Shown in pieces: positions 1-64,000 of a stretch of 64,000 bases of DNA. The notes beneath the pieces are model-generated. The model ran no database searches. It was not told the DNA's origin and was given only the letters and a program-made list of their open reading frames with translations. The position numbers and the translations under genes were made by a program. This stretch comes from Candidatus Delongbacteria bacterium (lineage in GTDB: Bacteria > UBA4055), in assembly GCA_016937995.1 (NCBI GenBank), contig JAFGVM010000064.1, positions 42,997 through 106,996 on the forward strand. The letters are read 5' to 3'. The stretch's first letter is position 1, and each line of letters begins with the position of its first letter.

Positions 1-262
1 TCTTATCTTCGTAATTTCTATTGGTTTCTAACAATTGCAATATTGGAATCGCAAATGCAGCAGTTTTACCTGTTCCGGTCTGAGCACATCCGAGGACATC
101 CGATCCTTTCAGGACTATAGGAATACATTGTTCCTGTATCGGTGTAGGTATGGAATAACCTTCTTCTTTTATAGCTTTTAAAATGGGTTTGATGATGTTC
201 AGTGATTGAAATTGTATCTCATGTTCGTGCGTCTTAGGTTTAATTTCTTTTATTTTTGTCAA
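1..262 (-). CDS. DEAD-box RNA helicase, N-terminal fragment
   Basis: The first ~87 codons of an ATP-dependent RNA helicase run off the left edge. Seen: a Q-motif region (GYSIPTPIQEQCIP) followed by Walker A/motif I AQTGTGKTAAF, the standard order for DEAD-box proteins (RhlE/CsdA type). I chose a TTG start at 262 because an AGAGGAAA ribosome-binding site lies 8 or so bases upstream and no ATG is in frame. The start lies inside the 3' end of recN, a 23-base overlap, so the two are probably cotranscribed. The family unwinds structured RNA in ribosome assembly or decay. The subtype cannot be decided without the C-terminal part. Confidence 0.85.
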   Translation of the reverse strand, partial: MTKIKEIKPKTHEHEIQFQSLNIIKPILKAIKEEGYSIPTPIQEQCIPIVLKGSDVLGCAQTGTGKTAAFAIPILQLLETNRNYEDK

Positions 263-1883
263 GTTTAATTTCCTCTTTAGTTTTGTCACTTGACACCAGC
301 GAATCAATTTCTTTTAATCTATCCGATCCTTCAAGTTTCTTGATTTTCACCATAGTTTTATTGTTATTAACTTCTTTTCTGACAGAGAAATGGTGAATTC
401 CCTTTGAAGCTATTGCAGGAAGGTGAGTAATTACAAATAACTGTTTATTTTTTGATAGAGCTTCAAGTTTTGCTCCGACCTTTTCAGCGATCCTTCCACT
501 GATACCTGAATCTATCTCATCAAATATAAGTATGTTGATACCTTTCTTCTTACTTATGATATTTTTTATAGCAAGCATGATCCTTGAAACTTCACCACCG
601 GAAACTATCTTTGACAGTGGTTTGGAATCCTCTCCGATATTGGTTCTGATGAAAAGCTCAATATCATCCATTCCATTCTCAGAGATATCTTTCTCGCTGA
701 AAACAAAGCTTATCTCAGCAGCCGAAAGACCGACATCATCAAATTCCTGATTGATCCTTTTGACAAGGTCTTTTGAACCGGTTTTTCTCTGTTCACTGAT
801 TTCAGAACAAACGACTTTTAGCTGATCTTCAGTATTTTTAATTTCTTTATTTAATTTTTCAATATCAAAAGAGATATTTTCAATGGATTCCAACTGACCA
901 TTGATCTCATCAAGGTATTTTATTACATCTTCAATTTCCGGACCGAATTTCTTCTTTAATTTCGAAAGTTTATTTAGTCTGTCATTCAAATAAACAAATC
1001 TCTCCTCATCGAATTCCAAACCGTTAACATATCTTGAAGCAGAGTCATTCAGTTCGGAGAAAGTTGCATAAGCTGAGTCGATGTCTTTATCGAATTCAAG
1101 GAATTCCGGGTTTATTCCGGATAATTCTTCACATTTATTCTTCAGTGTATCTATGGCAGAAAGAACAGAATTCGGGGATCCTGAGATCAAGTGGTCTATA
1201 TGATCTGAAGTTTTCTTTAAATTTTCAATGTTTTCAAGTTCTCTCAGCTCTTTGTCTACTTGGGTATCTTCGTCATTCTCAGGTGATATCTCTTCAATTT
1301 CTTTCTTGTGATATTCAAGCAACTCTTTTTTATCTTTGAGTTCGTTCTCTTCTCTGATAGTTTTTTCAAGTTCTTTCTTAAAGTTAATTAACTTTAAATA
1401 TATTTTTGAAATTCCACCGGTGTTGATATCAAGGTAATTATCTAAAATTGATAAATGATTATTCTTATCCAGCAGAGACTGATGTTCGTGCTGTCCATGT
1501 ACGTCGATTAATTTTTTTCCAATCTCAGTTAGTATATCGATCTTAACAGGGGAATCATTTATAAATGCTCTGCTTCGATTACTACTGTTAAGTTCTCTTC
1601 TGATGATCAAAGGATCTTCAAAAAGTATATAATCGTTATCAGAGAGGATTTTTTTTACTTCATCATCAAGGTTGATAAATTCAGCTTCGACTGTTAATTT
1701 ATCTTCACCTGTTCGTATCAGAGTTGTATCGATCCGGTTCCCAAGTATCAGGTTCAATGATGCAATAATAATAGATTTTCCGGCACCTGTTTCACCGGTT
1801 AAAATATTAAGACCATCATGAGGAATGAATTCAAGATGGTCTATAATTGCAAGATTATCTATTGTGAGTTTGCTTAGAAGCAT
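240..1883 (-). CDS. recN: DNA repair protein RecN
   Basis: SMC-like ATPase of double-strand break repair. At 547 aa it is full length for the family (about 550-570). Seen: N-terminal FxxxNLTGETGAGKSII Walker A around residues 28-40, a long charged coiled-coil middle (roughly 150-380), the ABC signature VSGGEVSR at about 427 and Walker B ILIFDEIDSGISG at about 450-462, with the D-loop and H-loop region (FVITHLP) after it. It starts at ATG 1883 in a 255-bp gap shared with the divergent lipoprotein gene. Its 3' end overlaps the helicase start. Identification is firm; nothing is missing. Confidence 0.96.
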   Translation of the reverse strand: MLLSKLTIDNLAIIDHLEFIPHDGLNILTGETGAGKSIIIASLNLILGNRIDTTLIRTGEDKLTVEAEFINLDDEVKKILSDNDYILFEDPLIIRRELNSSNRSRAFINDSPVKIDILTEIGKKLIDVHGQHEHQSLLDKNNHLSILDNYLDINTGGISKIYLKLINFKKELEKTIREENELKDKKELLEYHKKEIEEISPENDEDTQVDKELRELENIENLKKTSDHIDHLISGSPNSVLSAIDTLKNKCEELSGINPEFLEFDKDIDSAYATFSELNDSASRYVNGLEFDEERFVYLNDRLNKLSKLKKKFGPEIEDVIKYLDEINGQLESIENISFDIEKLNKEIKNTEDQLKVVCSEISEQRKTGSKDLVKRINQEFDDVGLSAAEISFVFSEKDISENGMDDIELFIRTNIGEDSKPLSKIVSGGEVSRIMLAIKNIISKKKGINILIFDEIDSGISGRIAEKVGAKLEALSKNKQLFVITHLPAIASKGIHHFSVRKEVNNNKTMVKIKKLEGSDRLKEIDSLVSSDKTKEEIKLDKNKRN

Positions 1884-2138
1884 GGTAGTTGCTCTAACTC
1901 GGTTTTATTTTATTTGTATGACTGCTTATATTCATGACTTGTAATATAAAAGAATAAACTACTTTTGCAATTCATTTATTTGATCTGTCAAAAATCTTCA
2001 AATTAATCTACACATTTTCTTCTGATACACAAGGGTATTCTAAGGTAGATTAAATTTAATTATTCTCTTGATTTGCTAGAGAATCGGTTTTATTATTGTA
2101 TAATTATTAAGTAACAAAATATTTAAGAGGAGTTCAAA

Positions 2139-3281
2139 ATGAAAAGATTAATTGTAGCTCTTGTAGTAATAGTGTTATTTTTATTGATCTTCACATCATG
2201 CAGTGATGACAGCAGTTCTGAACCGGGCAATAAAGCTCCTGTAATTACCAGTATCGTATCAAATCCAGCCACAGTTGAGTTAGGGCAGACAGCTACAGTT
2301 ACGTGTACAGCTTCAGATGCAGATGTGGATGTTTTAACTTATTCATGGAACAATACAGGTGGAACTATTTCAGGAAGTGGATCAAGTATCACATGGACTG
2401 CACCTGACACAGTAGGGAATTATAGTGTTACTTGTGAAGTCAGCGACGGGGAAGACTCAGTGAATGACGGAGTTAATATAAGTACTTTTGAAACTGCAAT
2501 ACCCGGTGCAATGGTTTCTGTTACTGGTGGTACTTTCACTATGACCGATCCTTCTAAGCAGACTTATGTGACTGTTACAGTTAGTGACTTTAGCATTGGA
2601 AAGTATGAAGTTACTCAGAAAGAGTGGGTAGATTTAATGGGCAGTAATCCTGCGTCTTATGATCCTACGAACAATATTGGAGTTGGAGATAATAATCCTG
2701 TTTTTCATATCGGCTGGTTCGATATTCTTGTTTTCTGCAACCAAAAAAGTATGGCAGACAGTTTAACCCCGTGTTATTCTATAAATGGTTCGACAGATCC
2801 TGACAACTGGGGTGTTAGACCAATTTATAGCTCTGATCCGACTTTTGCAGCATGGAATGCAGTAATATGTGACTGGGATGCTACAGGTTACAGAATGCCG
2901 ACTGAAGCAGAATGGGAATTCGCAGCAAGAGGTGGAGTAAACTGGACGGATGATTATACTTACAGCGGAAGTAATATTATTGGTGATGTAGCCTGGTATA
3001 ATGATAACTCAGGTAGTGAACTTCATATTATCGGAACCAAATTACCTAATCAACTTGGTATTTATGATATGACAGGTAATCTTTACGAATACTGCTGGGA
3101 CTGGTATGCTGCTTATACTGATAATGCTACTGATCCTACAGGAGCACCGACCGGAGATATGCGTATTGTAAGAGGCGGTTCGTGGATGAGTATTCCTGAA
3201 AATTGTGTCGTTAACGGACGCTACAGAGAGTATCCGAATACAAATTATGATTATAATGGTTTTAGACTGGTTAAAAGATAA
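2139..3281 (+). CDS. Lipoprotein with Ig-like and SUMF1/FGE-sulfatase domain
   Basis: 380 aa. Seen: signal peptide with lipobox ending at Cys21 (IFTSC), an acidic Ser-rich linker, an Ig/PKD-like domain (about 30-118, ending in a 'VSDGEDSVNDG' strand), then a formylglycine-generating-enzyme-like domain (about 125-380). The FGE domain carries the hallmark strings GGTFTM, FSIGKYEVTQKEW, YRMPTEAEWEFAARGG, YDMTGNLYEYCWDWY, VRGGSW and GFRLVKR. Known: SUMF1-fold proteins include true FGEs, but most bacterial secreted versions are not sulfatase activators and are thought to bind ligands or carbohydrate. No sulfatase gene is in the window. An AAGAGGAG ribosome-binding site precedes the ATG, and a terminator follows at once, so the gene is monocistronic. 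A paralogue lies at 34221-35189. Confidence 0.88.
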   Translation: MKRLIVALVVIVLFLLIFTSCSDDSSSEPGNKAPVITSIVSNPATVELGQTATVTCTASDADVDVLTYSWNNTGGTISGSGSSITWTAPDTVGNYSVTCEVSDGEDSVNDGVNISTFETAIPGAMVSVTGGTFTMTDPSKQTYVTVTVSDFSIGKYEVTQKEWVDLMGSNPASYDPTNNIGVGDNNPVFHIGWFDILVFCNQKSMADSLTPCYSINGSTDPDNWGVRPIYSSDPTFAAWNAVICDWDATGYRMPTEAEWEFAARGGVNWTDDYTYSGSNIIGDVAWYNDNSGSELHIIGTKLPNQLGIYDMTGNLYEYCWDWYAAYTDNATDPTGAPTGDMRIVRGGSWMSIPENCVVNGRYREYPNTNYDYNGFRLVKR

Positions 3282-3286
3282 AATAG

Positions 3287-3312
3287 AAAAGCCCCGATTA
3301 TGGGGCTTTTTA
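3287..3312. terminator. Rho-independent terminator
   Basis: AAAAGCCCC, loop GATTAT, GGGGCTTTT, then T's: a 9-bp stem directly after the SUMF1 lipoprotein stop codon. The A-run on the other side lets it also serve hcp on the opposite strand. Confidence 0.85.
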
Positions 3313-3316
3313 ATTA

Positions 3317-3342
3317 GATTCTGAAACAAGTTCAGAATGACG
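3317..3342. repeat. Palindromic dispersed-type repeat
   Basis: ATTCTGAA, loop ACAAG, TTCAGAAT, then GACG. The 8-bp stem with conserved flanks resembles the 'GTCATTCTGAA...' repeats found scattered between genes in several phyla, from memory. It lies 9 bp from the hcp stop codon, next to the terminator. It could instead be a second terminator stem, but it lacks a T-run. Confidence 0.5.
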
Positions 3343-3351
3343 ATAATTTTA

Positions 3352-5022
3352 TTACTTACCTGCCATCATAGCTTCTACATCACCTTTTACATCACCAATA
3401 GGCTTGATATTGAAATTCTGTACAAGGACATTTATAACATTTGGCGATAAAAATGCTGGAAGGGTTGGTCCTAAGCGGATCCCTTTAACACCAAGATGCA
3501 ATAATGCAAGTAATACGGTCACAGCTTTCTGCTCATACCATGCAATATCGAATGAAATTGGAAGTTCATTGATATCTTCAAGTCCGAATACTTCTTTCAA
3601 TTTCAGAGCTATCACAGCTAGAGAATATGAATCGTTACACTGACCGGCATCGAGTACTCTCGGGATTCCGCCGATGTCACCAAGGTCAAGTTTGTTGTAA
3701 CGGTACTTGGCACATCCTGCGGTCAGGATTATAGTGTCTTTCGGAAGTTCTTTTGCTACTTCAGTGAAATAATCTCTCGAATCATGTCTTCCGTCGCAAC
3801 CCGCCATTACAACAAATCTCTTGATAGCTCCGGACTTGACCGCTTCAACGACCTTGTCAGCCAGCGCGATGACCTGAGCGTGAGCGAATCCGCCGACGAT
3901 ATTTCCTGTCTCGATTTCTGTCGGTGCCGGTAAAGTCTTTGCCAGTGCGATCACTTCGGAGAAATCTTTCGCTTCGCCTTTAGCAGGTATAGCAATATGT
4001 TTCACACTGTCAAAACCGACATTATTAGTTGTGAAAACCCTGTTCTTATAAGAATCTTTTGGAGGGATCAAGCAATTAGTTGTCAAGATTATTGCTCCAT
4101 TGAATGATTCGAATTCAGTTCCCTGTTTCCACCATGCATTTCCATAGTTGCCTACGAAATGATCATATTTCTTGAAAGCAGGATAATAGTTTGCAGGAAG
4201 CATTTCACTGTGCGTATATACATCAACTCCGGTTCCTTCAGTTTGCTTTAACAATTGCTCCATATCTAACAGATCATGTCCTGAAATTAAGATAGCAGGA
4301 TTATTTCTAACACCGATATTTACTTCAGTGATCTCAGGATTTCCATAAGCTTCTGTATTTGCAGTATCTAAGGCAGCCATTGCATCAACTGAATATTTCC
4401 CGGCTTCCATTACTAACCCAACAAGGTCCATCACTTCCAGAGAATCATCCAGAGTTGCAAGAAGTCCTTTTTCCATGAACATTACTATCTCTTTCACTTC
4501 CTTACCAAGTCTTAGTGCATGATCAGCATAAGCAGCCATACCTTTGATTCCAATTGTAAGCAGTTCTCTCAATGAACGGATATCCTCATTCTCAGTTCTC
4601 AAAACACCGACCTGAGTAGCTTTTTCATCAATATTCTCATCTGTTACAAAGAAAGTTGCAGCATCATGCTGTCCCAATTCTCCAACATCAATTCCCATTT
4701 CAGCTACTTTCTTTTTTCCCATCTCACGCATCTCGATAGTTTCCTTGATCGCTTTTACTAAGTAATTTCTGTCGAAATTTGCATTAGTTATTGTCGAGAA
4801 CAGCATCTCAAGGATAAATTTATCCATTTCGTTGCAGGATTCTGCGTATTCCTTTCTTGTTTCCAGTGAAGCACCTGCCCTGAAGATAAGCATTCCTTTT
4901 AATGCGTGGATCAGAAGATCCTGTAAATTTGCTACATCTGCAGTTTTTCCGCAGAATCCTTTGGCGTAAGAACAGCCTTTGTTGCCGATTGTTTCCTGGC
5001 ATTGAAAACAGTACATACTCAT
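3352..5022 (-). CDS. hcp: Hydroxylamine reductase (hybrid cluster protein)
   Basis: Reduces hydroxylamine to ammonia and, in several bacteria, NO to N2O; a cytoplasmic iron-sulfur enzyme of nitrosative stress defence. At 556 aa it is full length for the class I/III proteins of anaerobes. Seen: N-terminal cluster cysteines C5, C8, C17 and C24 ([14 protein letters not shown]...FCGK), and C-terminal hybrid-cluster ligand regions including [31 protein letters not shown] and [11 protein letters not shown]. The ATG at 5022 has a GGAG five bases upstream. It is last in a minus-strand group with two cupins, an iron-sulfur protein and a TetR regulator. The 175-bp gap upstream suggests its own promoter. 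Confidence 0.96.
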
Positions 5023-5197
5023 TATAACTCCTTTTTTTTAGTTTAAATTTTATATTTCTTCGTCATAAACATAATTTGATTCACTCATTTACTGTTTGTA
5101 AACTCATTCAAAAATTTTCTTTCTTCTTTGAACTATTTCATTTAATTCAAAAATGTTTTAGTTAGAAGTTTTCTTAAACATAATTGCCTGAATTATT

Positions 5198-5518
5198 CTA
5201 TTTGAATTTCTTTATTACTAGAACAATTATTTGTTCATCCGTATCGTTTCTCATGCCGTGAGGAATATCTCCAGGGCAAGCTATAATAGTGCCTTCTTTT
5301 GCATTGATCTCTTTATCACCTACAGTGAAAACAGCGCTTCCTTTGTGAGCGAAGAATTCAGAGTCAAAGGGTGTTTTGTGAGGTTTTAGATATGATTTAG
5401 GTTCAAGGGTCATGTGAATTATTTCAAAATTAGGATGAACTGTCATTTTTCTTCCTACGATTCCATCCTGATCATAGATCGGTTCAAGTTTTAATGGGTC
5501 AATAAGCTTCATAGTCAT
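5198..5518 (-). CDS. Small single-domain cupin protein
   Basis: 106 aa, one conserved beta-barrel. Seen: cupin motif 1 (LKPHKTPFDSEFFAHKGSAVFTVG, with metal-ligand type His and Glu) and motif 2 (IACPGDIPHGMRND). No catalytic partner domain is present, so the substrate is unknown. It starts four bases after the stop of the next cupin, so the two are translationally close. Single cupins are often found beside hcp and ferredoxins in anaerobes, which suggests a metal- or redox-linked role; this is inference. Confidence 0.82.
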   Translation of the reverse strand: MTMKLIDPLKLEPIYDQDGIVGRKMTVHPNFEIIHMTLEPKSYLKPHKTPFDSEFFAHKGSAVFTVGDKEINAKEGTIIACPGDIPHGMRNDTDEQIIVLVIKKFK

Positions 5519-5522
5519 ACTC

Positions 5523-5861
5523 CTATAGAAGTTTAGTTTTATTCGTTGGTCGTGGAACTTTATTTACAAGAACTCTAAGAATAGTATCACTTTCATTGTA
5601 CCAGCAGTGGGGAATATCTTTAGGACTGTCGATCAGTGTATCCTTTGTAACGACTTTCTTCTCATCTCCGATCTCAACAATACCTTCACCTTCAAGTACG
5701 TAGAAGTAAACATCAACTGGTGTTATATGCTTGATGAGTTTCTCTCCCGGTTGAAGCTGTATGTAAACTACTAATGCATTATCAGTTGAATATAGATCCC
5801 TGGCATCAATACCATGCGGTGTATTTTTCTTTTCTATCTCTGATACTTTTATTGTCTTCAT
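5523..5861 (-). CDS. Small single-domain cupin protein
   Basis: 112 aa, paralogous in fold to its downstream neighbour but distinct in sequence. Seen: LIKHITPVDVYFYVLEGEGIVEIGDEKKVV (motif 1) and LIDSPKDIPHCWYNESD (motif 2). Fewer of the usual metal-ligand histidines are present in motif 1 than in most cupins, so metal binding is uncertain. A TTGGAGAT ribosome-binding site precedes the ATG. It is separated from the upstream iron-sulfur gene by a 7-bp repeat array. Confidence 0.8.
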   Translation of the reverse strand: MKTIKVSEIEKKNTPHGIDARDLYSTDNALVVYIQLQPGEKLIKHITPVDVYFYVLEGEGIVEIGDEKKVVTKDTLIDSPKDIPHCWYNESDTILRVLVNKVPRPTNKTKLL

Positions 5862-5887
5862 TTTATATCTCCAATTTTCTTAATTTA

Positions 5888-5953
5888 AAAGTCAGAAGTC
5901 AGAAGTATTTCTCAACTCACAACTCACAACTCACAACCCACAACCCACAACTA
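5888..5953. repeat. Bipartite heptamer repeat array 1
   Basis: Left half: AGAAGTC, AGAAGTC, AGAAGTA. After a 6-bp break (TTTCTC) comes the right half: AACTCAC three times, AACCCAC twice, AACTACA. All units are 7 bp in strict register. The right edge includes the TAG stop codon (5951-5953) of the minus-strand iron-sulfur gene. The left edge ends just before the cupin ribosome-binding site. It has the same design as the arrays at 30626, 35923 and 54080. Confidence 0.85.
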
Positions 5954-6775
5954 CAGAATACTTCCACTTATAGATATCACATCCAGCTTTACCATTTTGC
6001 TTACACCTGCAATTTCAAGTGCTTTTTGTACGATGACTTCCATTCCACCACAGCAGGGAACTTCCATTCTGACAACATGGATAGACTTGATATTTTTATT
6101 TTTGAATATATATGCAAGTTTTGAAATGTATCTTTCAACTCCCTGATCAAGCTTAGGACAGAAAATTATCAGTCTTTTACCTTTTAGAAATTTTTCATGA
6201 AAATTCGGATATGATGCCATAACTCCGTCTGCTGCAATCAGAATATCGGCATTGTCAAAACTCGGATCATTCTGATTTATCAAGTGAAGTTGAACCGGCC
6301 AATGTTTCAATTGCGACTTGCCGCTTGCAAGAACAGGTTCAATATTATGGTTATCAGGAATTGTCTGTGGAGCACTTCCAGGACATCCGCCGGTAGCACA
6401 AACGCTTGGTGCATCTCTGAATTGAGGAATATCAATACCTTTCTTAGTTAAGATCTGTATAGCCTGATTTACATATTTGTCAAGGCCGTGATCGTTCAGA
6501 TGTTTCAAATGAGCTTTGATCGTATTAGTTCCGGCAGGGATAATATTTTCGATGACGAGAGCTTCATCGTATTCATCAGCCTCTCTTTCTTCAGTAGAAA
6601 TTGCTCCAACAGGACAGTTACCTATACATGCTCCAAGCCCGTCACAAAATAAGTCACTGATCAATCTTGCTTTTCCATCGATCATTTGCAAAGCTCCCTC
6701 AGGACAGTCAGGTATGCAGTTCCCGCATCCGTTACAAAGTTCAGCATCTATTTTTATTATTTGTCTTTTAGCCAT
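5951..6775 (-). CDS. 4Fe-4S binding protein of the hcp-associated type
   Basis: 274 aa. Seen: a classical cluster motif near the N-terminus (ELCNGCGNCIPDCPEG, C14-C24). A second motif follows (FCDGLGACIGNCPVGA) in which the expected second cysteine is Leu. Further cysteine motifs are CATGGCPGS (about 126-131), a CPKLDQ segment and VPCCGGM near the C-terminus. Known: this architecture is a recognised family of anaerobes with no firmly assigned reaction; an electron carrier or donor role is likely. The ATG is preceded by AAAGGAGAT. It is the second gene after tetR in a stress module ending with hcp, so electron supply to Hcp is a reasonable inference. Confidence 0.85.
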   Translation of the reverse strand: MAKRQIIKIDAELCNGCGNCIPDCPEGALQMIDGKARLISDLFCDGLGACIGNCPVGAISTEEREADEYDEALVIENIIPAGTNTIKAHLKHLNDHGLDKYVNQAIQILTKKGIDIPQFRDAPSVCATGGCPGSAPQTIPDNHNIEPVLASGKSQLKHWPVQLHLINQNDPSFDNADILIAADGVMASYPNFHEKFLKGKRLIIFCPKLDQGVERYISKLAYIFKNKNIKSIHVVRMEVPCCGGMEVIVQKALEIAGVSKMVKLDVISISGSIL

Positions 6776-6792
6776 TTTATATCTCCTTTTAT

Positions 6793-6939
6793 GAGACGTT
6801 GCGGTGCAACGTCTTTACGGGTTTGTCATTGCGAACCTCGGCTTGACGAGGTGTGGCAATCTCGCTCTATACTGTCATACTCGGGCTTGCCCCGGGTATC
6901 CAGGCGTATCAGAGACGCTCATGTAGAGCGTCTTTACGG
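6793..6939. repeat. Cluster of four palindromic dispersed repeats
   Basis: Four hairpin units in about 150 bp. A: AGACGTTGC / GCAACGTCT with loop GGT (6794-6814). B: 6825-6865, CCTCG / CGAGG inside ATTGC / GCAAT. C: ATACTCGGG / CCCGGGTAT (6878-6899, one T-G pair). D: AGACGCTC / GAGCGTCT (6913-6933). A and D are related and both end in TTTACGG. The GC content is far above the surroundings. The tetR stop codon (6934-6936) lies inside unit D. Confidence 0.8.
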
Positions 6940-7515
6940 TTCGATCATTACTTTCACATTGTTCCAGAGGTTTATTCCTTCTTTTTTCAGATCGAATGCA
7001 TTTCCGTTGTAACACCATTGAAGGATCAGTAGTCTCATTGAACCAACTATTGTTCTAAACACCGAAACAGGATCAAGTTCCTTTTTAATTAGTCCGGACT
7101 TTTGTCCTTCTTTGATGAATCCGGTCACAGTCCCTTTATGACCATGCATGATAGATCTTGCTTTGTTTGATAGTTCTTCATCATTAACGAAAATTCCTTC
7201 TGAGAACATTACTTTTGCCAGATCAGGATCTGAAGAGAACTTTTCGTATCTGTCGGTAAGAAATAATTCTATTTTTTCAATAGGGGAGAGAGTACTACCG
7301 GCAGGGATATCCGGCATCTCTGATATATCCTTGAAAAGGTCAAGTATTCCCATTAGAATTGCATGCTTACTTTCATAATGTCTGTATAAAGCAGCTTCGG
7401 ATACACCTATCTTTGCAGATAAGTTCTTTGTTGTAAGGTTCTGAATCCCTTCCTGTGCAATAATTGAGATCGAAGTTTTCAGGATCTGCTTTTGTCTTTC
7501 GGTCAGTTCACTCAT
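6934..7515 (-). CDS. TetR/AcrR family transcriptional regulator
   Basis: 193 aa, typical length. Seen: N-terminal helix-turn-helix (residues about 8-52, TERQKQILKTSISIIAQEG...LSAKIGVSEAALYRHYESKHAI) and an all-helical ligand domain after it. The last codons, MIEP-stop, run into a dispersed palindromic repeat, so the C-terminus may have been trimmed or rebuilt by that insertion. A good inverted repeat 12 bp before the ATG (7527-7546) suggests autoregulation. It heads the iron-sulfur/cupin/hcp group and probably controls it; the ligand is unknown. Confidence 0.9.
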   Translation of the reverse strand: MSELTERQKQILKTSISIIAQEGIQNLTTKNLSAKIGVSEAALYRHYESKHAILMGILDLFKDISEMPDIPAGSTLSPIEKIELFLTDRYEKFSSDPDLAKVMFSEGIFVNDEELSNKARSIMHGHKGTVTGFIKEGQKSGLIKKELDPVSVFRTIVGSMRLLILQWCYNGNAFDLKKEGINLWNNVKVMIEP

Positions 7516-7526
7516 GATTTTTCCAT

Positions 7527-7546
7527 GTTAGTAAGTGTTCACTAAC
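7527..7546. promoter_or_regulatory. Putative TetR operator
   Basis: An imperfect 20-bp palindrome (GTTAGT...ACTAAC arms, centre near 7536/7537) lies immediately upstream of the tetR start. Its size and half-site look are typical of TetR-family operators. No second copy was found upstream of hcp. Confidence 0.6.
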
Positions 7547-7665
7547 AAAGATAATACAGAGAGTATTGATAGTTCATGATTAATGTCAGGAAAGGAAAGA
7601 TAATTGAAAATTAAAATCAAAAGAATAAAGAATTTCAACACAGAGGGACCGTAACCTTTCGTCTA

Positions 7666-7690
7666 TTTTTATTGCGACTCGCAATAAAAA
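7666..7690. other. Perfect 11-bp hairpin in cyclase 5' leader
   Basis: TTTTTATTGCG, loop ACT, CGCAATAAAAA. It ends 44 bp before the chosen cyclase start. It has the shape of a terminator (T- and A-flanked stem), so it could attenuate the gene or be a dispersed repeat. Confidence 0.6.
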
Positions 7691-7734
7691 TCCCTATTTT
7701 ATCCAAAACCATGAAAATATACGAGGAAGAAACT

Positions 7735-10700
7735 ATGTCTCAACTGAACGGAGCATTCCCGAAGCATATTCATTCGCCTGAGTATTATATGAATAAACAG
7801 TTCATGTTCATTGATATATCAGGGTTTACACCATTGTGTGATAAATTTATAAGTGAGAGCAGTTACGGAGCAGAAAAGATCGGTGATCTGGTGAACACAG
7901 TTTTTAATCCAATTATAGATTTTGTATTTGAAAAAGGTGGGGATGTTATTTCTTTTGCAGGTGATGCATTGTTCGTTGCAGTTGAAAAGAAATCGGTCAA
8001 AGCGGTACAGGATATGTCTCAGAAACTTATAAAAGAACAGACCATAGATAAAAGTCTTGCCATTACAATAGATATGCTGAAAGATGAATACTACCCGAAT
8101 ATTATAAAGTCAGCTGAAGGAAGTTCATTTAGCTACTACCCACAGAAAGATAAAAATGATCTATTGAAAAATACTTTCCCTGACGAGATATATGAGATCT
8201 ATCAAAGTAATTTCAGAGGTGAACTTAGAGCTGTACCTGTTTTCTTTATTCATATTTCAGAAAAATATTCTATAAACAAAATAAGACCGTTGCTTGAATT
8301 CATTACAGAGAAATCAAAAGAGAATTCTGTTTATATCAATAAAATAGAATATCTCGACAAAGGCTGGATGATATTGCTTTCAGCGGGATCACCTGTATAT
8401 TCCTCCGAAGCACCTGTCAAAATATATGAACTGTTATCCAAATTCTCCAAGAAAGCTAAAACTTATAATATCCCTGTGCAGATAGGTGGAACTCTTCAAA
8501 GAGGTTACTGCGGTATCATCGGTAATGAAAAGAGATGGGAATTTACTTTCTTAGGGTCAAATGTCAACCTTGCAGCCAGGATCGCCTTTTCTTCAGAAAA
8601 TTACAAGATCTCCTGTGATGAGTCATTTGCATATTCTTCTCAAAACCTTTTGAAGTCTGAGTCTATAGGTATAAAGACTTATAAAGGAGTAGGTGAAAGA
8701 GAAATCTTTGAAATCACGGGTAAGATCAATGATACAAAAAATATTTTCGTAGGCAGGGAGAAAGAGGTACTATCATGCTTGAATTTCTTTTCAGGTGACA
8801 GAAGAGCTTTTGTACTTTTGAACGGTCCTTCAGGAATTGGAAAAACAGTACTTGCAGAACATATAATTCAATCTTTGGGTTATAAGTTTCTTATAAGATT
8901 AAAAGGTGTTTTCGGAAATGAATCAGCTTTCTCCTTATTCGATAATTTCTGTGATAAAAATTCGGGAGCAGCTGAAATATTCAAAAAATTCAAAGCTATA
9001 AAGCAACCAACTCTAATTTATATAGATGACCTGCATTTTGCCGATGACAGCAGTTTATTTATGTTTCACAGAATGATCAACGAAGGTAACCCGTTCGTTA
9101 ATTTCATAGCTACAACGATAGGAAGGGAAAAAGTTAAGATCACACCTTTGTCTTACTATGAATCTTTGATAATTGATCTGCAGCCGTTCGACCCGAAAGA
9201 TATTCAGCATATAACGAAGATGATATCAGGAATTAATATAACATTGAAGACCAGTAAAATGCTGCACAGATCAACTCAGGGAAATCCTTTATTCATTACT
9301 AAAATACTGCCTTATATAACAAAAGATATTGAAAATTCAGGAAAAGTTCCCTATTCACTTCAGGAAATAATCTTGATGAAATTAAATGAAATTCCTGATA
9401 AAGGACCGGAATTCATTGATGGGGGCTCTGTTTATGGTGATATTTTTGATCATGGTGTGGTTAGAGAAGTAATAAATCTGAAGGATAAAATATTTAGAGA
9501 CATTGTTTCAAAGGCGGAGAACGAAGGATTAGTAAGAAGATCTCTTTCCCGTGATGAGATGGAGTTCTCGAACACAATTATAAGAGAAATTATCTATGAA
9601 AGACTTTTAAAAAAGAAGATCGATTTTTTCAGGATAAAAATAGCAGAAGCTATTGTTGACTCAAAGACTAAAGATCTGAAAAAATTATATAAAGCAGTGA
9701 CAATGTACTTTTCTGCAAATGATAATAGAGCTCTACCTTTAGCTCTTAAACTTGTTGAAGAATTTAAAAGAACAAAAGATCATGGTACTTTAAGAAGTAT
9801 CGTTCAAAGATCTTTTGAGTTCATTAAAAAGAATAACTTATATTCAAAGGCTTATGATTTTATTGAGTTGTTTTCAAGATCTTCTCAATTTGTTATTGGT
9901 GCAAAACTAACAACAATACTCGAAGAAATAGCCTTCAAGATAACTGATTGGAGAAATAATGAAAAATTACTTCTCTATATTGCAAGATTAGTTTTTGAGA
10001 TACAGTTCAAAGCACCCGAGGAACTTCTGAAAAAATATCTGGAATTGAAAGGTGAAGATAAACATTATCTTTGGACAAAAGTAAAGACCTGTGCTTATGT
10101 AATACCGCAAAACGAAGCTGTGAAGATATTTTACGATCTGAAAAATAAATTCGAAGGCAATGAAAGGGTAGAGTTCTATATAGATTTTGTGGGTTATGCA
10201 TTCTTTATCACAGGGAATGTGGACATGGAAAAAGAAGGTATAAAGGAATTGCAGAGACTCGAATCATCTATGCCTGTTTATTTAAAAGTATCTTACTTGT
10301 TCATAAAGAACAGCATAGCTATTCACAGGGACGATATGACTGAATCAAAAAAATGTCTTGATGAAATTACAAGTTATAATAAAAAAGATGTGGATCTTAG
10401 TGATTCTTTCTCGATATACAATGATTATTCGATCCTTTATCTGAATTTGGCCTATGAAAATTTTGATAAAGAATATATTAAGAGATCTTTAAAGTATTCC
10501 ATTAAAGCTGTTAAGGCAATGACAGACCTCCAAATAGAAGCTGATCTGCCTTTGATGACGACCAATCTTGCAAGTTACTATATGACCAGTGGTTATGTGA
10601 AGAAGGCGGAAAGAACTTATCTTGAAGGCTTGTATTATGGACTAAATATCGATCATCCTGTTGAGGTACTTTATACAAAATCTAGGATTGCTTTTCAAAC

Positions 10701-11355
10701 TTCTGCATCAGGAGCTTATGCTCTTTCGATTAAGTTATCAGATGAAGTTATTCAGGGAAAGATCACAGATATCCTATCCGGTTCATATACCATCAAATAT
10801 CTATATGGTGGTAAAAAGGAGAATGATCTCAAAACAGCCAAAAAATATGCTCTGGAGATAGCTAAATTCGGATCTGCAAAATGTTACTGGGAGATGTCAA
10901 GATTAATGACCCAGCAGGCATTTGCTGATAATGATATCAGTGAAATGAAAAAGATCAGAAGAGACTTGATGAAATGGAGAAAATATACTCAAAGGGCGGG
11001 AAATCTGTTTGCAAATGAAACTACGATCAAAATACTTGGATTGATGAGTGGAATTAAGACAGAAGCTGTAAAAGTAAGAGACAGATTGTCAAAACTTGAA
11101 AAACTGAATGTTAATTTCAGTCTTCAAGGTAAATGCTGCTATGCTTTAGGACTTCATCATAAAGATATTGATCTTCTCAAAAAAGCAAAGAAATATGCTT
11201 TAAAGATGAGAGAATATCCGTTCGTTTTAAGGATCGAAAAAGAACTATACAGGATCACACAAGATAATTACTGGTCCCGAAGGATGAAAATATCAGAGAA
11301 GAAGCTTAAAGAAGTGAATAAGATAAAGAGTATTGAGGAATTCTTTGGATACTAA
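7735..11355 (+). CDS. Soluble-adenylyl-cyclase-like protein: two cyclase domains, ATPase, TPR-like tail
   Basis: 1206 aa from the ATG at 7735, chosen because GAGGAA sits 7 bases upstream; an in-frame TTG lies at 7672 inside a hairpin. Seen: cyclase domain C1 (FMFIDISGFT with D27; GGDVISFAGDAL with D77), the two metal aspartates. Cyclase domain C2 has DKGW with K209, and FTFLGSNVNLAAR with T271, N278 and R282. These match, in spacing, the ATP-base and transition-state residues of human sAC (Lys334, Thr405, Asn412, Arg416, from memory). Next come an AAA/NACHT-like ATPase (Walker A GPSGIGKT at about 364, Walker B LIYIDDLHF at about 427) and about 600 helical residues. No signal peptide or TM segment. 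Inferred product: cAMP. It is flanked by unrelated genes. Confidence 0.88.
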   Translation: MSQLNGAFPKHIHSPEYYMNKQFMFIDISGFTPLCDKFISESSYGAEKIGDLVNTVFNPIIDFVFEKGGDVISFAGDALFVAVEKKSVKAVQDMSQKLIKEQTIDKSLAITIDMLKDEYYPNIIKSAEGSSFSYYPQKDKNDLLKNTFPDEIYEIYQSNFRGELRAVPVFFIHISEKYSINKIRPLLEFITEKSKENSVYINKIEYLDKGWMILLSAGSPVYSSEAPVKIYELLSKFSKKAKTYNIPVQIGGTLQRGYCGIIGNEKRWEFTFLGSNVNLAARIAFSSENYKISCDESFAYSSQNLLKSESIGIKTYKGVGEREIFEITGKINDTKNIFVGREKEVLSCLNFFSGDRRAFVLLNGPSGIGKTVLAEHIIQSLGYKFLIRLKGVFGNESAFSLFDNFCDKNSGAAEIFKKFKAIKQPTLIYIDDLHFADDSSLFMFHRMINEGNPFVNFIATTIGREKVKITPLSYYESLIIDLQPFDPKDIQHITKMISGINITLKTSKMLHRSTQGNPLFITKILPYITKDIENSGKVPYSLQEIILMKLNEIPDKGPEFIDGGSVYGDIFDHGVVREVINLKDKIFRDIVSKAENEGLVRRSLSRDEMEFSNTIIREIIYERLLKKKIDFFRIKIAEAIVDSKTKDLKKLYKAVTMYFSANDNRALPLALKLVEEFKRTKDHGTLRSIVQRSFEFIKKNNLYSKAYDFIELFSRSSQFVIGAKLTTILEEIAFKITDWRNNEKLLLYIARLVFEIQFKAPEELLKKYLELKGEDKHYLWTKVKTCAYVIPQNEAVKIFYDLKNKFEGNERVEFYIDFVGYAFFITGNVDMEKEGIKELQRLESSMPVYLKVSYLFIKNSIAIHRDDMTESKKCLDEITSYNKKDVDLSDSFSIYNDYSILYLNLAYENFDKEYIKRSLKYSIKAVKAMTDLQIEADLPLMTTNLASYYMTSGYVKKAERTYLEGLYYGLNIDHPVEVLYTKSRIAFQTSASGAYALSIKLSDEVIQGKITDILSGSYTIKYLYGGKKENDLKTAKKYALEIAKFGSAKCYWEMSRLMTQQAFADNDISEMKKIRRDLMKWRKYTQRAGNLFANETTIKILGLMSGIKTEAVKVRDRLSKLEKLNVNFSLQGKCCYALGLHHKDIDLLKKAKKYALKMREYPFVLRIEKELYRITQDNYWSRRMKISEKKLKEVNKIKSIEEFFGY

Positions 11356-11368
11356 TAGCAGGTATGAA

Positions 11369-12160
11369 CTATCTTCCGTACTTATAGAATAATTTATTTA
11401 CCCATACCGGCATAAATCTGAGGAATGTTTTTGCCAATATTTTAGGTATCTGAAAATAACCGTGAAGTTTTTTTACCAGAAAAAAAGAAACTCTCATTTC
11501 ATTTTTAACGTTGCTGAATAGAGTTCTGTTCTTCCAGAACTTATCTGTAACCCTGAAATATATCAACGGTTCATGAATGTTATTCATTTTAACATTTTTA
11601 ACGACTGCTCTAGACCAGAGATCATAATCCTGACTTTTTCTGTAATTCTCGTTATAATATCCGACAACATCAAAGAACTCTCTTCTGAAAGCTACAGATG
11701 GGTGAATGAAAGGATTTCTTGTAAATGCCCATTTTTTTATGTCTACCTGGTAAGGCATATTTTTATAGAATATCTCTGCTCCGTCCTTATTAATCTCAAT
11801 ACATTCTGTACCGATTAACATAAGATCTTCATCGACTTTAAATTCTTCCAGAGTTCTCTCGAATCTTTTACGGTGAGAAATGTCATCAGCGTCCATTCTG
11901 AAATAAATATCAGCAGGATATTTTTTTAATGCTTTGTTCAAGGTTGCAGCAAGACCGATATTTTCTTCATTTCTCATGATGGTGATCCTGCGATCGTTCA
12001 GAGAATTAATGTACAGGTCAATATCTTCATTAGTTTTACCATCTATACAAAGTATAAGATCAAAATCAGAATATGATTGAGATAGAATACTGTTCAGAGC
12101 CAATTTGAAATACTTTAGCTCATCACTGAGGGAAACAGGTAGTAAAACTTTGATATTCAT
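11369..12160 (-). CDS. Family 2 glycosyltransferase
   Basis: 263 aa GT-A fold enzyme. Seen: KVLLPVSLSDELKYFKLALNSILSQSYSDFDL nucleotide-binding start, DxD-type metal site RMDADD at about 93-98, and an acceptor-side SQDYDLWSR motif near 171. The last gene of the minus-strand polysaccharide group, about 100 bp after its neighbour. It resembles the GT2 at 16723-17757 in order of motifs. Sugar donor and acceptor cannot be told from sequence. It starts at ATG 12160, after a gap with no obvious promoter. Confidence 0.88.
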   Translation of the reverse strand: MNIKVLLPVSLSDELKYFKLALNSILSQSYSDFDLILCIDGKTNEDIDLYINSLNDRRITIMRNEENIGLAATLNKALKKYPADIYFRMDADDISHRKRFERTLEEFKVDEDLMLIGTECIEINKDGAEIFYKNMPYQVDIKKWAFTRNPFIHPSVAFRREFFDVVGYYNENYRKSQDYDLWSRAVVKNVKMNNIHEPLIYFRVTDKFWKNRTLFSNVKNEMRVSFFLVKKLHGYFQIPKILAKTFLRFMPVWVNKLFYKYGR

Positions 12161-12260
12161 TAACAGGTCTTATCTTTAATTTTTAGCTACAGTATGAAAA
12201 ATATAGTATTTTAATGAAATAGTAAAGAGGAAAATGAGACTGAATTATAAAACAATTTCA

Positions 12261-13394
12261 TTAAGTAATATGTACTTTATCGTTAATCATGGATTGGTAT
12301 AATTCTGAATATTTATCTGACATAGCTTGAGAAGAAAAGTGTACTTTAATAATTTGTGAACAATCTGTTTTATTATGCAGCAATTCTATAGCTTGTTTGA
12401 GTTTGTTGGATAGTGCAACAGAATCATTATTCTTAAACAAAACACCAACATCACTTTTGTTAAAATAGGTAAGAATTTCTTCAAATGCTGGGATATCTGA
12501 AAGTATACAGAATAATCCACAAGAAATAGCTTCGGTCACAACTAATCCAAATCCTTCAGTTAAAGATGAACTTATAAAGACATCAGAAGCTTGATAGTAA
12601 TCTTCGACATTAGTTTGTCTTCCAACAAATTTAATATTATCAGAACTATTAGATAAAGTCTTACATTCTTCTAATAATTCTCCGTCTCCCACAAAAATTA
12701 GTAATGACTTTTCAACTTCTGAAATCATAAAAGCTTTAATTGTTGTGATAGGATCTTTTAGTTGTGTTAAATGGCCTACAGATAAAAAAACAACTCGATC
12801 AGCAGGTATTTTAAGCTTATCTCTTAATTTTAATTTTGCAGATAAAGGAATAGAAAAGAATTTTTTTGAATCTATGCCATTATAAACAACAGAAGTATTG
12901 AGAGAGTATCGATTTTTTAAATGCTTGGAAATACTTTTTGAGATTGATACAGGTTGGCTTATCTTTTTCAAAATCTTCATGTGAAAATACAGCATAATAT
13001 TTCCTAAGAATTTACCGTATCTTAATAGGTAATCTTTATTTGGAAAATTATGAATTGTAGAAACTGTGCTATATTTTTTTGAGAATATCGAACACAAATA
13101 ATCACTTCGAATACCATGAGAGTGTATTAAGTCAGGATTGATATTGTTGATTATTTTTGAAGTATTTCTTTTCAAAAAAAAGATACCTTTTAGTCTTGAT
13201 AGTTTAACCTGACTAACATCCGATCCTTCTTTTACGAATTCATCAATAAGTGAATGTTGTGGTTCTTTTGACAATGTAATTATAAAAACATCAAATAGTT
13301 TTTTATCAAGGTTTTTAACAATGCTCAATAGAACTTGGACTGGTCCACAATTTTTAAGAGTTGATACGATATATACTATTTTTATTTTTTTCAT
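12261..13394 (-). CDS. Family 4 glycosyltransferase
   Basis: 377 aa GT-B enzyme. Seen: N-terminal KIVYIVSTLKNCGPVQVLLSIVKNL acceptor domain and C-terminal donor domain with SVGHLTQLKDP and the EX7E-type string SLTEGFGLVVTEAISCG (about 275-291). Separated from the upstream GT4 by one base, so translational coupling is likely. Acts at the cytoplasmic face on a lipid-linked glycan; the sugar is unknown. The substrate-binding N-half differs clearly from the other two GT4 enzymes here. Confidence 0.9.
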   Translation of the reverse strand: MKKIKIVYIVSTLKNCGPVQVLLSIVKNLDKKLFDVFIITLSKEPQHSLIDEFVKEGSDVSQVKLSRLKGIFFLKRNTSKIINNINPDLIHSHGIRSDYLCSIFSKKYSTVSTIHNFPNKDYLLRYGKFLGNIMLYFHMKILKKISQPVSISKSISKHLKNRYSLNTSVVYNGIDSKKFFSIPLSAKLKLRDKLKIPADRVVFLSVGHLTQLKDPITTIKAFMISEVEKSLLIFVGDGELLEECKTLSNSSDNIKFVGRQTNVEDYYQASDVFISSSLTEGFGLVVTEAISCGLFCILSDIPAFEEILTYFNKSDVGVLFKNNDSVALSNKLKQAIELLHNKTDCSQIIKVHFSSQAMSDKYSELYQSMINDKVHIT

Positions 13395-13395
13395 A

Positions 13396-14481
13396 TTATA
13401 ATTTTATCATTTCATTCCATTTATCCATATATTTATCTACAGAAAGAGTGTCAGATATTTTTATAGCATTATTACCCAAATTTCTTCTTAATTCACTATC
13501 TGTAAGTAAAAGTCTTATTTTTTCGCTAAGTTCCTCGATATTTTCATTTTGAATAAGAATACCGTTAACATTATTTTCAATTATATTTCTAGGCCCATTC
13601 GGACAATCTGTTGAAATAACAGGTAAGCCTGCAGACATAGCTTCAGCTATAACCATTCCGAAAGATTCGGATTTTGACGACAAAACGAATATGTCTGATT
13701 GGACCATCTTTTCTACTATATTGTCAACTGGATCATGAATGATTATTTTTTGTTCAAGACCTAGGTTGTTAATTAAATTATTTAAATTACTTAACTCTGG
13801 GCCTGAACCATAAATATTCAATTTTAATTTCGGGAACTCTTTTTCTACTTTAGAAAAAGCATGTACAAGGATATCAAAACCTTTGTCTTTTATCAATCTA
13901 CCTACGCTTATCAATTCGTATTTTAAATCGCTATAATTTGTTTTAAATAAGCTGGAATTCATAATAGGGTTGTATACAACATGTATTTTATTGCTCAATA
14001 CTGATGAAAAAAAAATCTTATCCTCAGGAGTAATAACAGTGATTGCTTTTGTAAGTTTATATGTTTTTATTCTCAGAAATTCCCATATATTGCCGATTTT
14101 TTTAAAGCAAAGTGCAAAATGCTCAGTTGCAATTACTGGAATTTTAGTTTTGAATAGAGAGATTATGGTTAAAATATTCAATATATCTGCAAATGAAATA
14201 ATTAGGTCGGGTTTTGTTCTTAGAATCGCTTTCCTAATCTTATATAGTGTTACTGGAAAATATAATGATTTTAAGACAGGATTTTTGATCTTGCCGAGTA
14301 TGTCAGTTTTGATCAATTTGATTTGGGGATCCAACGGATAAAAACTATTTTTAGAAGTATCACTGACTGTTAATATAGTAACTTTATGATCACGCTTCAC
14401 CAATTCAGATGATAGGATGGACATTACTCTTTCAGTTCCCCCAGAGTTACTCATTTTTGATATTATTAAAGTTATTCTCAT
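13396..14481 (-). CDS. Family 4 glycosyltransferase
   Basis: 361 aa GT-B enzyme. Seen: N-terminal ISKMSNSGGTERVMSILSSEL, donor-domain ISVGRLIKDKGFDILVHAF and the EX7E string SESFGMVIAEAMSAGLPVI. The later DCPNGPRNII segment is typical of GalNAc/GlcNAc-transferring PglH/PglJ-like members, which hints at a HexNAc donor, but only weakly. Seventeen bases separate it from the upstream GT2. Part of the polysaccharide operon. Confidence 0.9.
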   Translation of the reverse strand: MRITLIISKMSNSGGTERVMSILSSELVKRDHKVTILTVSDTSKNSFYPLDPQIKLIKTDILGKIKNPVLKSLYFPVTLYKIRKAILRTKPDLIISFADILNILTIISLFKTKIPVIATEHFALCFKKIGNIWEFLRIKTYKLTKAITVITPEDKIFFSSVLSNKIHVVYNPIMNSSLFKTNYSDLKYELISVGRLIKDKGFDILVHAFSKVEKEFPKLKLNIYGSGPELSNLNNLINNLGLEQKIIIHDPVDNIVEKMVQSDIFVLSSKSESFGMVIAEAMSAGLPVISTDCPNGPRNIIENNVNGILIQNENIEELSEKIRLLLTDSELRRNLGNNAIKISDTLSVDKYMDKWNEMIKL

Positions 14482-14498
14482 TTGATCTATACAATTCC

Positions 14499-15503
14499 CT
14501 AAAATAATCTTGATTTTTTGTTCTTGTAGATATTGAAGTATATATTGTCGAAATATAAAAGCATAATTGATTTAATCATAAGTTTATAATTTTTAAATGG
14601 ATTCATATAAAATGCTCTTCTAAGGAAATATTTTATTATCTTCCTTTTTCTTAAACTGAAATATTTTTTTTCTTCTTTCAATACGGCCCAATTTGTAAGT
14701 ATCATAACAGTAGTTCTGACAATTTTGTCATACTTAACAGCATTTATGATCTTCGAATCCTCTTTTTGGTCTATGAATTTTTTTTCCAGATGGTAGAGTG
14801 ATTTCAATATTGTAAGATATTTTAGATTTTTCAGATTCTGCATTGTTCCCTGATCATGTCTGAGATAAATTAGAAGCTCTTTATTAACACAGCTAACTCT
14901 ATTTGCTTTGGCAAGTGATTCGTAGTTAAATATCTGATCCTCACCATAGCTGATATTTTCATAAAATCTGATCTTATTATTTTCTAATAACTTTTTATCG
15001 AATAAAATGCTCCAAATGTACATATATGTTTCAGATTTAAGGTATTTCAATAAAACATCTTTTCCGGATAAAACACCTTCTGTGTATTTATATCTATCCA
15101 GGTATGTTCTGAAAACAGATCCGTCAGTCAAGACTTCAGTATAACCACAATAGACCATATCTGAACCATTTTCAATGATTTTATTATACATTAATTCAAG
15201 GTAATTATTTTCCACATGATCATCACCGTCAATGAAACAAATATATTTACCGATCGAAAGTTCAATCCCGATATTTCTACTTTTACTTACCCCTTTATTT
15301 TCTTGGTCGATCACACGATAATTTGAGAAAATGTCCTTATAAGAGTTGATCACATCCAAAGTACTATCAGTTGAACCATCGTTTACAACTATTATTTCAA
15401 AATTTTGGAAAGTCTGATTTTTTAAACTGTCCAATGTTTTTGATACGAAGTTACCAACGTTAAATGCCGGTATTATGACAGTGATATATATATCGTTGAT
15501 CAT
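14499..15503 (-). CDS. Family 2 glycosyltransferase
   Basis: 334 aa. Seen: ITVIIPAFNVGNFVSKTLDSLKNQTFQNFEIIVVNDGSTDST, the classical GT2 start, then KGVSKSRNIGIELSIGKYICFIDGDD with the metal DxD (about 88-95), and SYGEDQIFNYE as the likely catalytic ED motif. The C-terminal third is basic and hydrophobic, consistent with membrane association. It abuts the upstream GT4 with no gap. Donor sugar unknown. Confidence 0.9.
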   Translation of the reverse strand: MINDIYITVIIPAFNVGNFVSKTLDSLKNQTFQNFEIIVVNDGSTDSTLDVINSYKDIFSNYRVIDQENKGVSKSRNIGIELSIGKYICFIDGDDHVENNYLELMYNKIIENGSDMVYCGYTEVLTDGSVFRTYLDRYKYTEGVLSGKDVLLKYLKSETYMYIWSILFDKKLLENNKIRFYENISYGEDQIFNYESLAKANRVSCVNKELLIYLRHDQGTMQNLKNLKYLTILKSLYHLEKKFIDQKEDSKIINAVKYDKIVRTTVMILTNWAVLKEEKKYFSLRKRKIIKYFLRRAFYMNPFKNYKLMIKSIMLLYFDNIYFNIYKNKKSRLF

Positions 15504-16736
15504 TTAGTTCTCATTTATAATTTCTAAATATTCATTGATAATTCTTTTGGAATCAAAATCAAATGCTCTGGCCTTACCTTTATCTGAGTAATCTTTACTC
15601 ATATTTTTATCATTGAGCAAAACTTTTATTGCATCTAAAAGAAATTTCTCTTCATTCGTTAATGGTTCATAAGCATTTCTGAATTTTCCATCGCAAACTG
15701 GCGTTAATATACCAAATTCAGCAAATTCAATTTTATCTTTCAAGTTAACATCCCGGGAGCCTGGAGCTAATATCTCTCTAGGACCAGCTTTACAATCAGG
15801 GAATATCACAGGCAAACAACAGATCATTGATTCAACTATAACATTTCCAAAACCTTCAAGTATTGAACTTGAAACAAATATGTCAGCACTTTTTAGAAGA
15901 TTATATGGATTTTCAGTATAATCAATGAATCTGATACAGTCTTCCAGGTTTAACTCATTTATTAGGGTTAGTAACTGATCTTTTATTTTGATCTCAACAT
16001 CTAAAAAGGCTTCACCGATTATTACGAGTTCTATGTCTGCAAATTCCTTTTTTACCTCTGAAAATGATCTGATTAAATGCCAAAAAGCTTTTGTATGACA
16101 AATCCTTCCGATTGTAATTAATCTTTTGGCATTAGATTTTTTTTGGAATTCTGTCGAGAGTGGTTCTGAAGACCGTTTGATAATGTCATCAGTATTAAAC
16201 GGGTTGTATATCGGGACGATCTTTCTTTCCTGAAGATTAAAATTAGATACAAGGTCTTTTTTTAATGATCTGGATACAGTAATAATTTTATCACTTTTGT
16301 TATATAAAAACCGTATCAAGACTTTGTTAACAACGCCTCTGAAATCCCTCCTTTCAGATTCCTCTTTCGACTTGTAGCTATGAATTGTAAGTATGGAGTT
16401 ATTAGTTGATCTAGATAGAATGTTTAAAATGTTAGGGTGTTCACCAAAAGAAATTATTGATCCGAGATTATATTTTTTAACAAAATTTCTTAACATGAAA
16501 AATTTCTTAAAACTTCTGGTAAATCTGTGTATTATTTTATTGGATTGAGCATTTTGATCTAATATTAAAAGTTTACCTGAAAAATCAAATAACCTGTTCT
16601 TATTTGAGTATACAATGACAAAAACATTATAATGCTTTGAAAGCTCATTTGATAATGTCGTTGCAACCCTTTCGATCCCACCGATCACATTAAAATCTCT
16701 GAGCAATAAACCGATATTATTTTTATTTTCTGTCAT
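15504..16736 (-). CDS. Family 4 glycosyltransferase
   Basis: 410 aa GT-B enzyme. Seen: GLLLRDFNVIGGIERVATTLSNEL at the N-terminus, LITIGRICHTKAFWHLIRSF at the start of the donor domain, and SILEGFGNVIVESMICCLPVIFPDCKAGPREIL as the EX7E and downstream phosphate-binding region. It overlaps the upstream GT2 by 14 bases, a strong sign of one transcript. Longer than the other two GT4 enzymes through an insert near PGSRDVNLKDKIEF. Confidence 0.9.
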   Translation of the reverse strand: MTENKNNIGLLLRDFNVIGGIERVATTLSNELSKHYNVFVIVYSNKNRLFDFSGKLLILDQNAQSNKIIHRFTRSFKKFFMLRNFVKKYNLGSIISFGEHPNILNILSRSTNNSILTIHSYKSKEESERRDFRGVVNKVLIRFLYNKSDKIITVSRSLKKDLVSNFNLQERKIVPIYNPFNTDDIIKRSSEPLSTEFQKKSNAKRLITIGRICHTKAFWHLIRSFSEVKKEFADIELVIIGEAFLDVEIKIKDQLLTLINELNLEDCIRFIDYTENPYNLLKSADIFVSSSILEGFGNVIVESMICCLPVIFPDCKAGPREILAPGSRDVNLKDKIEFAEFGILTPVCDGKFRNAYEPLTNEEKFLLDAIKVLLNDKNMSKDYSDKGKARAFDFDSKRIINEYLEIINEN

Positions 16737-17757
16737 ATTTGATCGAACATTTTAATAAGAATTTTAATTTCAATACAAACCCCGGGTTAAATTTTTGTGA
16801 ATAAATGAATTCTGAATAAATATCTTTTGTTTTCAATCCGAATTTTGTTGAATTAGTACAAACTGAGAACCAGTATTTTGATATTATATTTTTAAAAATG
16901 TTGTGCTGATATATTTTATTATCATCATTTGCTTTGATCAGGTTATTTATCCAAGCAAGTATCAGTTTAAGATCCTCAAATTTATCAAGAATTTTATTGG
17001 TTGATAAATTTATATGAGTTGTGATTTCTGATTCATCAGGTTTTAAACCAAGAACTTCCAACTGAGCCAAGAAGATCCTCTTCAAGAAAGTTTTTCTATA
17101 ATCTTTAGTAGTCGAATTTGTAATATTTGAACTTAAGAAACGGTATTTTAATAAAGGTTCAGTGAGATTCGCAAATTTTGTATATTTAACCATTCTAGAC
17201 CAAAGCTCATAGTCCTGACTGATTTGAAATTCTTCGTTATAACGGAATTTATGCTCATCAAGTACTGATTTTCTCATAAACACCGTTGGGTGCATGATCA
17301 CATCTCTAAATAACAATTCAACCTTTATCTCATCATGCGACAATGGAAGTTCTGTGAGTTCATTATATTTGCCAAAAAATTGAATATTCGTACCTAAAAC
17401 TCCCACATCAGAATTATCCTCCATGAATGAGTACTGTTTAAGAAATCGTTCAGGTTTAGAAATGTCGTCTGAGTCCATTCTTGCTATATATTTTCCCTTT
17501 ACAATATCAAGCATTTTATTCAAATTTTTTGTAAGACCAATATTTTCTAGGTTTTTTAGCAATACTATTCTATCATCTTGCTTCGCATAATCTTCTAGAA
17601 TTATTAACGAAGTATCAGAAGAACAATCATCTGTAATTATAAATTCAAAATCAGAAAACGATTGGTTTAAAATGCTGTCAACAGATTCTTTTAAGTATAA
17701 CTCGCTGTTATATACAGACATTATGACAGATATTTGAGGAGTGTTTTTAGAATTCAT
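16723..17757 (-). CDS. Family 2 glycosyltransferase
   Basis: 344 aa. Seen: ISVIMSVYNSELYLKESVDSILNQSFSDFEFIITDDCSSD and GKYIARMDSDD (metal site), followed by MHPTVFMRKSVLD and QISQDYELWSRM. Motif order is the same as in the 11369-12160 enzyme, so the two may be ancient duplicates that add different residues. It overlaps both neighbours (14 and 11 bases). The C-terminal ~120 residues are basic with hydrophobic patches. Confidence 0.9.
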   Translation of the reverse strand: MNSKNTPQISVIMSVYNSELYLKESVDSILNQSFSDFEFIITDDCSSDTSLIILEDYAKQDDRIVLLKNLENIGLTKNLNKMLDIVKGKYIARMDSDDISKPERFLKQYSFMEDNSDVGVLGTNIQFFGKYNELTELPLSHDEIKVELLFRDVIMHPTVFMRKSVLDEHKFRYNEEFQISQDYELWSRMVKYTKFANLTEPLLKYRFLSSNITNSTTKDYRKTFLKRIFLAQLEVLGLKPDESEITTHINLSTNKILDKFEDLKLILAWINNLIKANDDNKIYQHNIFKNIISKYWFSVCTNSTKFGLKTKDIYSEFIYSQKFNPGFVLKLKFLLKCSIKYDRK

Positions 17758-19036
17758 TCTGGATAGCTTTTTTTCTTATTACAAATTTCTGAGAAATAAA
17801 TATAATGATAAAAACTGAACCTACACTCCAAATATACCTGAATTCCCATTTAAGTAATCCCATGATACTAACGAAAAATACTAATAGTAAAAGTGAAAAA
17901 CTTACGATAGAATAATTTTTACGGAATGTATTAAAAGTAAGAGAATTAATTACTCCTATAATGTAGGAATATAGTGCTATCCCAAAAATTCCTGCATCTC
18001 TATAGAATGTATACAGCATCGTATAATGTGAGTTGTGATTTATTGCAGAACCGCCAAGGCTTCTGTATGTTGCAGTAATTTCATGAAATGAGTTATTGAT
18101 ATTCGCAAAAGGTATGGATATTTTCTTAAAAATGATATCTAGGATCCAATCTATTCCGGCTATAAAACCTCGAAAGTATGAATAATCATAATCAATTCCC
18201 ACTTTATAATTATTCAAAAAGTAGTCAAAAGCAGTGAATGGACCTGCAAAGTACCAAACGAAATAATTCTTAATTATTGAAAATGGATCAAGAGATTGAT
18301 TTGAGGTTCTGAATGTGCTCATAGAAATTATAAATGTAATTAGCAATAAAACACTAGCAATATATCTGAGCTTAATTTTCTTTTTATCAATAAGAAAATA
18401 AAAACCTAAAAAAAGATTTATAACAATTAAGAAAATAGGAAACCTTCCAATTGTAGATATACTGTATAAAATTAGGTTCAAAAAAGATATGAATAGAAAT
18501 CTCTTTGGTAACTTCTCCAACAAAACTCCTGCAATTGAAATGAACGAACATGCATAAAGGCTTGGTTTTACAAAATACGCAAAATATAGCAGATAATTTC
18601 CATATAGTCCTTCAGAAGAATATACCATACCTCTAAAAGTACCAGGATTAAGATTTCTTAACATACCTATTGTTTTCTGGATCATTAAAATTAGAATGAT
18701 AGTAATGAAAAATTGGAAATAAAAAAATAATTTTAATTTAATTGAATTATTTATATTGAAGTCAAGCTTTTTAACTTTTTTCAATAATAACTTCTTATTA
18801 CTTAAAAATGTTATGCTTCCTACAGAAAACATTATCAGAGATAAAATAATCAATTGATATGCATACATACTTGGTAGCCTCATTCCTATCAAATTGAAAG
18901 TAGATAGAAAAATAAATCCACCCCACCAAATCACATAAATTGTGGTTGGATTTGCTAAAGTCTCTGATTTTACCCATGCCAGAAAAATTGAGAGAAAAAT
19001 AACAGAAAATAAAATATAATAAAATGAATCAGGCAT
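17747..19036 (-). CDS. Wzy-like oligosaccharide repeat-unit polymerase
   Basis: 429 aa, strongly hydrophobic, with about 10-12 predicted membrane segments starting at FYYILFSVIFLSIFLAWV. Seen: a large extracytoplasmic loop around residues 250-330 with Arg and His residues (FRGFIAGIDWIL, SLGGSAINHNSHYTMLYTFYRDAGIFG). Such a loop, with a late Gly-rich segment, is characteristic of O-antigen polymerase-type proteins. No sequence motif identifies Wzy strictly; position between Wzz and the glycosyltransferases supports the call. It joins exported repeat units on the periplasmic face. Confidence 0.78.
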   Translation of the reverse strand: MPDSFYYILFSVIFLSIFLAWVKSETLANPTTIYVIWWGGFIFLSTFNLIGMRLPSMYAYQLIILSLIMFSVGSITFLSNKKLLLKKVKKLDFNINNSIKLKLFFYFQFFITIILILMIQKTIGMLRNLNPGTFRGMVYSSEGLYGNYLLYFAYFVKPSLYACSFISIAGVLLEKLPKRFLFISFLNLILYSISTIGRFPIFLIVINLFLGFYFLIDKKKIKLRYIASVLLLITFIISMSTFRTSNQSLDPFSIIKNYFVWYFAGPFTAFDYFLNNYKVGIDYDYSYFRGFIAGIDWILDIIFKKISIPFANINNSFHEITATYRSLGGSAINHNSHYTMLYTFYRDAGIFGIALYSYIIGVINSLTFNTFRKNYSIVSFSLLLLVFFVSIMGLLKWEFRYIWSVGSVFIIIFISQKFVIRKKAIQNEF

Positions 19037-19041
19037 CTACT

Positions 19042-19905
19042 TTACTCTTTAATTGCCGCAAAGATCTTCTTAAATCCCGGTTTCAATGAAACGATCAGGA
19101 CTGAAAACAATCCACCTAAAAACGTAGTCATTATGACCATGAAAGATCTTTTTGGATATATTCTTTTTGAAGGTATGTAAGGTTTATTGACTACTGTAAA
19201 AACATTTGAGGATAAAACGAACTTATCTTCGATCTTGGTTGACAGTTTCTTTTCAAGCATTTGTATAACTCTTGAATCCTTAGTTTTATTTATTAGATCC
19301 TCATAAAACTCAATATCAGCCTGCAGATTTTCAACATTTTGATTTCTTATATAGTCTCTAAGGGTAATTAAAATTTCATTCATAAGCTCATAAGCAAAAT
19401 ATTTATCCTTCAATTTAACAGACAGACCTATAGTATTATGATCAGTATTCACTGCGTATTTAATTACTTTTTCAAGAATTTTAATTGCAGTATCATGTTT
19501 CATCTGTTCTTTTAATTTTTTATCAGGCTCGATTTTATCAATTTTAGATAAAATATCTCCAAACAACCGTTCTTCTTTTTCGTATTTCTTATAAAATATT
19601 TCAAGGAAAGTATTGGATTTTAATGTTAGTAAGATCTGATTTATCACAGGTGTACTTGTATAGCCACCAAGTGAAAATCCCATCAAATTAGTACTGGATT
19701 CCAATGATGTTTCCTCAGATGCTTCTGCGGGTTTAATGATTGCATTCACTTCATAAATATGATCAACTACCAGTGAATAAATAATACTTCCAATTGCGAA
19801 GATCATTGTTATTAGTATAACCTGATATCTGTCTTTCCAAAGATTACGGATAAGATTATAAATGTTAAATTCATCCATCATGTCTTTCTGTTCTTCATTG
19901 CTCAT
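19042..19905 (-). CDS. Wzz-type polysaccharide chain-length determinant
   Basis: 287 aa. Seen: N-terminal cytoplasmic stretch, first TM at about 35-55 (YQVILITMIFAIGSIIYSLVV), a mostly helical periplasmic domain with charged coiled-coil regions, and a final TM after a Pro-rich KPYIPSKRIYPKRSFMVIM (about 237-275). This Pro-rich/TM2 layout is the Wzz hallmark. No C-terminal tyrosine kinase domain is present. It regulates modal length of the polymer made by the neighbouring polymerase. Conserved Wzz domain length, slightly short. Confidence 0.85.
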   Translation of the reverse strand: MSNEEQKDMMDEFNIYNLIRNLWKDRYQVILITMIFAIGSIIYSLVVDHIYEVNAIIKPAEASEETSLESSTNLMGFSLGGYTSTPVINQILLTLKSNTFLEIFYKKYEKEERLFGDILSKIDKIEPDKKLKEQMKHDTAIKILEKVIKYAVNTDHNTIGLSVKLKDKYFAYELMNEILITLRDYIRNQNVENLQADIEFYEDLINKTKDSRVIQMLEKKLSTKIEDKFVLSSNVFTVVNKPYIPSKRIYPKRSFMVIMTTFLGGLFSVLIVSLKPGFKKIFAAIKE

Positions 19906-19964
19906 TGCTATATCCTATTGTCCTTTAGTATTAATAATGACTTTGTTATACGTATAAATTTGAT

Positions 19965-21560
19965 TTAAGTTCGTTCCAATATGTTTTCGTTAAGTACGTG
20001 AATATTTGAATAAAGTTGATATGCTCTCATTCCTTCGATGTTCTCTAATATGTCATCAGGGATAAAACCGGGGTTCTTATCTTTAAATTCGATCACATCA
20101 TTTTTTATTATATCCCGGTGATATTTCAGATAGTAATAATCATGAGTTTCTGTATCAAAGCGGTTGGGAAAATTGACAGGCAGTTTTATTTTTCCCTGAA
20201 TTATACTATTCAACTTTCGGATAATTCTATACTCCAGATCCTGACATTTGTTGCTCAGTCCTATCTCTTTATTTCTAAAAATAGATGAGACATTATTAAT
20301 ATTTAGCAGTTTGGGATCAATTCTATTTAACAATCGGTTAACGATAGCTTTATATTTTCTGCTACTGTCAGGTAAGGACATGAAAAGATTCTCGATCCTG
20401 TGATCTAAAGGTGGAATGATAACATTTGTATATCTTCGCCAGACATTTACCAGACCGAACATGAACTTGGAGTTTCTTTCCCTTATATAGACATATTCAT
20501 TGAAGCTTGATATAGTTCTGTTCAGTTTCCAGTCAGTAAATAATTTTTCTAGATCAGAAATGATCTCATCAGTAATTTTCTGAGGGATCCGGTATTTACC
20601 TGAAGCATTAATTATGGTTTTATAGTAACTTGACTTTGTAAATTCATTGTTTAGTTCAGGGTCGCATGCATAGCCGAATATACCGTCGGCCAAAACACCC
20701 GAAATCAAATTTGAACCTTTAGGATCTACATCCGATAAGTAACTAAATAAATGACTATTTTGAACTCCAATAAAACCACCGGAAATTTCGGATAATTCAA
20801 CAATATCTTTCATGTATTTATCTTCGGTCAATTTATGAAAAATATGTTTTTTCCTGTCATATCCTAGCAGATCTATCACTTTTTTTGCAGCTGCATTTTC
20901 GATGATATTTTTATTAAAACCATAAGTTACGAACTCGTTTATATATTTTTCTTTATCGAACAATGAAAGGAACAAACGGCTGTCAAATCCTCCGCTTACA
21001 GGGAAAAGATATTCCTTATATTCCAACTCCTTAAAATATGATCTGATAGTATCGATCATTTCATCATAATTGTTCGCTGAGACTCCGGATATTTTTTCAT
21101 AGTCATAATTGAAGTATCTAGATTCTTTTACAGAATTATTTTCTATGTGTAATAAAGAACAGGCTTGTAAATATTTAACCTCTTGAAGCAAAGTTCTGTC
21201 AAGTAGAGTGTTTTCAAAAATAAAAAGCTCCCAAAATCCTATTTTGTCTTCAGTTGGGATAATTACATTTGAAGCAACATATTTATAGTTATTTGAAAAT
21301 ATTACCTGAGAACCGGTATTTGTGTAGAATACAGGTATTGAAGAAAAATGATCGGTGTATATACTTAAAGACCGTTCAGTGAATTCAATTTTTACTCCTC
21401 TGAATTTTGACATATCGGTAGCATTATCGAGTTCGTTCTTTAAATTTGTTATCAAGATCTCTGAGCTTGAAATTCTGTTTACAAATCCATTGATCTTTTT
21501 TTCGGTCAGTTGTATTTTGCTGTCACTGATATTGAATATTAATAAAAAATCGTTTTTCAA
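19965..21560 (-). CDS. Asparagine-synthetase-like amidotransferase of the polysaccharide locus
   Basis: 531 aa. Seen: an N-terminal Ntn-hydrolase-like part (residues about 1-170), without the catalytic Cys2 of true glutamine-dependent enzymes. Next is an ATP-pyrophosphatase domain with PP-loop YLFPVSGGFDSRLFLSLF (about 187-205) and a C-terminal helical region. Known: such proteins in capsule or O-antigen loci are thought to amidate uronic acids or act on other acyl groups. Without Cys2 the ammonia source is unclear, so glutaminase activity is unlikely. It starts 12 bases after the acetyltransferase stop, with no promoter evident. Confidence 0.8.
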   Translation of the reverse strand: MKNDFLLIFNISDSKIQLTEKKINGFVNRISSSEILITNLKNELDNATDMSKFRGVKIEFTERSLSIYTDHFSSIPVFYTNTGSQVIFSNNYKYVASNVIIPTEDKIGFWELFIFENTLLDRTLLQEVKYLQACSLLHIENNSVKESRYFNYDYEKISGVSANNYDEMIDTIRSYFKELEYKEYLFPVSGGFDSRLFLSLFDKEKYINEFVTYGFNKNIIENAAAKKVIDLLGYDRKKHIFHKLTEDKYMKDIVELSEISGGFIGVQNSHLFSYLSDVDPKGSNLISGVLADGIFGYACDPELNNEFTKSSYYKTIINASGKYRIPQKITDEIISDLEKLFTDWKLNRTISSFNEYVYIRERNSKFMFGLVNVWRRYTNVIIPPLDHRIENLFMSLPDSSRKYKAIVNRLLNRIDPKLLNINNVSSIFRNKEIGLSNKCQDLEYRIIRKLNSIIQGKIKLPVNFPNRFDTETHDYYYLKYHRDIIKNDVIEFKDKNPGFIPDDILENIEGMRAYQLYSNIHVLNENILERT

Positions 21561-21572
21561 ATTTATCTATTC

Positions 21573-22061
21573 TTATATTTCTTTTATGATTTTCGCCGGT
21601 GTTCCGCCTATGATCACGTTATTCTCTGTGAAATCCTTGTTCACCACGGAGTTAGCAGCAACTATTATTCCTTTTCCAGTAATATTCACTCCTGCCAGGA
21701 TCGTTGCTCCTGCACCTATCCAGCATTTTTCACCAATGAAAACAGGTTTGTCTATATGGTCTACCATACTACCGTCTTTTCTTTCATTCCAGCTGTCAGT
21801 ATCGAGTCCGGTGGAAATTATCTTTACATGAGCAGAAATAACAACATCATTAGAGATCGTAATTCCACCTGAACCGTTCAGATACGATCTATGATTTATA
21901 GCTACATTATCTCCAATACTGATCTTTTCAGGAGCTACCAGGTCAATAGGTCCATAGATCCTTATCTTATTTCCCTCAGGTATCCGTAAAAGTTTTTTAT
22001 AGTAGAACAGTCTTAAATTGTTTCTTATTTCTAAGCATTTTGAGATCAATTTGAATATCAT
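21573..22061 (-). CDS. Hexapeptide-repeat acyltransferase
   Basis: 162 aa, left-handed beta-helix. Seen: repeated hexapeptide turns ([IV]GxxxxI) such as ISIGDNVAINH, ITISNDVVISAHVKI and VFIGEKCWIGAGATILAGVNITGKGIIVAANSVVNKDF, ending in the C-terminal GGTPAKIIKEI, the signature of WcaF/NodL/maltose O-acetyltransferases. The active His is probably in the SAHVKI segment. Predicted to O-acetylate a sugar of the surface glycan. Its neighbour is an O-acetylesterase, a suggestive pair. Confidence 0.88.
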   Translation of the reverse strand: MIFKLISKCLEIRNNLRLFYYKKLLRIPEGNKIRIYGPIDLVAPEKISIGDNVAINHRSYLNGSGGITISNDVVISAHVKIISTGLDTDSWNERKDGSMVDHIDKPVFIGEKCWIGAGATILAGVNITGKGIIVAANSVVNKDFTENNVIIGGTPAKIIKEI

Positions 22062-22120
22062 AAATCATTTCCTGAAATATTAGTATTGTTATACACTTTA
22101 AAATATAGCTGAACAGATCG

Positions 22121-23539
22121 TTAATATCCACTGTTTTTTAACGGCCAGTCATCAGTTCTGAAAGGGCTCAACGGAAGATCTTCAGAATTATAGACATTGC
22201 ATTTTGGATCTGAACTCCATCCATACCTTACTGCAACAGGGTTATTAACATATTCGGAACTTAAGATAATATTTCCCCCTTCTAAATAAGCTTCAGCATC
22301 ATAGAATATCCTGTTAACTGAAGCTATTTCAAATCCTGTGATATCGTCACCGATAAATTTTAAGCCGTCATATGTATTTACAAGATCTACAGTGATTTGT
22401 TCATTTTTTACGGTATGATCCCTGTATACTGGCCCCGAATCAATTATTTTTTTGCTGTAAGTATTTTTTAATGCCAATAAAGATAATCTCCTCCCAACTT
22501 CCTGCTTATTTGCAGGATGGATATTGTCAGATTCACCGATATCTATCGTTATGGCAATTCCTGTATTTACAGTATTTTCAGCTGCAAATTTCATTGATTC
22601 TCTCATCAAAGCCCAGTTGTAATCAATTTTGTAGTTCGGTAATTGAACAAAATAAAATGGTAAAGTCTCTTCATTCCAATTACTTCTCCAGTCATTTATC
22701 AAAACGGGAAGTTGAAACCGGTATTTATAGCAAGCTCCATCAGTTCTGGTATTTCTTTCACCCTGATACCATATGAATCCTTTTATAGCAAACTCAGTAA
22801 AAGGAAAGATCATAGTATTAAAAATAGCAGAAGGGTAATGTCTTTCCTCAAGATCAGAATATTGATGATTGTAAACATCCTCAATATATTGTTTTCCACC
22901 TTCAACTTTTATGTTTCCTTCCATAGATGTCCATGATTCGATCATTGAACTTCCGTAGGAGGAATTTATCAATCCAATGGGTATGTCTAAATTTTCATTC
23001 AGTTCTTTTCCGAAGAAATAAGCTGTTGCTGAAAAATCCTTAACATTTACAGGAGAGCAATACTCCCAGGTATCCAAGATCTCAGGTTCATCATTTAACT
23101 GAAGTTCATAGGATTGAGTTACAGTGAACAATCTAATACAGGGGTTCTCGGATCTGCTGATCACGTCCTGACCATTTGTTGCAAAACTTGTGGATAGTAC
23201 CATATTTGATTGCCCTGAGCAGAACCAGACATCACCAATCAGTACATCTTCCAGATTTAAGATAATACCTTCTGATTCAAGTTCAAATAATACCGGTACT
23301 TTGGAAATTTTTAAGGGTTGAAATACAACACTCCATCTATCATTATCATCGACTATTGTACTTTTTTCCTGATCACAAATCCTGACAATTACCTCATCAC
23401 CCTGATCACCATATCCCCAAACTTTGATATCCTTATCTCTTTGAAGTATCATTTTATCCCTGAAAATACCTGATAAATAAGCCTCAGAGTAAAGTTGAGA
23501 TATCAGGGAAATAAATATTATTGACAGAATTATTTTCAT
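22121..23539 (-). CDS. Secreted sialate O-acetylesterase-like enzyme
   Basis: 472 aa. Seen: N-terminal signal peptide (about 1-18, MKIILSIIFISLISQLYSEA), an N-terminal beta domain, then the SASA/SGNH fold with nucleophile motif WFCSGQSNM (about 107-115). A second block has WYQGERNT, and the catalytic Asp/His pair lies in ESDNIHPANKQEVGRRL. Removes acetyl esters from sialate or other acetylated sugars. Next to an acetyltransferase, so it may trim or recycle the glycan of this locus. First gene of the minus-strand block; the opposite lectin-like gene diverges from it. Confidence 0.88.
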   Translation of the reverse strand: MKIILSIIFISLISQLYSEAYLSGIFRDKMILQRDKDIKVWGYGDQGDEVIVRICDQEKSTIVDDNDRWSVVFQPLKISKVPVLFELESEGIILNLEDVLIGDVWFCSGQSNMVLSTSFATNGQDVISRSENPCIRLFTVTQSYELQLNDEPEILDTWEYCSPVNVKDFSATAYFFGKELNENLDIPIGLINSSYGSSMIESWTSMEGNIKVEGGKQYIEDVYNHQYSDLEERHYPSAIFNTMIFPFTEFAIKGFIWYQGERNTRTDGACYKYRFQLPVLINDWRSNWNEETLPFYFVQLPNYKIDYNWALMRESMKFAAENTVNTGIAITIDIGESDNIHPANKQEVGRRLSLLALKNTYSKKIIDSGPVYRDHTVKNEQITVDLVNTYDGLKFIGDDITGFEIASVNRIFYDAEAYLEGGNIILSSEYVNNPVAVRYGWSSDPKCNVYNSEDLPLSPFRTDDWPLKNSGY

Positions 23540-23563
23540 GTTTTAACGAATTAAGTTTTCCTG

Positions 23564-23592
23564 TTGACATTTTTATAACCTTAATGTAATTT
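23564..23592 (+). promoter_or_regulatory. Sigma-70-type promoter
   Basis: TTGACA (23564-23569), 17-bp spacer, TAATTT (23587-23592), 55 bp before the start of the secreted repeat protein. The -35 is perfect, the -10 matches 4 of 6. Confidence 0.55.
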
Positions 23593-23647
23593 GATTTGTT
23601 CCAAAAAACAAGAAACCGTTAAAATAAAAAAAACATGGAGAACATCT

Positions 23648-24181
23648 ATGAAGAAAATCATTATTCTTGCTGTCGTTTTAGCAATTGTCAGCAGTTATGC
23701 TCAAAGATTGAAATGTATCACCACTATGTACGATAGTCCCAAAAAAGAAACTGTGATCTATGCTACATTCACTGATGGAAGTGTTTATTCAAGAGGCAGT
23801 GCTGATCAAAAATGGGATAAAGTGAGTATGGATGGAGTTCCTAAGGGAACCCGCTTCAAAGAGCTTACTGTAACTTATATCAACGGGGTTGCAGTTCTTT
23901 ACGCACTTTCATACAAAGATGACATTTATTCTAGGATCAGTACTCAGGAAAAATGGGGTGTTATAGAGAAGAATGGTCTTCCTGCCGGAAGATTAGAGAA
24001 TATTTCGGCTACAACAGCTGATAATGTTCTTGTTACTTACGCAACTTATCCGAACGGAGATATATACTACAGAACAAACAAAGAAAAAGTTTGGATTAAA
24101 ATTAACACAGATGGCTTACCAACAGATAAGAAAAAACCTGCTAAACCGATGAAACCCAAGAAACCTGTTAAGAACTTTTAA
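23648..24181 (+). CDS. Small secreted protein with three propeller-like repeats
   Basis: 177 aa from ATG 23648, chosen because GGAG lies seven bases upstream; codons before it lack a ribosome-binding site. Seen: signal peptide (KKIIILAVVLAIVSSYAQ), then three repeats of about 45 residues. Each carries a pattern 'YAT-(F/Y)-x-(D/N)G-(S/D)-(V/I)-Y-x-R ... W-x-K/V-I ... (D/N)G-(V/L)-P', at roughly residues 36-70, 84-118 and 131-165. It ends in a Lys/Pro-rich tail. The repeat resembles tectonin or PLL lectin blades, but function is not assigned. It is the only plus-strand gene inside the polysaccharide region. Confidence 0.75.
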   Translation: MKKIIILAVVLAIVSSYAQRLKCITTMYDSPKKETVIYATFTDGSVYSRGSADQKWDKVSMDGVPKGTRFKELTVTYINGVAVLYALSYKDDIYSRISTQEKWGVIEKNGLPAGRLENISATTADNVLVTYATYPNGDIYYRTNKEKVWIKINTDGLPTDKKKPAKPMKPKKPVKNF

Positions 24182-24198
24182 TGATTTTGTTGAAATAA

Positions 24199-24230
24199 AA
24201 AAAGGATAGCTGTTGCTATCCTTTTTCTTT
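24199..24230. terminator. Bidirectional rho-independent terminator
   Basis: AAAAAGGATAGC, loop TGTT, GCTATCCTTTTT: a perfect 12-bp stem with T-runs both ways, between convergent genes (repeat protein and wzx-like flippase). Confidence 0.92.
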
Positions 24231-24236
24231 TTTTGA

Positions 24237-25529
24237 TTATAATTTTTTTGAGAACTGATACCACAGATCTGAAATTTCTTTTCGTTCAATAACAAATATC
24301 GATCTTACTGTGAATTTTTCTTTAATAACATACATCAGTATATAAGACAATCCAAATATTGAGTATGAAGCAGTAGAAGCCCATGCAGCACCATTGATAC
24401 CCAATACAGGGATAAGATATATATTCAGCACAAAATTGACCGACAGTACAAGAAAAGCTGTTGCAAGATGAATGAACGGTTTTCCCTTGATAACAAAATA
24501 ATGACTTCCTACTTTTCCAAATGTAAGAAAAAGAATACCGATCAGAAGTATTTTAACAACTTCAACTGAATCCTGATATTTTGCACCGTAAAGAATTTCA
24601 GAAGAAATTAAATTTACTCCAAAATATACCGGAATACTTATCAATAACGTAATATAAAGCGAAAATTTCAAAGTTTTTGCTGTTAACATTCTGTATTCAG
24701 AACTATTAACGTCAAGATTATACAGTCTGGCTCTCAATGGATTTATTACGCTCATTGGTACCAACAGTATCATTTCAGCAATTCCAACACCGACTGAGTA
24801 TAGACCGAGAGAGGTATCGTCGATATAGAATTTTATAAGCCACTGGTCCATTCTGTAGTTCAGATAGATAAAGAGTGCACCGAAATATACGACTATTCCA
24901 TAGCTGATCTCTTCCAGAATTATCCTGAGATCGAACAGGAATTTGAATTTAATATTGATACTTTTTTTCATCATTATACAGCTGATGACACTTTTAAGAG
25001 AGAATACTATTAGGTAAGTTGTTACATTAAGATTTCCAGTAAGCCACAAAACGATGTATATAAAAATGATTAAGAATGAAGAATACAATGTGATCTTGTT
25101 CACTTGAATAATTTTCTCTTTACTTACGAACGTAGCATATAGGAGATTATTTAGGAAAGTAAAAAATATTAGAGCAATGGAAGCTAAAGTGATTATTAGA
25201 AAACTATAGTCATTAAAAATTATACCGAAATATTTTAATATTACAAGAGTACCGGATATTAAGAATGAAATGATAAAAAGAAATGTAAAGTTAACTTTGA
25301 AGATCTGTTCAAGAGAGTGTTTTGATTTTCTCTGAAAATAAGAAGTGGCATCAATTATTCCGATATGACCGAATTGAGCAAAGGCTGATAATGTCAGGAT
25401 TAAAAATTTTGCATATCCAAGTTCTTTCGGTCCAAGACTTTTTGCTATTATCACACTCGTGAAAAAAGCCAGAAAGATATTTATTATCTTTGTGATAAAA
25501 TCGAAAGATATATTTTTTTTATAACTCAT
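24237..25529 (-). CDS. Wzx-type flippase (MATE/MOP superfamily)
   Basis: 430 aa with about 12 TM segments. Seen: N-terminal SFDFITKIINIFLAFFTSVIIAKSLGPKELGYAKFLIL, the typical Wzx/RfbX start, and the second half PLRARLYNLDVNSSEYRM...FLVLSVNFVLNIYLIPVLGINGAAWASTASYSIFGL (conserved 'NIxLIPxxGxxGAAxAT'-like repeat of the family). Moves lipid-linked repeat units across the inner membrane. It starts 11 bases after the coaD stop, so is probably cotranscribed with coaD. Confidence 0.9.
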   Translation of the reverse strand: MSYKKNISFDFITKIINIFLAFFTSVIIAKSLGPKELGYAKFLILTLSAFAQFGHIGIIDATSYFQRKSKHSLEQIFKVNFTFLFIISFLISGTLVILKYFGIIFNDYSFLIITLASIALIFFTFLNNLLYATFVSKEKIIQVNKITLYSSFLIIFIYIVLWLTGNLNVTTYLIVFSLKSVISCIMMKKSINIKFKFLFDLRIILEEISYGIVVYFGALFIYLNYRMDQWLIKFYIDDTSLGLYSVGVGIAEMILLVPMSVINPLRARLYNLDVNSSEYRMLTAKTLKFSLYITLLISIPVYFGVNLISSEILYGAKYQDSVEVVKILLIGILFLTFGKVGSHYFVIKGKPFIHLATAFLVLSVNFVLNIYLIPVLGINGAAWASTASYSIFGLSYILMYVIKEKFTVRSIFVIERKEISDLWYQFSKKL

Positions 25530-25540
25530 CTATATACAGG

Positions 25541-26020
25541 CTATTTAATGAATTTCTTTTTTAATCTTTCAACTACGATATGTGGGACAAAGTTCTTAAT
25601 GTCAGCATTAAAGTTCGCAATTCCTTTTATGATGGATGAATTGATGAAAGAATATTCGTTCTTTGGCATCAGGAAAACAGTTTCTATCTTTTCATCGAGC
25701 CTTCTGTTCATGATCGCCATTTGAAGTTCGTATTCAAAATCCGCAAAAGCTCTTACACCTCTGACTAATATATTGATATCATGTTTTTTTGCATATTCAA
25801 CAGTAAGTTCCGAATTTGAATCCACGGTGACATTGGAAAGATGTTTTACTGATTCAGTTATCATTTCGATCCTTTCATCCACGTCAAATAAAGGTTTTTT
25901 ATGCGAATTTTCACCAACAAGTACAACAAGTTTACCGAACATTCTGGATGCTCTTTCGATCAGGTCCAAGTGACCGTTAGTGATAGGATCGAACGTTCCC
26001 GGATATATTGCAGTTTTCAT
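25541..26020 (-). CDS. coaD: Phosphopantetheine adenylyltransferase
   Basis: 159 aa, family-typical. Seen: the nucleotidyltransferase start AIYPGTFDPITNGHLDLIERA with the (T/H)xGH motif at about 15-18, the RGVRAFADFEYELQMAIMNRRL block, and SFINSSIIKGIANFNADIKNFVP at the C-terminus (ISSTxxR-type region altered to INSSIIK). Converts 4'-phosphopantetheine plus ATP to dephospho-CoA. Two of its residues are unusual, but the length and overall order are normal. First gene of the minus-strand block before a 236-bp gap to rnfC. Confidence 0.95.
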   Translation of the reverse strand: MKTAIYPGTFDPITNGHLDLIERASRMFGKLVVLVGENSHKKPLFDVDERIEMITESVKHLSNVTVDSNSELTVEYAKKHDINILVRGVRAFADFEYELQMAIMNRRLDEKIETVFLMPKNEYSFINSSIIKGIANFNADIKNFVPHIVVERLKKKFIK

Positions 26021-26138
26021 TTAAACCTCTCAGATAAATTACTTCATTTCTCAAGATACAATTGAATTATAAAGAATTTAGTGGAAGATTACACTTAAAA
26101 TTTTAACAATTTAAAAGATATATTTATAAAATAATAAT

Positions 26139-26167
26139 TTGACTAAAAGATAAACGGTCATTATTTT
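26139..26167 (+). promoter_or_regulatory. Candidate sigma-70 promoter for rnf
   Basis: TTGACT, 17-bp spacer, TATTTT, about 90 bp upstream of rnfC. Plausible but the -10 is weak, and other AT-rich candidates lie nearer. Confidence 0.3.
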
Positions 26168-26256
26168 TCGACCATAAATTACAATATCTATATAATTGAA
26201 TATAGATGAGATAGGTGAAACTATACTTATGAAATAATATAAATTGGAGAATGTCG

Positions 26257-27576
26257 ATGAAATACACTTTTAAAGGTGGATATCACCCTCCTGACGGGAA
26301 AGAATTCTCAGAGAAGAAGTCAATTGAAAAGATGCCACTACCAAAGACCGTGGCAATTCATCTGCACCAACATATCGGTGCTCCTTCAAAAGCTATCGTA
26401 GCAATTGGGGATGAAGTAAAAGTAGGTCAGCCATTGAGTGAGGCAGGTGGATTTGTATCAATTCCTGTTCATGCTTCTATCTCAGGAAAAGTAAAAGCCA
26501 TTGCAAAGATAACAGATGCAGGTGGCAATAAAAGTGATGCGGTCATCATTGAAAGTGATGAAAAAGATGAAATGTTCGAAGGTGTAGGGATTAAAGTTGA
26601 TTATGATAACTTCACTGCTGACGAGATAAAGAAAAAAATAGCTGCTTGCGGTATCGCAGGAATGGGTGGTGCCAGATTTCCTACCCACGTTAAGCTTTCA
26701 CCACCGGCTGACAAGAAAATCGATTATATCATTCTTAATGGTGTTGAATGTGAACCATATCTTACGGCTGATGACAGATTAATGCAGGAAAGTCCGGAAA
26801 CTATCATAGAAGGTCTTAAGTTGATGATGAAAACCGTAAATGCATCGAACGGTATCATCGGTATTGAAAAAAACAAGCCTGATTCAATAAAGATCATGAC
26901 TGATAAAACTTCGTCAATAGATAATATCAAAGTTATTGATCTTGAAGTGAAATATCCTCAGGGTGGAGAAAAACAGTTGATCTATGCTGCTATCAAGAAA
27001 GAAGTTCCGTCCGGTGGTCTTCCAATGGATGTTGGAGTAGTAGTTTCAAATGTAGGGACTGCAAATGCAGTATATGAAGCTGTTGCCTTAAATAAACCTT
27101 TCTATGAAAGAGTTGTTTCTGTAACTGGTGAATCTATTAAAGATCCAAAGAATGTTCTCGCTAGAATAGGTACACCATCTTCTGAACTTATTGAGTTTGC
27201 AGGTGGATTGAAGGAAGACATTTATAAAGTTGTAAATGGTGGACCTATGATGGGTGCTGCAATGTATGAAATGGAAGCACCTGTTCATAAGGGAACTTCG
27301 GGAATTCTTTGCCTGAGTAAAGAAAATGCAAAAGTATTTACAGAACTTGCATGTATCAGCTGTGGTAAATGTGTTTCGGTCTGTCCTTTAAAACTTTTGC
27401 CTACTGACATTCAGCTTAATATTCAGCACGGTAAATATGAAGAATCTGAGAAACTGGGATTGTTAGACTGTATGTTATGTGGAACATGCGCGTATGTTTG
27501 TCCGTCAAAAAGAAATCTAGTTCACTGGTTCAATGTTGGAAAAGCAAAAATAGCAGAAATGAAAAGAAAAGCTTAA
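26257..27576 (+). CDS. rnfC: Rnf complex subunit RnfC
   Basis: 439 aa from the ATG at 26257; GGAG lies seven bases before it, whereas an ATG six bases earlier touches the ribosome-binding site. Peripheral subunit of the ferredoxin:NAD+ oxidoreductase, thought to hold the NADH site. Seen: barrel-sandwich start KTVAIHLHQHIGAPSKAIVAIGDEVKVGQPL, GMGGARFPTHVKL and NGVECEPYLTADDRLM, a SLBB-like segment, and two C-terminal 4Fe-4S motifs CISCGKCVSVCPLKLLP and CMLCGTCAYVCPSKR. Heads the operon; gaps to rnfD and rnfG are short. Confidence 0.96.
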   Translation: MKYTFKGGYHPPDGKEFSEKKSIEKMPLPKTVAIHLHQHIGAPSKAIVAIGDEVKVGQPLSEAGGFVSIPVHASISGKVKAIAKITDAGGNKSDAVIIESDEKDEMFEGVGIKVDYDNFTADEIKKKIAACGIAGMGGARFPTHVKLSPPADKKIDYIILNGVECEPYLTADDRLMQESPETIIEGLKLMMKTVNASNGIIGIEKNKPDSIKIMTDKTSSIDNIKVIDLEVKYPQGGEKQLIYAAIKKEVPSGGLPMDVGVVVSNVGTANAVYEAVALNKPFYERVVSVTGESIKDPKNVLARIGTPSSELIEFAGGLKEDIYKVVNGGPMMGAAMYEMEAPVHKGTSGILCLSKENAKVFTELACISCGKCVSVCPLKLLPTDIQLNIQHGKYEESEKLGLLDCMLCGTCAYVCPSKRNLVHWFNVGKAKIAEMKRKA

Positions 27577-27606
27577 TTAAAACTATTAAAATAAAAAGGT
27601 AAATAA

Positions 27607-28638
27607 ATGGATAAAATGTTAATTGTATCGGCTAATCCCCATATAAGAAGCAAAGCATCCGTGACCAAAATAATGCATATGGTAAATCTTTCATTGTTGC
27701 CGGCATTATTCATGTCTTACTATTACTTTGGTTTCAGAGCGATATTTTTGACTTTGGTCAGTGTTGTTTCAGCTGTTGTAACGGAAGCTGCAATTCAGAA
27801 ATTCAGAAAAGTACCTGTGACAGTGTCTGACGGAAGTGCTATTCTTACCGGGATCCTTCTTGCATTCAATGTTCCTGCTTATATTCCATGGTGGATAGTT
27901 ATGCTTGGATCATTTTTTGCGATAGCAATTGCAAAACAGGCATTCGGTGGTCTCGGTTTCAATATCTTCAACCCAGCTTTGATCGGAAGGGCTTTCATGC
28001 TTGCATCATGGCCGGTTGAAATGACATCAAATAAATTCTGGGCAAATCCAGTAGCGAGTTTTGGAGCTAAAACAGGTCAGACAATGGATGCAATTTCTTC
28101 AGCAACTCCACTTAATCTCGTAAAGACAGCATTAAAAGCTGATCCTACGCAAATCACCTGTGATATTCTTAGCAAAGCGAATGATGCAGGATATGCAGGA
28201 GCGACTTACTGGGATCTGTTTGTGGGTAATGTTTCAGGATGTATCGGGGAAACTTCATTCCTTGCATTACTGATCGGAGTAATTTTCTTAATGATCTTAG
28301 GTCTTGTGAACTGGAGAGTACCTTTCTTCTACATAGGCGGAGTATTTGTATTCACATGGTTACTGGGATATGATCCTGTATTCCATATACTGGCAGGTGG
28401 ACTTGCATTAGGAGCATTCTATATGGCTACTGATATGGTAACCTCACCTATATCGAACAAAGGAAATATAATTTTTGCAATAGGTCTTGCATTTTTCACG
28501 GTAGCAATAAGGATCTGGGGTGGATATCCTGAAGGTGTATCATATTCGATACTGCTTATGAACTGTGCAGTGCCATTGATAAATAAATTCACAGTACCTA
28601 AAAAATTCGGGTGCGTTAAACCGGTAAAAGCTAACTAA
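27607..28638 (+). CDS. rnfD: Rnf complex subunit RnfD
   Basis: 343 aa integral membrane subunit with about 8-9 TM segments. Seen: [16 protein letters not shown] and [17 protein letters not shown], both family hallmarks, and the flavinylation motif SSATPLN with the FMN-accepting Thr at about 167. In Rnf, FMN is covalently bound here. The last exported region ([27 protein letters not shown]) is also typical. Membrane component of an Na+- or H+-pumping complex. Confidence 0.95.
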   Translation: [343 protein letters not shown]

Positions 28639-28648
28639 AGGAGCAGTA

Positions 28649-29404
28649 ATGGGAAACATTATAAAATTATCATCCATTCTCTTTTTTGTTGCGGGAATCG
28701 CAGCAGGCAGTTTAGCTTTTTACAACAGCTTTACTAAGCCTGAAATAGCGAAACTGAAGGCTGAGAATGAAACAAAAGCAAGGGGTTATGTTCTTCAGGG
28801 ATTAATTCCTGATGATCAGATACCTGGACTGATATATGAAGAAGGGCAAATTGAAATTAACGGAATGAAGGAAAAGTTCTGGAAAGTCAAAACTCCAGGT
28901 TCAAACCAGTACAAAGCTCTGGTATTTCTGGCAAAAGGTCAGGGATTTTCAGGAGTTGTCGAGACAATGGTAGCTACCGACATGAACTTCAAGATAAACG
29001 GAATTAAAGTTCTGAAACATACTGAAACACCCGGACTGGGTGCTGAAGCTCAAACTGTAAAGTACGGAGATACAAAACCGTTTTTTGAAGGGTGGTTCAA
29101 AGAGAAGAACTCTTTAAATGTTATTGTTGAAAAAGATGATCCGAATTCTGCCGATAAAGTTCAGTCAATTACCGGAGCAACTATAACAACAAGGGCAGTA
29201 TGTAACAGTATCAACAAATATGCTGAATTAGTTAAGAAGCAAATGGGAGCTGTACAGGGACAGATCGTTATTGATCAGTCAAAAGTAGTTTCAGTAGACA
29301 GAGAAGCGATCATGAAAGCCAGGGCTGAAGCGGCAGCAAAGGCCGAAGCAGAAAAAGATACTACTGTTACGGAAGATACTCCAGAAGGAGGTAAAGATGA
29401 ATAA
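28649..29404 (+). CDS. rnfG: Rnf complex subunit RnfG
   Basis: 251 aa. Seen: N-terminal TM (residues about 8-25) anchoring a periplasmic FMN-binding domain, with GFSGVVETMVATDMNFKINGIKVLKHTETPGLGAEA and the flavin-transfer motif SITGATITTRAV (Thr at about 178 carries FMN). The C-terminal tail (about 205-251) is Glu/Ala/Lys-rich and probably disordered. It overlaps rnfE by 8 bases. No ApbE flavin transferase is in the window, so that must come from elsewhere. Confidence 0.94.
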   Translation: MGNIIKLSSILFFVAGIAAGSLAFYNSFTKPEIAKLKAENETKARGYVLQGLIPDDQIPGLIYEEGQIEINGMKEKFWKVKTPGSNQYKALVFLAKGQGFSGVVETMVATDMNFKINGIKVLKHTETPGLGAEAQTVKYGDTKPFFEGWFKEKNSLNVIVEKDDPNSADKVQSITGATITTRAVCNSINKYAELVKKQMGAVQGQIVIDQSKVVSVDREAIMKARAEAAAKAEAEKDTTVTEDTPEGGKDE

Positions 29405-30020
29405 ATTACAGAATTTTACTAAAGGGTTCTTCAAAGAGAATCCTGTGCTTGTACTGGCTCTTGGTCTTTGTCCGTCTTTGGCTGTTACAACTTCAATTGA
29501 GAATGGCCTGGGTATGGGAATGGCATCAACTGCAGTTCTTGTAGGATCAAGTACACTGGTGTCAATGCTGAAGAAGTATATTCCAGGAAGTATAAGAATA
29601 CCTATATTTATCGTAATAATTGCAACATTCGTAACATTGATAGATTTAACACTTCAGGCTTTTATTCCCTCATTGAGTGAGTCACTAGGTCTGTTCATCC
29701 CTCTTATAGTTGTAAATTGTATTATTCTGGGAAGAGCTGAGGCATTTGCTTCAAAGAAAAGTGTTCTGGACTCGATCATTGATGCTATAGGAATGGGTAT
29801 AGGTTTCACAATAGCACTTGTGCTTATCAGTGCTGTAAGAGAGTTTGCCGGAACAGGAGCTCTTTACGGATATCCTTTATTCCAGTTAATGGGAATTGAA
29901 GGTTTTAAGGGTTCTATTCTGATGATACTGCCTCCGGGAGGTTTTTTGACAATGGGATTGATCCTAGGTTTCATGCAGTGGAATAAAGTTAGAAAAGCAA
30001 AAAATACGGGAGGTAAATAA
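29397..30020 (+). CDS. rnfE: Rnf complex subunit RnfE
   Basis: 207 aa integral membrane subunit (about 6 TM). Seen: FFKENPVLVLALGLCPSLAVTTSIENGLGMGMASTAVLVGSSTLVS and the NCIILGRAEAFASK motif, a hallmark of RnfA/RnfE pairs. The Cys in LGLCPSLAV belongs to the pair of cysteines that are thought to coordinate an intramembrane iron-sulfur cluster with RnfA. Overlaps rnfG upstream and touches rnfA (TAATG). Confidence 0.95.
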   Translation: MNKLQNFTKGFFKENPVLVLALGLCPSLAVTTSIENGLGMGMASTAVLVGSSTLVSMLKKYIPGSIRIPIFIVIIATFVTLIDLTLQAFIPSLSESLGLFIPLIVVNCIILGRAEAFASKKSVLDSIIDAIGMGIGFTIALVLISAVREFAGTGALYGYPLFQLMGIEGFKGSILMILPPGGFLTMGLILGFMQWNKVRKAKNTGGK

Positions 30021-30625
30021 TGGATTTTTCACATCTCGTGGTCATAGCTGTATCGTCTATATTTATAAACAATTTCGTTCTGGGTAGATTTTTGGGTATC
30101 TGTCCATTCATTGGTGTATCAAAGAAAATTGACAGTGCTCTTGGAATGGGAATGGCGGTAATATTTGTTATGACTCTGGCATCAGTAGTTACTTATCTTA
30201 TTCAGACTTTTGTACTTGTAAGGTTTGAACTTCAGTACCTGCAAACTATAGCGTTTATCCTGGTTATTGCTTCTCTTGTCCAATTCATAGAAATGTTCAT
30301 GAAGAAAAATATGCCAGCTCTATATCAGTCTTTAGGTGTATTTCTTCCTTTGATCACTACAAATTGTGCAGTACTGGGTGTGGCTATTCTTAATATAGAT
30401 GCTACCTGGGCTGACGGCTCTCACTATAACTTTATTGAATCAACCTGGAACGGATTCACAGCAGGAATCGGATTTACAATAGCATTGTTGCTTATGGCAG
30501 GTATCAGAGAAAGATTAGAGCTTGCAGATATTCCTGAAAGTATGAAGGGAACACCTATTACTTTTATATCAGCAAGTCTTATAGCAATGGCTTTTCTGGG
30601 ATTCAGCGGAATGAGTATTATGTAA
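30020..30625 (+). CDS. rnfA: Rnf complex subunit RnfA
   Basis: 201 aa, paralogue of RnfE with inverted topology (about 6 TM). Seen: IFINNFVLGRFLGICPFIGVSKKIDSALGMGMAVIFVM and LPLITTNCAVLGVAILN, with Cys in the ICPF and NCAV positions. Its TAA stop is followed directly by the heptamer repeat array that separates it from rnfB. Nothing is missing from the complex: C, D, G, E, A and B are all here. Confidence 0.95.
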   Translation: MDFSHLVVIAVSSIFINNFVLGRFLGICPFIGVSKKIDSALGMGMAVIFVMTLASVVTYLIQTFVLVRFELQYLQTIAFILVIASLVQFIEMFMKKNMPALYQSLGVFLPLITTNCAVLGVAILNIDATWADGSHYNFIESTWNGFTAGIGFTIALLLMAGIRERLELADIPESMKGTPITFISASLIAMAFLGFSGMSIM

Positions 30626-30687
30626 ATGAGTGATTAGTGGTTAGTGGCTTGTTTCTGAATAATTCTAACTACTAAATTCTAAATTAA
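30626..30687. repeat. Bipartite heptamer repeat array 2 (inside rnf operon)
   Basis: Left: AGTGATT, AGTGGTT, AGTGGCT (30629-30649). Then a 12-bp spacer. Right: ATTCTAA, CTACTAA, ATTCTAA (30662-30682). The first half begins 3 bp after the rnfA stop codon; the second ends before the rnfB ribosome-binding site. Units are 7 bp in register. Confidence 0.8.
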
Positions 30688-30711
30688 ACGATTTTTATTG
30701 GAGATAAATAA

Positions 30712-31659
30712 ATGGATACAACTCAAATAATAACTGCTTTTTTATCGGTCGGACTGATCGGAGCTATTCTGGGAGCTGTTCTCGCTTATGCCTCTAAAGT
30801 ATTCCATGTTGAGGTTGATCCCAAAGTTGAGAAAATTGCTGAAATATTACCACAGGCTAATTGTGGAGCATGTGGTTATCCCGGATGTTCAGGTTATGCT
30901 GATGCAGTGGTCACTAAAGGAACTGATATTACTCTATGTTCACCAGGGGGACAAGATGTTATTGATCAAATAGCATCAATTATGGGAGTAGAAGCAACTG
31001 CTGGAAAAGCAATGGTTGCGTATTGTGCTTGTAACGGTACAAAAGAAAACGCAAAAGACAGATTTGAATATTACGGACCTGAAAAATGTAGTAGTGCTGT
31101 ATTTGTTTCGGGTGGACATAAAGCTTGTGATTATGGATGTTTAGGTTTCGGAGAATGCGTAGAAGCCTGTACATTCGGAGCTATGTATATGGATGAAAAA
31201 ACAGGCTTACCTGTTGTCATAGATGAAAAATGTGTTGGTTGTGGAGCTTGTGTAAGAGCATGTCCTAAAGATGTTATGAAACTTATGCCTAAAGACAGCA
31301 AAGTATACATTGCTTGTAATTCAAAAGCTAAAGGTAAAGAAGTAAGTGATTCATGTAAAGTTGGATGTATCGGTTGTAAGATATGTACTTTACCGAATAC
31401 TACCCCTTCAGGAGCTGTTAAAATGGAAGGCGATCTTCCTGTCATTAATTATGAATTACCTGATGATCTTGTTGCAGCTAAATATAAATGTCCTAAATCA
31501 TGTTTTATTGATAAAGGTGATGCTGAGAAGTCTGCTGAAGAGATCGCTAAAGAGAAAGCTGACTGGAAAGCTGCTGACGCTGAAAAGACAGCTGCGGCAA
31601 AGAAAGCTGCGTTGGAAAAAGCAGAAGCTGCTAAGGCTGCAAAAGAAGCGGGAATGTAA
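30712..31659 (+). CDS. rnfB: Rnf complex subunit RnfB
   Basis: 315 aa, the ferredoxin-binding iron-sulfur subunit. Seen: N-terminal TM, then a cluster domain CGACGYPGCSGYADAV (Rnf/Nqr-type Fe-S), CDYGCLGFGECVEAC, and CVGCGACVRACPKDV, each a 4Fe-4S set. A further GCIGCKICT set follows at about 220. The C-terminal tail (about 265-315) is Ala/Lys/Glu-rich, a long helical or disordered run. Last gene of the operon; a terminator follows. Confidence 0.95.
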   Translation: MDTTQIITAFLSVGLIGAILGAVLAYASKVFHVEVDPKVEKIAEILPQANCGACGYPGCSGYADAVVTKGTDITLCSPGGQDVIDQIASIMGVEATAGKAMVAYCACNGTKENAKDRFEYYGPEKCSSAVFVSGGHKACDYGCLGFGECVEACTFGAMYMDEKTGLPVVIDEKCVGCGACVRACPKDVMKLMPKDSKVYIACNSKAKGKEVSDSCKVGCIGCKICTLPNTTPSGAVKMEGDLPVINYELPDDLVAAKYKCPKSCFIDKGDAEKSAEEIAKEKADWKAADAEKTAAAKKAALEKAEAAKAAKEAGM

Positions 31660-31695
31660 TTGTATTTTGACAATTAAATTTAAGTCAATAAATGA

Positions 31696-31723
31696 AGGGT
31701 GATCGGTTGTCACCCTCTTTTTA
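31696..31723 (+). terminator. Rho-independent terminator of the rnf operon
   Basis: AGGGTGA, loop TCGGTTG, TCACCCT then CTTTTT. It overlaps the stop codon of the convergent 2H phosphoesterase gene. Confidence 0.85.
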
Positions 31724-32398
31724 TTCACCGAGTTTAATCTTTTCCAGAGTTTCAAATTCAGGTACAGGAGTTGTAATATCAACTTTTACTAAATTTATAA
31801 GATCTACATTTATACTACCGAAATTCATATTTCTAATTTTTTTTACTGCTTTTACAAAGTCACCAACATTATCATTTTTGAAATTCCCTAATGCTATATG
31901 CGGGATATAATTTTCAAGGTCTCTTTCTGGATAAGTTACAATATTATTTGTTTCACATATTATCCTGTTGAGCTCTTCTAAATTACCATCATCTTCTATC
32001 TGGGCAAATAAAACTGAGGGAAATAAATTCAGCATTTTAACGTTAGCTTTAAAGTTTTTGATCCAGGTTAATTTTGTTTTCAGGTTAAGAAGAATATCAT
32101 CAATTTCATTCAAAGTATAATCAGAAGGATCTTCTTCATTGCTTATTGCCCCAAGTATTTTTATCGTAACATGAAAATACTCTTTGGGAAAGGGATTGTA
32201 GCAATCAAAGATAGAAAGTTTATCATTAATTTTAGTAAGTTTATCTGTAAATAACGGGTCTTTGATCTTATAGATCAGACCAACACGTCTTTTATCTTTG
32301 GCAAAGCTATCTAAACTCCAGGCTCTGCTTTTTGCGATCAAAGGTTTAAAATTATTCCGGTTTTCCCAGAATTCTTTCAGTTTCTGTTCATTGTTCAT
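31721..32398 (-). CDS. 2H phosphoesterase / 2'-5' RNA ligase-like protein
   Basis: 225 aa. Seen: the two HxTx-type motifs of the LigT/2H fold, FHVTIKILG (about 76-84) and PHIALGNF (about 168-175; the Ser/Thr is Ala here). Families with this fold cleave or make 2'-5' and cyclic phosphodiester bonds in RNA. The Ala in the second motif weakens a claim of full activity. Convergent with the rnf operon; divergent from the DUF502 gene. Confidence 0.75.
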   Translation of the reverse strand: MNNEQKLKEFWENRNNFKPLIAKSRAWSLDSFAKDKRRVGLIYKIKDPLFTDKLTKINDKLSIFDCYNPFPKEYFHVTIKILGAISNEEDPSDYTLNEIDDILLNLKTKLTWIKNFKANVKMLNLFPSVLFAQIEDDGNLEELNRIICETNNIVTYPERDLENYIPHIALGNFKNDNVGDFVKAVKKIRNMNFGSINVDLINLVKVDITTPVPEFETLEKIKLGE

Positions 32399-32483
32399 TT
32401 TATTTTATCTTTTTTCAGGTTATAATTCCTTCATTCATATTGTAAAGATATGTTTTTCTTGCTCTTTTTCCAATTATTTATAT

Positions 32484-32511
32484 TTTACACTGGATAATTC
32501 AATGATATAAT
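32484..32511 (+). promoter_or_regulatory. Candidate promoter for DUF502 gene
   Basis: TTTACA, 16-bp spacer, perfect TATAAT (32506-32511), 37 bp before the start codon. Confidence 0.4.
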
Positions 32512-32548
32512 GATACAATATTAAAGAGTAACTACAAGAAGGTATATA

Positions 32549-33166
32549 ATGAATAAAATAATAAAACTTACATTCTCATTCTTTTTTCAAGGTTTGCTGG
32601 CTTTGTTACCTTTGATAGTTTCAGCTTATATTATTTTCTTCTTTTACGGTTTTGTGGAACGGATACTTGATGGTCTTTTTGTATTTGTTCCTGAAGAATT
32701 CAGGCAAACTACTCAAATGATAGTAATAATTAAGATCATGTCATTCATCGTAATGTTCTGCCTAATAACTCTTCTTGGTTTATTTGTTAAGACTGTGGCA
32801 GGTAAACTGCTGCTTTCTCTTATTGATTCATTCTTTATGTCTATACCAGGGCTTAGACCGGTATATCGAGCTACCAGACAGGTAATTCATTCATTTTCCA
32901 GTTCAAAAACATCTTTCTTCTTAAATCCGGTTCTTGTTGAATATCCGTCAAAAGGTATCTGGACGATTGGTTTTAATACTGGAGTAGTGCCTGACGAATT
33001 TAATCCTGAAAAGGAAATAAAACGATTTTCTATTTTTATACCTACTACTCCTAATCCTACAAGCGGATTCTTGATGATAGTTAACAATGATCAGATAAGA
33101 CCTTTAAAAATGAAGACTGAAAAAGCAATGCAGTTCTTATTAACCGGTGGTGTAGTAAAAGATTGA
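32549..33166 (+). CDS. DUF502 family membrane protein
   Basis: 205 aa. Seen: two N-terminal TM helices (about 12-32 and 55-80, LLALLPLIVSAYIIFFFYGF and IKIMSFIVMFCLITLLGLF) followed by a cytoplasmic or periplasmic domain with MSIPGLRPVYRATRQVI, VEYPSKGIWTIGFNTG and FIPTTPNPTSGFLMIV. These are the constant parts of DUF502 proteins. Function unknown in the family. It overlaps the next gene by 4 bases. Confidence 0.85.
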   Translation: MNKIIKLTFSFFFQGLLALLPLIVSAYIIFFFYGFVERILDGLFVFVPEEFRQTTQMIVIIKIMSFIVMFCLITLLGLFVKTVAGKLLLSLIDSFFMSIPGLRPVYRATRQVIHSFSSSKTSFFLNPVLVEYPSKGIWTIGFNTGVVPDEFNPEKEIKRFSIFIPTTPNPTSGFLMIVNNDQIRPLKMKTEKAMQFLLTGGVVKD

Positions 33167-34080
33167 TATTTCTATTTCTTGCAATATTAAGCAGTGCATC
33201 GATAGCAATGATCCTAAAGTTCAGTGAAACAAAGAACTTTAACCGTTATGCAGTTACAACTATGAATTATGTTGTGGCATTTTCGATCAGTCTTGCATTA
33301 AGCCCATTGAGCACTTCAGGGGAACTATCATTCTCTCTTAGTTCAATGATGAGTGAATTCAGTCTTGTTTCAGCAGATAAATTATCATTATCAGGAAGTT
33401 TCACCTGGGCAATTATTACAGGTTTAGCAGGGGGAGTTCTTTATTTTCTTGGATTTATCTATATTCAGAAGAGTATTAGAATTAACGGTGTTGGTATAAC
33501 AGGTGCAGTAGGAAAAATAGGTATTCTTATTCCAATGCTTATTTCTTTATTCTTATGGAAAGAGATACCAAACACTATCCAGACGGCTGGTATTATTCTT
33601 GCGATCTCTGCGATCGTTCTAATAAATATTTCATTCAAAGATATTAAGAATCTGAAAGGTTTTAACTATATTATAGTTCTTTTATTTTTTATTGCAGGTT
33701 TTGCTGAATTCTCAAATAAGATATTTGAGAAGTATTCTCTGCTGGAGCATAGATCGTTCTATTTATTTACAGTGTTCTTTTCAGCATTCTGGATCAGTTT
33801 GTTTTTTACAGTAAAAGAGCTTAAGAAAGGTGTTAAGATCACGAGGAACGATATTCTTACAGGTTTCCTTGTTGGAATACCGAATATGTTCGCATCATAT
33901 TTTCTGATAATGTCATTCGAATATTATAAAGCAACAGTTGCATTTCCCATTTACAGTTCAGGATCTATATTGTTGATCAGTGTTGGTGGAGTAGTTCTTT
34001 TTCAGGAAAGATTAAAAAGAAAGGAGTTCGTTGCGATTTTTATGATCATCACCGCTGTTGTATTGATGAGTATCAGGTAA
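33163..34080 (+). CDS. EamA/DMT-superfamily transporter
   Basis: 305 aa with about 10 TM segments in two repeats. Seen: TTG start at 33163 overlapping the DUF502 stop (TTGA). Second-half pattern KATVAFPIYSSGSILLISVGGVVLFQERLKRKEFVAIFMIITAVVLMSI is the EamA signature; the first half has IIQTAGIILAISAIVLINISF. Drug/metabolite transporters of this type export small molecules; the substrate cannot be stated. Confidence 0.8.
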   Translation: MIFLFLAILSSASIAMILKFSETKNFNRYAVTTMNYVVAFSISLALSPLSTSGELSFSLSSMMSEFSLVSADKLSLSGSFTWAIITGLAGGVLYFLGFIYIQKSIRINGVGITGAVGKIGILIPMLISLFLWKEIPNTIQTAGIILAISAIVLINISFKDIKNLKGFNYIIVLLFFIAGFAEFSNKIFEKYSLLEHRSFYLFTVFFSAFWISLFFTVKELKKGVKITRNDILTGFLVGIPNMFASYFLIMSFEYYKATVAFPIYSSGSILLISVGGVVLFQERLKRKEFVAIFMIITAVVLMSIR

Positions 34081-34220
34081 TGATAAAAAAAATAAAACTT
34101 GAAATAAAATAATTTATTCTTTATAATTGAATAGAATAATTATTGATGATAACAATTCAATATAATTAAAAAAGCTTGCTTGTTAATAAAAAGATCTGTT
34201 TTAAAAAAGAGGAAATTAGA

Positions 34221-35189
34221 ATGAAACACGCACTTATAGTAATGGGATTTTTGGTAATAATTCTTATAGCATTTTTTTATACAGAAGAACCCGGAATAAT
34301 AATTGAGGATGATAATGGTGTAATTGATTCAGCAGAAGTTATAAAACCCCAAACCCAAATTCATAAAAAGAAACCTACACGAAAAAAGATCTCAATGGAC
34401 ATGGTCTTAGTTGATGAAGGAACATTTCAAATGGGTTGTAATAGTCAGAATGAAGATGAGGAAATTGATGATTTTAAAGCAGAAGCAAGAAAAAGTCATG
34501 ATTTTGAGTCCGGGAATAATAACAGGGATGATGAAAAGCCAGTACACGACGTCAGGATCAGTAAATTCTATATAGGTAAGTATGAAGTAACTCAGAAAGA
34601 ATGGAAATCAGTTATGGGAAAAAATCCCAGTCATCGTAAAGGTAATAATAATCCTGTTGAAAAGATCAGCTGGTATGATGCTGTGGAATTCTGCAATAGG
34701 TTAAGTGCGAAAGACGGTCTGGAAAAATGTTATTCAGGAGAGGGAGTTACAATACAATGCGATTTTACTGCAAATGGTTATAGATTGCCGACTGAAGCTG
34801 AATGGGAATTTGCTGCTAAAGGCGGGGGTCTTATAGGTACTAGAACTGATTTTGAATATAGTGGTAGTAATGAGATAGATGAAGTTGCATGGTATCGTGC
34901 CAACTCTGCTGTCATCACTCATCCTGTTGGTTCAAAAAAGCCTAATGAGATCGGAATATATGATATGAGTGGAAATGTATGGGAATGGTGCTGGGACTGG
35001 TATGATCAGGAATATTATAAAAACAGTCCTAATAGTAATCCTACAGGTCCGGATATGAGCGCTACTAGGGTCATTCGCGGAGGAAGTTGGGGTGGTGGAT
35101 CTGTGAATTGTTTAGTTGAGAACAGAAGAGGAGAAAATCCTCATTTTCAAAATAAATTTAACGGTCTGAGAGTTGCTAGAAAGTTTTAA
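34221..35189 (+). CDS. Membrane-anchored SUMF1/FGE-sulfatase domain protein
   Basis: 322 aa from ATG 34221, preceded by AGAGGAAATTAGA; an in-frame TTG 45 bases upstream lacks a site. Seen: hydrophobic N-terminus (about 5-20, no lipobox Cys), an acidic and Lys-rich linker, then the FGE-like domain (about 55-322) with MVLVDEGTFQMG, FYIGKYEVTQKEW, YRLPTEAEWEFAAKGG, YDMSGNVWEWCWDWY and IRGGSWGGG. Compared with the 2139-3281 copy it lacks the Ig domain and adds a charged insert (about 75-110). Function unknown. Its stop codon overlaps that of the opposing alkyltransferase-like gene. Confidence 0.88.
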   Translation: MKHALIVMGFLVIILIAFFYTEEPGIIIEDDNGVIDSAEVIKPQTQIHKKKPTRKKISMDMVLVDEGTFQMGCNSQNEDEEIDDFKAEARKSHDFESGNNNRDDEKPVHDVRISKFYIGKYEVTQKEWKSVMGKNPSHRKGNNNPVEKISWYDAVEFCNRLSAKDGLEKCYSGEGVTIQCDFTANGYRLPTEAEWEFAAKGGGLIGTRTDFEYSGSNEIDEVAWYRANSAVITHPVGSKKPNEIGIYDMSGNVWEWCWDWYDQEYYKNSPNSNPTGPDMSATRVIRGGSWGGGSVNCLVENRRGENPHFQNKFNGLRVARKF

Positions 35190-35497
35190 ATCTTAACCCA
35201 TAAGTATTCTTCAAGATCAATTTTACCCTCAGAAATAAACTCAATACCTTCGCTTTCAAGAAGTGCGATCTGCTCATGGTACATGTCGATATTTATTCTT
35301 TGTATTTCACCTTTGGAGTTCATAACACGATGCCATGGTAAATTATATTTCCTGCTCATAGAAGATAGAATCCTTACAACCTGCCTTGCACCGAAAGGAC
35401 TTCCTGCAAGTTTGGAGATCCCACCATATGTTTGAACTTTTCCCTTAGGAATACTTTTGATTATCTCAATGACTGCTTCAGTGAATTGTGCAGGCAT
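35186..35497 (-). CDS. Alkyltransferase-like (ATL) DNA repair protein
   Basis: 103 aa, half-size relative of O6-alkylguanine transferase. Seen: helix-turn-helix region with GARQVVR and the catalytic-site equivalent PWHRV at about 54-58, where the alkyl-accepting Cys of PCHRV is Trp. Known: ATL proteins bind O6-alkylguanine and flag it for nucleotide excision repair instead of removing it. Stop overlaps the SUMF1 stop (TTAA). A single ATG start; three bases separate it from the zinc-ribbon gene. Confidence 0.9.
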   Translation of the reverse strand: MPAQFTEAVIEIIKSIPKGKVQTYGGISKLAGSPFGARQVVRILSSMSRKYNLPWHRVMNSKGEIQRINIDMYHEQIALLESEGIEFISEGKIDLEEYLWVKI

Positions 35498-35500
35498 AAT

Positions 35501-35905
35501 TTAACCCAGAAGTTCAGATAATTTCCAGACTGCCTGTCCGACACCTGATTCGACGAATACACCTACTTGAGCCATAAGTGAATTTGCAAAAGCTATCTGA
35601 GCTAAAGCATAGTATGCAATAGTGATCTGGCCCAGGCTGAAGAAACCTATTCCTAGCTGAGATATATTCACGACACCAATTCCAAATTGACCTATAGCTA
35701 TGATCCCTTTTGCTACAACAGGTGTTCTATTCTTTGAATATTTAAATGAAATATGAAGTAACGGGATACCAAAAAAAGTCATTTTACTTTTGTATTCCCA
35801 TCCGTATCCATCCCACTTTTCTTTTGCAGGTTTAGGAGCTCCACAATGCGGACAGATCGGAGCTGATTCAGATACTTCTTTTGAACATTCTCTGCAGGGT
35901 TTCAT
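35501..35905 (-). CDS. Zinc-ribbon protein with tandem decapeptide repeats
   Basis: 134 aa. Seen: N-terminal treble/zinc ribbon CRECSKEVSESAPICPHCGAPKP (C4, C7, C18, C21), a short hydrophilic linker, then four to five 10-residue repeats (about 68-116). They are built as 'hydrophobic pair-x-I-x-Q-hydrophobic-x-I-x' (IIAIGQFGIG, VVNISQLGIG, FFSLGQITIA, YYALAQIAFA). Such a regular 10-residue period suggests a beta-solenoid or membrane-associated sheet. Not recognised as a family of known function. GGAG precedes the ATG. Confidence 0.75.
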   Translation of the reverse strand: MKPCRECSKEVSESAPICPHCGAPKPAKEKWDGYGWEYKSKMTFFGIPLLHISFKYSKNRTPVVAKGIIAIGQFGIGVVNISQLGIGFFSLGQITIAYYALAQIAFANSLMAQVGVFVESGVGQAVWKLSELLG

Positions 35906-35922
35906 GTTTTTCTCCGTAAAAA

Positions 35923-35957
35923 AGTTAGAAATTAGAAGTCAGAGGTTAGAAGTCAGG
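35923..35957. repeat. Heptamer repeat array 3, left half
   Basis: AGTTAGA, AATTAGA, AGTCAGA, GGTTAGA, AGTCAGG: five 7-bp units in register, upstream of the zinc-ribbon gene. The right half is at 36056-36078, across the palindromic element. Confidence 0.85.
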
Positions 35958-36050
35958 TCACATTGAGTTAGTTTACTCCGATTTATCGGAGAAATGTTAG
36001 GCCTGATTTTTATAACGAAAAGTCTTATACTTCCACTAACTCAGTATGAC
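35957..36050. mobile_element. MITE-like element with inverted ends
   Basis: 94 bp with 16-bp terminal inverted repeats (left begins GTCACATTGAGTTAGT; right, read from its outer end, begins GTCATACTGAGTTAGT; 13 of 16 identical). It contains an inner hairpin CTCCGA / TCGGAG. No ORF inside. It lies between the two halves of heptamer array 3. Non-autonomous element or folded RNA element; no transposase is near. Confidence 0.65.
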
Positions 36051-36055
36051 TTTTC

Positions 36056-36078
36056 TGTCTACTGGTCACTGACCACTA
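36056..36078. repeat. Heptamer repeat array 3, right half
   Basis: CTACTGG, TCACTGA, CCACTAA on the plus strand. On the minus strand the array runs out of the TAG stop codon (36076-36078) of the radical SAM gene. Confidence 0.7.
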
Positions 36079-37014
36079 ATTTTTATCAATCTGATAAAAA
36101 ATACCCCGCTCTTGTCTTGTATGTGATATCTTTCCTTCTGCTTCTAATGTATCGAGATATTTATTAATTTCATTTGCATGTAAACCGAGTATATCTACCA
36201 TATCTTCCAGTGTACATGGTCTTCTTGATATCGTCTGCAGTATTGTGGATTCAATATCTTTGCTGAATGATTTAGCGTCTTTTCTTTTTTGGACTTTAGC
36301 AATGATCTCAACATTATCGAGCTTCCAGGTATCAACGATCTTTTGTAATTCTTCATGGGTAGCTGCTCTTATTCCATCAATTGCACCGGGTCTGTCAAGA
36401 GTGTTGAGTTGAACTGAATCAGGTTTTATTTTCAAGACTGCATCTTTAAGTAAGTCAATATCTTCTTTACTGTCATTATATCCCGGAATAATAAGTATTT
36501 CAAGCCAGATAGTACCTTTGAATTCTTTTCTAAATTCTATTAAAGAGGATAAATATTCTTCAAGATCAATTGAACTGTTTCCACGGTTTATCCTTTTGAA
36601 TGATAATTCTGTTGCTGCATCAAAAGATGGCAGAATAAGATCCGCTTTCAGTAGTTCATCTCTGACTTTTTTGTCAGGGAACAGAGTTGCATTGGTCAAC
36701 ACTGCAACTTTGGTATCGGGATAATTATCTTTGATAAATGAAATAATATCACCGATCTTTAAGTTCAAAGTAGGTTCACCTGAACCTGAGAAAGTAATAT
36801 AGTCAGGTGCAGAGTTATTTTTCATATAATCTTTCAGTTCGGTGATGACTTCATCGAATTTGATATATTCTTTTCTTTCAAGGGTCAGATCAGTTGTTTT
36901 TCCGCATTCACAGTAGATGCAATTCAGCGAACATACTTTATGAGGAACAAGGTCAATGCCTAATGACATTCCAAGTCTTCTTGATGGTACAGGGCCGAAA
37001 ATGTGTTTATACAT
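36076..37014 (-). CDS. Radical SAM protein with C-terminal winged helix
   Basis: 312 aa. Seen: FGPVPSRRLGMSLGIDLVPHKVCSLNCIYCECG, containing the radical SAM C-x3-C-x2-C motif (about 28-35), SGSGEPTLN (the GGE-like SAM-binding site), an iron-sulfur TIM-barrel and a C-terminal winged-helix segment (about 250-300, PCTLEDMVDILGLHANEINKYLDTLEAEGKI). The family is widespread in anaerobes and uncharacterised. Its stop codon lies in the heptamer array. Start ATG 37014. Confidence 0.88.
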   Translation of the reverse strand: MYKHIFGPVPSRRLGMSLGIDLVPHKVCSLNCIYCECGKTTDLTLERKEYIKFDEVITELKDYMKNNSAPDYITFSGSGEPTLNLKIGDIISFIKDNYPDTKVAVLTNATLFPDKKVRDELLKADLILPSFDAATELSFKRINRGNSSIDLEEYLSSLIEFRKEFKGTIWLEILIIPGYNDSKEDIDLLKDAVLKIKPDSVQLNTLDRPGAIDGIRAATHEELQKIVDTWKLDNVEIIAKVQKRKDAKSFSKDIESTILQTISRRPCTLEDMVDILGLHANEINKYLDTLEAEGKISHTRQERGIFYQIDKN

Positions 37015-37091
37015 TAGGTTCTCTTGTTATTTTATTTGAATGTAATATAAGATACAGGGAGAGATTTACAAAGTATCTATTTGATCTGCTG

Positions 37092-38957
37092 TTAAATTTC
37101 TTTTAAGAACTTTTCAACTGAATTTTCTTTCAAAGCATCTTTTAGTTCTTCTTTAAAAATTTCATCTCGTAAGGCTGTTGTAATTACTTTAAGTGCTTTT
37201 AAGTGCTGTTCTGGGTATTTCTCAGGAGTTATGATCATAAATATCAGATCAACTTCTTTTTCATCAGGGGATTTCCAGTCAACAGGGTTCTCCATCAATC
37301 CGCAGACTACTTTTACTGATTCAACAGCACTGGTACGGCAGTGAGGGAATGCAACACCTCCACCGATTCCAGTACTACCGAGTTTTTCTCTTTCCAGTAT
37401 TGAGTTAACGATGATATCTTTATCATAAATAATTCCACCTTCAACAAATTTAGATGTAAGAATATTGATCGCTGCTTCTCTGGATTCAGCACTGATCTCA
37501 AAAACTCTATTGTAAATAAGTGTCGATAACGTAAGTATTTCATCAGTTTCAATAAATGAATTATCATCAATCTCATCAATATTATTTTTATTCATTAACT
37601 TACTTTCACCGATGATCCAGTTCTTCCACTTTATCAATGTTTTCTCTGATAGCCATGCTCCTCCAAGTTCAAAAACTACGAGTGCAGGGATGATAGTATC
37701 AAATATTCTCTGACCACCAGAATTTTTCAGAACAGTAAATACAAGAATAGTTTCAACCGCTGCCATACCGGCTTGAGGAAGCATAAGTTTCGGTAAACAT
37801 GCCGTTATCTTAGAATCCTGATCAGTTACTTTACATCCGTACCAACTACCTGCCAGTTTTCCGGTAGTCCTAAGAACAAGATATCCTCCTACAAATATAA
37901 GAGTTTCACCAGAGAAGCTTTCAACGTTGACATTTGAACCTATGATAGCAAAGAAAAGAAGGTTGAACATCGGCATAACATTTTCGATCTTAAGTGAATC
38001 GAAGAGTGCATGTGAGTGAAAGTTTGATATTAGGAATCCTGCGACAATAGCTGTTATAAGAAAAGGGAGATTAAAGTGCATCGCAACAGCTATACCAAGA
38101 GCAACAATTCCGAGAATTATAAGAAGTATCTCAACAGAAGGTGTTGGGTGTTCCATCAGTACTCTTGATAAGAACGTTCTGTCATCTTTTATAAATTCCT
38201 GTTCTTCAGGTTCAGGAAGCTTCTTTTTTACGATCTTTTTCAGTATGAAGAATATTACAAAGCCGATCAGGACAGAGAAGAAAAGTTCTTCAATTACTAA
38301 GATAGAAATCGATGTAAAACTTACCTCATGTCCGGTTTGTAATGCCACAGCAATACCAAGGAAAATAGAGAAGAATATTACTTCGATTATATCATCCAGA
38401 ACTACTATGTTTGCGAGGAGATTCTTCAGCTTTCCTTCAATCTTGAGTTTATTCATCAAAACAAATGTCAGAGCTGGTGCTGTTGCGATACCGATTGATC
38501 CAATTATAAGAGCGTGAATCAATTCAAAATCAAATACGAAGTAAAATCCTGAGAAGATCAAAGCAAATGTTACAAAAGCTTGAATAACACAGATAATGGT
38601 AGCTTTTATACCGACCTTGCGAACTCTGTCCCTGTGTAATTCCTCACCGATAGAAAAAGCAATTATTCCTAGGAAAAGAAAAATGAAAAAATGAAAATCC
38701 TCCATAACTTTGGCGTATTCATCGTAAGAATTTTCAAAAAAATGAAAAACAGGTCTTAATAAAAAAACTTCGTCTAAACCATCGAATTTAAGCAGAAACC
38801 TGTAAATTATGTGAAGGAAATGAGGACCTACGACAACTCCGCCAATTATCTGACCAACAACTTCTCCGATCTTGATCTTACGAGCCAGATAACCACCCAA
38901 GTAAGCTGCAAGTATAAGTATCCCTGCTTCCAGTATTTGAAATTTAATATGATCCAT
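37092..38957 (-). CDS. Cation:proton antiporter fused to a PTS EIIA domain
   Basis: 621 aa from ATG 38957 (GAGGAT ribosome-binding site); a longer TTG-started frame exists but lacks a site. Seen: about 12 TM segments of a CPA-2/KefB-type antiporter in the first ~455 residues. Next is a ~150-residue EIIA (PtsN/fructose-type) domain with TGIGGGVAFPHCRT containing the phospho-accepting His at about 539. Known: EIIA-type domains signal carbohydrate or nitrogen status. Inferred: exchanger activity gated by phosphorylation. No other PTS gene lies in the window. Confidence 0.85.
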   Translation of the reverse strand: MDHIKFQILEAGILILAAYLGGYLARKIKIGEVVGQIIGGVVVGPHFLHIIYRFLLKFDGLDEVFLLRPVFHFFENSYDEYAKVMEDFHFFIFLFLGIIAFSIGEELHRDRVRKVGIKATIICVIQAFVTFALIFSGFYFVFDFELIHALIIGSIGIATAPALTFVLMNKLKIEGKLKNLLANIVVLDDIIEVIFFSIFLGIAVALQTGHEVSFTSISILVIEELFFSVLIGFVIFFILKKIVKKKLPEPEEQEFIKDDRTFLSRVLMEHPTPSVEILLIILGIVALGIAVAMHFNLPFLITAIVAGFLISNFHSHALFDSLKIENVMPMFNLLFFAIIGSNVNVESFSGETLIFVGGYLVLRTTGKLAGSWYGCKVTDQDSKITACLPKLMLPQAGMAAVETILVFTVLKNSGGQRIFDTIIPALVVFELGGAWLSEKTLIKWKNWIIGESKLMNKNNIDEIDDNSFIETDEILTLSTLIYNRVFEISAESREAAINILTSKFVEGGIIYDKDIIVNSILEREKLGSTGIGGGVAFPHCRTSAVESVKVVCGLMENPVDWKSPDEKEVDLIFMIITPEKYPEQHLKALKVITTALRDEIFKEELKDALKENSVEKFLKEI

Positions 38958-38980
38958 ACGAATCCTCAAAATAAGAAAGA

Positions 38981-39006
38981 AACAGATGTAAATCAATACA
39001 TCTGTT
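38981..39006 (-). terminator. Hairpin between amt and antiporter genes
   Basis: AACAGATGTA, loop, TACATCTGTT: perfect 10-bp stem. Read on the minus strand it is followed by a T-rich run. Likely terminator of the ammonium transporter gene. Confidence 0.7.
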
Positions 39007-39021
39007 CCTTATTTTTAAATT

Positions 39022-40233
39022 TTATAAGTAAGCATTTTCTCCATGAAGAACTTCATCAACTCCTAACTCTTCTTCTTCCTTAGAAACTCTAGCCGGAGTA
39101 AATTTATTTATAACGATCAGCATTACATATGTAAATATGAATGCATATATCGATGCACCAATTACTGCAGCAGTCTGCTTCCAGAAGAACATTCCACCAC
39201 CGTAAAGTAATCCATCCGCTCCACCTGGATTAACTGCTGTTGAAGCAAATACTCCAAGTAATATGACACCAATAGTTCCACCTACACCGTGAACTCCCCA
39301 TACATCAAGAGCATCATCCCAATTTAACTTATTTTTCATTGCTACAGCCAGGTAACAAACAGCTCCAGCTATGATACCGATGAACATGGCTGACACAGGA
39401 GATACAAAACCAGCTGCAGGTGTAATTGTTGCCAATCCTGCCACTGCACCTGTAAGAAGACCTACAAATTTAGGCTTTTTAATATGATTCCATTCTATTA
39501 TCAGCCAGGTAATTGCAGCAAAAGAAGCAGCAATATCTGTGTTTACGAACGCAATAGCAGTAATAGAATCTACCTTTAACTCACTACCGGCATTGAAACC
39601 ATACCATCCGAACCAGAGAAGACCAGTTCCAAGTGCAACCAATGGAATACTGTGAGGGCCATGTTCTGATACTTTCCTGTTTCCAAGAAAGAACACTGAA
39701 GCCAAAGCTGCCATACCTGCTATTGCATGAACAACTATACCACCTGCAAAATCAAGAACACCCCATTGCTGTAAAATTCCGCCACCCCAAACCATGTGAA
39801 CGAACGGGAAATAAACAAAAAGCAACCATAGGACTAAGAAGATCAAATATGCTTTGAATCTGATCCTGTTAGTGAAAGCTCCTGTAATAAGAGCAGGTGT
39901 GATAATAGCGAACATCATCTGATATGCCACAAATACAAGGACCGGTATTCTTCCGTCAGCTGAAAACGCATCTGTAATCGAAATACCCTGCAAAAATGCA
40001 TTATCAAGATTACCGATCACACCTCCGATATCCCCGCTAAAGCAAAGTGAATATCCTACTGCGAACCATAAAATTGTCGTGATTCCCATTGACACAAAAC
40101 TCTGCATCATAATACTGAGCACATTCTTTCTTCCTACCAGACCACCGTAGAAGAATGCAAGTCCCGGTGTCATTAACATTACCAGACTTGTTGCCAGAAG
40201 CATAAAACCTGTGTTACCTGTGTTGAAATCCAT
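39022..40233 (-). CDS. amt: Ammonium transporter
   Basis: 403 aa, 11-TM Amt/Mep fold. Seen: GFMLLATSLVMLMTPGLAFFYGGLVGRKNVLSIMMQ (TM1-2), AYQMMFAIITPALITGAFTNRIRF, the DFAGGIVVHAIAGMAALAS segment with the conserved pore His, LDVWGVHGVGGTIGVILLGVFAS with the second pore His, and a cytoplasmic tail ending DEVLHGENAYL. Carries NH4+/NH3 and is typically gated by GlnK. No glnK/glnB is next to it. Downstream of the second copy on the same strand. Confidence 0.95.
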   Translation of the reverse strand: MDFNTGNTGFMLLATSLVMLMTPGLAFFYGGLVGRKNVLSIMMQSFVSMGITTILWFAVGYSLCFSGDIGGVIGNLDNAFLQGISITDAFSADGRIPVLVFVAYQMMFAIITPALITGAFTNRIRFKAYLIFLVLWLLFVYFPFVHMVWGGGILQQWGVLDFAGGIVVHAIAGMAALASVFFLGNRKVSEHGPHSIPLVALGTGLLWFGWYGFNAGSELKVDSITAIAFVNTDIAASFAAITWLIIEWNHIKKPKFVGLLTGAVAGLATITPAAGFVSPVSAMFIGIIAGAVCYLAVAMKNKLNWDDALDVWGVHGVGGTIGVILLGVFASTAVNPGGADGLLYGGGMFFWKQTAAVIGASIYAFIFTYVMLIVINKFTPARVSKEEEELGVDEVLHGENAYL

Positions 40234-40399
40234 AACTACTCCATTCTAGTTAATTTTATATAATATTTTGTTTTCATTTAATAATTTGAAATATTTAAAA
40301 ATTAGATAAATGAAACGAATCGATCATTTATCTACGATATTACTAAAGGTTAGTATGAAATTATGATATGGTTAAAAATTCAAATAAGTTCAAGAAAAT

Positions 40400-41644
40400 T
40401 TACAAATATGCAGTTTCACCATGCTGTCCTTCATCAAGACCGGAATTCTCTTCTTCCTCTGAAACTCTTACATCAGTGATCTTATTTACGATCCAAAGCA
40501 TAAAAAGAGTGAACAGGAAAGCATAAATAGCAGCAAATATTACTGCCCCTGTCTGTTTGAAAAGAAAAGCAATATTTCCGTCGATCAATCCACTTGCTAA
40601 ACTAGAAGCATCTTTACCGAGAAAAGTCATGGTATTAGTTCCTAAGATACCAAGGAGTATAACTCCAAGAAGTCCGCCGATCCCATGTATTCCGAAAACA
40701 TCAAGTGCATCATCTAGGCCGGCCCTGTTCTTAAAATAAACTGCAATATAGCAAGCAACAGAAGCTAATGTCCCAATTATTACGGCAGATTGAGGAGAAA
40801 CATAACCTGCAGCAGGTGTAATACATGCCAATCCTGCAACTGAACCCGTAAGAAAACCTAATAGTTTCGGTTTTCTTGTAAATATCCAGTCAAGCAATAG
40901 CCATGTTGGACCTGCAAAAGAAGCTGCTATGTCAGTATTTATAAAAGCCAGTGTTGTAATAGGATCAACTTCGAACTCACTTCCCGCATTAAATCCGTAC
41001 CATCCGAACCACAAAATACCGGTCCCTAATGCTACAAGAGGAATACTGTGCATACCTTTATCTGAAATTTTTCTTTTACCTATGAATATAACTGAAGCTA
41101 AGGCTGCAAACCCGGCTGTAGTATGCACTACTATGCCTCCTGCAAAATCCTTAATACCCCAATGAGATAATAATCCGCCACCCCAGACCATATGTACGAG
41201 AGGGAAATAAACAAATATCTGCCATACTACCAGGAATATTATATATGCGGAAAATCTTACTCTGTTTGCAAATGCTCCAGTGATCAAAGCTGGTGTTATA
41301 ATAGCGAACATCATTTGATAAGCTACAAACACATAAATCGGTACTCCCGGATTTACAGGACTTGGATCAACAAGTGTAATTCCGCTAAGGAATATGTGAT
41401 CAAAATTTCCAATGATACCAAGAATATCCCCGTTCCCGTAAGAACCGCTAAAGCAAATTGAATAACCAAATGCAAACCATAATATCGTAGTTAAACCCAG
41501 AGAAACAAAGTTTTGGAACATAATAGTAATAACATGTTTTCTTCCGACTAATCCTCCGTAAAAAAAAGCCAGTCCGGGTGTCATGAACATAACTAAGCTG
41601 GTAGCTATTAGCATAAAGCCAGTGCTTGCAAGGTCAAAATTCAT
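40400..41644 (-). CDS. amt: Ammonium transporter (second copy)
   Basis: 414 aa, about 65 percent alike by eye to the adjacent copy. Seen: the same TM1-2, pore-His and tail motifs (DFAGGIVVHTTAGFAALAS, LDVFGIHGIGGLLGVILLGILG, DEGQHGETAYL). An extra loop near 340-360 (TMTFLGKDASSLASGLIDG) distinguishes it. The gap to its neighbour (166 bp) allows separate control. Tandem duplication is the simplest origin. Confidence 0.95.
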   Translation of the reverse strand: MNFDLASTGFMLIATSLVMFMTPGLAFFYGGLVGRKHVITIMFQNFVSLGLTTILWFAFGYSICFSGSYGNGDILGIIGNFDHIFLSGITLVDPSPVNPGVPIYVFVAYQMMFAIITPALITGAFANRVRFSAYIIFLVVWQIFVYFPLVHMVWGGGLLSHWGIKDFAGGIVVHTTAGFAALASVIFIGKRKISDKGMHSIPLVALGTGILWFGWYGFNAGSEFEVDPITTLAFINTDIAASFAGPTWLLLDWIFTRKPKLLGFLTGSVAGLACITPAAGYVSPQSAVIIGTLASVACYIAVYFKNRAGLDDALDVFGIHGIGGLLGVILLGILGTNTMTFLGKDASSLASGLIDGNIAFLFKQTGAVIFAAIYAFLFTLFMLWIVNKITDVRVSEEEENSGLDEGQHGETAYL

Positions 41645-41707
41645 AAAAATTCCCGGTTGAGTGTTAATGTTCTATATTAATTTGTCAGTCTGAGTAAAAT
41701 ATAATGA

Positions 41708-42133
41708 TCATACATTTTGGTAAGGAGGAGGTCTCGGTAAAGCTGTATTTGAAGATTCTTTCCGTATAAAAGAAATAAAATATAAAAAACTTATGATCTG
41801 TTTTACAGGATCGAAATTAAAGAATTTATAAAAAAATGCGAAAGAACCAAGAAGAAAGAATATCATACTCAACTCTAGTCTTGAAATATTAACAAGAGAG
41901 TTCTCATTATCAATGAACAGGGTTTGTGGCCGAGGTTCAAAGAAGTTTTTACTTGATATTAAATTTGTGGAGCTAGAGAATGGATATGTGTTCATGAACG
42001 AGAAGGTCCGTGTGCTCTTTCCTGATTTAATTACTTTATCTAGTTCAATGTAAATATCAATGAAAAAGACTAAACTTATCAATGTGATAAGGAAAAATAT
42101 ACCTGTTCTATCGTTGTGTTTCTTTATATCCAC
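41708..42133 (-). CDS. Small hypothetical membrane protein
   Basis: 141 aa, not recognised. Seen: TM at about 11-30 (GIFFLITLISLVFFIDIYI), a hydrophilic extracytoplasmic stretch, second TM at about 90-106 and a third hydrophobic stretch after it, ending in a Pro-rich tail (ALPRPPPYQ). The GTG start at 42133 has only a weak ribosome-binding site, and a frame this long is uncertain. Lies between amt and the trpB terminator, read toward the amt genes. Confidence 0.45.
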   Translation of the reverse strand: MDIKKHNDRTGIFFLITLISLVFFIDIYIELDKVIKSGKSTRTFSFMNTYPFSSSTNLISSKNFFEPRPQTLFIDNENSLVNISRLELSMIFFLLGSFAFFYKFFNFDPVKQIISFLYFISFIRKESSNTALPRPPPYQNV

Positions 42134-42226
42134 CTGGACTTTCTCACTGTATGTTACAATACCAAGTAAAAAATATATAAAACATATTTAATAGTCAATT
42201 CGAATTTTTATTATAGGTTATATAAA

Positions 42227-42261
42227 AAAAGACCGAAACAATCTAATCATTTCGGTCTTTT
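42227..42261. terminator. Rho-independent terminator of trpB
   Basis: AAAAGACCGAAA, loop, TTTCGGTCTTTT: 12-bp stem with flanking A- and T-runs, 17 bp after the trpB stop codon. Confidence 0.9.
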
Positions 42262-42278
42262 CAATGTGTACAAGAAGT

Positions 42279-43511
42279 TCAGTCAATACCGATCATATCT
42301 CCGTAGCTTTCAGCAATGAAATCAATATCCTTATCACCCCGGCCGGAAAGGTTAACAAGAATTGTTTCACTTGGCTCTAAAGAAGATGCTAATTTGATAG
42401 CAAAAGCTATAGCATGAGAGCTTTCAAGGGCTGGAATTATTCCTTCATTTTTTGACATAATACTGAATGCTTCAATAGCTTCGGTGTCATTAATTGTTTC
42501 GTATCTTATACGTTCAATATCCTTCAGATAAGAATGTTGTGGTCCGACACCGGGATAATCAAGACCACTGGCAATAGAATGTACAGGTGAAGGTTCACCA
42601 TTCTCATTCTGCAATAAATAACACATAAATCCATGAATTACTCCGGGTTTCCCTAATGTCAATGTTGCTGCATGCTCTCCATCTTTAAAACCTTTTCCGG
42701 ATGGTTCTACTCCATGTATCTGCACATTTTTATCTTCTAAAAAAGCTGTAAATAGACCAATTGCATTAGATCCTCCTCCAACACAGGCAACAAGATGATC
42801 AGGAAGTTTTCCGGTTTTTTGTTGGAATTGTGCCCTTGCTTCTTCGCCGACTATCTGCTGAAAATCTCTGACCATCATAGGGAAGGGATGAGGACCTACA
42901 ACTGAACCGATTGCATAGAACTGTGTGACGGGATCCTGCATGTAAGCCATAAACGCTGAATCTACAGCTTCTTTAAGAGTTTTAAGACCGAATGTTACTG
43001 GAACTACTTTTGCACCGAGTATCTTCATCCTGATCACATTTGGGTGCTCTTTTGCAATATCCACTTCACCCATATGGATCTCACATTGCATATCAAGTAA
43101 TGCTGCTGCTGTTGCCAAAGCAACTCCATGCTGACCTGCACCAGTTTCTGCAATAACTTTTTTCTTTCCCATTTTCTTTGCAAGTAATACTTCACCAAGG
43201 CAGTGATTGATCTTATGTGCTCCGGTATGATTGAGATCTTCTCTTTTGAAGTATATCTGTGCACCTCCAACTTTTTGGGACAAGCTTTTTGCGTGATAAA
43301 CAGGTGAAGGTCTACCAGTGTAATCCCGGTTTAATCTTATGAGTTCGGTTTTGAATTCCTCAGTTTCAATAATACGATAGTAAGACTCAGTGATCTTCTG
43401 CATTTCTTCTACCAATTGCGGTGGAAGATAAGCTCCCCCGTACTCACCGAAATACCCCTTTTCATCTGGGAGTTGTTTTGTTTTTGTTCTTTCAGCTGTG
43501 ATCGTTTCCAT
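42279..43511 (-). CDS. trpB: Tryptophan synthase beta chain
   Basis: 410 aa from ATG 43511, where AAAGGAGA lies seven to eight bases upstream; an ATG ten codons earlier has none. Seen: TrpB1-type [37 protein letters not shown] with the PLP-Lys in HTGAHKIN (about 91), [33 protein letters not shown] and the final LSGRGDKD. Converts indole plus serine to Trp. No trpA is adjacent, so the alpha subunit is elsewhere or indole is scavenged. Controlled by the attenuator upstream. Confidence 0.96.
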
Positions 43512-43544
43512 TTTGCTTCTCCTTTTGTTTATTTTTTGCATAAA

Positions 43545-43568
43545 AAAAGTCGCTCTAAGGCGACTTTT
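43545..43568 (-). terminator. Second terminator hairpin in trpB leader
   Basis: AAAAGTCGC / GCGACTTTT with loop CTTAGA on the minus strand, followed by a T-run and the trpB ribosome-binding site. Tandem with the attenuator hairpin 6 bp upstream. Confidence 0.85.
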
Positions 43569-43573
43569 AACAA

Positions 43574-43611
43574 TTAAAAAAGCCGCAGACAGTTCATACC
43601 ATCTACGGCTT
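43574..43611 (-). promoter_or_regulatory. trp attenuator terminator
   Basis: Minus strand: AAGCCGTAGA, 12-base loop, TCTGCGGCTT then TTTT: 10-bp stem with one T-G pair. The 3' shoulder GTAGATGG (43599-43606) can also pair with CTATCTAT (43627-43634), a competing antiterminator of 8 pairs. Together with the leader peptide this is a complete attenuator. Confidence 0.85.
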
Positions 43612-43638
43612 ATATTTTATAAAACTATAGATAGTGGG

Positions 43639-43695
43639 CTAGATTGTCCACCACCAGAAGTTCATTAAAGATATGTTCGTATTCATTTTTTCCAT
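43639..43695 (-). CDS. trpL: trp leader peptide
   Basis: 18 aa: MEKMNTNISLMNFWWWTI. Three consecutive Trp codons (43648-43656) sit just ahead of its stop, followed by the attenuator. The -10 box at 43703-43708 places the transcript start close to the first ATG, so translation may be leaderless or begin at the second ATG (codon 4). Stalling at the Trp run would free the antiterminator arm. Confidence 0.85.
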   Translation of the reverse strand: MEKMNTNISLMNFWWWTI

Positions 43696-43702
43696 CGGGC
43701 TA

Positions 43703-43731
43703 AATCTAACACTAAATTTATTTGATGTCAA
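43703..43731 (-). promoter_or_regulatory. trp promoter
   Basis: TTGACA (43726-43731), 17-bp spacer, TAGATT (43703-43708) on the minus strand. Strong -35, -10 matches 4 of 6. Confidence 0.7.
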
Positions 43732-43777
43732 GCTGTTTTAATATTTAGATTTTTCACTTCAGTGTTAAAATTACTAA

Positions 43778-43806
43778 TTGATTTACGGGTTAAAATTACA
43801 TATAAT
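43778..43806 (+). promoter_or_regulatory. cysS promoter
   Basis: TTGATT (43778-43783), 17-bp spacer, perfect TATAAT (43801-43806). Divergent from the trp promoter; 38 bp before the cysS start. Confidence 0.65.
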
Positions 43807-43844
43807 GCAGTAGGAAAAGGAATTAACTTAAAAGGAATTAAAAA

Positions 43845-45275
43845 ATGTTGGAGATCTACAATAGCTATTCAAAGAAAAAAGAGACATTCAAACCTGTAGC
43901 TGAGGGTAAAGTTAACATATATACTTGTGGTCCAACTGTATACAGTAATGCTCACGTAGGTAATTTCTCAGCATTTTTAATGGCTGATGTACTTGTAAGA
44001 TATTTAAAATACAAAGGGTATGATGTTAAGTGGGTAATGAATATAACCGATGTTGGTCATTTAACTGATGATAATGAAGTTACTGATGATGGTGAAGATA
44101 AATTAGAAGCTGCTTCTAAGAGAGAAAATAAAACTGTTTGGGAAATTGCAAGACACTATGAAGATCTTTTTATGGGGGATATTCGAACCCTTAAGCTTTT
44201 TCCTGCTGATAAATATCCCAGAGCAACTGAACATGTTGAAGAAATGATCGAAATGATAAAGATTCTTCAGCAAAAAGAAGTTATTTATGAAACATCGGAC
44301 GGAGTTTATTTCGATATTTCAAAGTTTAAGAAATACGGAAAACTTTCAGGTAATGATATTGAGGCATTACAAGCCGGATCGAGGGTAGAGATCAATGAGG
44401 ATAAGCGGTCAGCATATGATTTTGCATTATGGAAGAAGCTTACAGGTAAAAATGAAAAACATATAATGCAGTGGGACAGCCCGTGGGGAACAGGTTTCCC
44501 TGGATGGCATATTGAATGCAGTGCAATGAGTAAAAAATATCTTGGAGAAACACTTGATTTCCATACAGGCGGTGAAGATAATAAATTTCCACATCATGAA
44601 AGTGAAATAGCTCAATCAGAAACCGCAAACTGCAAACCGTTCGCGAACTACTGGATGCATAAGAGCAGAGTTATTGTAAATAATGAAAAAATGAGTAAAT
44701 CCCTAGGTAATTTCTTCACAGTTCAGGACCTTCTGAAGCTTGGATATACTCCTGAATCCATAAGGTTCACTTTTGTCAGTGTGCACTACAGGTCTAAATT
44801 GAATTTTACTGAGGAAAAACTGGTAGAATCACAAAAATCGATCGATAAATTCAATGATTTTATTCAATTTTTGATCAAATCTGAGGAGACTGTAGAAAAT
44901 AGTTCAATTTCTTCTATTATAAAATCTACGAAACAGCAATTTGAAAAAGCTATGGATGACGACCTGAACGTTTCAGGAGCTCTTGCACCTCTTTTCGGTT
45001 TTATGAAGTCAATCAGAAAGCAGATAAACAGTTCTGGCATATCTGCAAAAAATAAAGATGAGATCCTTCATTTTATGAAGAGTATTAATTCAATATTCGA
45101 AGTCTTCGATTTTGAAGAGAAAAAAGAAAAAAAATTAAGCATATCTGATCAGAAGACAGTTGAAGAACTTATCAAGAAAAGAGAGCAATTCAGATCAGAG
45201 AAAAATTGGGTGGAAGCTGATAAGGTCAGAGATGAGTTAAATAAAATGGGGGTAAAAATTGAAGATAAAAAATAG
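43845..45275 (+). CDS. cysS: Cysteinyl-tRNA synthetase
   Basis: 476 aa class I synthetase, full length. Seen: IYTCGPTVYSNAHVGNFSAF with zinc Cys and HIGH-like NAHVGN (about 27-47), WDSPWGTGFPGWHIECSAMS, HTGGEDNKFPHHESEIAQSE with the conserved zinc ligands, and KMSKSLGN (about 286-293). DALR-like helical C-terminus. Its last codons overlap the following lipoprotein start. AAAAGGAATT precedes the ATG. Confidence 0.97.
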   Translation: MLEIYNSYSKKKETFKPVAEGKVNIYTCGPTVYSNAHVGNFSAFLMADVLVRYLKYKGYDVKWVMNITDVGHLTDDNEVTDDGEDKLEAASKRENKTVWEIARHYEDLFMGDIRTLKLFPADKYPRATEHVEEMIEMIKILQQKEVIYETSDGVYFDISKFKKYGKLSGNDIEALQAGSRVEINEDKRSAYDFALWKKLTGKNEKHIMQWDSPWGTGFPGWHIECSAMSKKYLGETLDFHTGGEDNKFPHHESEIAQSETANCKPFANYWMHKSRVIVNNEKMSKSLGNFFTVQDLLKLGYTPESIRFTFVSVHYRSKLNFTEEKLVESQKSIDKFNDFIQFLIKSEETVENSSISSIIKSTKQQFEKAMDDDLNVSGALAPLFGFMKSIRKQINSSGISAKNKDEILHFMKSINSIFEVFDFEEKKEKKLSISDQKTVEELIKKREQFRSEKNWVEADKVRDELNKMGVKIEDKK

Positions 45276-46263
45276 AATTTTAACTGTTTTACTGATCTCA
45301 ATATTATTTGTCATTTCATCATGCTCCATAAAGGGAAAAGCTATTGGCAAGGACGAGGAGATAGTTGTAGTAGCTGATGAGCAAATGTTCGATATATATA
45401 AACCTATGCTTCAGGATATTTACGAAGATGAAATATATACTCCAATGCTTGAAAAAAGATTTACTTTGACAAGAATGTCACTTGCCAAATTCAAGGAGAT
45501 CGGATATAAGTTCAAAAATATTATAATGTTAACAGATGTGGACTCTGATTCTCCTGAATCTGAATATATCGCTTCAATATTTGATGAAAGTATTATAGAC
45601 GGAGTCAGAGAAAGTGAATATTTTTATGTAGTAAAAAATGATATATGGGCCAAAGATCAATTAGTGTTATTTCTACTTGACTCCAAAGAAATGTTCCTAA
45701 GGAAATATCTTGAAAAATACTCAGGGAAAATGTTCGATGTTTTTAATGATAAACTCTTAACAAAGATCAAAAGCACATTGTTTGACAGGTTTAACAGCAA
45801 AGGTGCTCAGGAATTAGCAAAAGAGAAAAAAGGCATAGATCTTTTTGTTCCTCATGATTTCGCTATAGTTAATGAGGGAAAAGATATTGATTTCTTAAGA
45901 TTCCGTAGGTTCAATCCTGATAGATGGCTTACCGTTATCAAAGGAGAATATGATGAAAATCTTACAATGGAAGATAACATTATTGTTTTGAGAGATGCCG
46001 CCGGTAGAGAATTCGGTGATAGTGTTAGAGTGAACAGGGAACTTCTGACGTTTAAACCAGATTCAACTTTTGCAGACGGATGTATTAAGGCACAGGGTTT
46101 GTGGGAATATACTCTGGGCGGTGGACCTTTTTTTACTTACGGATATGTTAAAAATGGGATGCTTTATCTTGTTGATGGAGCGGTATTTGCACCTCAGAAA
46201 GCAAAGTATCCTTATATAATTCAACTGGACCTTATGGCAAGAACTGTAAAATTCCCGGACTAA
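45259..46263 (+). CDS. DUF4837 family lipoprotein
   Basis: 334 aa. Seen: TTG start overlapping cysS by 17 bases, with a GGGGGT site upstream; signal peptide and lipobox with Cys22 (FVISSC). The remainder shows the DUF4837 blocks: IVVVADEQMFDIYKPMLQDIYEDEIYTPMLEKRFTLTRM, VPHDFAIVNEGKDIDFLRFRRFNPDRWLTVIKG and LWEYTLGGGPFFTYGYV. Family is known mainly from Bacteroidetes relatives; function unknown. Cotranscribed with cysS. Confidence 0.8.
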   Translation: MKIKNRILTVLLISILFVISSCSIKGKAIGKDEEIVVVADEQMFDIYKPMLQDIYEDEIYTPMLEKRFTLTRMSLAKFKEIGYKFKNIIMLTDVDSDSPESEYIASIFDESIIDGVRESEYFYVVKNDIWAKDQLVLFLLDSKEMFLRKYLEKYSGKMFDVFNDKLLTKIKSTLFDRFNSKGAQELAKEKKGIDLFVPHDFAIVNEGKDIDFLRFRRFNPDRWLTVIKGEYDENLTMEDNIIVLRDAAGREFGDSVRVNRELLTFKPDSTFADGCIKAQGLWEYTLGGGPFFTYGYVKNGMLYLVDGAVFAPQKAKYPYIIQLDLMARTVKFPD

Positions 46264-46264
46264 T

Positions 46265-46900
46265 ATGGATATTTTCAATCATCCGCCAAAATTTATTAAA
46301 GTTCTTTTCCCATGGATAATCTGGGATCTGGAAAGTAATGGTATTTTACTTACAATAGATGATGGTCCCTCTGAAAATACTGATAAACTACTTGATCAAC
46401 TCGATCGGCACAATATCAAAGCAGTATTTTTTTGCACTGGTAGAAATATTGAGAAATATCACTTTTCATTTCAAAATATGATCAAAAGGGGACATGTGAT
46501 CGGAAATCACGGTTATGATCATAAGCAGCTTATATTTGGTAGTAAAAGTTCGAATTTTAAAAGCTTGAAGAGATCTGATGATATTATTAAGAAAGTCACC
46601 GGTGAAAGTCCCAAACTTGTCAGACCTCCTTACGGAAGGTTCAATCATCAGACAGTTAGAGCACTGAAAAAACTGGATGGAACTATGATGCTGTGGTCTT
46701 TACTTACAGGAGATCATACAGGAGATTTTCTACATGTAAGAAGACTTGTGGATTCTTACTTAAAAAATAGTTCGATAATCGTTATGCATGATAATAAAAA
46801 AAGTATGGAAATATTTTCTGAAAGTCTCGAATATATTGTACAAATATGCAAAGATAGAGAAATTTCAATTATAGACCCTAACTTTCTTAAGTTTGATTAA
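46265..46900 (+). CDS. Polysaccharide deacetylase-like protein
   Basis: 211 aa NodB-homology domain. Seen: motif 1 TIDDGPS (about 32-37, metal Asp), motif 2 HGYDH (about 82-86, metal His pair), motif 3 RPPYGRF, and a final HDN... segment. Deacetylates N-acetylglucosamine or related sugar at the wall or in glycans. No signal peptide, so cytoplasmic or lost. Begins two bases after the DUF4837 stop. Confidence 0.85.
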   Translation: MDIFNHPPKFIKVLFPWIIWDLESNGILLTIDDGPSENTDKLLDQLDRHNIKAVFFCTGRNIEKYHFSFQNMIKRGHVIGNHGYDHKQLIFGSKSSNFKSLKRSDDIIKKVTGESPKLVRPPYGRFNHQTVRALKKLDGTMMLWSLLTGDHTGDFLHVRRLVDSYLKNSSIIVMHDNKKSMEIFSESLEYIVQICKDREISIIDPNFLKFD

Positions 46901-46905
46901 TAAAA

Positions 46906-46934
46906 TTGACTTGGGAGATAATTGGCATTATATT
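46906..46934 (+). promoter_or_regulatory. Promoter for tRNA-Ser/tRNA-Arg
   Basis: TTGACT (46906-46911), 17-bp spacer, TATATT (46929-46934), 56 bp before tRNA-Ser. Confidence 0.6.
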
Positions 46935-46989
46935 TCTGCCTCTTGAAATTCAGTAGGAGTAGCTGTAAATAAATTTTACAGCTGATTAC

Positions 46990-47073
46990 GGGGAAGTGGC
47001 CGAGTGGCTGATGGCGCACGCTTGGAAAGCGTGTTTCCGAAAGGAAACGTGGGTTCGAATCCCTCCTTCTCCG
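46990..47073 (+). tRNA. tRNA-Ser (anticodon GGA)
   Basis: Acceptor GGGGAAG with CTTCTCC, D arm GCC..., anticodon stem-loop ACGC TTGGAAA GCGT reading GGA, a long variable arm (GTTTCCGAAAGGAAAC) typical of Ser, T-loop TTCGAAT, discriminator G. The CCA end is not encoded. One mismatch in the T-stem. Confidence 0.95.
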
Positions 47074-47107
47074 CAGATATGCAGGAATAATAATACAAGA
47101 AGATCAT

Positions 47108-47181
47108 GTACCCATAGCTCAATTGGATAGAGTACCTGGCTACGAACCAGGCGGTTGGGGGTTCGACTCCCTCTGGGTATA
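47108..47181 (+). tRNA. tRNA-Arg (anticodon ACG)
   Basis: Acceptor GTACCCA with TGGGTAT (one G-T pair), TAGCTCAATTGG D arm, anticodon stem CCTGG / CCAGG around CTACGAA (anticodon ACG), T-loop TTCGACT, discriminator A. The CCA end is not encoded. Cotranscribed with tRNA-Ser. Confidence 0.95.
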
Positions 47182-47190
47182 CACAGGAGT

Positions 47191-47224
47191 AAAAAAAAGC
47201 GATCAACTGATCGCTTTTTTTTTT
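47191..47224. terminator. Rho-independent terminator
   Basis: A-run, GCGATC, loop AACT, GATCGC, then ten T's. Ends the tRNA transcript and also serves the convergent transporter gene. Confidence 0.9.
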
Positions 47225-48461
47225 AATTATCTTCAAAGAGTGATGAGGGGTATAAGAAGAACGAAATTATAAGGCAGATCAACGCAATAGCTGACCCAAG
47301 AATAAAGATCACCATACTTCCGTTATCACCCATTTCAAACCATAAAAAACCTGTTACAGCTGGAATAATTATAGCTGAAAAATTTGTGATCCGGTCAAAC
47401 AGAACAAGATTTGTTCTCATTTCATGTGGCTGAGATATTCCTTGCATATACGTTTTTACAATTGATTCAAAAAGTTGAAGGATCACAAAAACCACAAATA
47501 ATCCTATTAAAGTGAATTTCTCAGGCACAAATGCATAGCATAATAAAATTATCAGTTCTCCTCCGAATTTTAGCTGCATAATAAAAGCTATACCTTTTGA
47601 ATTTATGAAATCCGGAACTTTTATCTTAAAAAAGTAAACTGATAATGACCTGACCAGAAATATTCCACCAATTATCCCGAGACTTACACTGAACTTGGAT
47701 ACCAGCTGATAGGTTCCGTATATGATGAATAAATAGTATATAGATGATGAGAAAAACGTCAAAATGTAGTATCTCAAAAATTTCATTTTAAAGAATATTT
47801 CGATGTTCTCTTTAAGGTTTTTAGAGGGATCAGCCTGTTGTGATCCTAAAACACCACCGATAATAAGTGGAAGTCCAATTATTATATAAATGATAGTATA
47901 TTTGATCTCAGGATCATCAGAAAAATTTATGAATCCCAGAATAGTAATTATGAGATAACCTGCAATAGTGCCTACCAGACCATATCCGGCGATCTTTCCC
48001 ATGTATACAGCCGTTTTTTCACTGGAAGTGCTATGCATAATAAGATTGTCTTTAGCAGTATGAAAGTAATTAAATCCGATTGATAAGATGAATGTTATTA
48101 CGATCATATGAAAAGTGAATTTACTAAAAACAAAATTATTGTAAAGTGTGTCTCCAAGCATGTCGTAATTTGCAAACCCGGTCAATATTATACCAAATCC
48201 TGAAATGGCAACAAATACACCTAAGATCCTTGACTCAGAAATAAAGGAAAGTATTATCGCAAGTATGAAACCAAGTAATACCGGAATTTCCTTTACTGAC
48301 CAAATTATACCAAGATCTAATGAATTGATATTTGCAACTTCAGAAGAAAAATTAATAAAGGAGGCAGTCCATCCAGCCAATCCAAAACTTATCAATAATG
48401 TCAAGAAGGCTGTTATTTTTACTTTTTTGTCTGTGTCCCTATCAAATGCTAAAATTTTCAT
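47223..48461 (-). CDS. MFS-type transporter
   Basis: 412 aa, 12 TM segments in two halves. Seen: signature of a major facilitator with NLIMHSTSSEKTAVYMGKIAGYGLVGTIAGYLI and a second-half QGISQPHEMRTNLVLFDRITNFSAIIIPAVTGFLW. No substrate-specific motif. Ends at the terminator next to tRNA-Arg. Stands alone with respect to neighbours. Confidence 0.8.
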   Translation of the reverse strand: MKILAFDRDTDKKVKITAFLTLLISFGLAGWTASFINFSSEVANINSLDLGIIWSVKEIPVLLGFILAIILSFISESRILGVFVAISGFGIILTGFANYDMLGDTLYNNFVFSKFTFHMIVITFILSIGFNYFHTAKDNLIMHSTSSEKTAVYMGKIAGYGLVGTIAGYLIITILGFINFSDDPEIKYTIIYIIIGLPLIIGGVLGSQQADPSKNLKENIEIFFKMKFLRYYILTFFSSSIYYLFIIYGTYQLVSKFSVSLGIIGGIFLVRSLSVYFFKIKVPDFINSKGIAFIMQLKFGGELIILLCYAFVPEKFTLIGLFVVFVILQLFESIVKTYMQGISQPHEMRTNLVLFDRITNFSAIIIPAVTGFLWFEMGDNGSMVIFILGSAIALICLIISFFLYPSSLFEDN

Positions 48462-48591
48462 TACATTACCTGTCGTTAATTACATAGACCATATCATTTT
48501 ATTACCCGAGTATAAAATAAGCATAAAAATAAGTATCTAGCAAGTGTTATTTTTTAAAGTTTTTATTTATCCGGGTGCTATTATTAATAGA

Positions 48592-49437
48592 TCATTTTTT
48601 AAATTTTATGATCTTCTCATTATCCCTGTTCTTTTCAAAAGATATGGAGGACGAATTCTGATAAGTGTGCAGTACGTCTGACATAGAATTTATCAGCTCT
48701 TTTAATTTGTTTAGATCCTCAAGCTTTTCAGGCGGCAACTCGGATGAAAGTTTATCTATTATATCAATAGAAGATGATATTGAATTTTCTATATCTGATT
48801 TAAACGTATTTACCATTACTACAATGGTATCGATAATGGATTTCCGTTTAACTATTTTAATATTTTCTTCAAGCTGAACATTTTTATCAGATAGATCTTT
48901 ATGGGATTTTAATAATGCGTTGTTCCTTTCTGCATTATCCAGCTGAACATCAAGCAATTTTTTATATTTGCTCATTTCATTAGTTGCTCTGATCGAAGTT
49001 TCTCCAAGCCTGTCAACAATAGTTTTACCCAGGTTCATCTGGATTTCGTGCAACTTCTCATAAATTTTGTAAAAATTATCTGTATTTATGAACAATATCT
49101 TACACTGAGCACTAAAACAGTAAACATTAGCAGATCTTTTTTTATTACTAACCAAAGCCATTTCACCAACAAACTCATTCTTATTACAAACGTTCAAAAC
49201 TATCTCTTTGGCCTCTTTTCCTGCAGTCTCTTTTGTAGTGATCTTTTTTATTACAAGTGAACCTTTCGCTATGAGATAGATACCATCAGGCTCTGCATTC
49301 TGCTCGATTATCAGCTCATCCTTAACATATTTCTTTATCTCGAACAGAGATTCATCAAGTTCACTTAACATGTCATCACTCACACCCTGAAACAACCTGC
49401 TCTCCCTGAGATATTGAAATGTCTTTTCAGATAACAT
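48592..49437 (-). CDS. Cyclic-nucleotide-binding protein with coiled-coil tail
   Basis: 281 aa from ATG 49437; a longer frame starts at 49521 but its first 28 residues look non-coding. Seen: a CRP-type beta-roll (about 8-125) with the phosphate-binding cassette FVGEMALVSNKKRSANVYCF (Glu and Arg as in cAMP binders). A long charged coiled coil follows (about 140-205), and a helical pair resembling a dimerisation domain lies near the end. There is no helix-turn-helix, so it is not a transcription factor. Probable effector of cAMP. Divergent from mscS. Confidence 0.8.
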   Translation of the reverse strand: MLSEKTFQYLRESRLFQGVSDDMLSELDESLFEIKKYVKDELIIEQNAEPDGIYLIAKGSLVIKKITTKETAGKEAKEIVLNVCNKNEFVGEMALVSNKKRSANVYCFSAQCKILFINTDNFYKIYEKLHEIQMNLGKTIVDRLGETSIRATNEMSKYKKLLDVQLDNAERNNALLKSHKDLSDKNVQLEENIKIVKRKSIIDTIVVMVNTFKSDIENSISSSIDIIDKLSSELPPEKLEDLNKLKELINSMSDVLHTYQNSSSISFEKNRDNEKIIKFKK

Positions 49438-49605
49438 ACTCTTATATTGTCCTGTAATGAAGTCAGTTAACACTATATTATAATCATATATTGTTAAAAA
49501 ACAAATACAAAATTTAAGCAATTTAAAATTTTATTTACTTTGAAAAGCCGTTTTTTTAATTAAATTTATGTAAACAATTTAGTGTAACGAATAAAAAGGC
49601 AGTAT

Positions 49606-50511
49606 ATGTTAAATGAGATGATAGTTTTTATCGAAGATGCAATTGGAATATCAGTAGATATGCAGTTCAATATATTCAAAACATTTGTAGCTATTCTAGT
49701 TGTTTACCTGTTGAATTTTATCGTTATGAGAGTTATTAAAAAGGAGACGAAAGATCCCAAATCTGTTTTTATGTGGGGGAAGACCATCTCTTACCTAAGG
49801 GTAATATTGTTACTTTTTATAATCGGCAGGATATGGCTTTCAAATTTTCAATCAATATCAACTTATCTTGGTTTGTTATCAGCAGGTGTTGCAATAGCCT
49901 TAAAAGATATCATAGCAAATTTCGCAGGCTGGATATTCATTCTCTGGAGAAGACCTTTTGAAATAGGTGACAGAATAGAGATAGATGGTCAAAAGGGAGA
50001 TGTGATTGACATCAGGATATTCCAGTTTACAATAATTGAGATAGGTAACTGGGTCGATGCTGATCAAAGTACTGGGAGAATGATACATATACCTAACGGA
50101 TTGGTATATCTTAAATCTTTGGCGAATTATACAAAAGGATTTGACTTTATCTGGAATGAAATAGCTATCCTGATAACATTTGAAAGCAACTGGCAGATCG
50201 CCAAAAAATTAATACAGAAAGTTGGTATTGAGCATGCTGTCGGAGTTGAGGAAATTGCTAAAAACAAGATTAAGAAAGCCAGTAAAAAATTTATGATTAA
50301 CTACAATAACCTTACACCTATAGTTTATACCACGGTAAAGGATAGCGGAGTAATGTTAACCCTCAGATATCTTTGTGATCCAAGAGCAAGAAGAGGTACA
50401 GAGAATGATATTTGGGAAGATATCCTCACACATTTTTCAAACCATAAAGATATTGATCTTGCATATCCTACCACCCGTTTTTACAGTATTAACGAGGGAA
50501 AAACTAATTAA
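49606..50511 (+). CDS. MscS-family mechanosensitive channel
   Basis: 301 aa. Seen: three TM segments; TM3 pore helix LSAGVAIALKDIIANFAGWIFILWRRPFEIGDRIEIDGQKGDV. The following cytoplasmic beta domain has IHIPNGLVYLKSLANYTKGF. Releases solutes on hypo-osmotic shock. Ends 12 bases before the OM-type protein gene, so is probably in the same transcript. Confidence 0.9.
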   Translation: MLNEMIVFIEDAIGISVDMQFNIFKTFVAILVVYLLNFIVMRVIKKETKDPKSVFMWGKTISYLRVILLLFIIGRIWLSNFQSISTYLGLLSAGVAIALKDIIANFAGWIFILWRRPFEIGDRIEIDGQKGDVIDIRIFQFTIIEIGNWVDADQSTGRMIHIPNGLVYLKSLANYTKGFDFIWNEIAILITFESNWQIAKKLIQKVGIEHAVGVEEIAKNKIKKASKKFMINYNNLTPIVYTTVKDSGVMLTLRYLCDPRARRGTENDIWEDILTHFSNHKDIDLAYPTTRFYSINEGKTN

Positions 50512-50523
50512 ACGGAGTACTTT

Positions 50524-51561
50524 TTGAAACTGAATATCATATTAATATTTTCAACAATATTTTTACTTTGCAAGCTGAATGCATACACCGGTACTTACTA
50601 TGAATATTACGAGAACCTAAGTAATGAACCTGTATCTGCTTTATCAGCTTCTACAGGACAGAATATTTTCGATAATTTACCGGTGGATATAGACAATCTT
50701 GATACCAGATCAAAATTATTTATTTCATCTTCGCTTTACGTTCTTCAGGGAGGCGATAATTACGGACCAAACAATGAAATAACAAGAATGGAAAATGTGG
50801 ACTTTGCAAAGAATTTCAGTATTATATATAACTATAAGCCTGCAATGATGCCATTTGTTTCGTTTTACACTCCCTATAAGCAAGTTCTTGATTATGGATT
50901 AACACGAGAGATAACTAAAAAGAGAGATGTACTGTCTCTGGGATGGATCTCAGATCTCGGAAAACACCAATTGATAAGTTCTGTTGATTATGTAATTTCT
51001 TCTTTTATTGATGGAATTGACTACGAGAGATATTCAAACGCATTTTCTGCACGTTTTCTTATAAACATAAAAGTTAATGAGAGGTCGTCAATGTTCTTTG
51101 GTGCAGTATCTGAATCATTCCTTCAATTTGATACCGATAAGGAAGTGGAGCGAAAGAACAAATATTTTAATGGATATGAAGGGAACCTGGGTTTGAACTA
51201 CAAGAGCAGATCATGGTTTTGTATATATTCCGCAATGTACTGCACTTATGATGTTTTTTATGATGAAACTGATGGATCTCAATTGAATTATCCGTGGGTT
51301 TTAGAGAATAAAATAATTTTCGGAAAGCATTTAAATGAGAACCTGACTACTTCGATCAGTTACGAACTTCTACCATCTACTTTCACATCCTACATGCCCG
51401 ATATTGGAGATAAATTCAGACATACAATCGGTGTTTTCGTAGGTTTTAAGATGGAAAATATAGACATGAATTTTTCATATCATGACAGTAAAATCCTATC
51501 TGAAGAATCGTTGGGTAAAAGTGCGTTTCAAATGGATATGGTCTACAAACTCAGGAAATAA
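50524..51561 (+). CDS. Putative outer-membrane beta-barrel protein
   Basis: 345 aa, TTG start 7 bases after a GGAG. Seen: signal peptide (about 1-20), then many alternating amphipathic strands rich in Tyr and Ser with aromatic ends, such as FAKNFSIIYNYKPAMMPFVSFYTPY and NLTTSISYELLPS. The C-terminus FQMDMVYKLRK ends as a strand. No family recognised. The barrel nature is inferred from composition and strand spacing. Sits between mscS and the nucleoside kinase. Confidence 0.6.
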   Translation: MKLNIILIFSTIFLLCKLNAYTGTYYEYYENLSNEPVSALSASTGQNIFDNLPVDIDNLDTRSKLFISSSLYVLQGGDNYGPNNEITRMENVDFAKNFSIIYNYKPAMMPFVSFYTPYKQVLDYGLTREITKKRDVLSLGWISDLGKHQLISSVDYVISSFIDGIDYERYSNAFSARFLINIKVNERSSMFFGAVSESFLQFDTDKEVERKNKYFNGYEGNLGLNYKSRSWFCIYSAMYCTYDVFYDETDGSQLNYPWVLENKIIFGKHLNENLTTSISYELLPSTFTSYMPDIGDKFRHTIGVFVGFKMENIDMNFSYHDSKILSEESLGKSAFQMDMVYKLRK

Positions 51562-51566
51562 TTATT

Positions 51567-53237
51567 ATGAAAAAAATCAAAGTTAACTGTATAAATACGT
51601 CTTCCGCTAAACATGTTGAATTTGGTACGACTTTAAAAGAGCTAGTAGAAATATTCAAACCTCACTTGAAATATCCAATACTCGGAGCTTACGTAAATAA
51701 TTGTTTAAAGGACCTGTCTTACATGGTAAGCAGCTTTATAGATGTTGAATATTTTGATATTACAAATCAGGATGGGATGAGAATGTACATCCGTTCACTG
51801 AATTTCGTACTTTATAAAGCAGTAAAAGATATTTTACCAAAACAGTCTAAACTACATATTCTTCATGCTGTTTCAAAGGGGTATTACTGTGATATCCGTG
51901 ATCCGGGTATTAGAAAGCCGATATCTGAAATAATTCTGGAATTGAAAAAAAGAATGATCGAAATAATCAGGGAAGATCTTGATTTTGTCAAATACAAGAC
52001 TAAAACTGAGCAGGCTATAAAGGTATTCAATAAAACAGGTCTGGATGATAAGAAACTATTACTCTCTCAAAGAAAAAGGATCTACACCTCTGTTTATAAG
52101 ATGGATGGTGCAATAAATTATTTACATGGTAATCTCGTACCTTCCACCGGATATCTAAAAACATTCAATTTAGTAAGTTACTATGATGGTATGCTTCTTC
52201 AGGTACCTTCATTAGAAGATCCGTCAAAAACAGAGAAAAAAGTAAATCAAAAGCAGTTGTTCGAAGTTTTCAAAGAGCATAAAGCCTGGCTGCAGTTACT
52301 GGATATTGAAAATGTTGGGAAATTAAATAATTATATCGAAAACAAAGATCAAGGCAATCTTATCAAGATAGCTGAGGCTCTACATGCAAAAAAGATCGGA
52401 AAAATTGCAGATAAAATTGTCAGGTCAAGATCAAAGATCAAAGTAGTTCTTATTTCAGGACCATCAGCTTCAGGAAAGACAACATTTTCAAAAAGATTAA
52501 GTATACAACTTCAGGTATCAGGACTGAAACCTGTTGTGATCTCACTTGATAATTATTTTGTTAACAGAGATAAAACACCTATTGATAAGAACGGTGAATA
52601 TGATTTTGAGTCACTGCAGGCTATTGATATTAAACTATTTAACAAGCACCTGGTCGATCTCATCAAAGGTAAGAAAGTGACAATCCCAAGATTCGATTTT
52701 CATCATGGGCACCGTGATGAAAACGGGGATGAATTACAGTTGGGTGAGAACAGTATTATCATAATTGAAGGTATTCATGGTTTAAATCCCGGACTTACTC
52801 CTTCTGTTGAAAACCGTAGTAAATTCAAAATATACGTTTCAGCTTTAACTCAAGTATCAATTGACAGACATAACAGGATCAATACTACTGATAATAGACT
52901 TTTACGCAGAATGATAAGAGATCATAACTACAGGAACCATTCTGCTTTACAGACATTGAAGAGATGGCCAAGTGTAAGAGCTGGGGAGGAAAAAAATATA
53001 TTCCCGTATCAGGAGGAAGCGGATATTATGTTCAATTCTTCTTTACTTTATGAATTTTGTGTTTTAAAGAGTATGGCAGAACCATTAATAAACGAGATAC
53101 CTGAGAATGTAAAAGAATATGCAGAAGCTCTAAGGTTGTTAAAGTTTTTATCTTTTTTCTTACCAATTTCTAAAGAACAAATCCCTCAGACTTCAATACT
53201 ACGCGAGTTCATAGGTGGTTCAAGTTATGATTACTAG
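51567..53237 (+). CDS. Uridine kinase-like protein with N-terminal TGS-like region
   Basis: 556 aa. Seen: N-terminal half resembling the TGS/ThrRS-like domain of long nucleoside kinases (VNCINTSSAKHVEFGTTLKELVEIF; ILHAVSKGYYCDIRD). The second half (about 285-490) is a P-loop kinase of the uridine kinase/phosphoribulokinase class with VLISGPSASGKTTFSKRL, LDNYFVNRDKTPIDKNGEYDFESLQAID and VRAGEEKNIFPYQEEAD. Phosphorylates a nucleoside in the salvage pathway. Substrate inferred only from fold. Confidence 0.88.
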   Translation: MKKIKVNCINTSSAKHVEFGTTLKELVEIFKPHLKYPILGAYVNNCLKDLSYMVSSFIDVEYFDITNQDGMRMYIRSLNFVLYKAVKDILPKQSKLHILHAVSKGYYCDIRDPGIRKPISEIILELKKRMIEIIREDLDFVKYKTKTEQAIKVFNKTGLDDKKLLLSQRKRIYTSVYKMDGAINYLHGNLVPSTGYLKTFNLVSYYDGMLLQVPSLEDPSKTEKKVNQKQLFEVFKEHKAWLQLLDIENVGKLNNYIENKDQGNLIKIAEALHAKKIGKIADKIVRSRSKIKVVLISGPSASGKTTFSKRLSIQLQVSGLKPVVISLDNYFVNRDKTPIDKNGEYDFESLQAIDIKLFNKHLVDLIKGKKVTIPRFDFHHGHRDENGDELQLGENSIIIIEGIHGLNPGLTPSVENRSKFKIYVSALTQVSIDRHNRINTTDNRLLRRMIRDHNYRNHSALQTLKRWPSVRAGEEKNIFPYQEEADIMFNSSLLYEFCVLKSMAEPLINEIPENVKEYAEALRLLKFLSFFLPISKEQIPQTSILREFIGGSSYDY

Positions 53238-53258
53238 AATCAAAATGAAGGAAGAATT

Positions 53259-53600
53259 ATGACCAGATCACTTAAAGCGGTATTGTTTTCAGCATTTATA
53301 TTTCCTGGTGCGGGTCATTTTCTGCTAAAAAAATATTACAGGGGTATTACTTTTTTAGTATTGACCGCATTCTCACTTTATCTGATGATATCAGGAACAA
53401 TTGAAAGGGCATTTATAATTCTTGAAAAAATAGAACAGGGAGAAGTTCAGCCTGATGTAAATTCAATTTTAAATTTAGTGATGCAACAACCAAATCCAGC
53501 TGAGGCTCAACTGATCCATACAGGTTTCTGGTTATTGATATTTTTATGGATTGTGGGGATAATTGATTCTTATAGAATTACAAGGATGCAAAACAAATAA
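53259..53600 (+). CDS. Small membrane protein with PGAGHF motif
   Basis: 113 aa. Seen: three hydrophobic segments (about 5-20, 27-45, 85-105), the first containing FPGAGHFLLKKYYRG, followed by a Glu/Pro-rich loop. The motif recurs in the 160-aa protein at 62999-63481 (LPGAGHFYLDNNKAGW), which places both near the DUF5683/TM2-like group. Function unknown. Starts 21 bases after the kinase gene. Confidence 0.65.
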   Translation: MTRSLKAVLFSAFIFPGAGHFLLKKYYRGITFLVLTAFSLYLMISGTIERAFIILEKIEQGEVQPDVNSILNLVMQQPNPAEAQLIHTGFWLLIFLWIVGIIDSYRITRMQNK

Positions 53601-53616
53601 GTGACTGGAAAGCATT

Positions 53617-54081
53617 ATGTTAAATAACGATATTTTAAGAAGAATTAGATATACTTTTGATCTTGAAGATTCTCAAATGATAAATATCTTCGGCTTAGCT
53701 GATCTTGAAGTTACAAGAGCACAGATCAGTGACTGGATGAAGAAAGATGAAGATGAAGATTATAAAGCTATTAACGATAAAACATTTGCAACTTTCTTAA
53801 ATGGATTTATCAATTTCAAAAGAGGAAAGAGGGAAGGGGAACAACCTGAACCCGAGAAAAAGCTTACTAATAATCTTATTTTGATGAAATTGAAGATAGC
53901 CTTGAACTTGAAAAATGAAGATATTTTAAAAGTATTAGAAAGTAGTGATATGAAAATGAGTAAGCATGAACTGAGTGCTTTTTTTAGAAAACCAGGGCAT
54001 AAAAATTATAAAGAATGCAAAGATCAAATTCTGAGGAATTTTTTAAAGGGGATTCAACTTAAATTTCGTGGTGAAAATTAA
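53617..54081 (+). CDS. DUF1456 (YehS-like) protein
   Basis: 154 aa. Seen: two related helical repeats, NNDILRRIRYTFDLEDSQMINIFGL...AQISDWMKKDEDEDYKAINDKTFATFLNGFINFKRGKREG and NNLILMKLKIALNLKNEDILKVLE...HELSAFFRKPGHKNYKECKDQILRNFLKG, the duplication typical of DUF1456. Family function is unknown. Its TAA stop (54079-54081) is the first element of heptamer array 4. Confidence 0.9.
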   Translation: MLNNDILRRIRYTFDLEDSQMINIFGLADLEVTRAQISDWMKKDEDEDYKAINDKTFATFLNGFINFKRGKREGEQPEPEKKLTNNLILMKLKIALNLKNEDILKVLESSDMKMSKHELSAFFRKPGHKNYKECKDQILRNFLKGIQLKFRGEN

Positions 54082-54114
54082 GTTTAGGTATGAGGTATAA
54101 AGTATGAGGTATCA
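54080..54114. repeat. Heptamer repeat array 4, left half
   Basis: AAGTTTA (sharing bases with the DUF1456 stop codon), GGTATGA, GGTATAA, AGTATGA, GGTATCA. Strict 7-bp register over 35 bp. Confidence 0.85.
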
Positions 54115-54124
54115 GATCGCTCAA

Positions 54125-54475
54125 TTACTTTGAATTTTTCTTTTTCATTGTGAGTATTGAAGAAGATATCATTTTTTGTAATTCATTTAAATTACTGGTT
54201 AAAGAATCAAATTCATTCTGAGTAATATATTCTGTTTTGTGTAAAATAATTAACCAATATTCTGTTTCACTAGCTTCTTTTTGAGAAATAGCCAATTTAT
54301 GGATAAAATCAGAAGTGCTTTCAGCATGCTTACTTTCTCTAATATTCGCACCAATTGAAGTTCCGCTTCGTAACAATTGTTTTGAAATTACATACTCTGA
54401 TTTTTTATTTTTTAATAATTTTCATAGATTCACAATTCTAATAGCAAAACTTAAACTCTTTTCTTATAAGACCAT
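54125..54475 (-). pseudogene. Decayed four-helix-bundle (23S intervening-sequence type) protein
   Basis: 117 codons from ATG 54475 (ribosome-binding site GAGGT) to the stop at 54125. Seen: the family string KSLSFAIRIVNL-x-KLL...EYVISKQLLRSGTSIGANIRES...KLAISQKEASETEYWLIIL. Two in-frame stops break it, TAA at codon 4 (54464-54466) and TGA at codon 18 (54422-54424, where the family has an aromatic residue). An 83-aa piece from the internal ATG remains open, but lacks helix 1. Flanked by inverted heptamer arrays. Confidence 0.8.
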
Positions 54476-54530
54476 AATTACCTCAATATTATATTTTCAT
54501 GTTTAAATTTTTATCTATTTTAATCCTTTG

Positions 54531-54551
54531 ACTTTAACTCATATCTCATCA
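54531..54551. repeat. Heptamer repeat array 4, right half
   Basis: On the minus strand: TGATGAG, ATATGAG, TTAAAGT. The first three bases are the stop codon of the UvrA-like gene. Its GATATGAGTTAAAGT is an inverted near-copy of GGTATGAGGTATAAAGT in the left half. Confidence 0.7.
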
Positions 54552-57500
54552 CTTGTTTATCAGGTAACCACCTTCTTCACCAGATCCATGTCCGAGTTCA
54601 ATACTTTTTCCTGCACAAGAGATCACATCGCGGTCATGCTCAGTGATAACAATTGTATTGTCTTTTACGAGTTTTTCAAATGAATGTAGAAGTATTTCAA
54701 TATCTTTGAGGTCAAGACCTGCAGATGGTTCATCTATGACAATGAAATTATCGTTAGGATTCTTAAGCAGTTCTTTGATGATAACCAGCCGTTTTCTCTG
54801 CCACACCGAGAGAGTCGTAAATTTTCTGTTCAGAGAAATATTCTTTACTCCGAGGTCTTTGAAGTATTTATTCAACTTGGTCAGCTGAGTATTATTAATT
54901 ATTCTTGAGAGTTCTTCTGTAGGTAGATCAAGCAGTTCTGAAATATTCTTATCAGAGAGTTTTTGTTCAAGTATCTCAGGTTTGTACTTCTGTCCTTCGC
55001 AGACTGAGCAGACCTTATCAGTTTCTCTTAAGAAATCAAGATTCCCTTTGATATAACCTTTTCCCTGACAGGCAGGGCAATAGCTGCTTGAAGAAGTGAA
55101 GACAGCTTTCTTAACTTTGTTGGATTTAGCCAGCTTGTCCATGATAATATTATTCATTTCAAAGAAAGAGCCTACAGTGATTGAGGAATAATGATCATCA
55201 GCTATAATTACATTATCGAATTCGCCTTCAACTGACCTGCAGCCTGTGATATTGTTCTTTAATGACTCTGCAAGAACTTTAAAGACAAGAGTTGATTTTC
55301 CACTTCCGCATGGTCCGTGAACTATATTTAAAGTATTATAGGAGAAGTCCACATCGATATCCTTCAAATTGTGCAGATAAGCACCTTTAACTGAGAAAGT
55401 TCTCTCTCCATGAGGAAATACTCGTTTATGCGGAGAATTGATGCTCTTGTAGGTTTTAGCGATATTATCGTATTTTATCTTTCCGTCTTCAAGCTCAACA
55501 ACATTATCTGCTGCTGAAACAAATCTTTCTTTAGGATCAGATATTATAACTGTGTTGCCGAGGTCTTTGAGTTCTTTTAGCGCTTCAGTGATCAGATGTT
55601 CTTCTTTATAATAAAGTCCGTTTGCAGGTTCATCAAGTATGTACATAATATCAGTGATCTTTTCTTCTGCAAGCATAGCCAGTCTGAGCCTCTGCTTTTC
55701 ACCCGATGAAAGAGTGTTATATGATCTGTTTAAAGAGATATAACCAAGACTGAATTTGGAGAGTCTGTTCAGTTTATTCAGTATCTTAGATGTTAGAGAT
55801 TCACTGTTTTTGAGCTTCAAGTCTTCAAAGAAAGCTATTGAATGCTTAACGCTATTTTCAGTGAGATCGCTTATGGACAGGTTGTTTATCTTATAGCTGA
55901 GTGCCGTTTCATTTAGCCGTTTTCCGCCACAGACCGGACATTCTTTCTCAACCATCAGAGTTTCAAAGTTCTTCTTCTTTAAATTATTCAGATTGATCAG
56001 ATAATCTTCTTTGATCAGATTCGCAAAGCCTTTCCAAACCGTTTTGAACTTGTGAACTCCTTTACGGTTAGCTCTCTCGTAAGCCCAGTTGACATCGTAT
56101 CCAATATTTCCGGTACCGTTAAAAATGATATCAAGTTCTTTCTCTGAGTAATCATGAAGTTTTTTCTCCGGTACGATGTTATGTTGTTCAAACACGGTGT
56201 ACAAGGTTGCCAGATATTGACCGGTAATTTCAGAGAAGAATTTCCCGGGCTTGCTTCCGTTCATGGCGCCTGCTTCGATCGAAAGATCAAAGTCCGCCAC
56301 TCTGTTAATGTCAACTTCGTCTGTTATTCCTCTTCCGCTGCAGTTCTGACAGGCACCGTTTATGTGCAGGAATGAAAACAATGAATTATTCTTCTGATGC
56401 TCCGGCAGAACTTTGTCAGCAGTGCTGAACCGTGAGTAAAGCAATCTGTAAAGTTCGTAGATCCCGCTTACCTGTGCAAATGATATTCTATCAGCCCTAT
56501 TTTTTTCCTGAGATAGCGATATCGCAGGACTCAGATTTCGGATCGACTTGAATTCACCTTTTGAAGAAGTGCCTATGAACTGCCTCGCATAAGCTGAAAG
56601 TGATGACAGATATAAATTATTCGCTTCATTGAAAAGAGTATCGTTGATCAGGCTTGTTTTACCCGCTCCTTCACCGCCTTTAACGAGAGTGATCTTATTC
56701 TTTTCTATCTCAAGGTTTATATTTTTCAAATTATTTGTAGAAACATCTTCAAGTATGATCTTATCTGAGATAATATTATCTATTTGTCGAATTTTATTGT
56801 CAAGATCGAATATTTTTGCGGTCAGTGATCTTTTGCAGTTAAGAATACCCTTGACTAAACCCTGATACAGAACTTCACCGCCTTTATCTCCGGCTCCGGG
56901 ACCTAGATCAACAATATGGTCTGACTGGGAAATGAAATACGCATCATGCTCAATAGCTATGATAGTATTGCCGACCTTACATATAGCATCAAGGTTCTTC
57001 AGCAGTATTTTTGTATCGAACATTGAAAGACCGGTCGTAGGTTCATCAAGAAGTATGAGGTTGTTCTTAGCATTTGTTTCGAGATAGGCAGAGAGTTTTA
57101 ACCTCTTAGCTTCACCGCCAGACAAAGTTGAAGTCGGCTGACCGAGCTTCAGATATCCCAGTCCGAGCCTGTTTAAAATATCAAGCTTTGAGAAAATTTT
57201 CTTTTCATGCCTGAAGAATTCGCAAGCTTCAGAAATCTCAAGTTCAAGCACATCATAAATGCTTTTTCCGTTGAATTTAATTTTAAGGACATCATCGTGG
57301 AATCTTTTGCTGTTGCAGCTGCTGCAGGTCAGTTTAATATTGTCAAGGAAGTGCATTGTGATCTCAGTTTCACCTTTTCCGAGACATTCTTCACATCTGC
57401 CAGTTCCTGTGTTGAATGAGAAAGCTGTTGCATGCATAGAGTCAGGGAGTTTTGAGTATAGATTCCGTATATCGTCAAAAATACCGGTATAGGTTGCAGC

Positions 57501-59114
57501 ATTTGATCTTGAGTTCTTTCCCGGCTGCTTCGCATCGATCTCTACAACATTCTTGAATTTTTTAGCGACCACTCCGCTGACAAGACTTGATTTCCCTGCT
57601 CCGGATACTCCTGTGACCACATTGAGACTGTTAAGCCTAAAATCAGCATCAATATTCTTCAGATTATTTAAATTTGCACTCTTGACTGAGAAATATTCTG
57701 CTTTGTCTGATGTAGGTTCTTTGAAAGATATTTTACTGTTCAACTCTTTATATGTTACGCTGTCTTTAGCATTGAAGTCGGAAGCTTTTCCGCAGAATAA
57801 TAATTTACCACCGAGATAACCTGCTCCAGGACCGATATCAATAATATGATCTGCTGCTAAAATAGTTTCCTTATCATGCTCAACGACAATGACTGAATTC
57901 CCTCTGCTGACAAGTTCTCTGAAGACTGAAATGAGCTTAAAATTGTCAGTTCCGTGAAGACCAATGGAAGGTTCATCGAAAATATACATTATGCCTGACA
58001 TTTTACTGTCGAGTACGGCAGCAATTCTTAATCTCTGAGATTCGCCGCCGGATAGGGTATTCGATCTTCTTTCAGGAGTAAGATAACCTAATCCCAGACT
58101 GATCAGAACTTCGCACTTTTTGAGAATAGCTGAGATTATCTCTTTCTGAACTTCATCAGTTGAATTTATAGCTGTGAAAAAATCATTTAACTCTGAGAAT
58201 GTTCTGCCTGTGTAATATGGAAAGTTCTTGTTATCGAAAGTAACCTGCAAAGACTCCTTTTTCAATCCTGAACCGTTACAATGAGAACAGGTCTTTGAGG
58301 AAACGAATTTAAGTATATTTTTATTCCGATCTCGCTTAAGTATCTCTGACATTATAGGAATAATACCTTTATAGTATCCTTCATCTCTCGGTTTTGCAGT
58401 AATCCCCACCCATTTCATCCTCGATTCAAGAGTATGCTTGCCAAAGGCTATTTTTATCTTATCACTACCGTGAAAGATAACGTTTCTCTGATAATCAGTT
58501 AGTTCATTGAAAGGGATATCTACATTGAATCCTTCACTTTCACATACCTGGTTAAGCACATCAATTGTTACCTGAGAATAAATGGTATATCCATCTTTCA
58601 AAGTAATTTTGAGAGCTCTGTCCCTGAGTGACTTTGTTTCATCTTCGATAAGAAGTTTTTCCTCGATATATTCCTCTTCTCCAAGGCCGTTACAATTCGG
58701 GCATTGACCTACATGATTATTGAATGAGAACATTCCCCGGGAGAGTTTGATACTTTCAGGGCTTTTACCGCATCTTGCGAACAATAGTCGTAACAGGTCT
58801 GTTATGCCGCTCAGAGTTCCTGCAGTAGATCTCAGGTCACCTGTAATAGTTTTCTGCTTGATCGATACAACAGGTCTTATTCCTGATATTTCTGCATCAA
58901 CTTCACCGGTCTTAGCAAGATACTGCCTGGCATAAACAGAAAAAGATTCAAAGAATCGTTTGTTCGCTTCCTTTTCAATTATATCAGCAACAAGGCTTGA
59001 TTTTCCTGATCCTGAAACACCTGTGATGCATACGAATTTGTTGTGCGGGATTTCTACCGAGAAATCTTTTAGATTGTGAATATTTGCGTTTTTTATTTTA
59101 AGATATTTTGCCAT
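54549..59114 (-). CDS. Double-length UvrA paralogue with four ATPase modules
   Basis: 1521 aa against ~940 for UvrA. Seen: four ABC modules. Walker A: GVSGSGKS (about 32), GVSGAGKS (about 501), GGEGAGKT (about 812), GPCGSGKS (about 1266). Signatures: LSGGESQR (about 351), LSGGEAKR (about 662), LSSGEKQR (about 1133), LSVWQRKR (about 1433). The last is degenerate. UvrA-type zinc modules: CPNCNGLG, CSHCNGSG, CEECLGKG, CQNCSGRG, CPVCGGKR, CPACQGKG, CSVCEGQK. Known: UvrA is a homodimer; class II paralogues link to drug tolerance. Inferred: a single-chain pseudo-dimer outside standard excision repair. Downstream of a tet-like GTPase. Confidence 0.85.
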   Translation of the reverse strand: MAKYLKIKNANIHNLKDFSVEIPHNKFVCITGVSGSGKSSLVADIIEKEANKRFFESFSVYARQYLAKTGEVDAEISGIRPVVSIKQKTITGDLRSTAGTLSGITDLLRLLFARCGKSPESIKLSRGMFSFNNHVGQCPNCNGLGEEEYIEEKLLIEDETKSLRDRALKITLKDGYTIYSQVTIDVLNQVCESEGFNVDIPFNELTDYQRNVIFHGSDKIKIAFGKHTLESRMKWVGITAKPRDEGYYKGIIPIMSEILKRDRNKNILKFVSSKTCSHCNGSGLKKESLQVTFDNKNFPYYTGRTFSELNDFFTAINSTDEVQKEIISAILKKCEVLISLGLGYLTPERRSNTLSGGESQRLRIAAVLDSKMSGIMYIFDEPSIGLHGTDNFKLISVFRELVSRGNSVIVVEHDKETILAADHIIDIGPGAGYLGGKLLFCGKASDFNAKDSVTYKELNSKISFKEPTSDKAEYFSVKSANLNNLKNIDADFRLNSLNVVTGVSGAGKSSLVSGVVAKKFKNVVEIDAKQPGKNSRSNAATYTGIFDDIRNLYSKLPDSMHATAFSFNTGTGRCEECLGKGETEITMHFLDNIKLTCSSCNSKRFHDDVLKIKFNGKSIYDVLELEISEACEFFRHEKKIFSKLDILNRLGLGYLKLGQPTSTLSGGEAKRLKLSAYLETNAKNNLILLDEPTTGLSMFDTKILLKNLDAICKVGNTIIAIEHDAYFISQSDHIVDLGPGAGDKGGEVLYQGLVKGILNCKRSLTAKIFDLDNKIRQIDNIISDKIILEDVSTNNLKNINLEIEKNKITLVKGGEGAGKTSLINDTLFNEANNLYLSSLSAYARQFIGTSSKGEFKSIRNLSPAISLSQEKNRADRISFAQVSGIYELYRLLYSRFSTADKVLPEHQKNNSLFSFLHINGACQNCSGRGITDEVDINRVADFDLSIEAGAMNGSKPGKFFSEITGQYLATLYTVFEQHNIVPEKKLHDYSEKELDIIFNGTGNIGYDVNWAYERANRKGVHKFKTVWKGFANLIKEDYLINLNNLKKKNFETLMVEKECPVCGGKRLNETALSYKINNLSISDLTENSVKHSIAFFEDLKLKNSESLTSKILNKLNRLSKFSLGYISLNRSYNTLSSGEKQRLRLAMLAEEKITDIMYILDEPANGLYYKEEHLITEALKELKDLGNTVIISDPKERFVSAADNVVELEDGKIKYDNIAKTYKSINSPHKRVFPHGERTFSVKGAYLHNLKDIDVDFSYNTLNIVHGPCGSGKSTLVFKVLAESLKNNITGCRSVEGEFDNVIIADDHYSSITVGSFFEMNNIIMDKLAKSNKVKKAVFTSSSSYCPACQGKGYIKGNLDFLRETDKVCSVCEGQKYKPEILEQKLSDKNISELLDLPTEELSRIINNTQLTKLNKYFKDLGVKNISLNRKFTTLSVWQRKRLVIIKELLKNPNDNFIVIDEPSAGLDLKDIEILLHSFEKLVKDNTIVITEHDRDVISCAGKSIELGHGSGEEGGYLINK

Positions 59115-59115
59115 A

Positions 59116-59558
59116 TTATTCTTTTATAAATTTCCACTTTTTCCCACAATTATAACAGTAATTATATTTCTTAAATAACGGAAGAATTATTCTCAAAAAA
59201 AACAACATATAGGTGAATTTAGATCCATTTGAATGAACGATATATTATTTGATTTACAAAAAGGACATATGTAAATAGTAGTATTTTTTTTGGTGATAAT
59301 TTGTTCAATTTTTTCTTTATTATCATTTTCTTTATCCGGTATAAAACCTACTTCTTTCAATATTTCTTTAGCTTTATTAAAATCTTTTTCAGTTACTTGT
59401 AATTTAACTCCACCCACTGCATTTGAATAAAAATTATTGGCTTGTATTGTCATTTCATCTTTTAGAAAAGTAGGGATTTCATGAGAGTCTAAAAGTGCTT
59501 TAACAGGATGAGCTTCATGAGGGTATGTAAATATCAATATCGTTTTCCAGTTTGTCAT
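59116..59558 (-). pseudogene. DUF2007 protein with C-terminal zinc ribbon, frameshifted
   Basis: Open frame 59193-59558 gives 121 aa: DUF2007 domain (about 1-80, TILIFTYPHEAHPVKALLDSHEIPTFLKDE...GGVKLQVTEKDFNKAKEIL) plus YICPFCKSNN, the first half of a zinc ribbon. The frame stops in an eight-base A-run (59195-59202). One extra base there restores a frame running to 59116 that ends YCYNCGKKWKF, the missing second half (CxxC), two bases before the UvrA-like start. Real mutation, sequencing error and programmed slippage are all possible. Start overlaps the relic 3' end of a tet-like gene (TGA/ATG). Confidence 0.75.
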
Positions 59559-59584
59559 TTTATTGCGCCCCGGTGCTTTAATAT
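59554..59584. repeat. Direct repeat copy 1: relic 3' end of tet-like gene
   Basis: 31 bp. Minus-strand reading gives ILKHRGAIK-stop, the exact C-terminus of the tet-like GTPase, with its stop overlapping the DUF2007 start. Copy 2 is at 61058-61088; 28 of 31 bases agree. Confidence 0.85.
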
Positions 59585-59593
59585 GAATTTAGA

Positions 59594-60910
59594 TTATTTA
59601 AATTTAATGTCATGAATATTTGAAACAGCGTACGCAGGAATAGACATGATTTTATCATAGATCCCATAATTTTCTCCTGAGAACCTTATTCCCAAATCGA
59701 GATCTCGTTCCTTTAGAAACAGATGAAGACTTTGCATAGCTCCCCTTGTTCCTGCTTTAACTTCTATAGGAATTATTTTCCCGGCAATAGAGATGATATA
59801 ATCAATTTCAGCATTACTGCCTCTCATTTCTCTGTGCCAGTAAAAGATCTCAGGTCTGACTCTTGGATTTCCTGACGAAATTAACTCATTATAAACATAT
59901 AATTCTGCTAATGCACCTTTGTTTATCAGACTATTGTAATCTTGTACTACAAAAACTGACAGGTCAAGTTTTGAAATTCTCTGATATATTCCTGTGTCAA
60001 AAATCGCGACTTTAAATTTATTGTTTTTTATTTGTGCCCCTAAAGGTAACCCTCTTGCTGATGTGTGAAATATCTTATATGCAATTCCTGCTTGTACTAA
60101 CAGTTCAAGAGCATTTTTATATGTTGTATATTTATCGTTGGAAATATTAGAATATTTGAATTTTCCACCTGCCTGAAAAGCAATAGATTTGAAAACTTCA
60201 TCCAGTATCAGAGGAGATGTTCTTCCCTTGTATTTTGCAAAGTCATCTATATAACCCATTATTATATTATCAAGAATTTTCTGGCATTGCAATATATCAT
60301 TGGTTCTTACATAGGTTTTAACTACTTCAGGCATACCTCCAATTATTTGAAAAACTTTCAGATGGTCTAAAAGTCTGTTATGAAACACATCATCAATAGG
60401 ATTATCAACTCCGGATTGCTTAATTAAAACACTCAAATCTTTTGATCCAACAGCCTGTAGGTATTCAAAAAAGTTCATAGGATAAATGAACACAGATTCA
60501 ATCCTGCCAACTCCATAAGAGGGGATTTCAGCTAGAGCAAATTCCAGTAAAGAGCCGGCTGCGATAACATGTAATTCCGGTAGTTTCTCATAAAAGAATC
60601 TTAAAGCCCTTATCGCATCAGGATTTGCCTGAATTTCATCAAAAAAAAGAAGTGTTTTACCAGGAATAATGGAATGCTGATAATACAGAGAAAGTTTTTT
60701 AATAATTTCCTGTGGATTGAGTGAAGCTGTAAAAAAATTATGGATATCCCTGTCTTCTTCCAAATTAACTTCAAGGAAATCGTTGAACTTTTTTCCCAGT
60801 TCCCGAATACTAAAAGTTTTTCCTACCTGTCTCGCTCCTCGAACCAATAAGACTTTTCTGTCTTTCCGATCTTTCCAATCGAGTAAATATTTTTCAATAT
60901 TTCTGATCAT
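59594..60910 (-). CDS. AAA ATPase with DUF4143 domain
   Basis: 438 aa from ATG 60910, chosen for its GAGG site; a longer frame reaches 60952. Seen: Walker A RGARQVGKTFSI (about 23-34), Walker B LFFDEIQANPDAIRALRFFYEKLPELHVIAAGSLLEFAL, arginine-finger-like GSLLEFA region, and the C-terminal DUF4143 domain with a nuclease-like ending EIDYIISIAGKIIPIEVKAGTRGAM (PD-(D/E)xK-like). Known as frequently mobile or variable genes with no clear function. Here it sits alone between two copies of a gene end, so it looks like cargo of an inserted cassette. Confidence 0.85.
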   Translation of the reverse strand: MIRNIEKYLLDWKDRKDRKVLLVRGARQVGKTFSIRELGKKFNDFLEVNLEEDRDIHNFFTASLNPQEIIKKLSLYYQHSIIPGKTLLFFDEIQANPDAIRALRFFYEKLPELHVIAAGSLLEFALAEIPSYGVGRIESVFIYPMNFFEYLQAVGSKDLSVLIKQSGVDNPIDDVFHNRLLDHLKVFQIIGGMPEVVKTYVRTNDILQCQKILDNIIMGYIDDFAKYKGRTSPLILDEVFKSIAFQAGGKFKYSNISNDKYTTYKNALELLVQAGIAYKIFHTSARGLPLGAQIKNNKFKVAIFDTGIYQRISKLDLSVFVVQDYNSLINKGALAELYVYNELISSGNPRVRPEIFYWHREMRGSNAEIDYIISIAGKIIPIEVKAGTRGAMQSLHLFLKERDLDLGIRFSGENYGIYDKIMSIPAYAVSNIHDIKFK

Positions 60911-60957
60911 TAAACACCTCATTGTATGATGACATGAATAATATAAGTACAAACCGA

Positions 60958-61056
60958 AGAAAAGTCAAGGCATATAACCGATTAAAACGCAGAAAAGTCA
61001 AGGCAGACAAACAATCAATTCAAAGAATAGTCAAGGCAAAAAAACGAATTAATTAG
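60958..61056. repeat. Three tandem 33-bp units
   Basis: Units start at 60958, 60991 and 61024, each opening with AGAAAAGTCAAGGCA (the third has one change) followed by 18 variable A-rich bases. They end at the junction with direct repeat copy 2. Confidence 0.85.
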
Positions 61057-61057
61057 G

Positions 61058-61088
61058 GTCACTTTATCGCACCCCGGTGCTTTAATAT
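61058..61088. repeat. Direct repeat copy 2: 3' end of tet-like gene
   Basis: 31 bp forming the last codons and stop of the tet-like gene. It differs from copy 1 (59554-59584) only at three third-codon positions. Confidence 0.85.
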
Positions 61089-62993
61089 ATACTTCGATCT
61101 GTCTTTAGGGCTGACACCTCTGTAAGGAATGGTCTTTCCTAGCTCGAGCGGGACTTCCTGATAACCGTGGAAGTGAGTAATATACTTTCCTTTGCCGCCT
61201 GTGATTGAATTAAGTGTATTGAGATAATCCAAGGATGTTGCGACTGGGATCTTTCCATCTATGACAATTTTCCCATCAACATTCTCAGGCGTACCAATCT
61301 CAGCTCTGATAGCTATAAGACTGCTGATGATCTTGCCGGAAGATTCTTCAGGAGCTGATATTTTAAACGACAGCACTGGTTCGAGCAATTTGCAGCCTGT
61401 ATTAATTAGTCCGTTCATCATCGCAAGTTTCGTAGCAAGAATAAAATCTCCGGGACGGGAATGAATTACATGATCTTCTTCACCGATCAGAGTTATTTTC
61501 AGATCAGTGACCTGCCAGCCGTAGATACCCTGTTGAAGTGCTTCATCTATTGTAGCCTCTATCTCATTCTGATACTTTGCGGCTATTTTATCAACTCCTA
61601 CTTTTGATTCATAGACAACTCCGCTTCCCCGTTCTAAAGGCTCAATTTCAAATCTGACAACAGCCCAGCACGGTTTAGGCATTGTATACTCATCGTAGCC
61701 TTCGCCTTTTTGCGTCGGAGTTTCTTTATAAATGACGATCGGATCTCCGAAGCTAACACTCAAATTAAATCTCTGCCTGAATACTGTCTCAAGTATCTCA
61801 AGCTGGATCTTTCCCATGATCTTAATATGAAGTTGTCTCTCATCCTTAAGCCAAACATAGTTGAGTGCCGGATCTTCCTCCGAAAGCTCTTTCACTGCAG
61901 TAACAAGTGCTGAAAGATCAGAGTCTTTTTCCGGTTCAAGTTTTACGGTAAGCAAAGGATCGCTGAGACCTGTATGTTTACATAGTTCAATTCTCTTCAA
62001 GAGTTCCGGATCAGAACCGATCATATCACCCGCAATGACATTTTCAAGACCGCAGATCATAGCAGTATCACCTGACTGTAGGATATCTAAAGTCTCAAGC
62101 TTGCCTGAATAGGATTTTTTTATCTGAGTAACTTTATTTTCTTTTCCCTGTGAACCATAAGTAACAAGATCTCTGTTCCTGATCGAGCCACTGAAAAGCC
62201 TTACACTTGCCATTTTACCAAATTGAGCGTCATATTCAAGCTTGTAAACTATACCAGAAAGTTCATTGCTTTTCGCGGATGCTTCCGGCATTATAGTCGT
62301 GATATCATCGAGTAATTCTTTAATACCTTCGTTAAGCTTTGCTGAGCCTGACAGAACAGGAAATAAAATCCTGCTGTGAATACTTTTTTTTAAGGCTGTA
62401 TTTAGCTCAGAGAAAGAAATATTCTCTTCATTTAAGTATTTCTCTATCAGAATATCATCAGCTGAAGAAATTTGTTCAGTAATTTCATCGGAGATATCGT
62501 CAGTCTCTGAAAAATCCTGCAAAACAATAATATTCTGAGATAATTCTTTCTTTATTTCTTCTGTGACTGCATCAATATCAGCACCGGCACGATCGGTTTT
62601 ATTTATAAAAATTAAAACAGGTATATTAAGCTTTACCAATGCAGACCAGAGATTTTCAGTATGTGCCTGAACACCTTCTACTGCTGAAATAACTAATACA
62701 GCGCAATCTAAGGCTAATAATGATCGATCAACTTCTGATGAAAAATCGATGTGCCCCGGAGTATCAATTATATTTATCGTTGTATTATTCCATTCCAGAG
62801 AAACTGAAGCTGAACGGACTGAGATACCACGCTCTTTCTCAACTTCCATTGAATCTGTTACGGAAGTACCTTTATCAACTGAACCTGCCGTTTTTATCCT
62901 GCCTGAAAGTTCAAGCATCCTTTCTGTAATAGTGGTTTTCCCTGCATCAACATGCGCAAGGATACCTATGTTAATGAATTTGTTTTTTTTCAT
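61059..62993 (-). CDS. TetM/ribosomal-protection-like translational GTPase
   Basis: 644 aa, TetM-size and EF-G-like. Seen: G1 AHVDAGKTT, G2 region RGISVRSASVSL, G3 DTPGHIDF, G4 NKTD, then domain II, III, IV and V: RLFSGSIRNRDLVTYG, LKIMGKIQLEILETVFRQRF, GFxxAxxx-like DGKIPVATSLDYLNTLNSITGGKGKYITHFHGY. Known: this family removes tetracycline from the ribosome. Resistance cannot be claimed from sequence alone, but the family assignment is strong. Cotranscribed with an upstream DUF5683-like gene; its 3' end is one copy of a direct repeat. Confidence 0.88.
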   Translation of the reverse strand: MKKNKFINIGILAHVDAGKTTITERMLELSGRIKTAGSVDKGTSVTDSMEVEKERGISVRSASVSLEWNNTTINIIDTPGHIDFSSEVDRSLLALDCAVLVISAVEGVQAHTENLWSALVKLNIPVLIFINKTDRAGADIDAVTEEIKKELSQNIIVLQDFSETDDISDEITEQISSADDILIEKYLNEENISFSELNTALKKSIHSRILFPVLSGSAKLNEGIKELLDDITTIMPEASAKSNELSGIVYKLEYDAQFGKMASVRLFSGSIRNRDLVTYGSQGKENKVTQIKKSYSGKLETLDILQSGDTAMICGLENVIAGDMIGSDPELLKRIELCKHTGLSDPLLTVKLEPEKDSDLSALVTAVKELSEEDPALNYVWLKDERQLHIKIMGKIQLEILETVFRQRFNLSVSFGDPIVIYKETPTQKGEGYDEYTMPKPCWAVVRFEIEPLERGSGVVYESKVGVDKIAAKYQNEIEATIDEALQQGIYGWQVTDLKITLIGEEDHVIHSRPGDFILATKLAMMNGLINTGCKLLEPVLSFKISAPEESSGKIISSLIAIRAEIGTPENVDGKIVIDGKIPVATSLDYLNTLNSITGGKGKYITHFHGYQEVPLELGKTIPYRGVSPKDRSKYILKHRGAIK

Positions 62994-62998
62994 AAATC

Positions 62999-63481
62999 TT
63001 ATTTAAAACTATAAGTAAAACCCAAGCCGTATCTTTTCTTTTCAAAGTCAGTTACTATACCATAACTGATATTTTTATTCTTATCTCTAGGTTTATCTAG
63101 TCCACCTGCAGAAATCCCTGCGTGTATCACATCTGCTACCCAGGCGGTCAAAGAGAAAATAATCAATCCTCTTCCATAATCATACTTTGTTCTGTCAACA
63201 ACTTCACCTGTACCCATAGGAAAACCTTGAAGCATCAAAGAAATTCCGGGGATTATCATTAATCTGGCAGCTACATATGACCAGCCAGCTTTATTATTAT
63301 CAAGATAAAAATGTCCGGCACCAGGTAAAAATGCAGAATAAATGATCGCTTTTGATCTTATTTTCTCTGACTTTGGTGTTTTCATATAGCGAAAATTTGA
63401 TTTTGTTTTTGTAGAGTCAGGTTCTGATGCCAGTAAAAATAAAAATGGAATTAAAAATAGAATTACTGCTATTTTTTTCAA
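62999..63481 (-). CDS. DUF5683-like membrane protein
   Basis: 160 aa from TTG 63481, preceded by GGAG at six bases; an earlier TTG frame start lacks a site. Seen: signal/TM at residues about 2-18, a basic linker with KSEKIRSKAIIYSAFLPGAGHFYLDNNKAGWSYVAARLM (DUF5683-type), a Tyr-rich end GIVTDFEKKRYGLGFTYSFK. Shares PGAGHF with the 53259 protein. Immediately upstream of the tet-like gene, hence one transcript. Function unknown. Confidence 0.65.
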   Translation of the reverse strand: MKKIAVILFLIPFLFLLASEPDSTKTKSNFRYMKTPKSEKIRSKAIIYSAFLPGAGHFYLDNNKAGWSYVAARLMIIPGISLMLQGFPMGTGEVVDRTKYDYGRGLIIFSLTAWVADVIHAGISAGGLDKPRDKNKNISYGIVTDFEKKRYGLGFTYSFK

Positions 63482-63547
63482 ATTGTACTCCTTCAATGAA
63501 ACTAATAATAGCTCAAAGTAATAGAACTTGCTGGAGAATGCAAATAA

Positions 63548-63571
63548 AAAAGCCTCTTAAAAGAGGCTTTT
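63548..63571 (-). terminator. Rho-independent terminator
   Basis: AAAAGCCTCTT and AAGAGGCTTTT form an 11-bp stem, with T's on the minus-strand side. Ends the partial secreted protein gene. Confidence 0.85.
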
Positions 63572-63597
63572 ATCACGTCATAACTATCCAAAATTGT

Positions 63598-64000
63598 TTA
63601 CTTCACAATTATCGTTACACTTGCGACTTCATAACCGTCTGAGTCAGTGTTATGCATCCTGATATCATAAGTTCCGCTTTGCTTAGGAGCTTTCAGGACC
63701 ATTGAACCACCTCCATTGTATCTCTTATACTGAAGATGCTTGTAAGCCAGATCATTTTCATCATTGACCTTTTCAGATCCGTGCGGGCAATCACCCGGAA
63801 CGATACCGATCCACGCACTTGATGCGAACGCGGGATGTACTTTGAAATCAATTTTTATATCTTCATTAGGGAAATAACTTTTCTTGTCAGTGGATAATGA
63901 GATCAGGTCTGATTTTACCGAAACCGTAAAAGGTACATATGCCATTTCTTTACCATTGCTGTCATTATCATTGAGTCTTATATCATAATTTCCTAGTTTC
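63598..64000 (-). CDS. Repeated beta-sandwich surface protein, C-terminal part
   Basis: Open to the window edge; at least 134 codons. Seen: two related modules. The first ends GNYDIRLNDNDSNGKEMAYVPFTVSVK. The second runs ISLSTDKKSYFPNEDIKIDFKVHPAFASSAWIGIVPGDCPHGSEKVNDENDLAYKHLQYKRYN and ends GTYDIRMHNTDSDGYEVASVTIIVK. Module ends are clear duplicates. The W-x-G-I-x-P-x-D-x-P-H-G block is typical of a secreted Ig-like domain family. The ATG at 63945 is internal, not a start. Confidence 0.8.
   Translation of the reverse strand, partial: KLGNYDIRLNDNDSNGKEMAYVPFTVSVKSDLISLSTDKKSYFPNEDIKIDFKVHPAFASSAWIGIVPGDCPHGSEKVNDENDLAYKHLQYKRYNGGGSMVLKAPKQSGTYDIRMHNTDSDGYEVASVTIIVK

What the first reader, a model, noticed from the sequence alone, without database searches (positions are those of the whole stretch)
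59554..61088. ATPase cassette inserted at a gene 3' end, between two synonymous copies of that end
31-bp direct repeats flank a DUF4143 ATPase gene and three 33-bp units. Each repeat encodes ILKHRGAIK-stop, the C-terminus of the tet-like GTPase. They differ at three sites, all third codon positions (GGT/GGC, GCG/GCA, AAG/AAA). A simple target duplication would be identical or differ at random. Synonymous-only change suggests both copies were under coding selection, as when an element carries its own gene end and rebuilds the target on integration. The relic copy keeps the ancestral TGA/ATG overlap with DUF2007, so the original operon was tet-like then DUF2007.
Basis: partly seen in the sequence, partly recalled or inferred. 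Interest (0 to 1): 0.85.

Follow-up and report, generated by a model that had tools for sequence, protein, structure and literature searches.

The report
Defence-candidate gene inserted at gene end
A single-gene anti-phage defence candidate (an ATPase joined to a nuclease) with its own regulatory repeats has slipped in at the tail of another gene and left a spare, slightly different copy of that tail behind, and related genes in other bacteria show the same regulatory spacing and sometimes similar scars.

Summary
The repeat is real and longer than reported. 41 bp (59554-59594 and 61058-61098) match, and 12 codons plus stop read SKFILKHRGAIK* against the working end SKYILKHRGAIK*. Of 7 changes in these 39 nt, 6 are synonymous and one is Tyr/Phe (P about 0.001 for random change). 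The copies therefore look like two diverged alleles. The ATPase is PADLOC's phage-defence candidate PDC-S01 (AAA_14-DUF4143; PD-(D/E)XK motif). The three 33-bp units are not cassette ends. 33 of 61 relatives, from several phyla, carry upstream direct repeats spaced exactly 32/33 (or 64/66) bp with unrelated sequences; 0 of 99 control genes do. I read this as a self-operator array. The mobile unit is array plus ORF. Seven of 59 relatives, the window included, have direct repeats flanking that unit (2 of 132 control genes; none inverted), several at gene ends; a Delongbacteria homologue is followed by a decayed end of the same GTPase. Sister genomes hold other defence-like genes at this site. 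Best reading: one-sided homologous recombination with a donor carrying GTPase end plus cassette, leaving the recipient's old end as relic. Whether the ATPase-nuclease drives its own insertion remains open.

The parts
61059..62993 (-). tet-like/EF-G-like GTPase whose 3' end is duplicated
   Evidence: best NCBIfam tet_protect, below its cut-off: 568 of 775 bits
61058..61098 (-). working copy of the gene end, ...SKYILKHRGAIK*
60950..61052 (-). array of three direct 33-bp units (TGCCTTGACTWTTC), inferred operator/promoter array of the ATPase
   Evidence: (motif only here in the genome)
60940..60968 (-). promoter-like TTGACT-17-TATATT, its -35 box inside the last unit
   Evidence: 10 of 12 matches, but shuffles give as many: 1 found, 1.0 expected
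59594..60910 (-). AAA_14-DUF4143 ATPase with PD-(D/E)XK motif (phage-defence candidate PDC-S01); an upstream TTG start at 60952 is also open
59554..59594 (-). relic of a diverged GTPase end, SKFILKHRGAIK*, directly after the ATPase stop; its TGA overlaps the DUF2007 start
59193..59558 (-). DUF2007 protein (start ATG overlaps the relic stop)
54549..59114 (-). UvrA-like protein, directly after the GTPase in relative G011

Best explanation
A one-gene defence-type cassette (array of three 33-bp self-operators plus the AAA+/PD-(D/E)XK gene PDC-S01) was brought in on DNA from a diverged relative. The incoming piece carried a GTPase gene end followed by the cassette. One side recombined by homology in the GTPase gene, replacing its last codons or more. 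The other side, just after the ATPase stop, was joined without homology to the recipient's old GTPase end. That old end, still holding the ribosome-binding site and the stop/start overlap of DUF2007, is the relic. The spot is a hot spot for such cargo. The 33-bp units are the ATPase's own binding/promoter array and had no part in the joining. Shown here: the diverged coding copies, the array rule, the hot spot, the second GTPase-end relic in G008 and the enrichment of flanking repeats. Inferred: the donor, the one-sided join and the self-binding.
For: 7 differences in 39 nt, 6 synonymous plus Tyr/Phe, half of the third positions changed, which is the level between species of this genus (third-position identity 58% to G001, 63% to G002) and not that of a fresh duplication. 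Outside a 17-bp identical core the relic differs from the working end at every variable site, while the working end shares TAT, GGT and AAG-TGA with sister species G001/G002 and the relic shares Phe, GGC and AAATGA with insertion-free G011. Sister genomes carry Fic (SoFic-like) and HEPN genes at the same place. G008's 76% identical cassette, with the same three units, is followed at its stop by a decayed GTPase end (score 20 against 7.3 +- 1.4). Flanking direct repeats occur in 7/59 relatives against 2/132 control genes, P=0.004, 0/59 inverted. Copies have different lengths (24-88 bp in the clear cases) and 0-20% divergence, as expected for by-products of recombination and not for a fixed target duplication. 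Array rule. Published precedent for one-sided insertion leaving relic gene pieces: PMC5361080.
Against: No genome with the empty site or the donor was found: only two sister species exist in the collections, and both have other insertions. Identity of the GTPase to G001/G002 shows no visible breakpoint along the gene. Two shared synonymous bases (TTA, CGG) link relic and working end of this genome against G001/G002. The repeated precise start of the duplicated piece at the ATPase stop codon (window, L245, L248, L164) is more regular than a random illegitimate join predicts.
Confidence: 0.5

Rival explanations
1. Site-specific integration at the gene 3' end, as with islands in tRNA or protein-gene ends: the element carries a gene-end copy, crossover in the 17-bp identical core ATATTAAAGCACCGGGG, gene end rebuilt by the element.
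For: Same gene end used in G000 and G008; perfect 17-bp core flanked by mismatches on both sides; the working ends in all three insertion-bearing sister genomes share GGTGCGATAAAGTGA.
Against: No recombinase in 1.5 kb. Relatives sit at unrelated sites, most without repeats. A 17-base run without mismatch is expected by chance in 12% of cases. The Bacteroides insertion replaced a hipA operon.
Confidence: 0.15
2. The ATPase-nuclease moves itself: it recognises its own array, cuts targets (often gene ends), and repair copies array plus ORF into the cut, leaving a direct repeat of variable length whose spare copy then drifts.
For: Minimal unit is array plus ORF with no other gene. The duplicated piece includes or touches the ATPase stop in the window, L245, L248 and L164. 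L248 has an exact 24-bp repeat including the upstream gene's stop. PD-(D/E)XK motif. The array motif is found only next to its own gene in this genome.
Against: No demonstrated cutting. Synonymous-only drift of a free spare copy is unlikely (P about 0.001). Most copies lack repeats.
Confidence: 0.2
3. Simple in-place duplication of the gene end with the cassette, then neutral drift of the spare copy.
For: Short repeat next to the insertion; exact repeat in L248.
Against: Only one conservative amino-acid change among 7 differences; the relic shares states with G011 and not with sister working ends.
Confidence: 0.08
4. Assembly chimera: two strains' contigs joined at the ATPase stop.
For: The genome is fragmented (99 contigs) and sister records are metagenome-assembled; the relic looks like another strain's allele.
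Against: No shared sequence at the join that an assembler could use; the same architecture occurs in independent genomes.
Confidence: 0.05

Closest known systems
PDC-S01, PADLOC phage-defence candidate (AAA ATPase fused to PD-(D/E)XK)
   Same: Full-length match E 2e-136 to the PADLOC models; the literature describes PDC-S01 as an ATPase fused to PD-(D/E)XK, fourth most common defence system in prokaryotes, untested (PMC12988326)
   Different: The 32/33-bp upstream array and the flanking gene-end repeats are not mentioned in the papers found
Homology-facilitated illegitimate recombination, e.g. Vibrio T6SS effector-immunity modules that leave orphan 3' genes (PMC5361080)
   Same: New module in, old 3' piece kept downstream; one side homologous, the other not
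   Different: Here the remnant is a 41-bp gene end, and the cargo is a defence-candidate gene
SCC-type and tRNA/gene-end genomic islands (own knowledge)
   Same: Insertion at a gene 3' end between two copies that differ at third codon positions
   Different: No recombinase; duplication length varies and is often absent
Free-standing homing endonuclease genes (own knowledge)
   Same: Single nuclease-type gene at gene junctions, possible copying by repair
   Different: AAA+ ATPase with operator array; no cleavage shown; relic duplication

Membership tests
PDC-S01 | full-length match to PADLOC PDC-S01 models | tested here: met
   residues 1-434 against models PDLC04786/04788, E 2e-136 and 3e-136
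PDC-S01 | AAA_14 ATPase plus DUF4143 with PD-(D/E)XK motif | tested here: met
   Pfam; motif AEIDYIISIAGKIIPIEVK and equivalents found in about 50 of 59 proteins with one regular expression
PDC-S01 | protects against phage | not testable with these tools
   no experiment; literature says untested for most candidates
Gene-end integrating island (tyrosine/serine recombinase) | encodes a recombinase | tested here: not met
   only the ATPase ORF lies between the copies
Gene-end integrating island (tyrosine/serine recombinase) | identical core at both junctions in independent insertions | tested here: inconclusive
   G000 and G008 share the GTPase end; other relatives have unrelated sites
Homology-facilitated illegitimate recombination | one junction homologous, the other not; two alleles present | tested here: inconclusive
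   allelic divergence met; donor and empty site not found
Transposon/IS | fixed-length target duplication and terminal inverted repeats | tested here: not met
   flanking repeats 24-88 bp in the clear cases or absent; inverted flanks in 0/59

The most novel reading that the evidence does not exclude
PDC-S01 ATPase-nucleases are minimal one-gene mobile elements. Each recognises its own 32/33-bp-phased array and inserts array plus ORF at gene junctions by cut-and-copy repair, capturing or duplicating the neighbouring gene end, so that one of the commonest 'defence' genes of prokaryotes is (also) a homing-like selfish gene.
Probability: 0.2. Interest if true: 0.85.

Novelty: new variant of a known kind. 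Interest (0 to 1): 0.58.

Why it matters
PDC-S01 is counted as the fourth most common defence system in prokaryotes, yet nobody knows what it does or how it spreads (PMC12988326). A repeat spacing of 32/33 bp that is kept while the repeat sequence changes completely points to a self-binding, helically phased assembly of the ATPase on its own promoter, which can be tested at once by footprinting. The gene-end scars give a handle on how such single genes enter operons without breaking them.

Tried and rejected
(1) Close strains without the cassette: only three genomes of the genus are held, and all carry something at the site. (2) The pre-DUF2007 spacers of G001/G002 as decayed relics: not significant (p over 0.1). 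(3) Array sequence following protein phylogeny: similarity only above about 60% protein identity, Mantel rho 0.08, p 0.13, so the spacing is conserved and not the sequence. (4) The array in shorter (~390 aa) DUF4143 proteins: mostly absent. (5) Empty sites in plasmids: Bacteroides gave a replacement of hipA, Proteus only a single leftover palindrome. (6) PDB by sequence: no hit; viral contigs: none.

Full report
Observation. The window belongs to a Candidatus Delongbacteria genome (its sisters are Delongbacteria records WTAK01 and JAQIDB01). On the minus strand the order is GTPase, three 33-bp units, AAA_14-DUF4143 ATPase, relic, DUF2007, UvrA-like. The direct repeat is 41 bp. In the frame of the GTPase it covers 12 codons and the stop: working copy SKYILKHRGAIK*, relic SKFILKHRGAIK*. 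Seven of 39 nt differ, six at third positions. Random change would leave at most one amino-acid change with probability 0.0004-0.0014. It is the only non-paralogous pair of this kind in 64 kb.

Origin of the two copies. Third positions differ in half of the codons, as between species of this genus (58-63% identity), so the copies are allele-like and not a fresh duplication. The relic shares Phe, GGC and AAA-TGA with G011, where the GTPase stop overlaps the uvrA start and nothing is inserted. The working end shares TAT, GGT and AAG-TGA with G001 and G002, which carry a Fic and a HEPN gene at the same place. Two synonymous bases inside the 17-bp identical core speak the other way. A 17-base run without mismatch has a 12% chance, so the core alone does not prove a crossover there.

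A second relic. G008, another genus, has a 76% identical ATPase with the same three units. Its stop codon is followed by CGAAGCGCATTTCAATGAACAGAGGCGCGATAAA (a few bases on), which aligns to the GTPase end of G011 with score 20 against 7.3 +- 1.4 in shuffles; no other of 25 ATPase tails scores above 8. No tet-like GTPase was found in G008. The next gene there is a conserved family gene that in G011 lies just after GTPase-uvrA. So this ATPase subfamily has been at this gene end twice, or once long ago.

The 33-bp units. Upstream regions of 61 ATPases of the long (about 430-460 aa) clade were scanned for direct repeats at lags 15-80. Thirty-three exceed z=4, and all 33 have lag 32, 33, 64 or 66. 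None of 99 other genes exceeds z=4. The genes come from Delongbacteria and several other phyla, including plasmids of Chlamydiota, Bacteroidota, Fusobacteriota, Pseudomonadota and Bacillota. Not all 61 are independent, but the repeat sequences are mostly unrelated (GCCTTGACTTTTC, TTGCATTTTTCCAATGGTATT, CACTTTTTTGGAGAT, TTTTCGGAAGGAGT, GCAAAAAGTC, TTTTATGCGCATAAAA and others). In 11 of 33 arrays the last unit overlaps the spacer of a promoter-like TTGNNN-(16-18)-TATATT-type site. In this genome the motif occurs only at these three sites. I infer a helically phased operator array bound by the ATPase itself. That is inference; no binding was measured.

What moves. In Bacteroides plasmids array plus ORF replaced part of a hipBA operon, with the right junction 5 bp after the ATPase stop. 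In seven of 59 cases (the window among them; L115 involves a piece of a neighbouring ATPase gene) direct repeats flank array plus ORF; none are inverted; 1 of 59 in crossed pairs; 2 of 132 control genes, one of them the Fic gene of the same hot spot; P=0.004. L248: 24 bp exact, starting with the stop codon of the upstream gene. L245: 35 bp at the start of a VanZ-like gene whose ATG overlaps the ATPase stop (VanZ named by eye, not by search). L161: the gene end YKLKT* with TTA/CTA and TAA/TAG (weak, z 4.0). L164 lies below the threshold (z 2.8), but there the ATPase ends LATAQKATMTTI*, an in-frame copy of the upstream gene end LDMAQKATTTTV*. Most relatives show nothing.

Interpretation. The ATPase is PDC-S01, an untested but very common defence candidate, an ATPase fused to PD-(D/E)XK (PMC12988326). 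The best-supported account is arrival on donor DNA by recombination that was homologous on the GTPase side and illegitimate after the ATPase stop, as proposed for Vibrio effector modules that leave orphan 3' pieces (PMC5361080). The regular start of the duplicated piece at the ATPase stop and the minimal unit keep a self-mobilising, nuclease-driven model alive. Its idea of an element that carries and rebuilds gene ends is possible but unproven, and its 33-bp units have another meaning.

Noticed in passing
L033 (G002:C174) 2160-2200 and 1290-1320: After the DUF2007 stop lies a copy of the 3' end of the downstream GNAT gene (ATGATGCAAAGATACTGGATC against ...TATTGGATC), one synonymous change: a second gene-end relic in the same hot spot, upstream of the full gene.
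   Followed up: partly
L033 (G002:C174) 1981-2027: Two 33-bp units of the PDC-S01 array stand upstream of a GNAT gene with no ATPase: likely remnant of a deleted cassette.
   Followed up: partly
L032 (G001:C335) 9250-10800: The SoFic-like gene is flanked by about 40-bp AT-rich palindromic repeats (AAATACTA...TTAGTATTT); a like element precedes the GNAT gene in G002.
   Followed up: no
L115 (G008:C105): Two different PDC-S01 cassettes in tandem followed by a deletion derivative that keeps the array and the gene end of the first type.
   Followed up: partly
L211 (Proteus plasmid) about 1941-1990: A single operator-like palindrome ACACTTTTACGCGTAAAAGTGT remains at the place where an Acinetobacter plasmid carries the ATPase cassette.
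   Followed up: partly
window 61059-62993 and 54549-59114: A tet-like ribosomal-protection-type GTPase and a UvrA-like protein form a patchy pair in Delongbacteria (GTPase found in 4 of 13 family genomes).
   Followed up: partly
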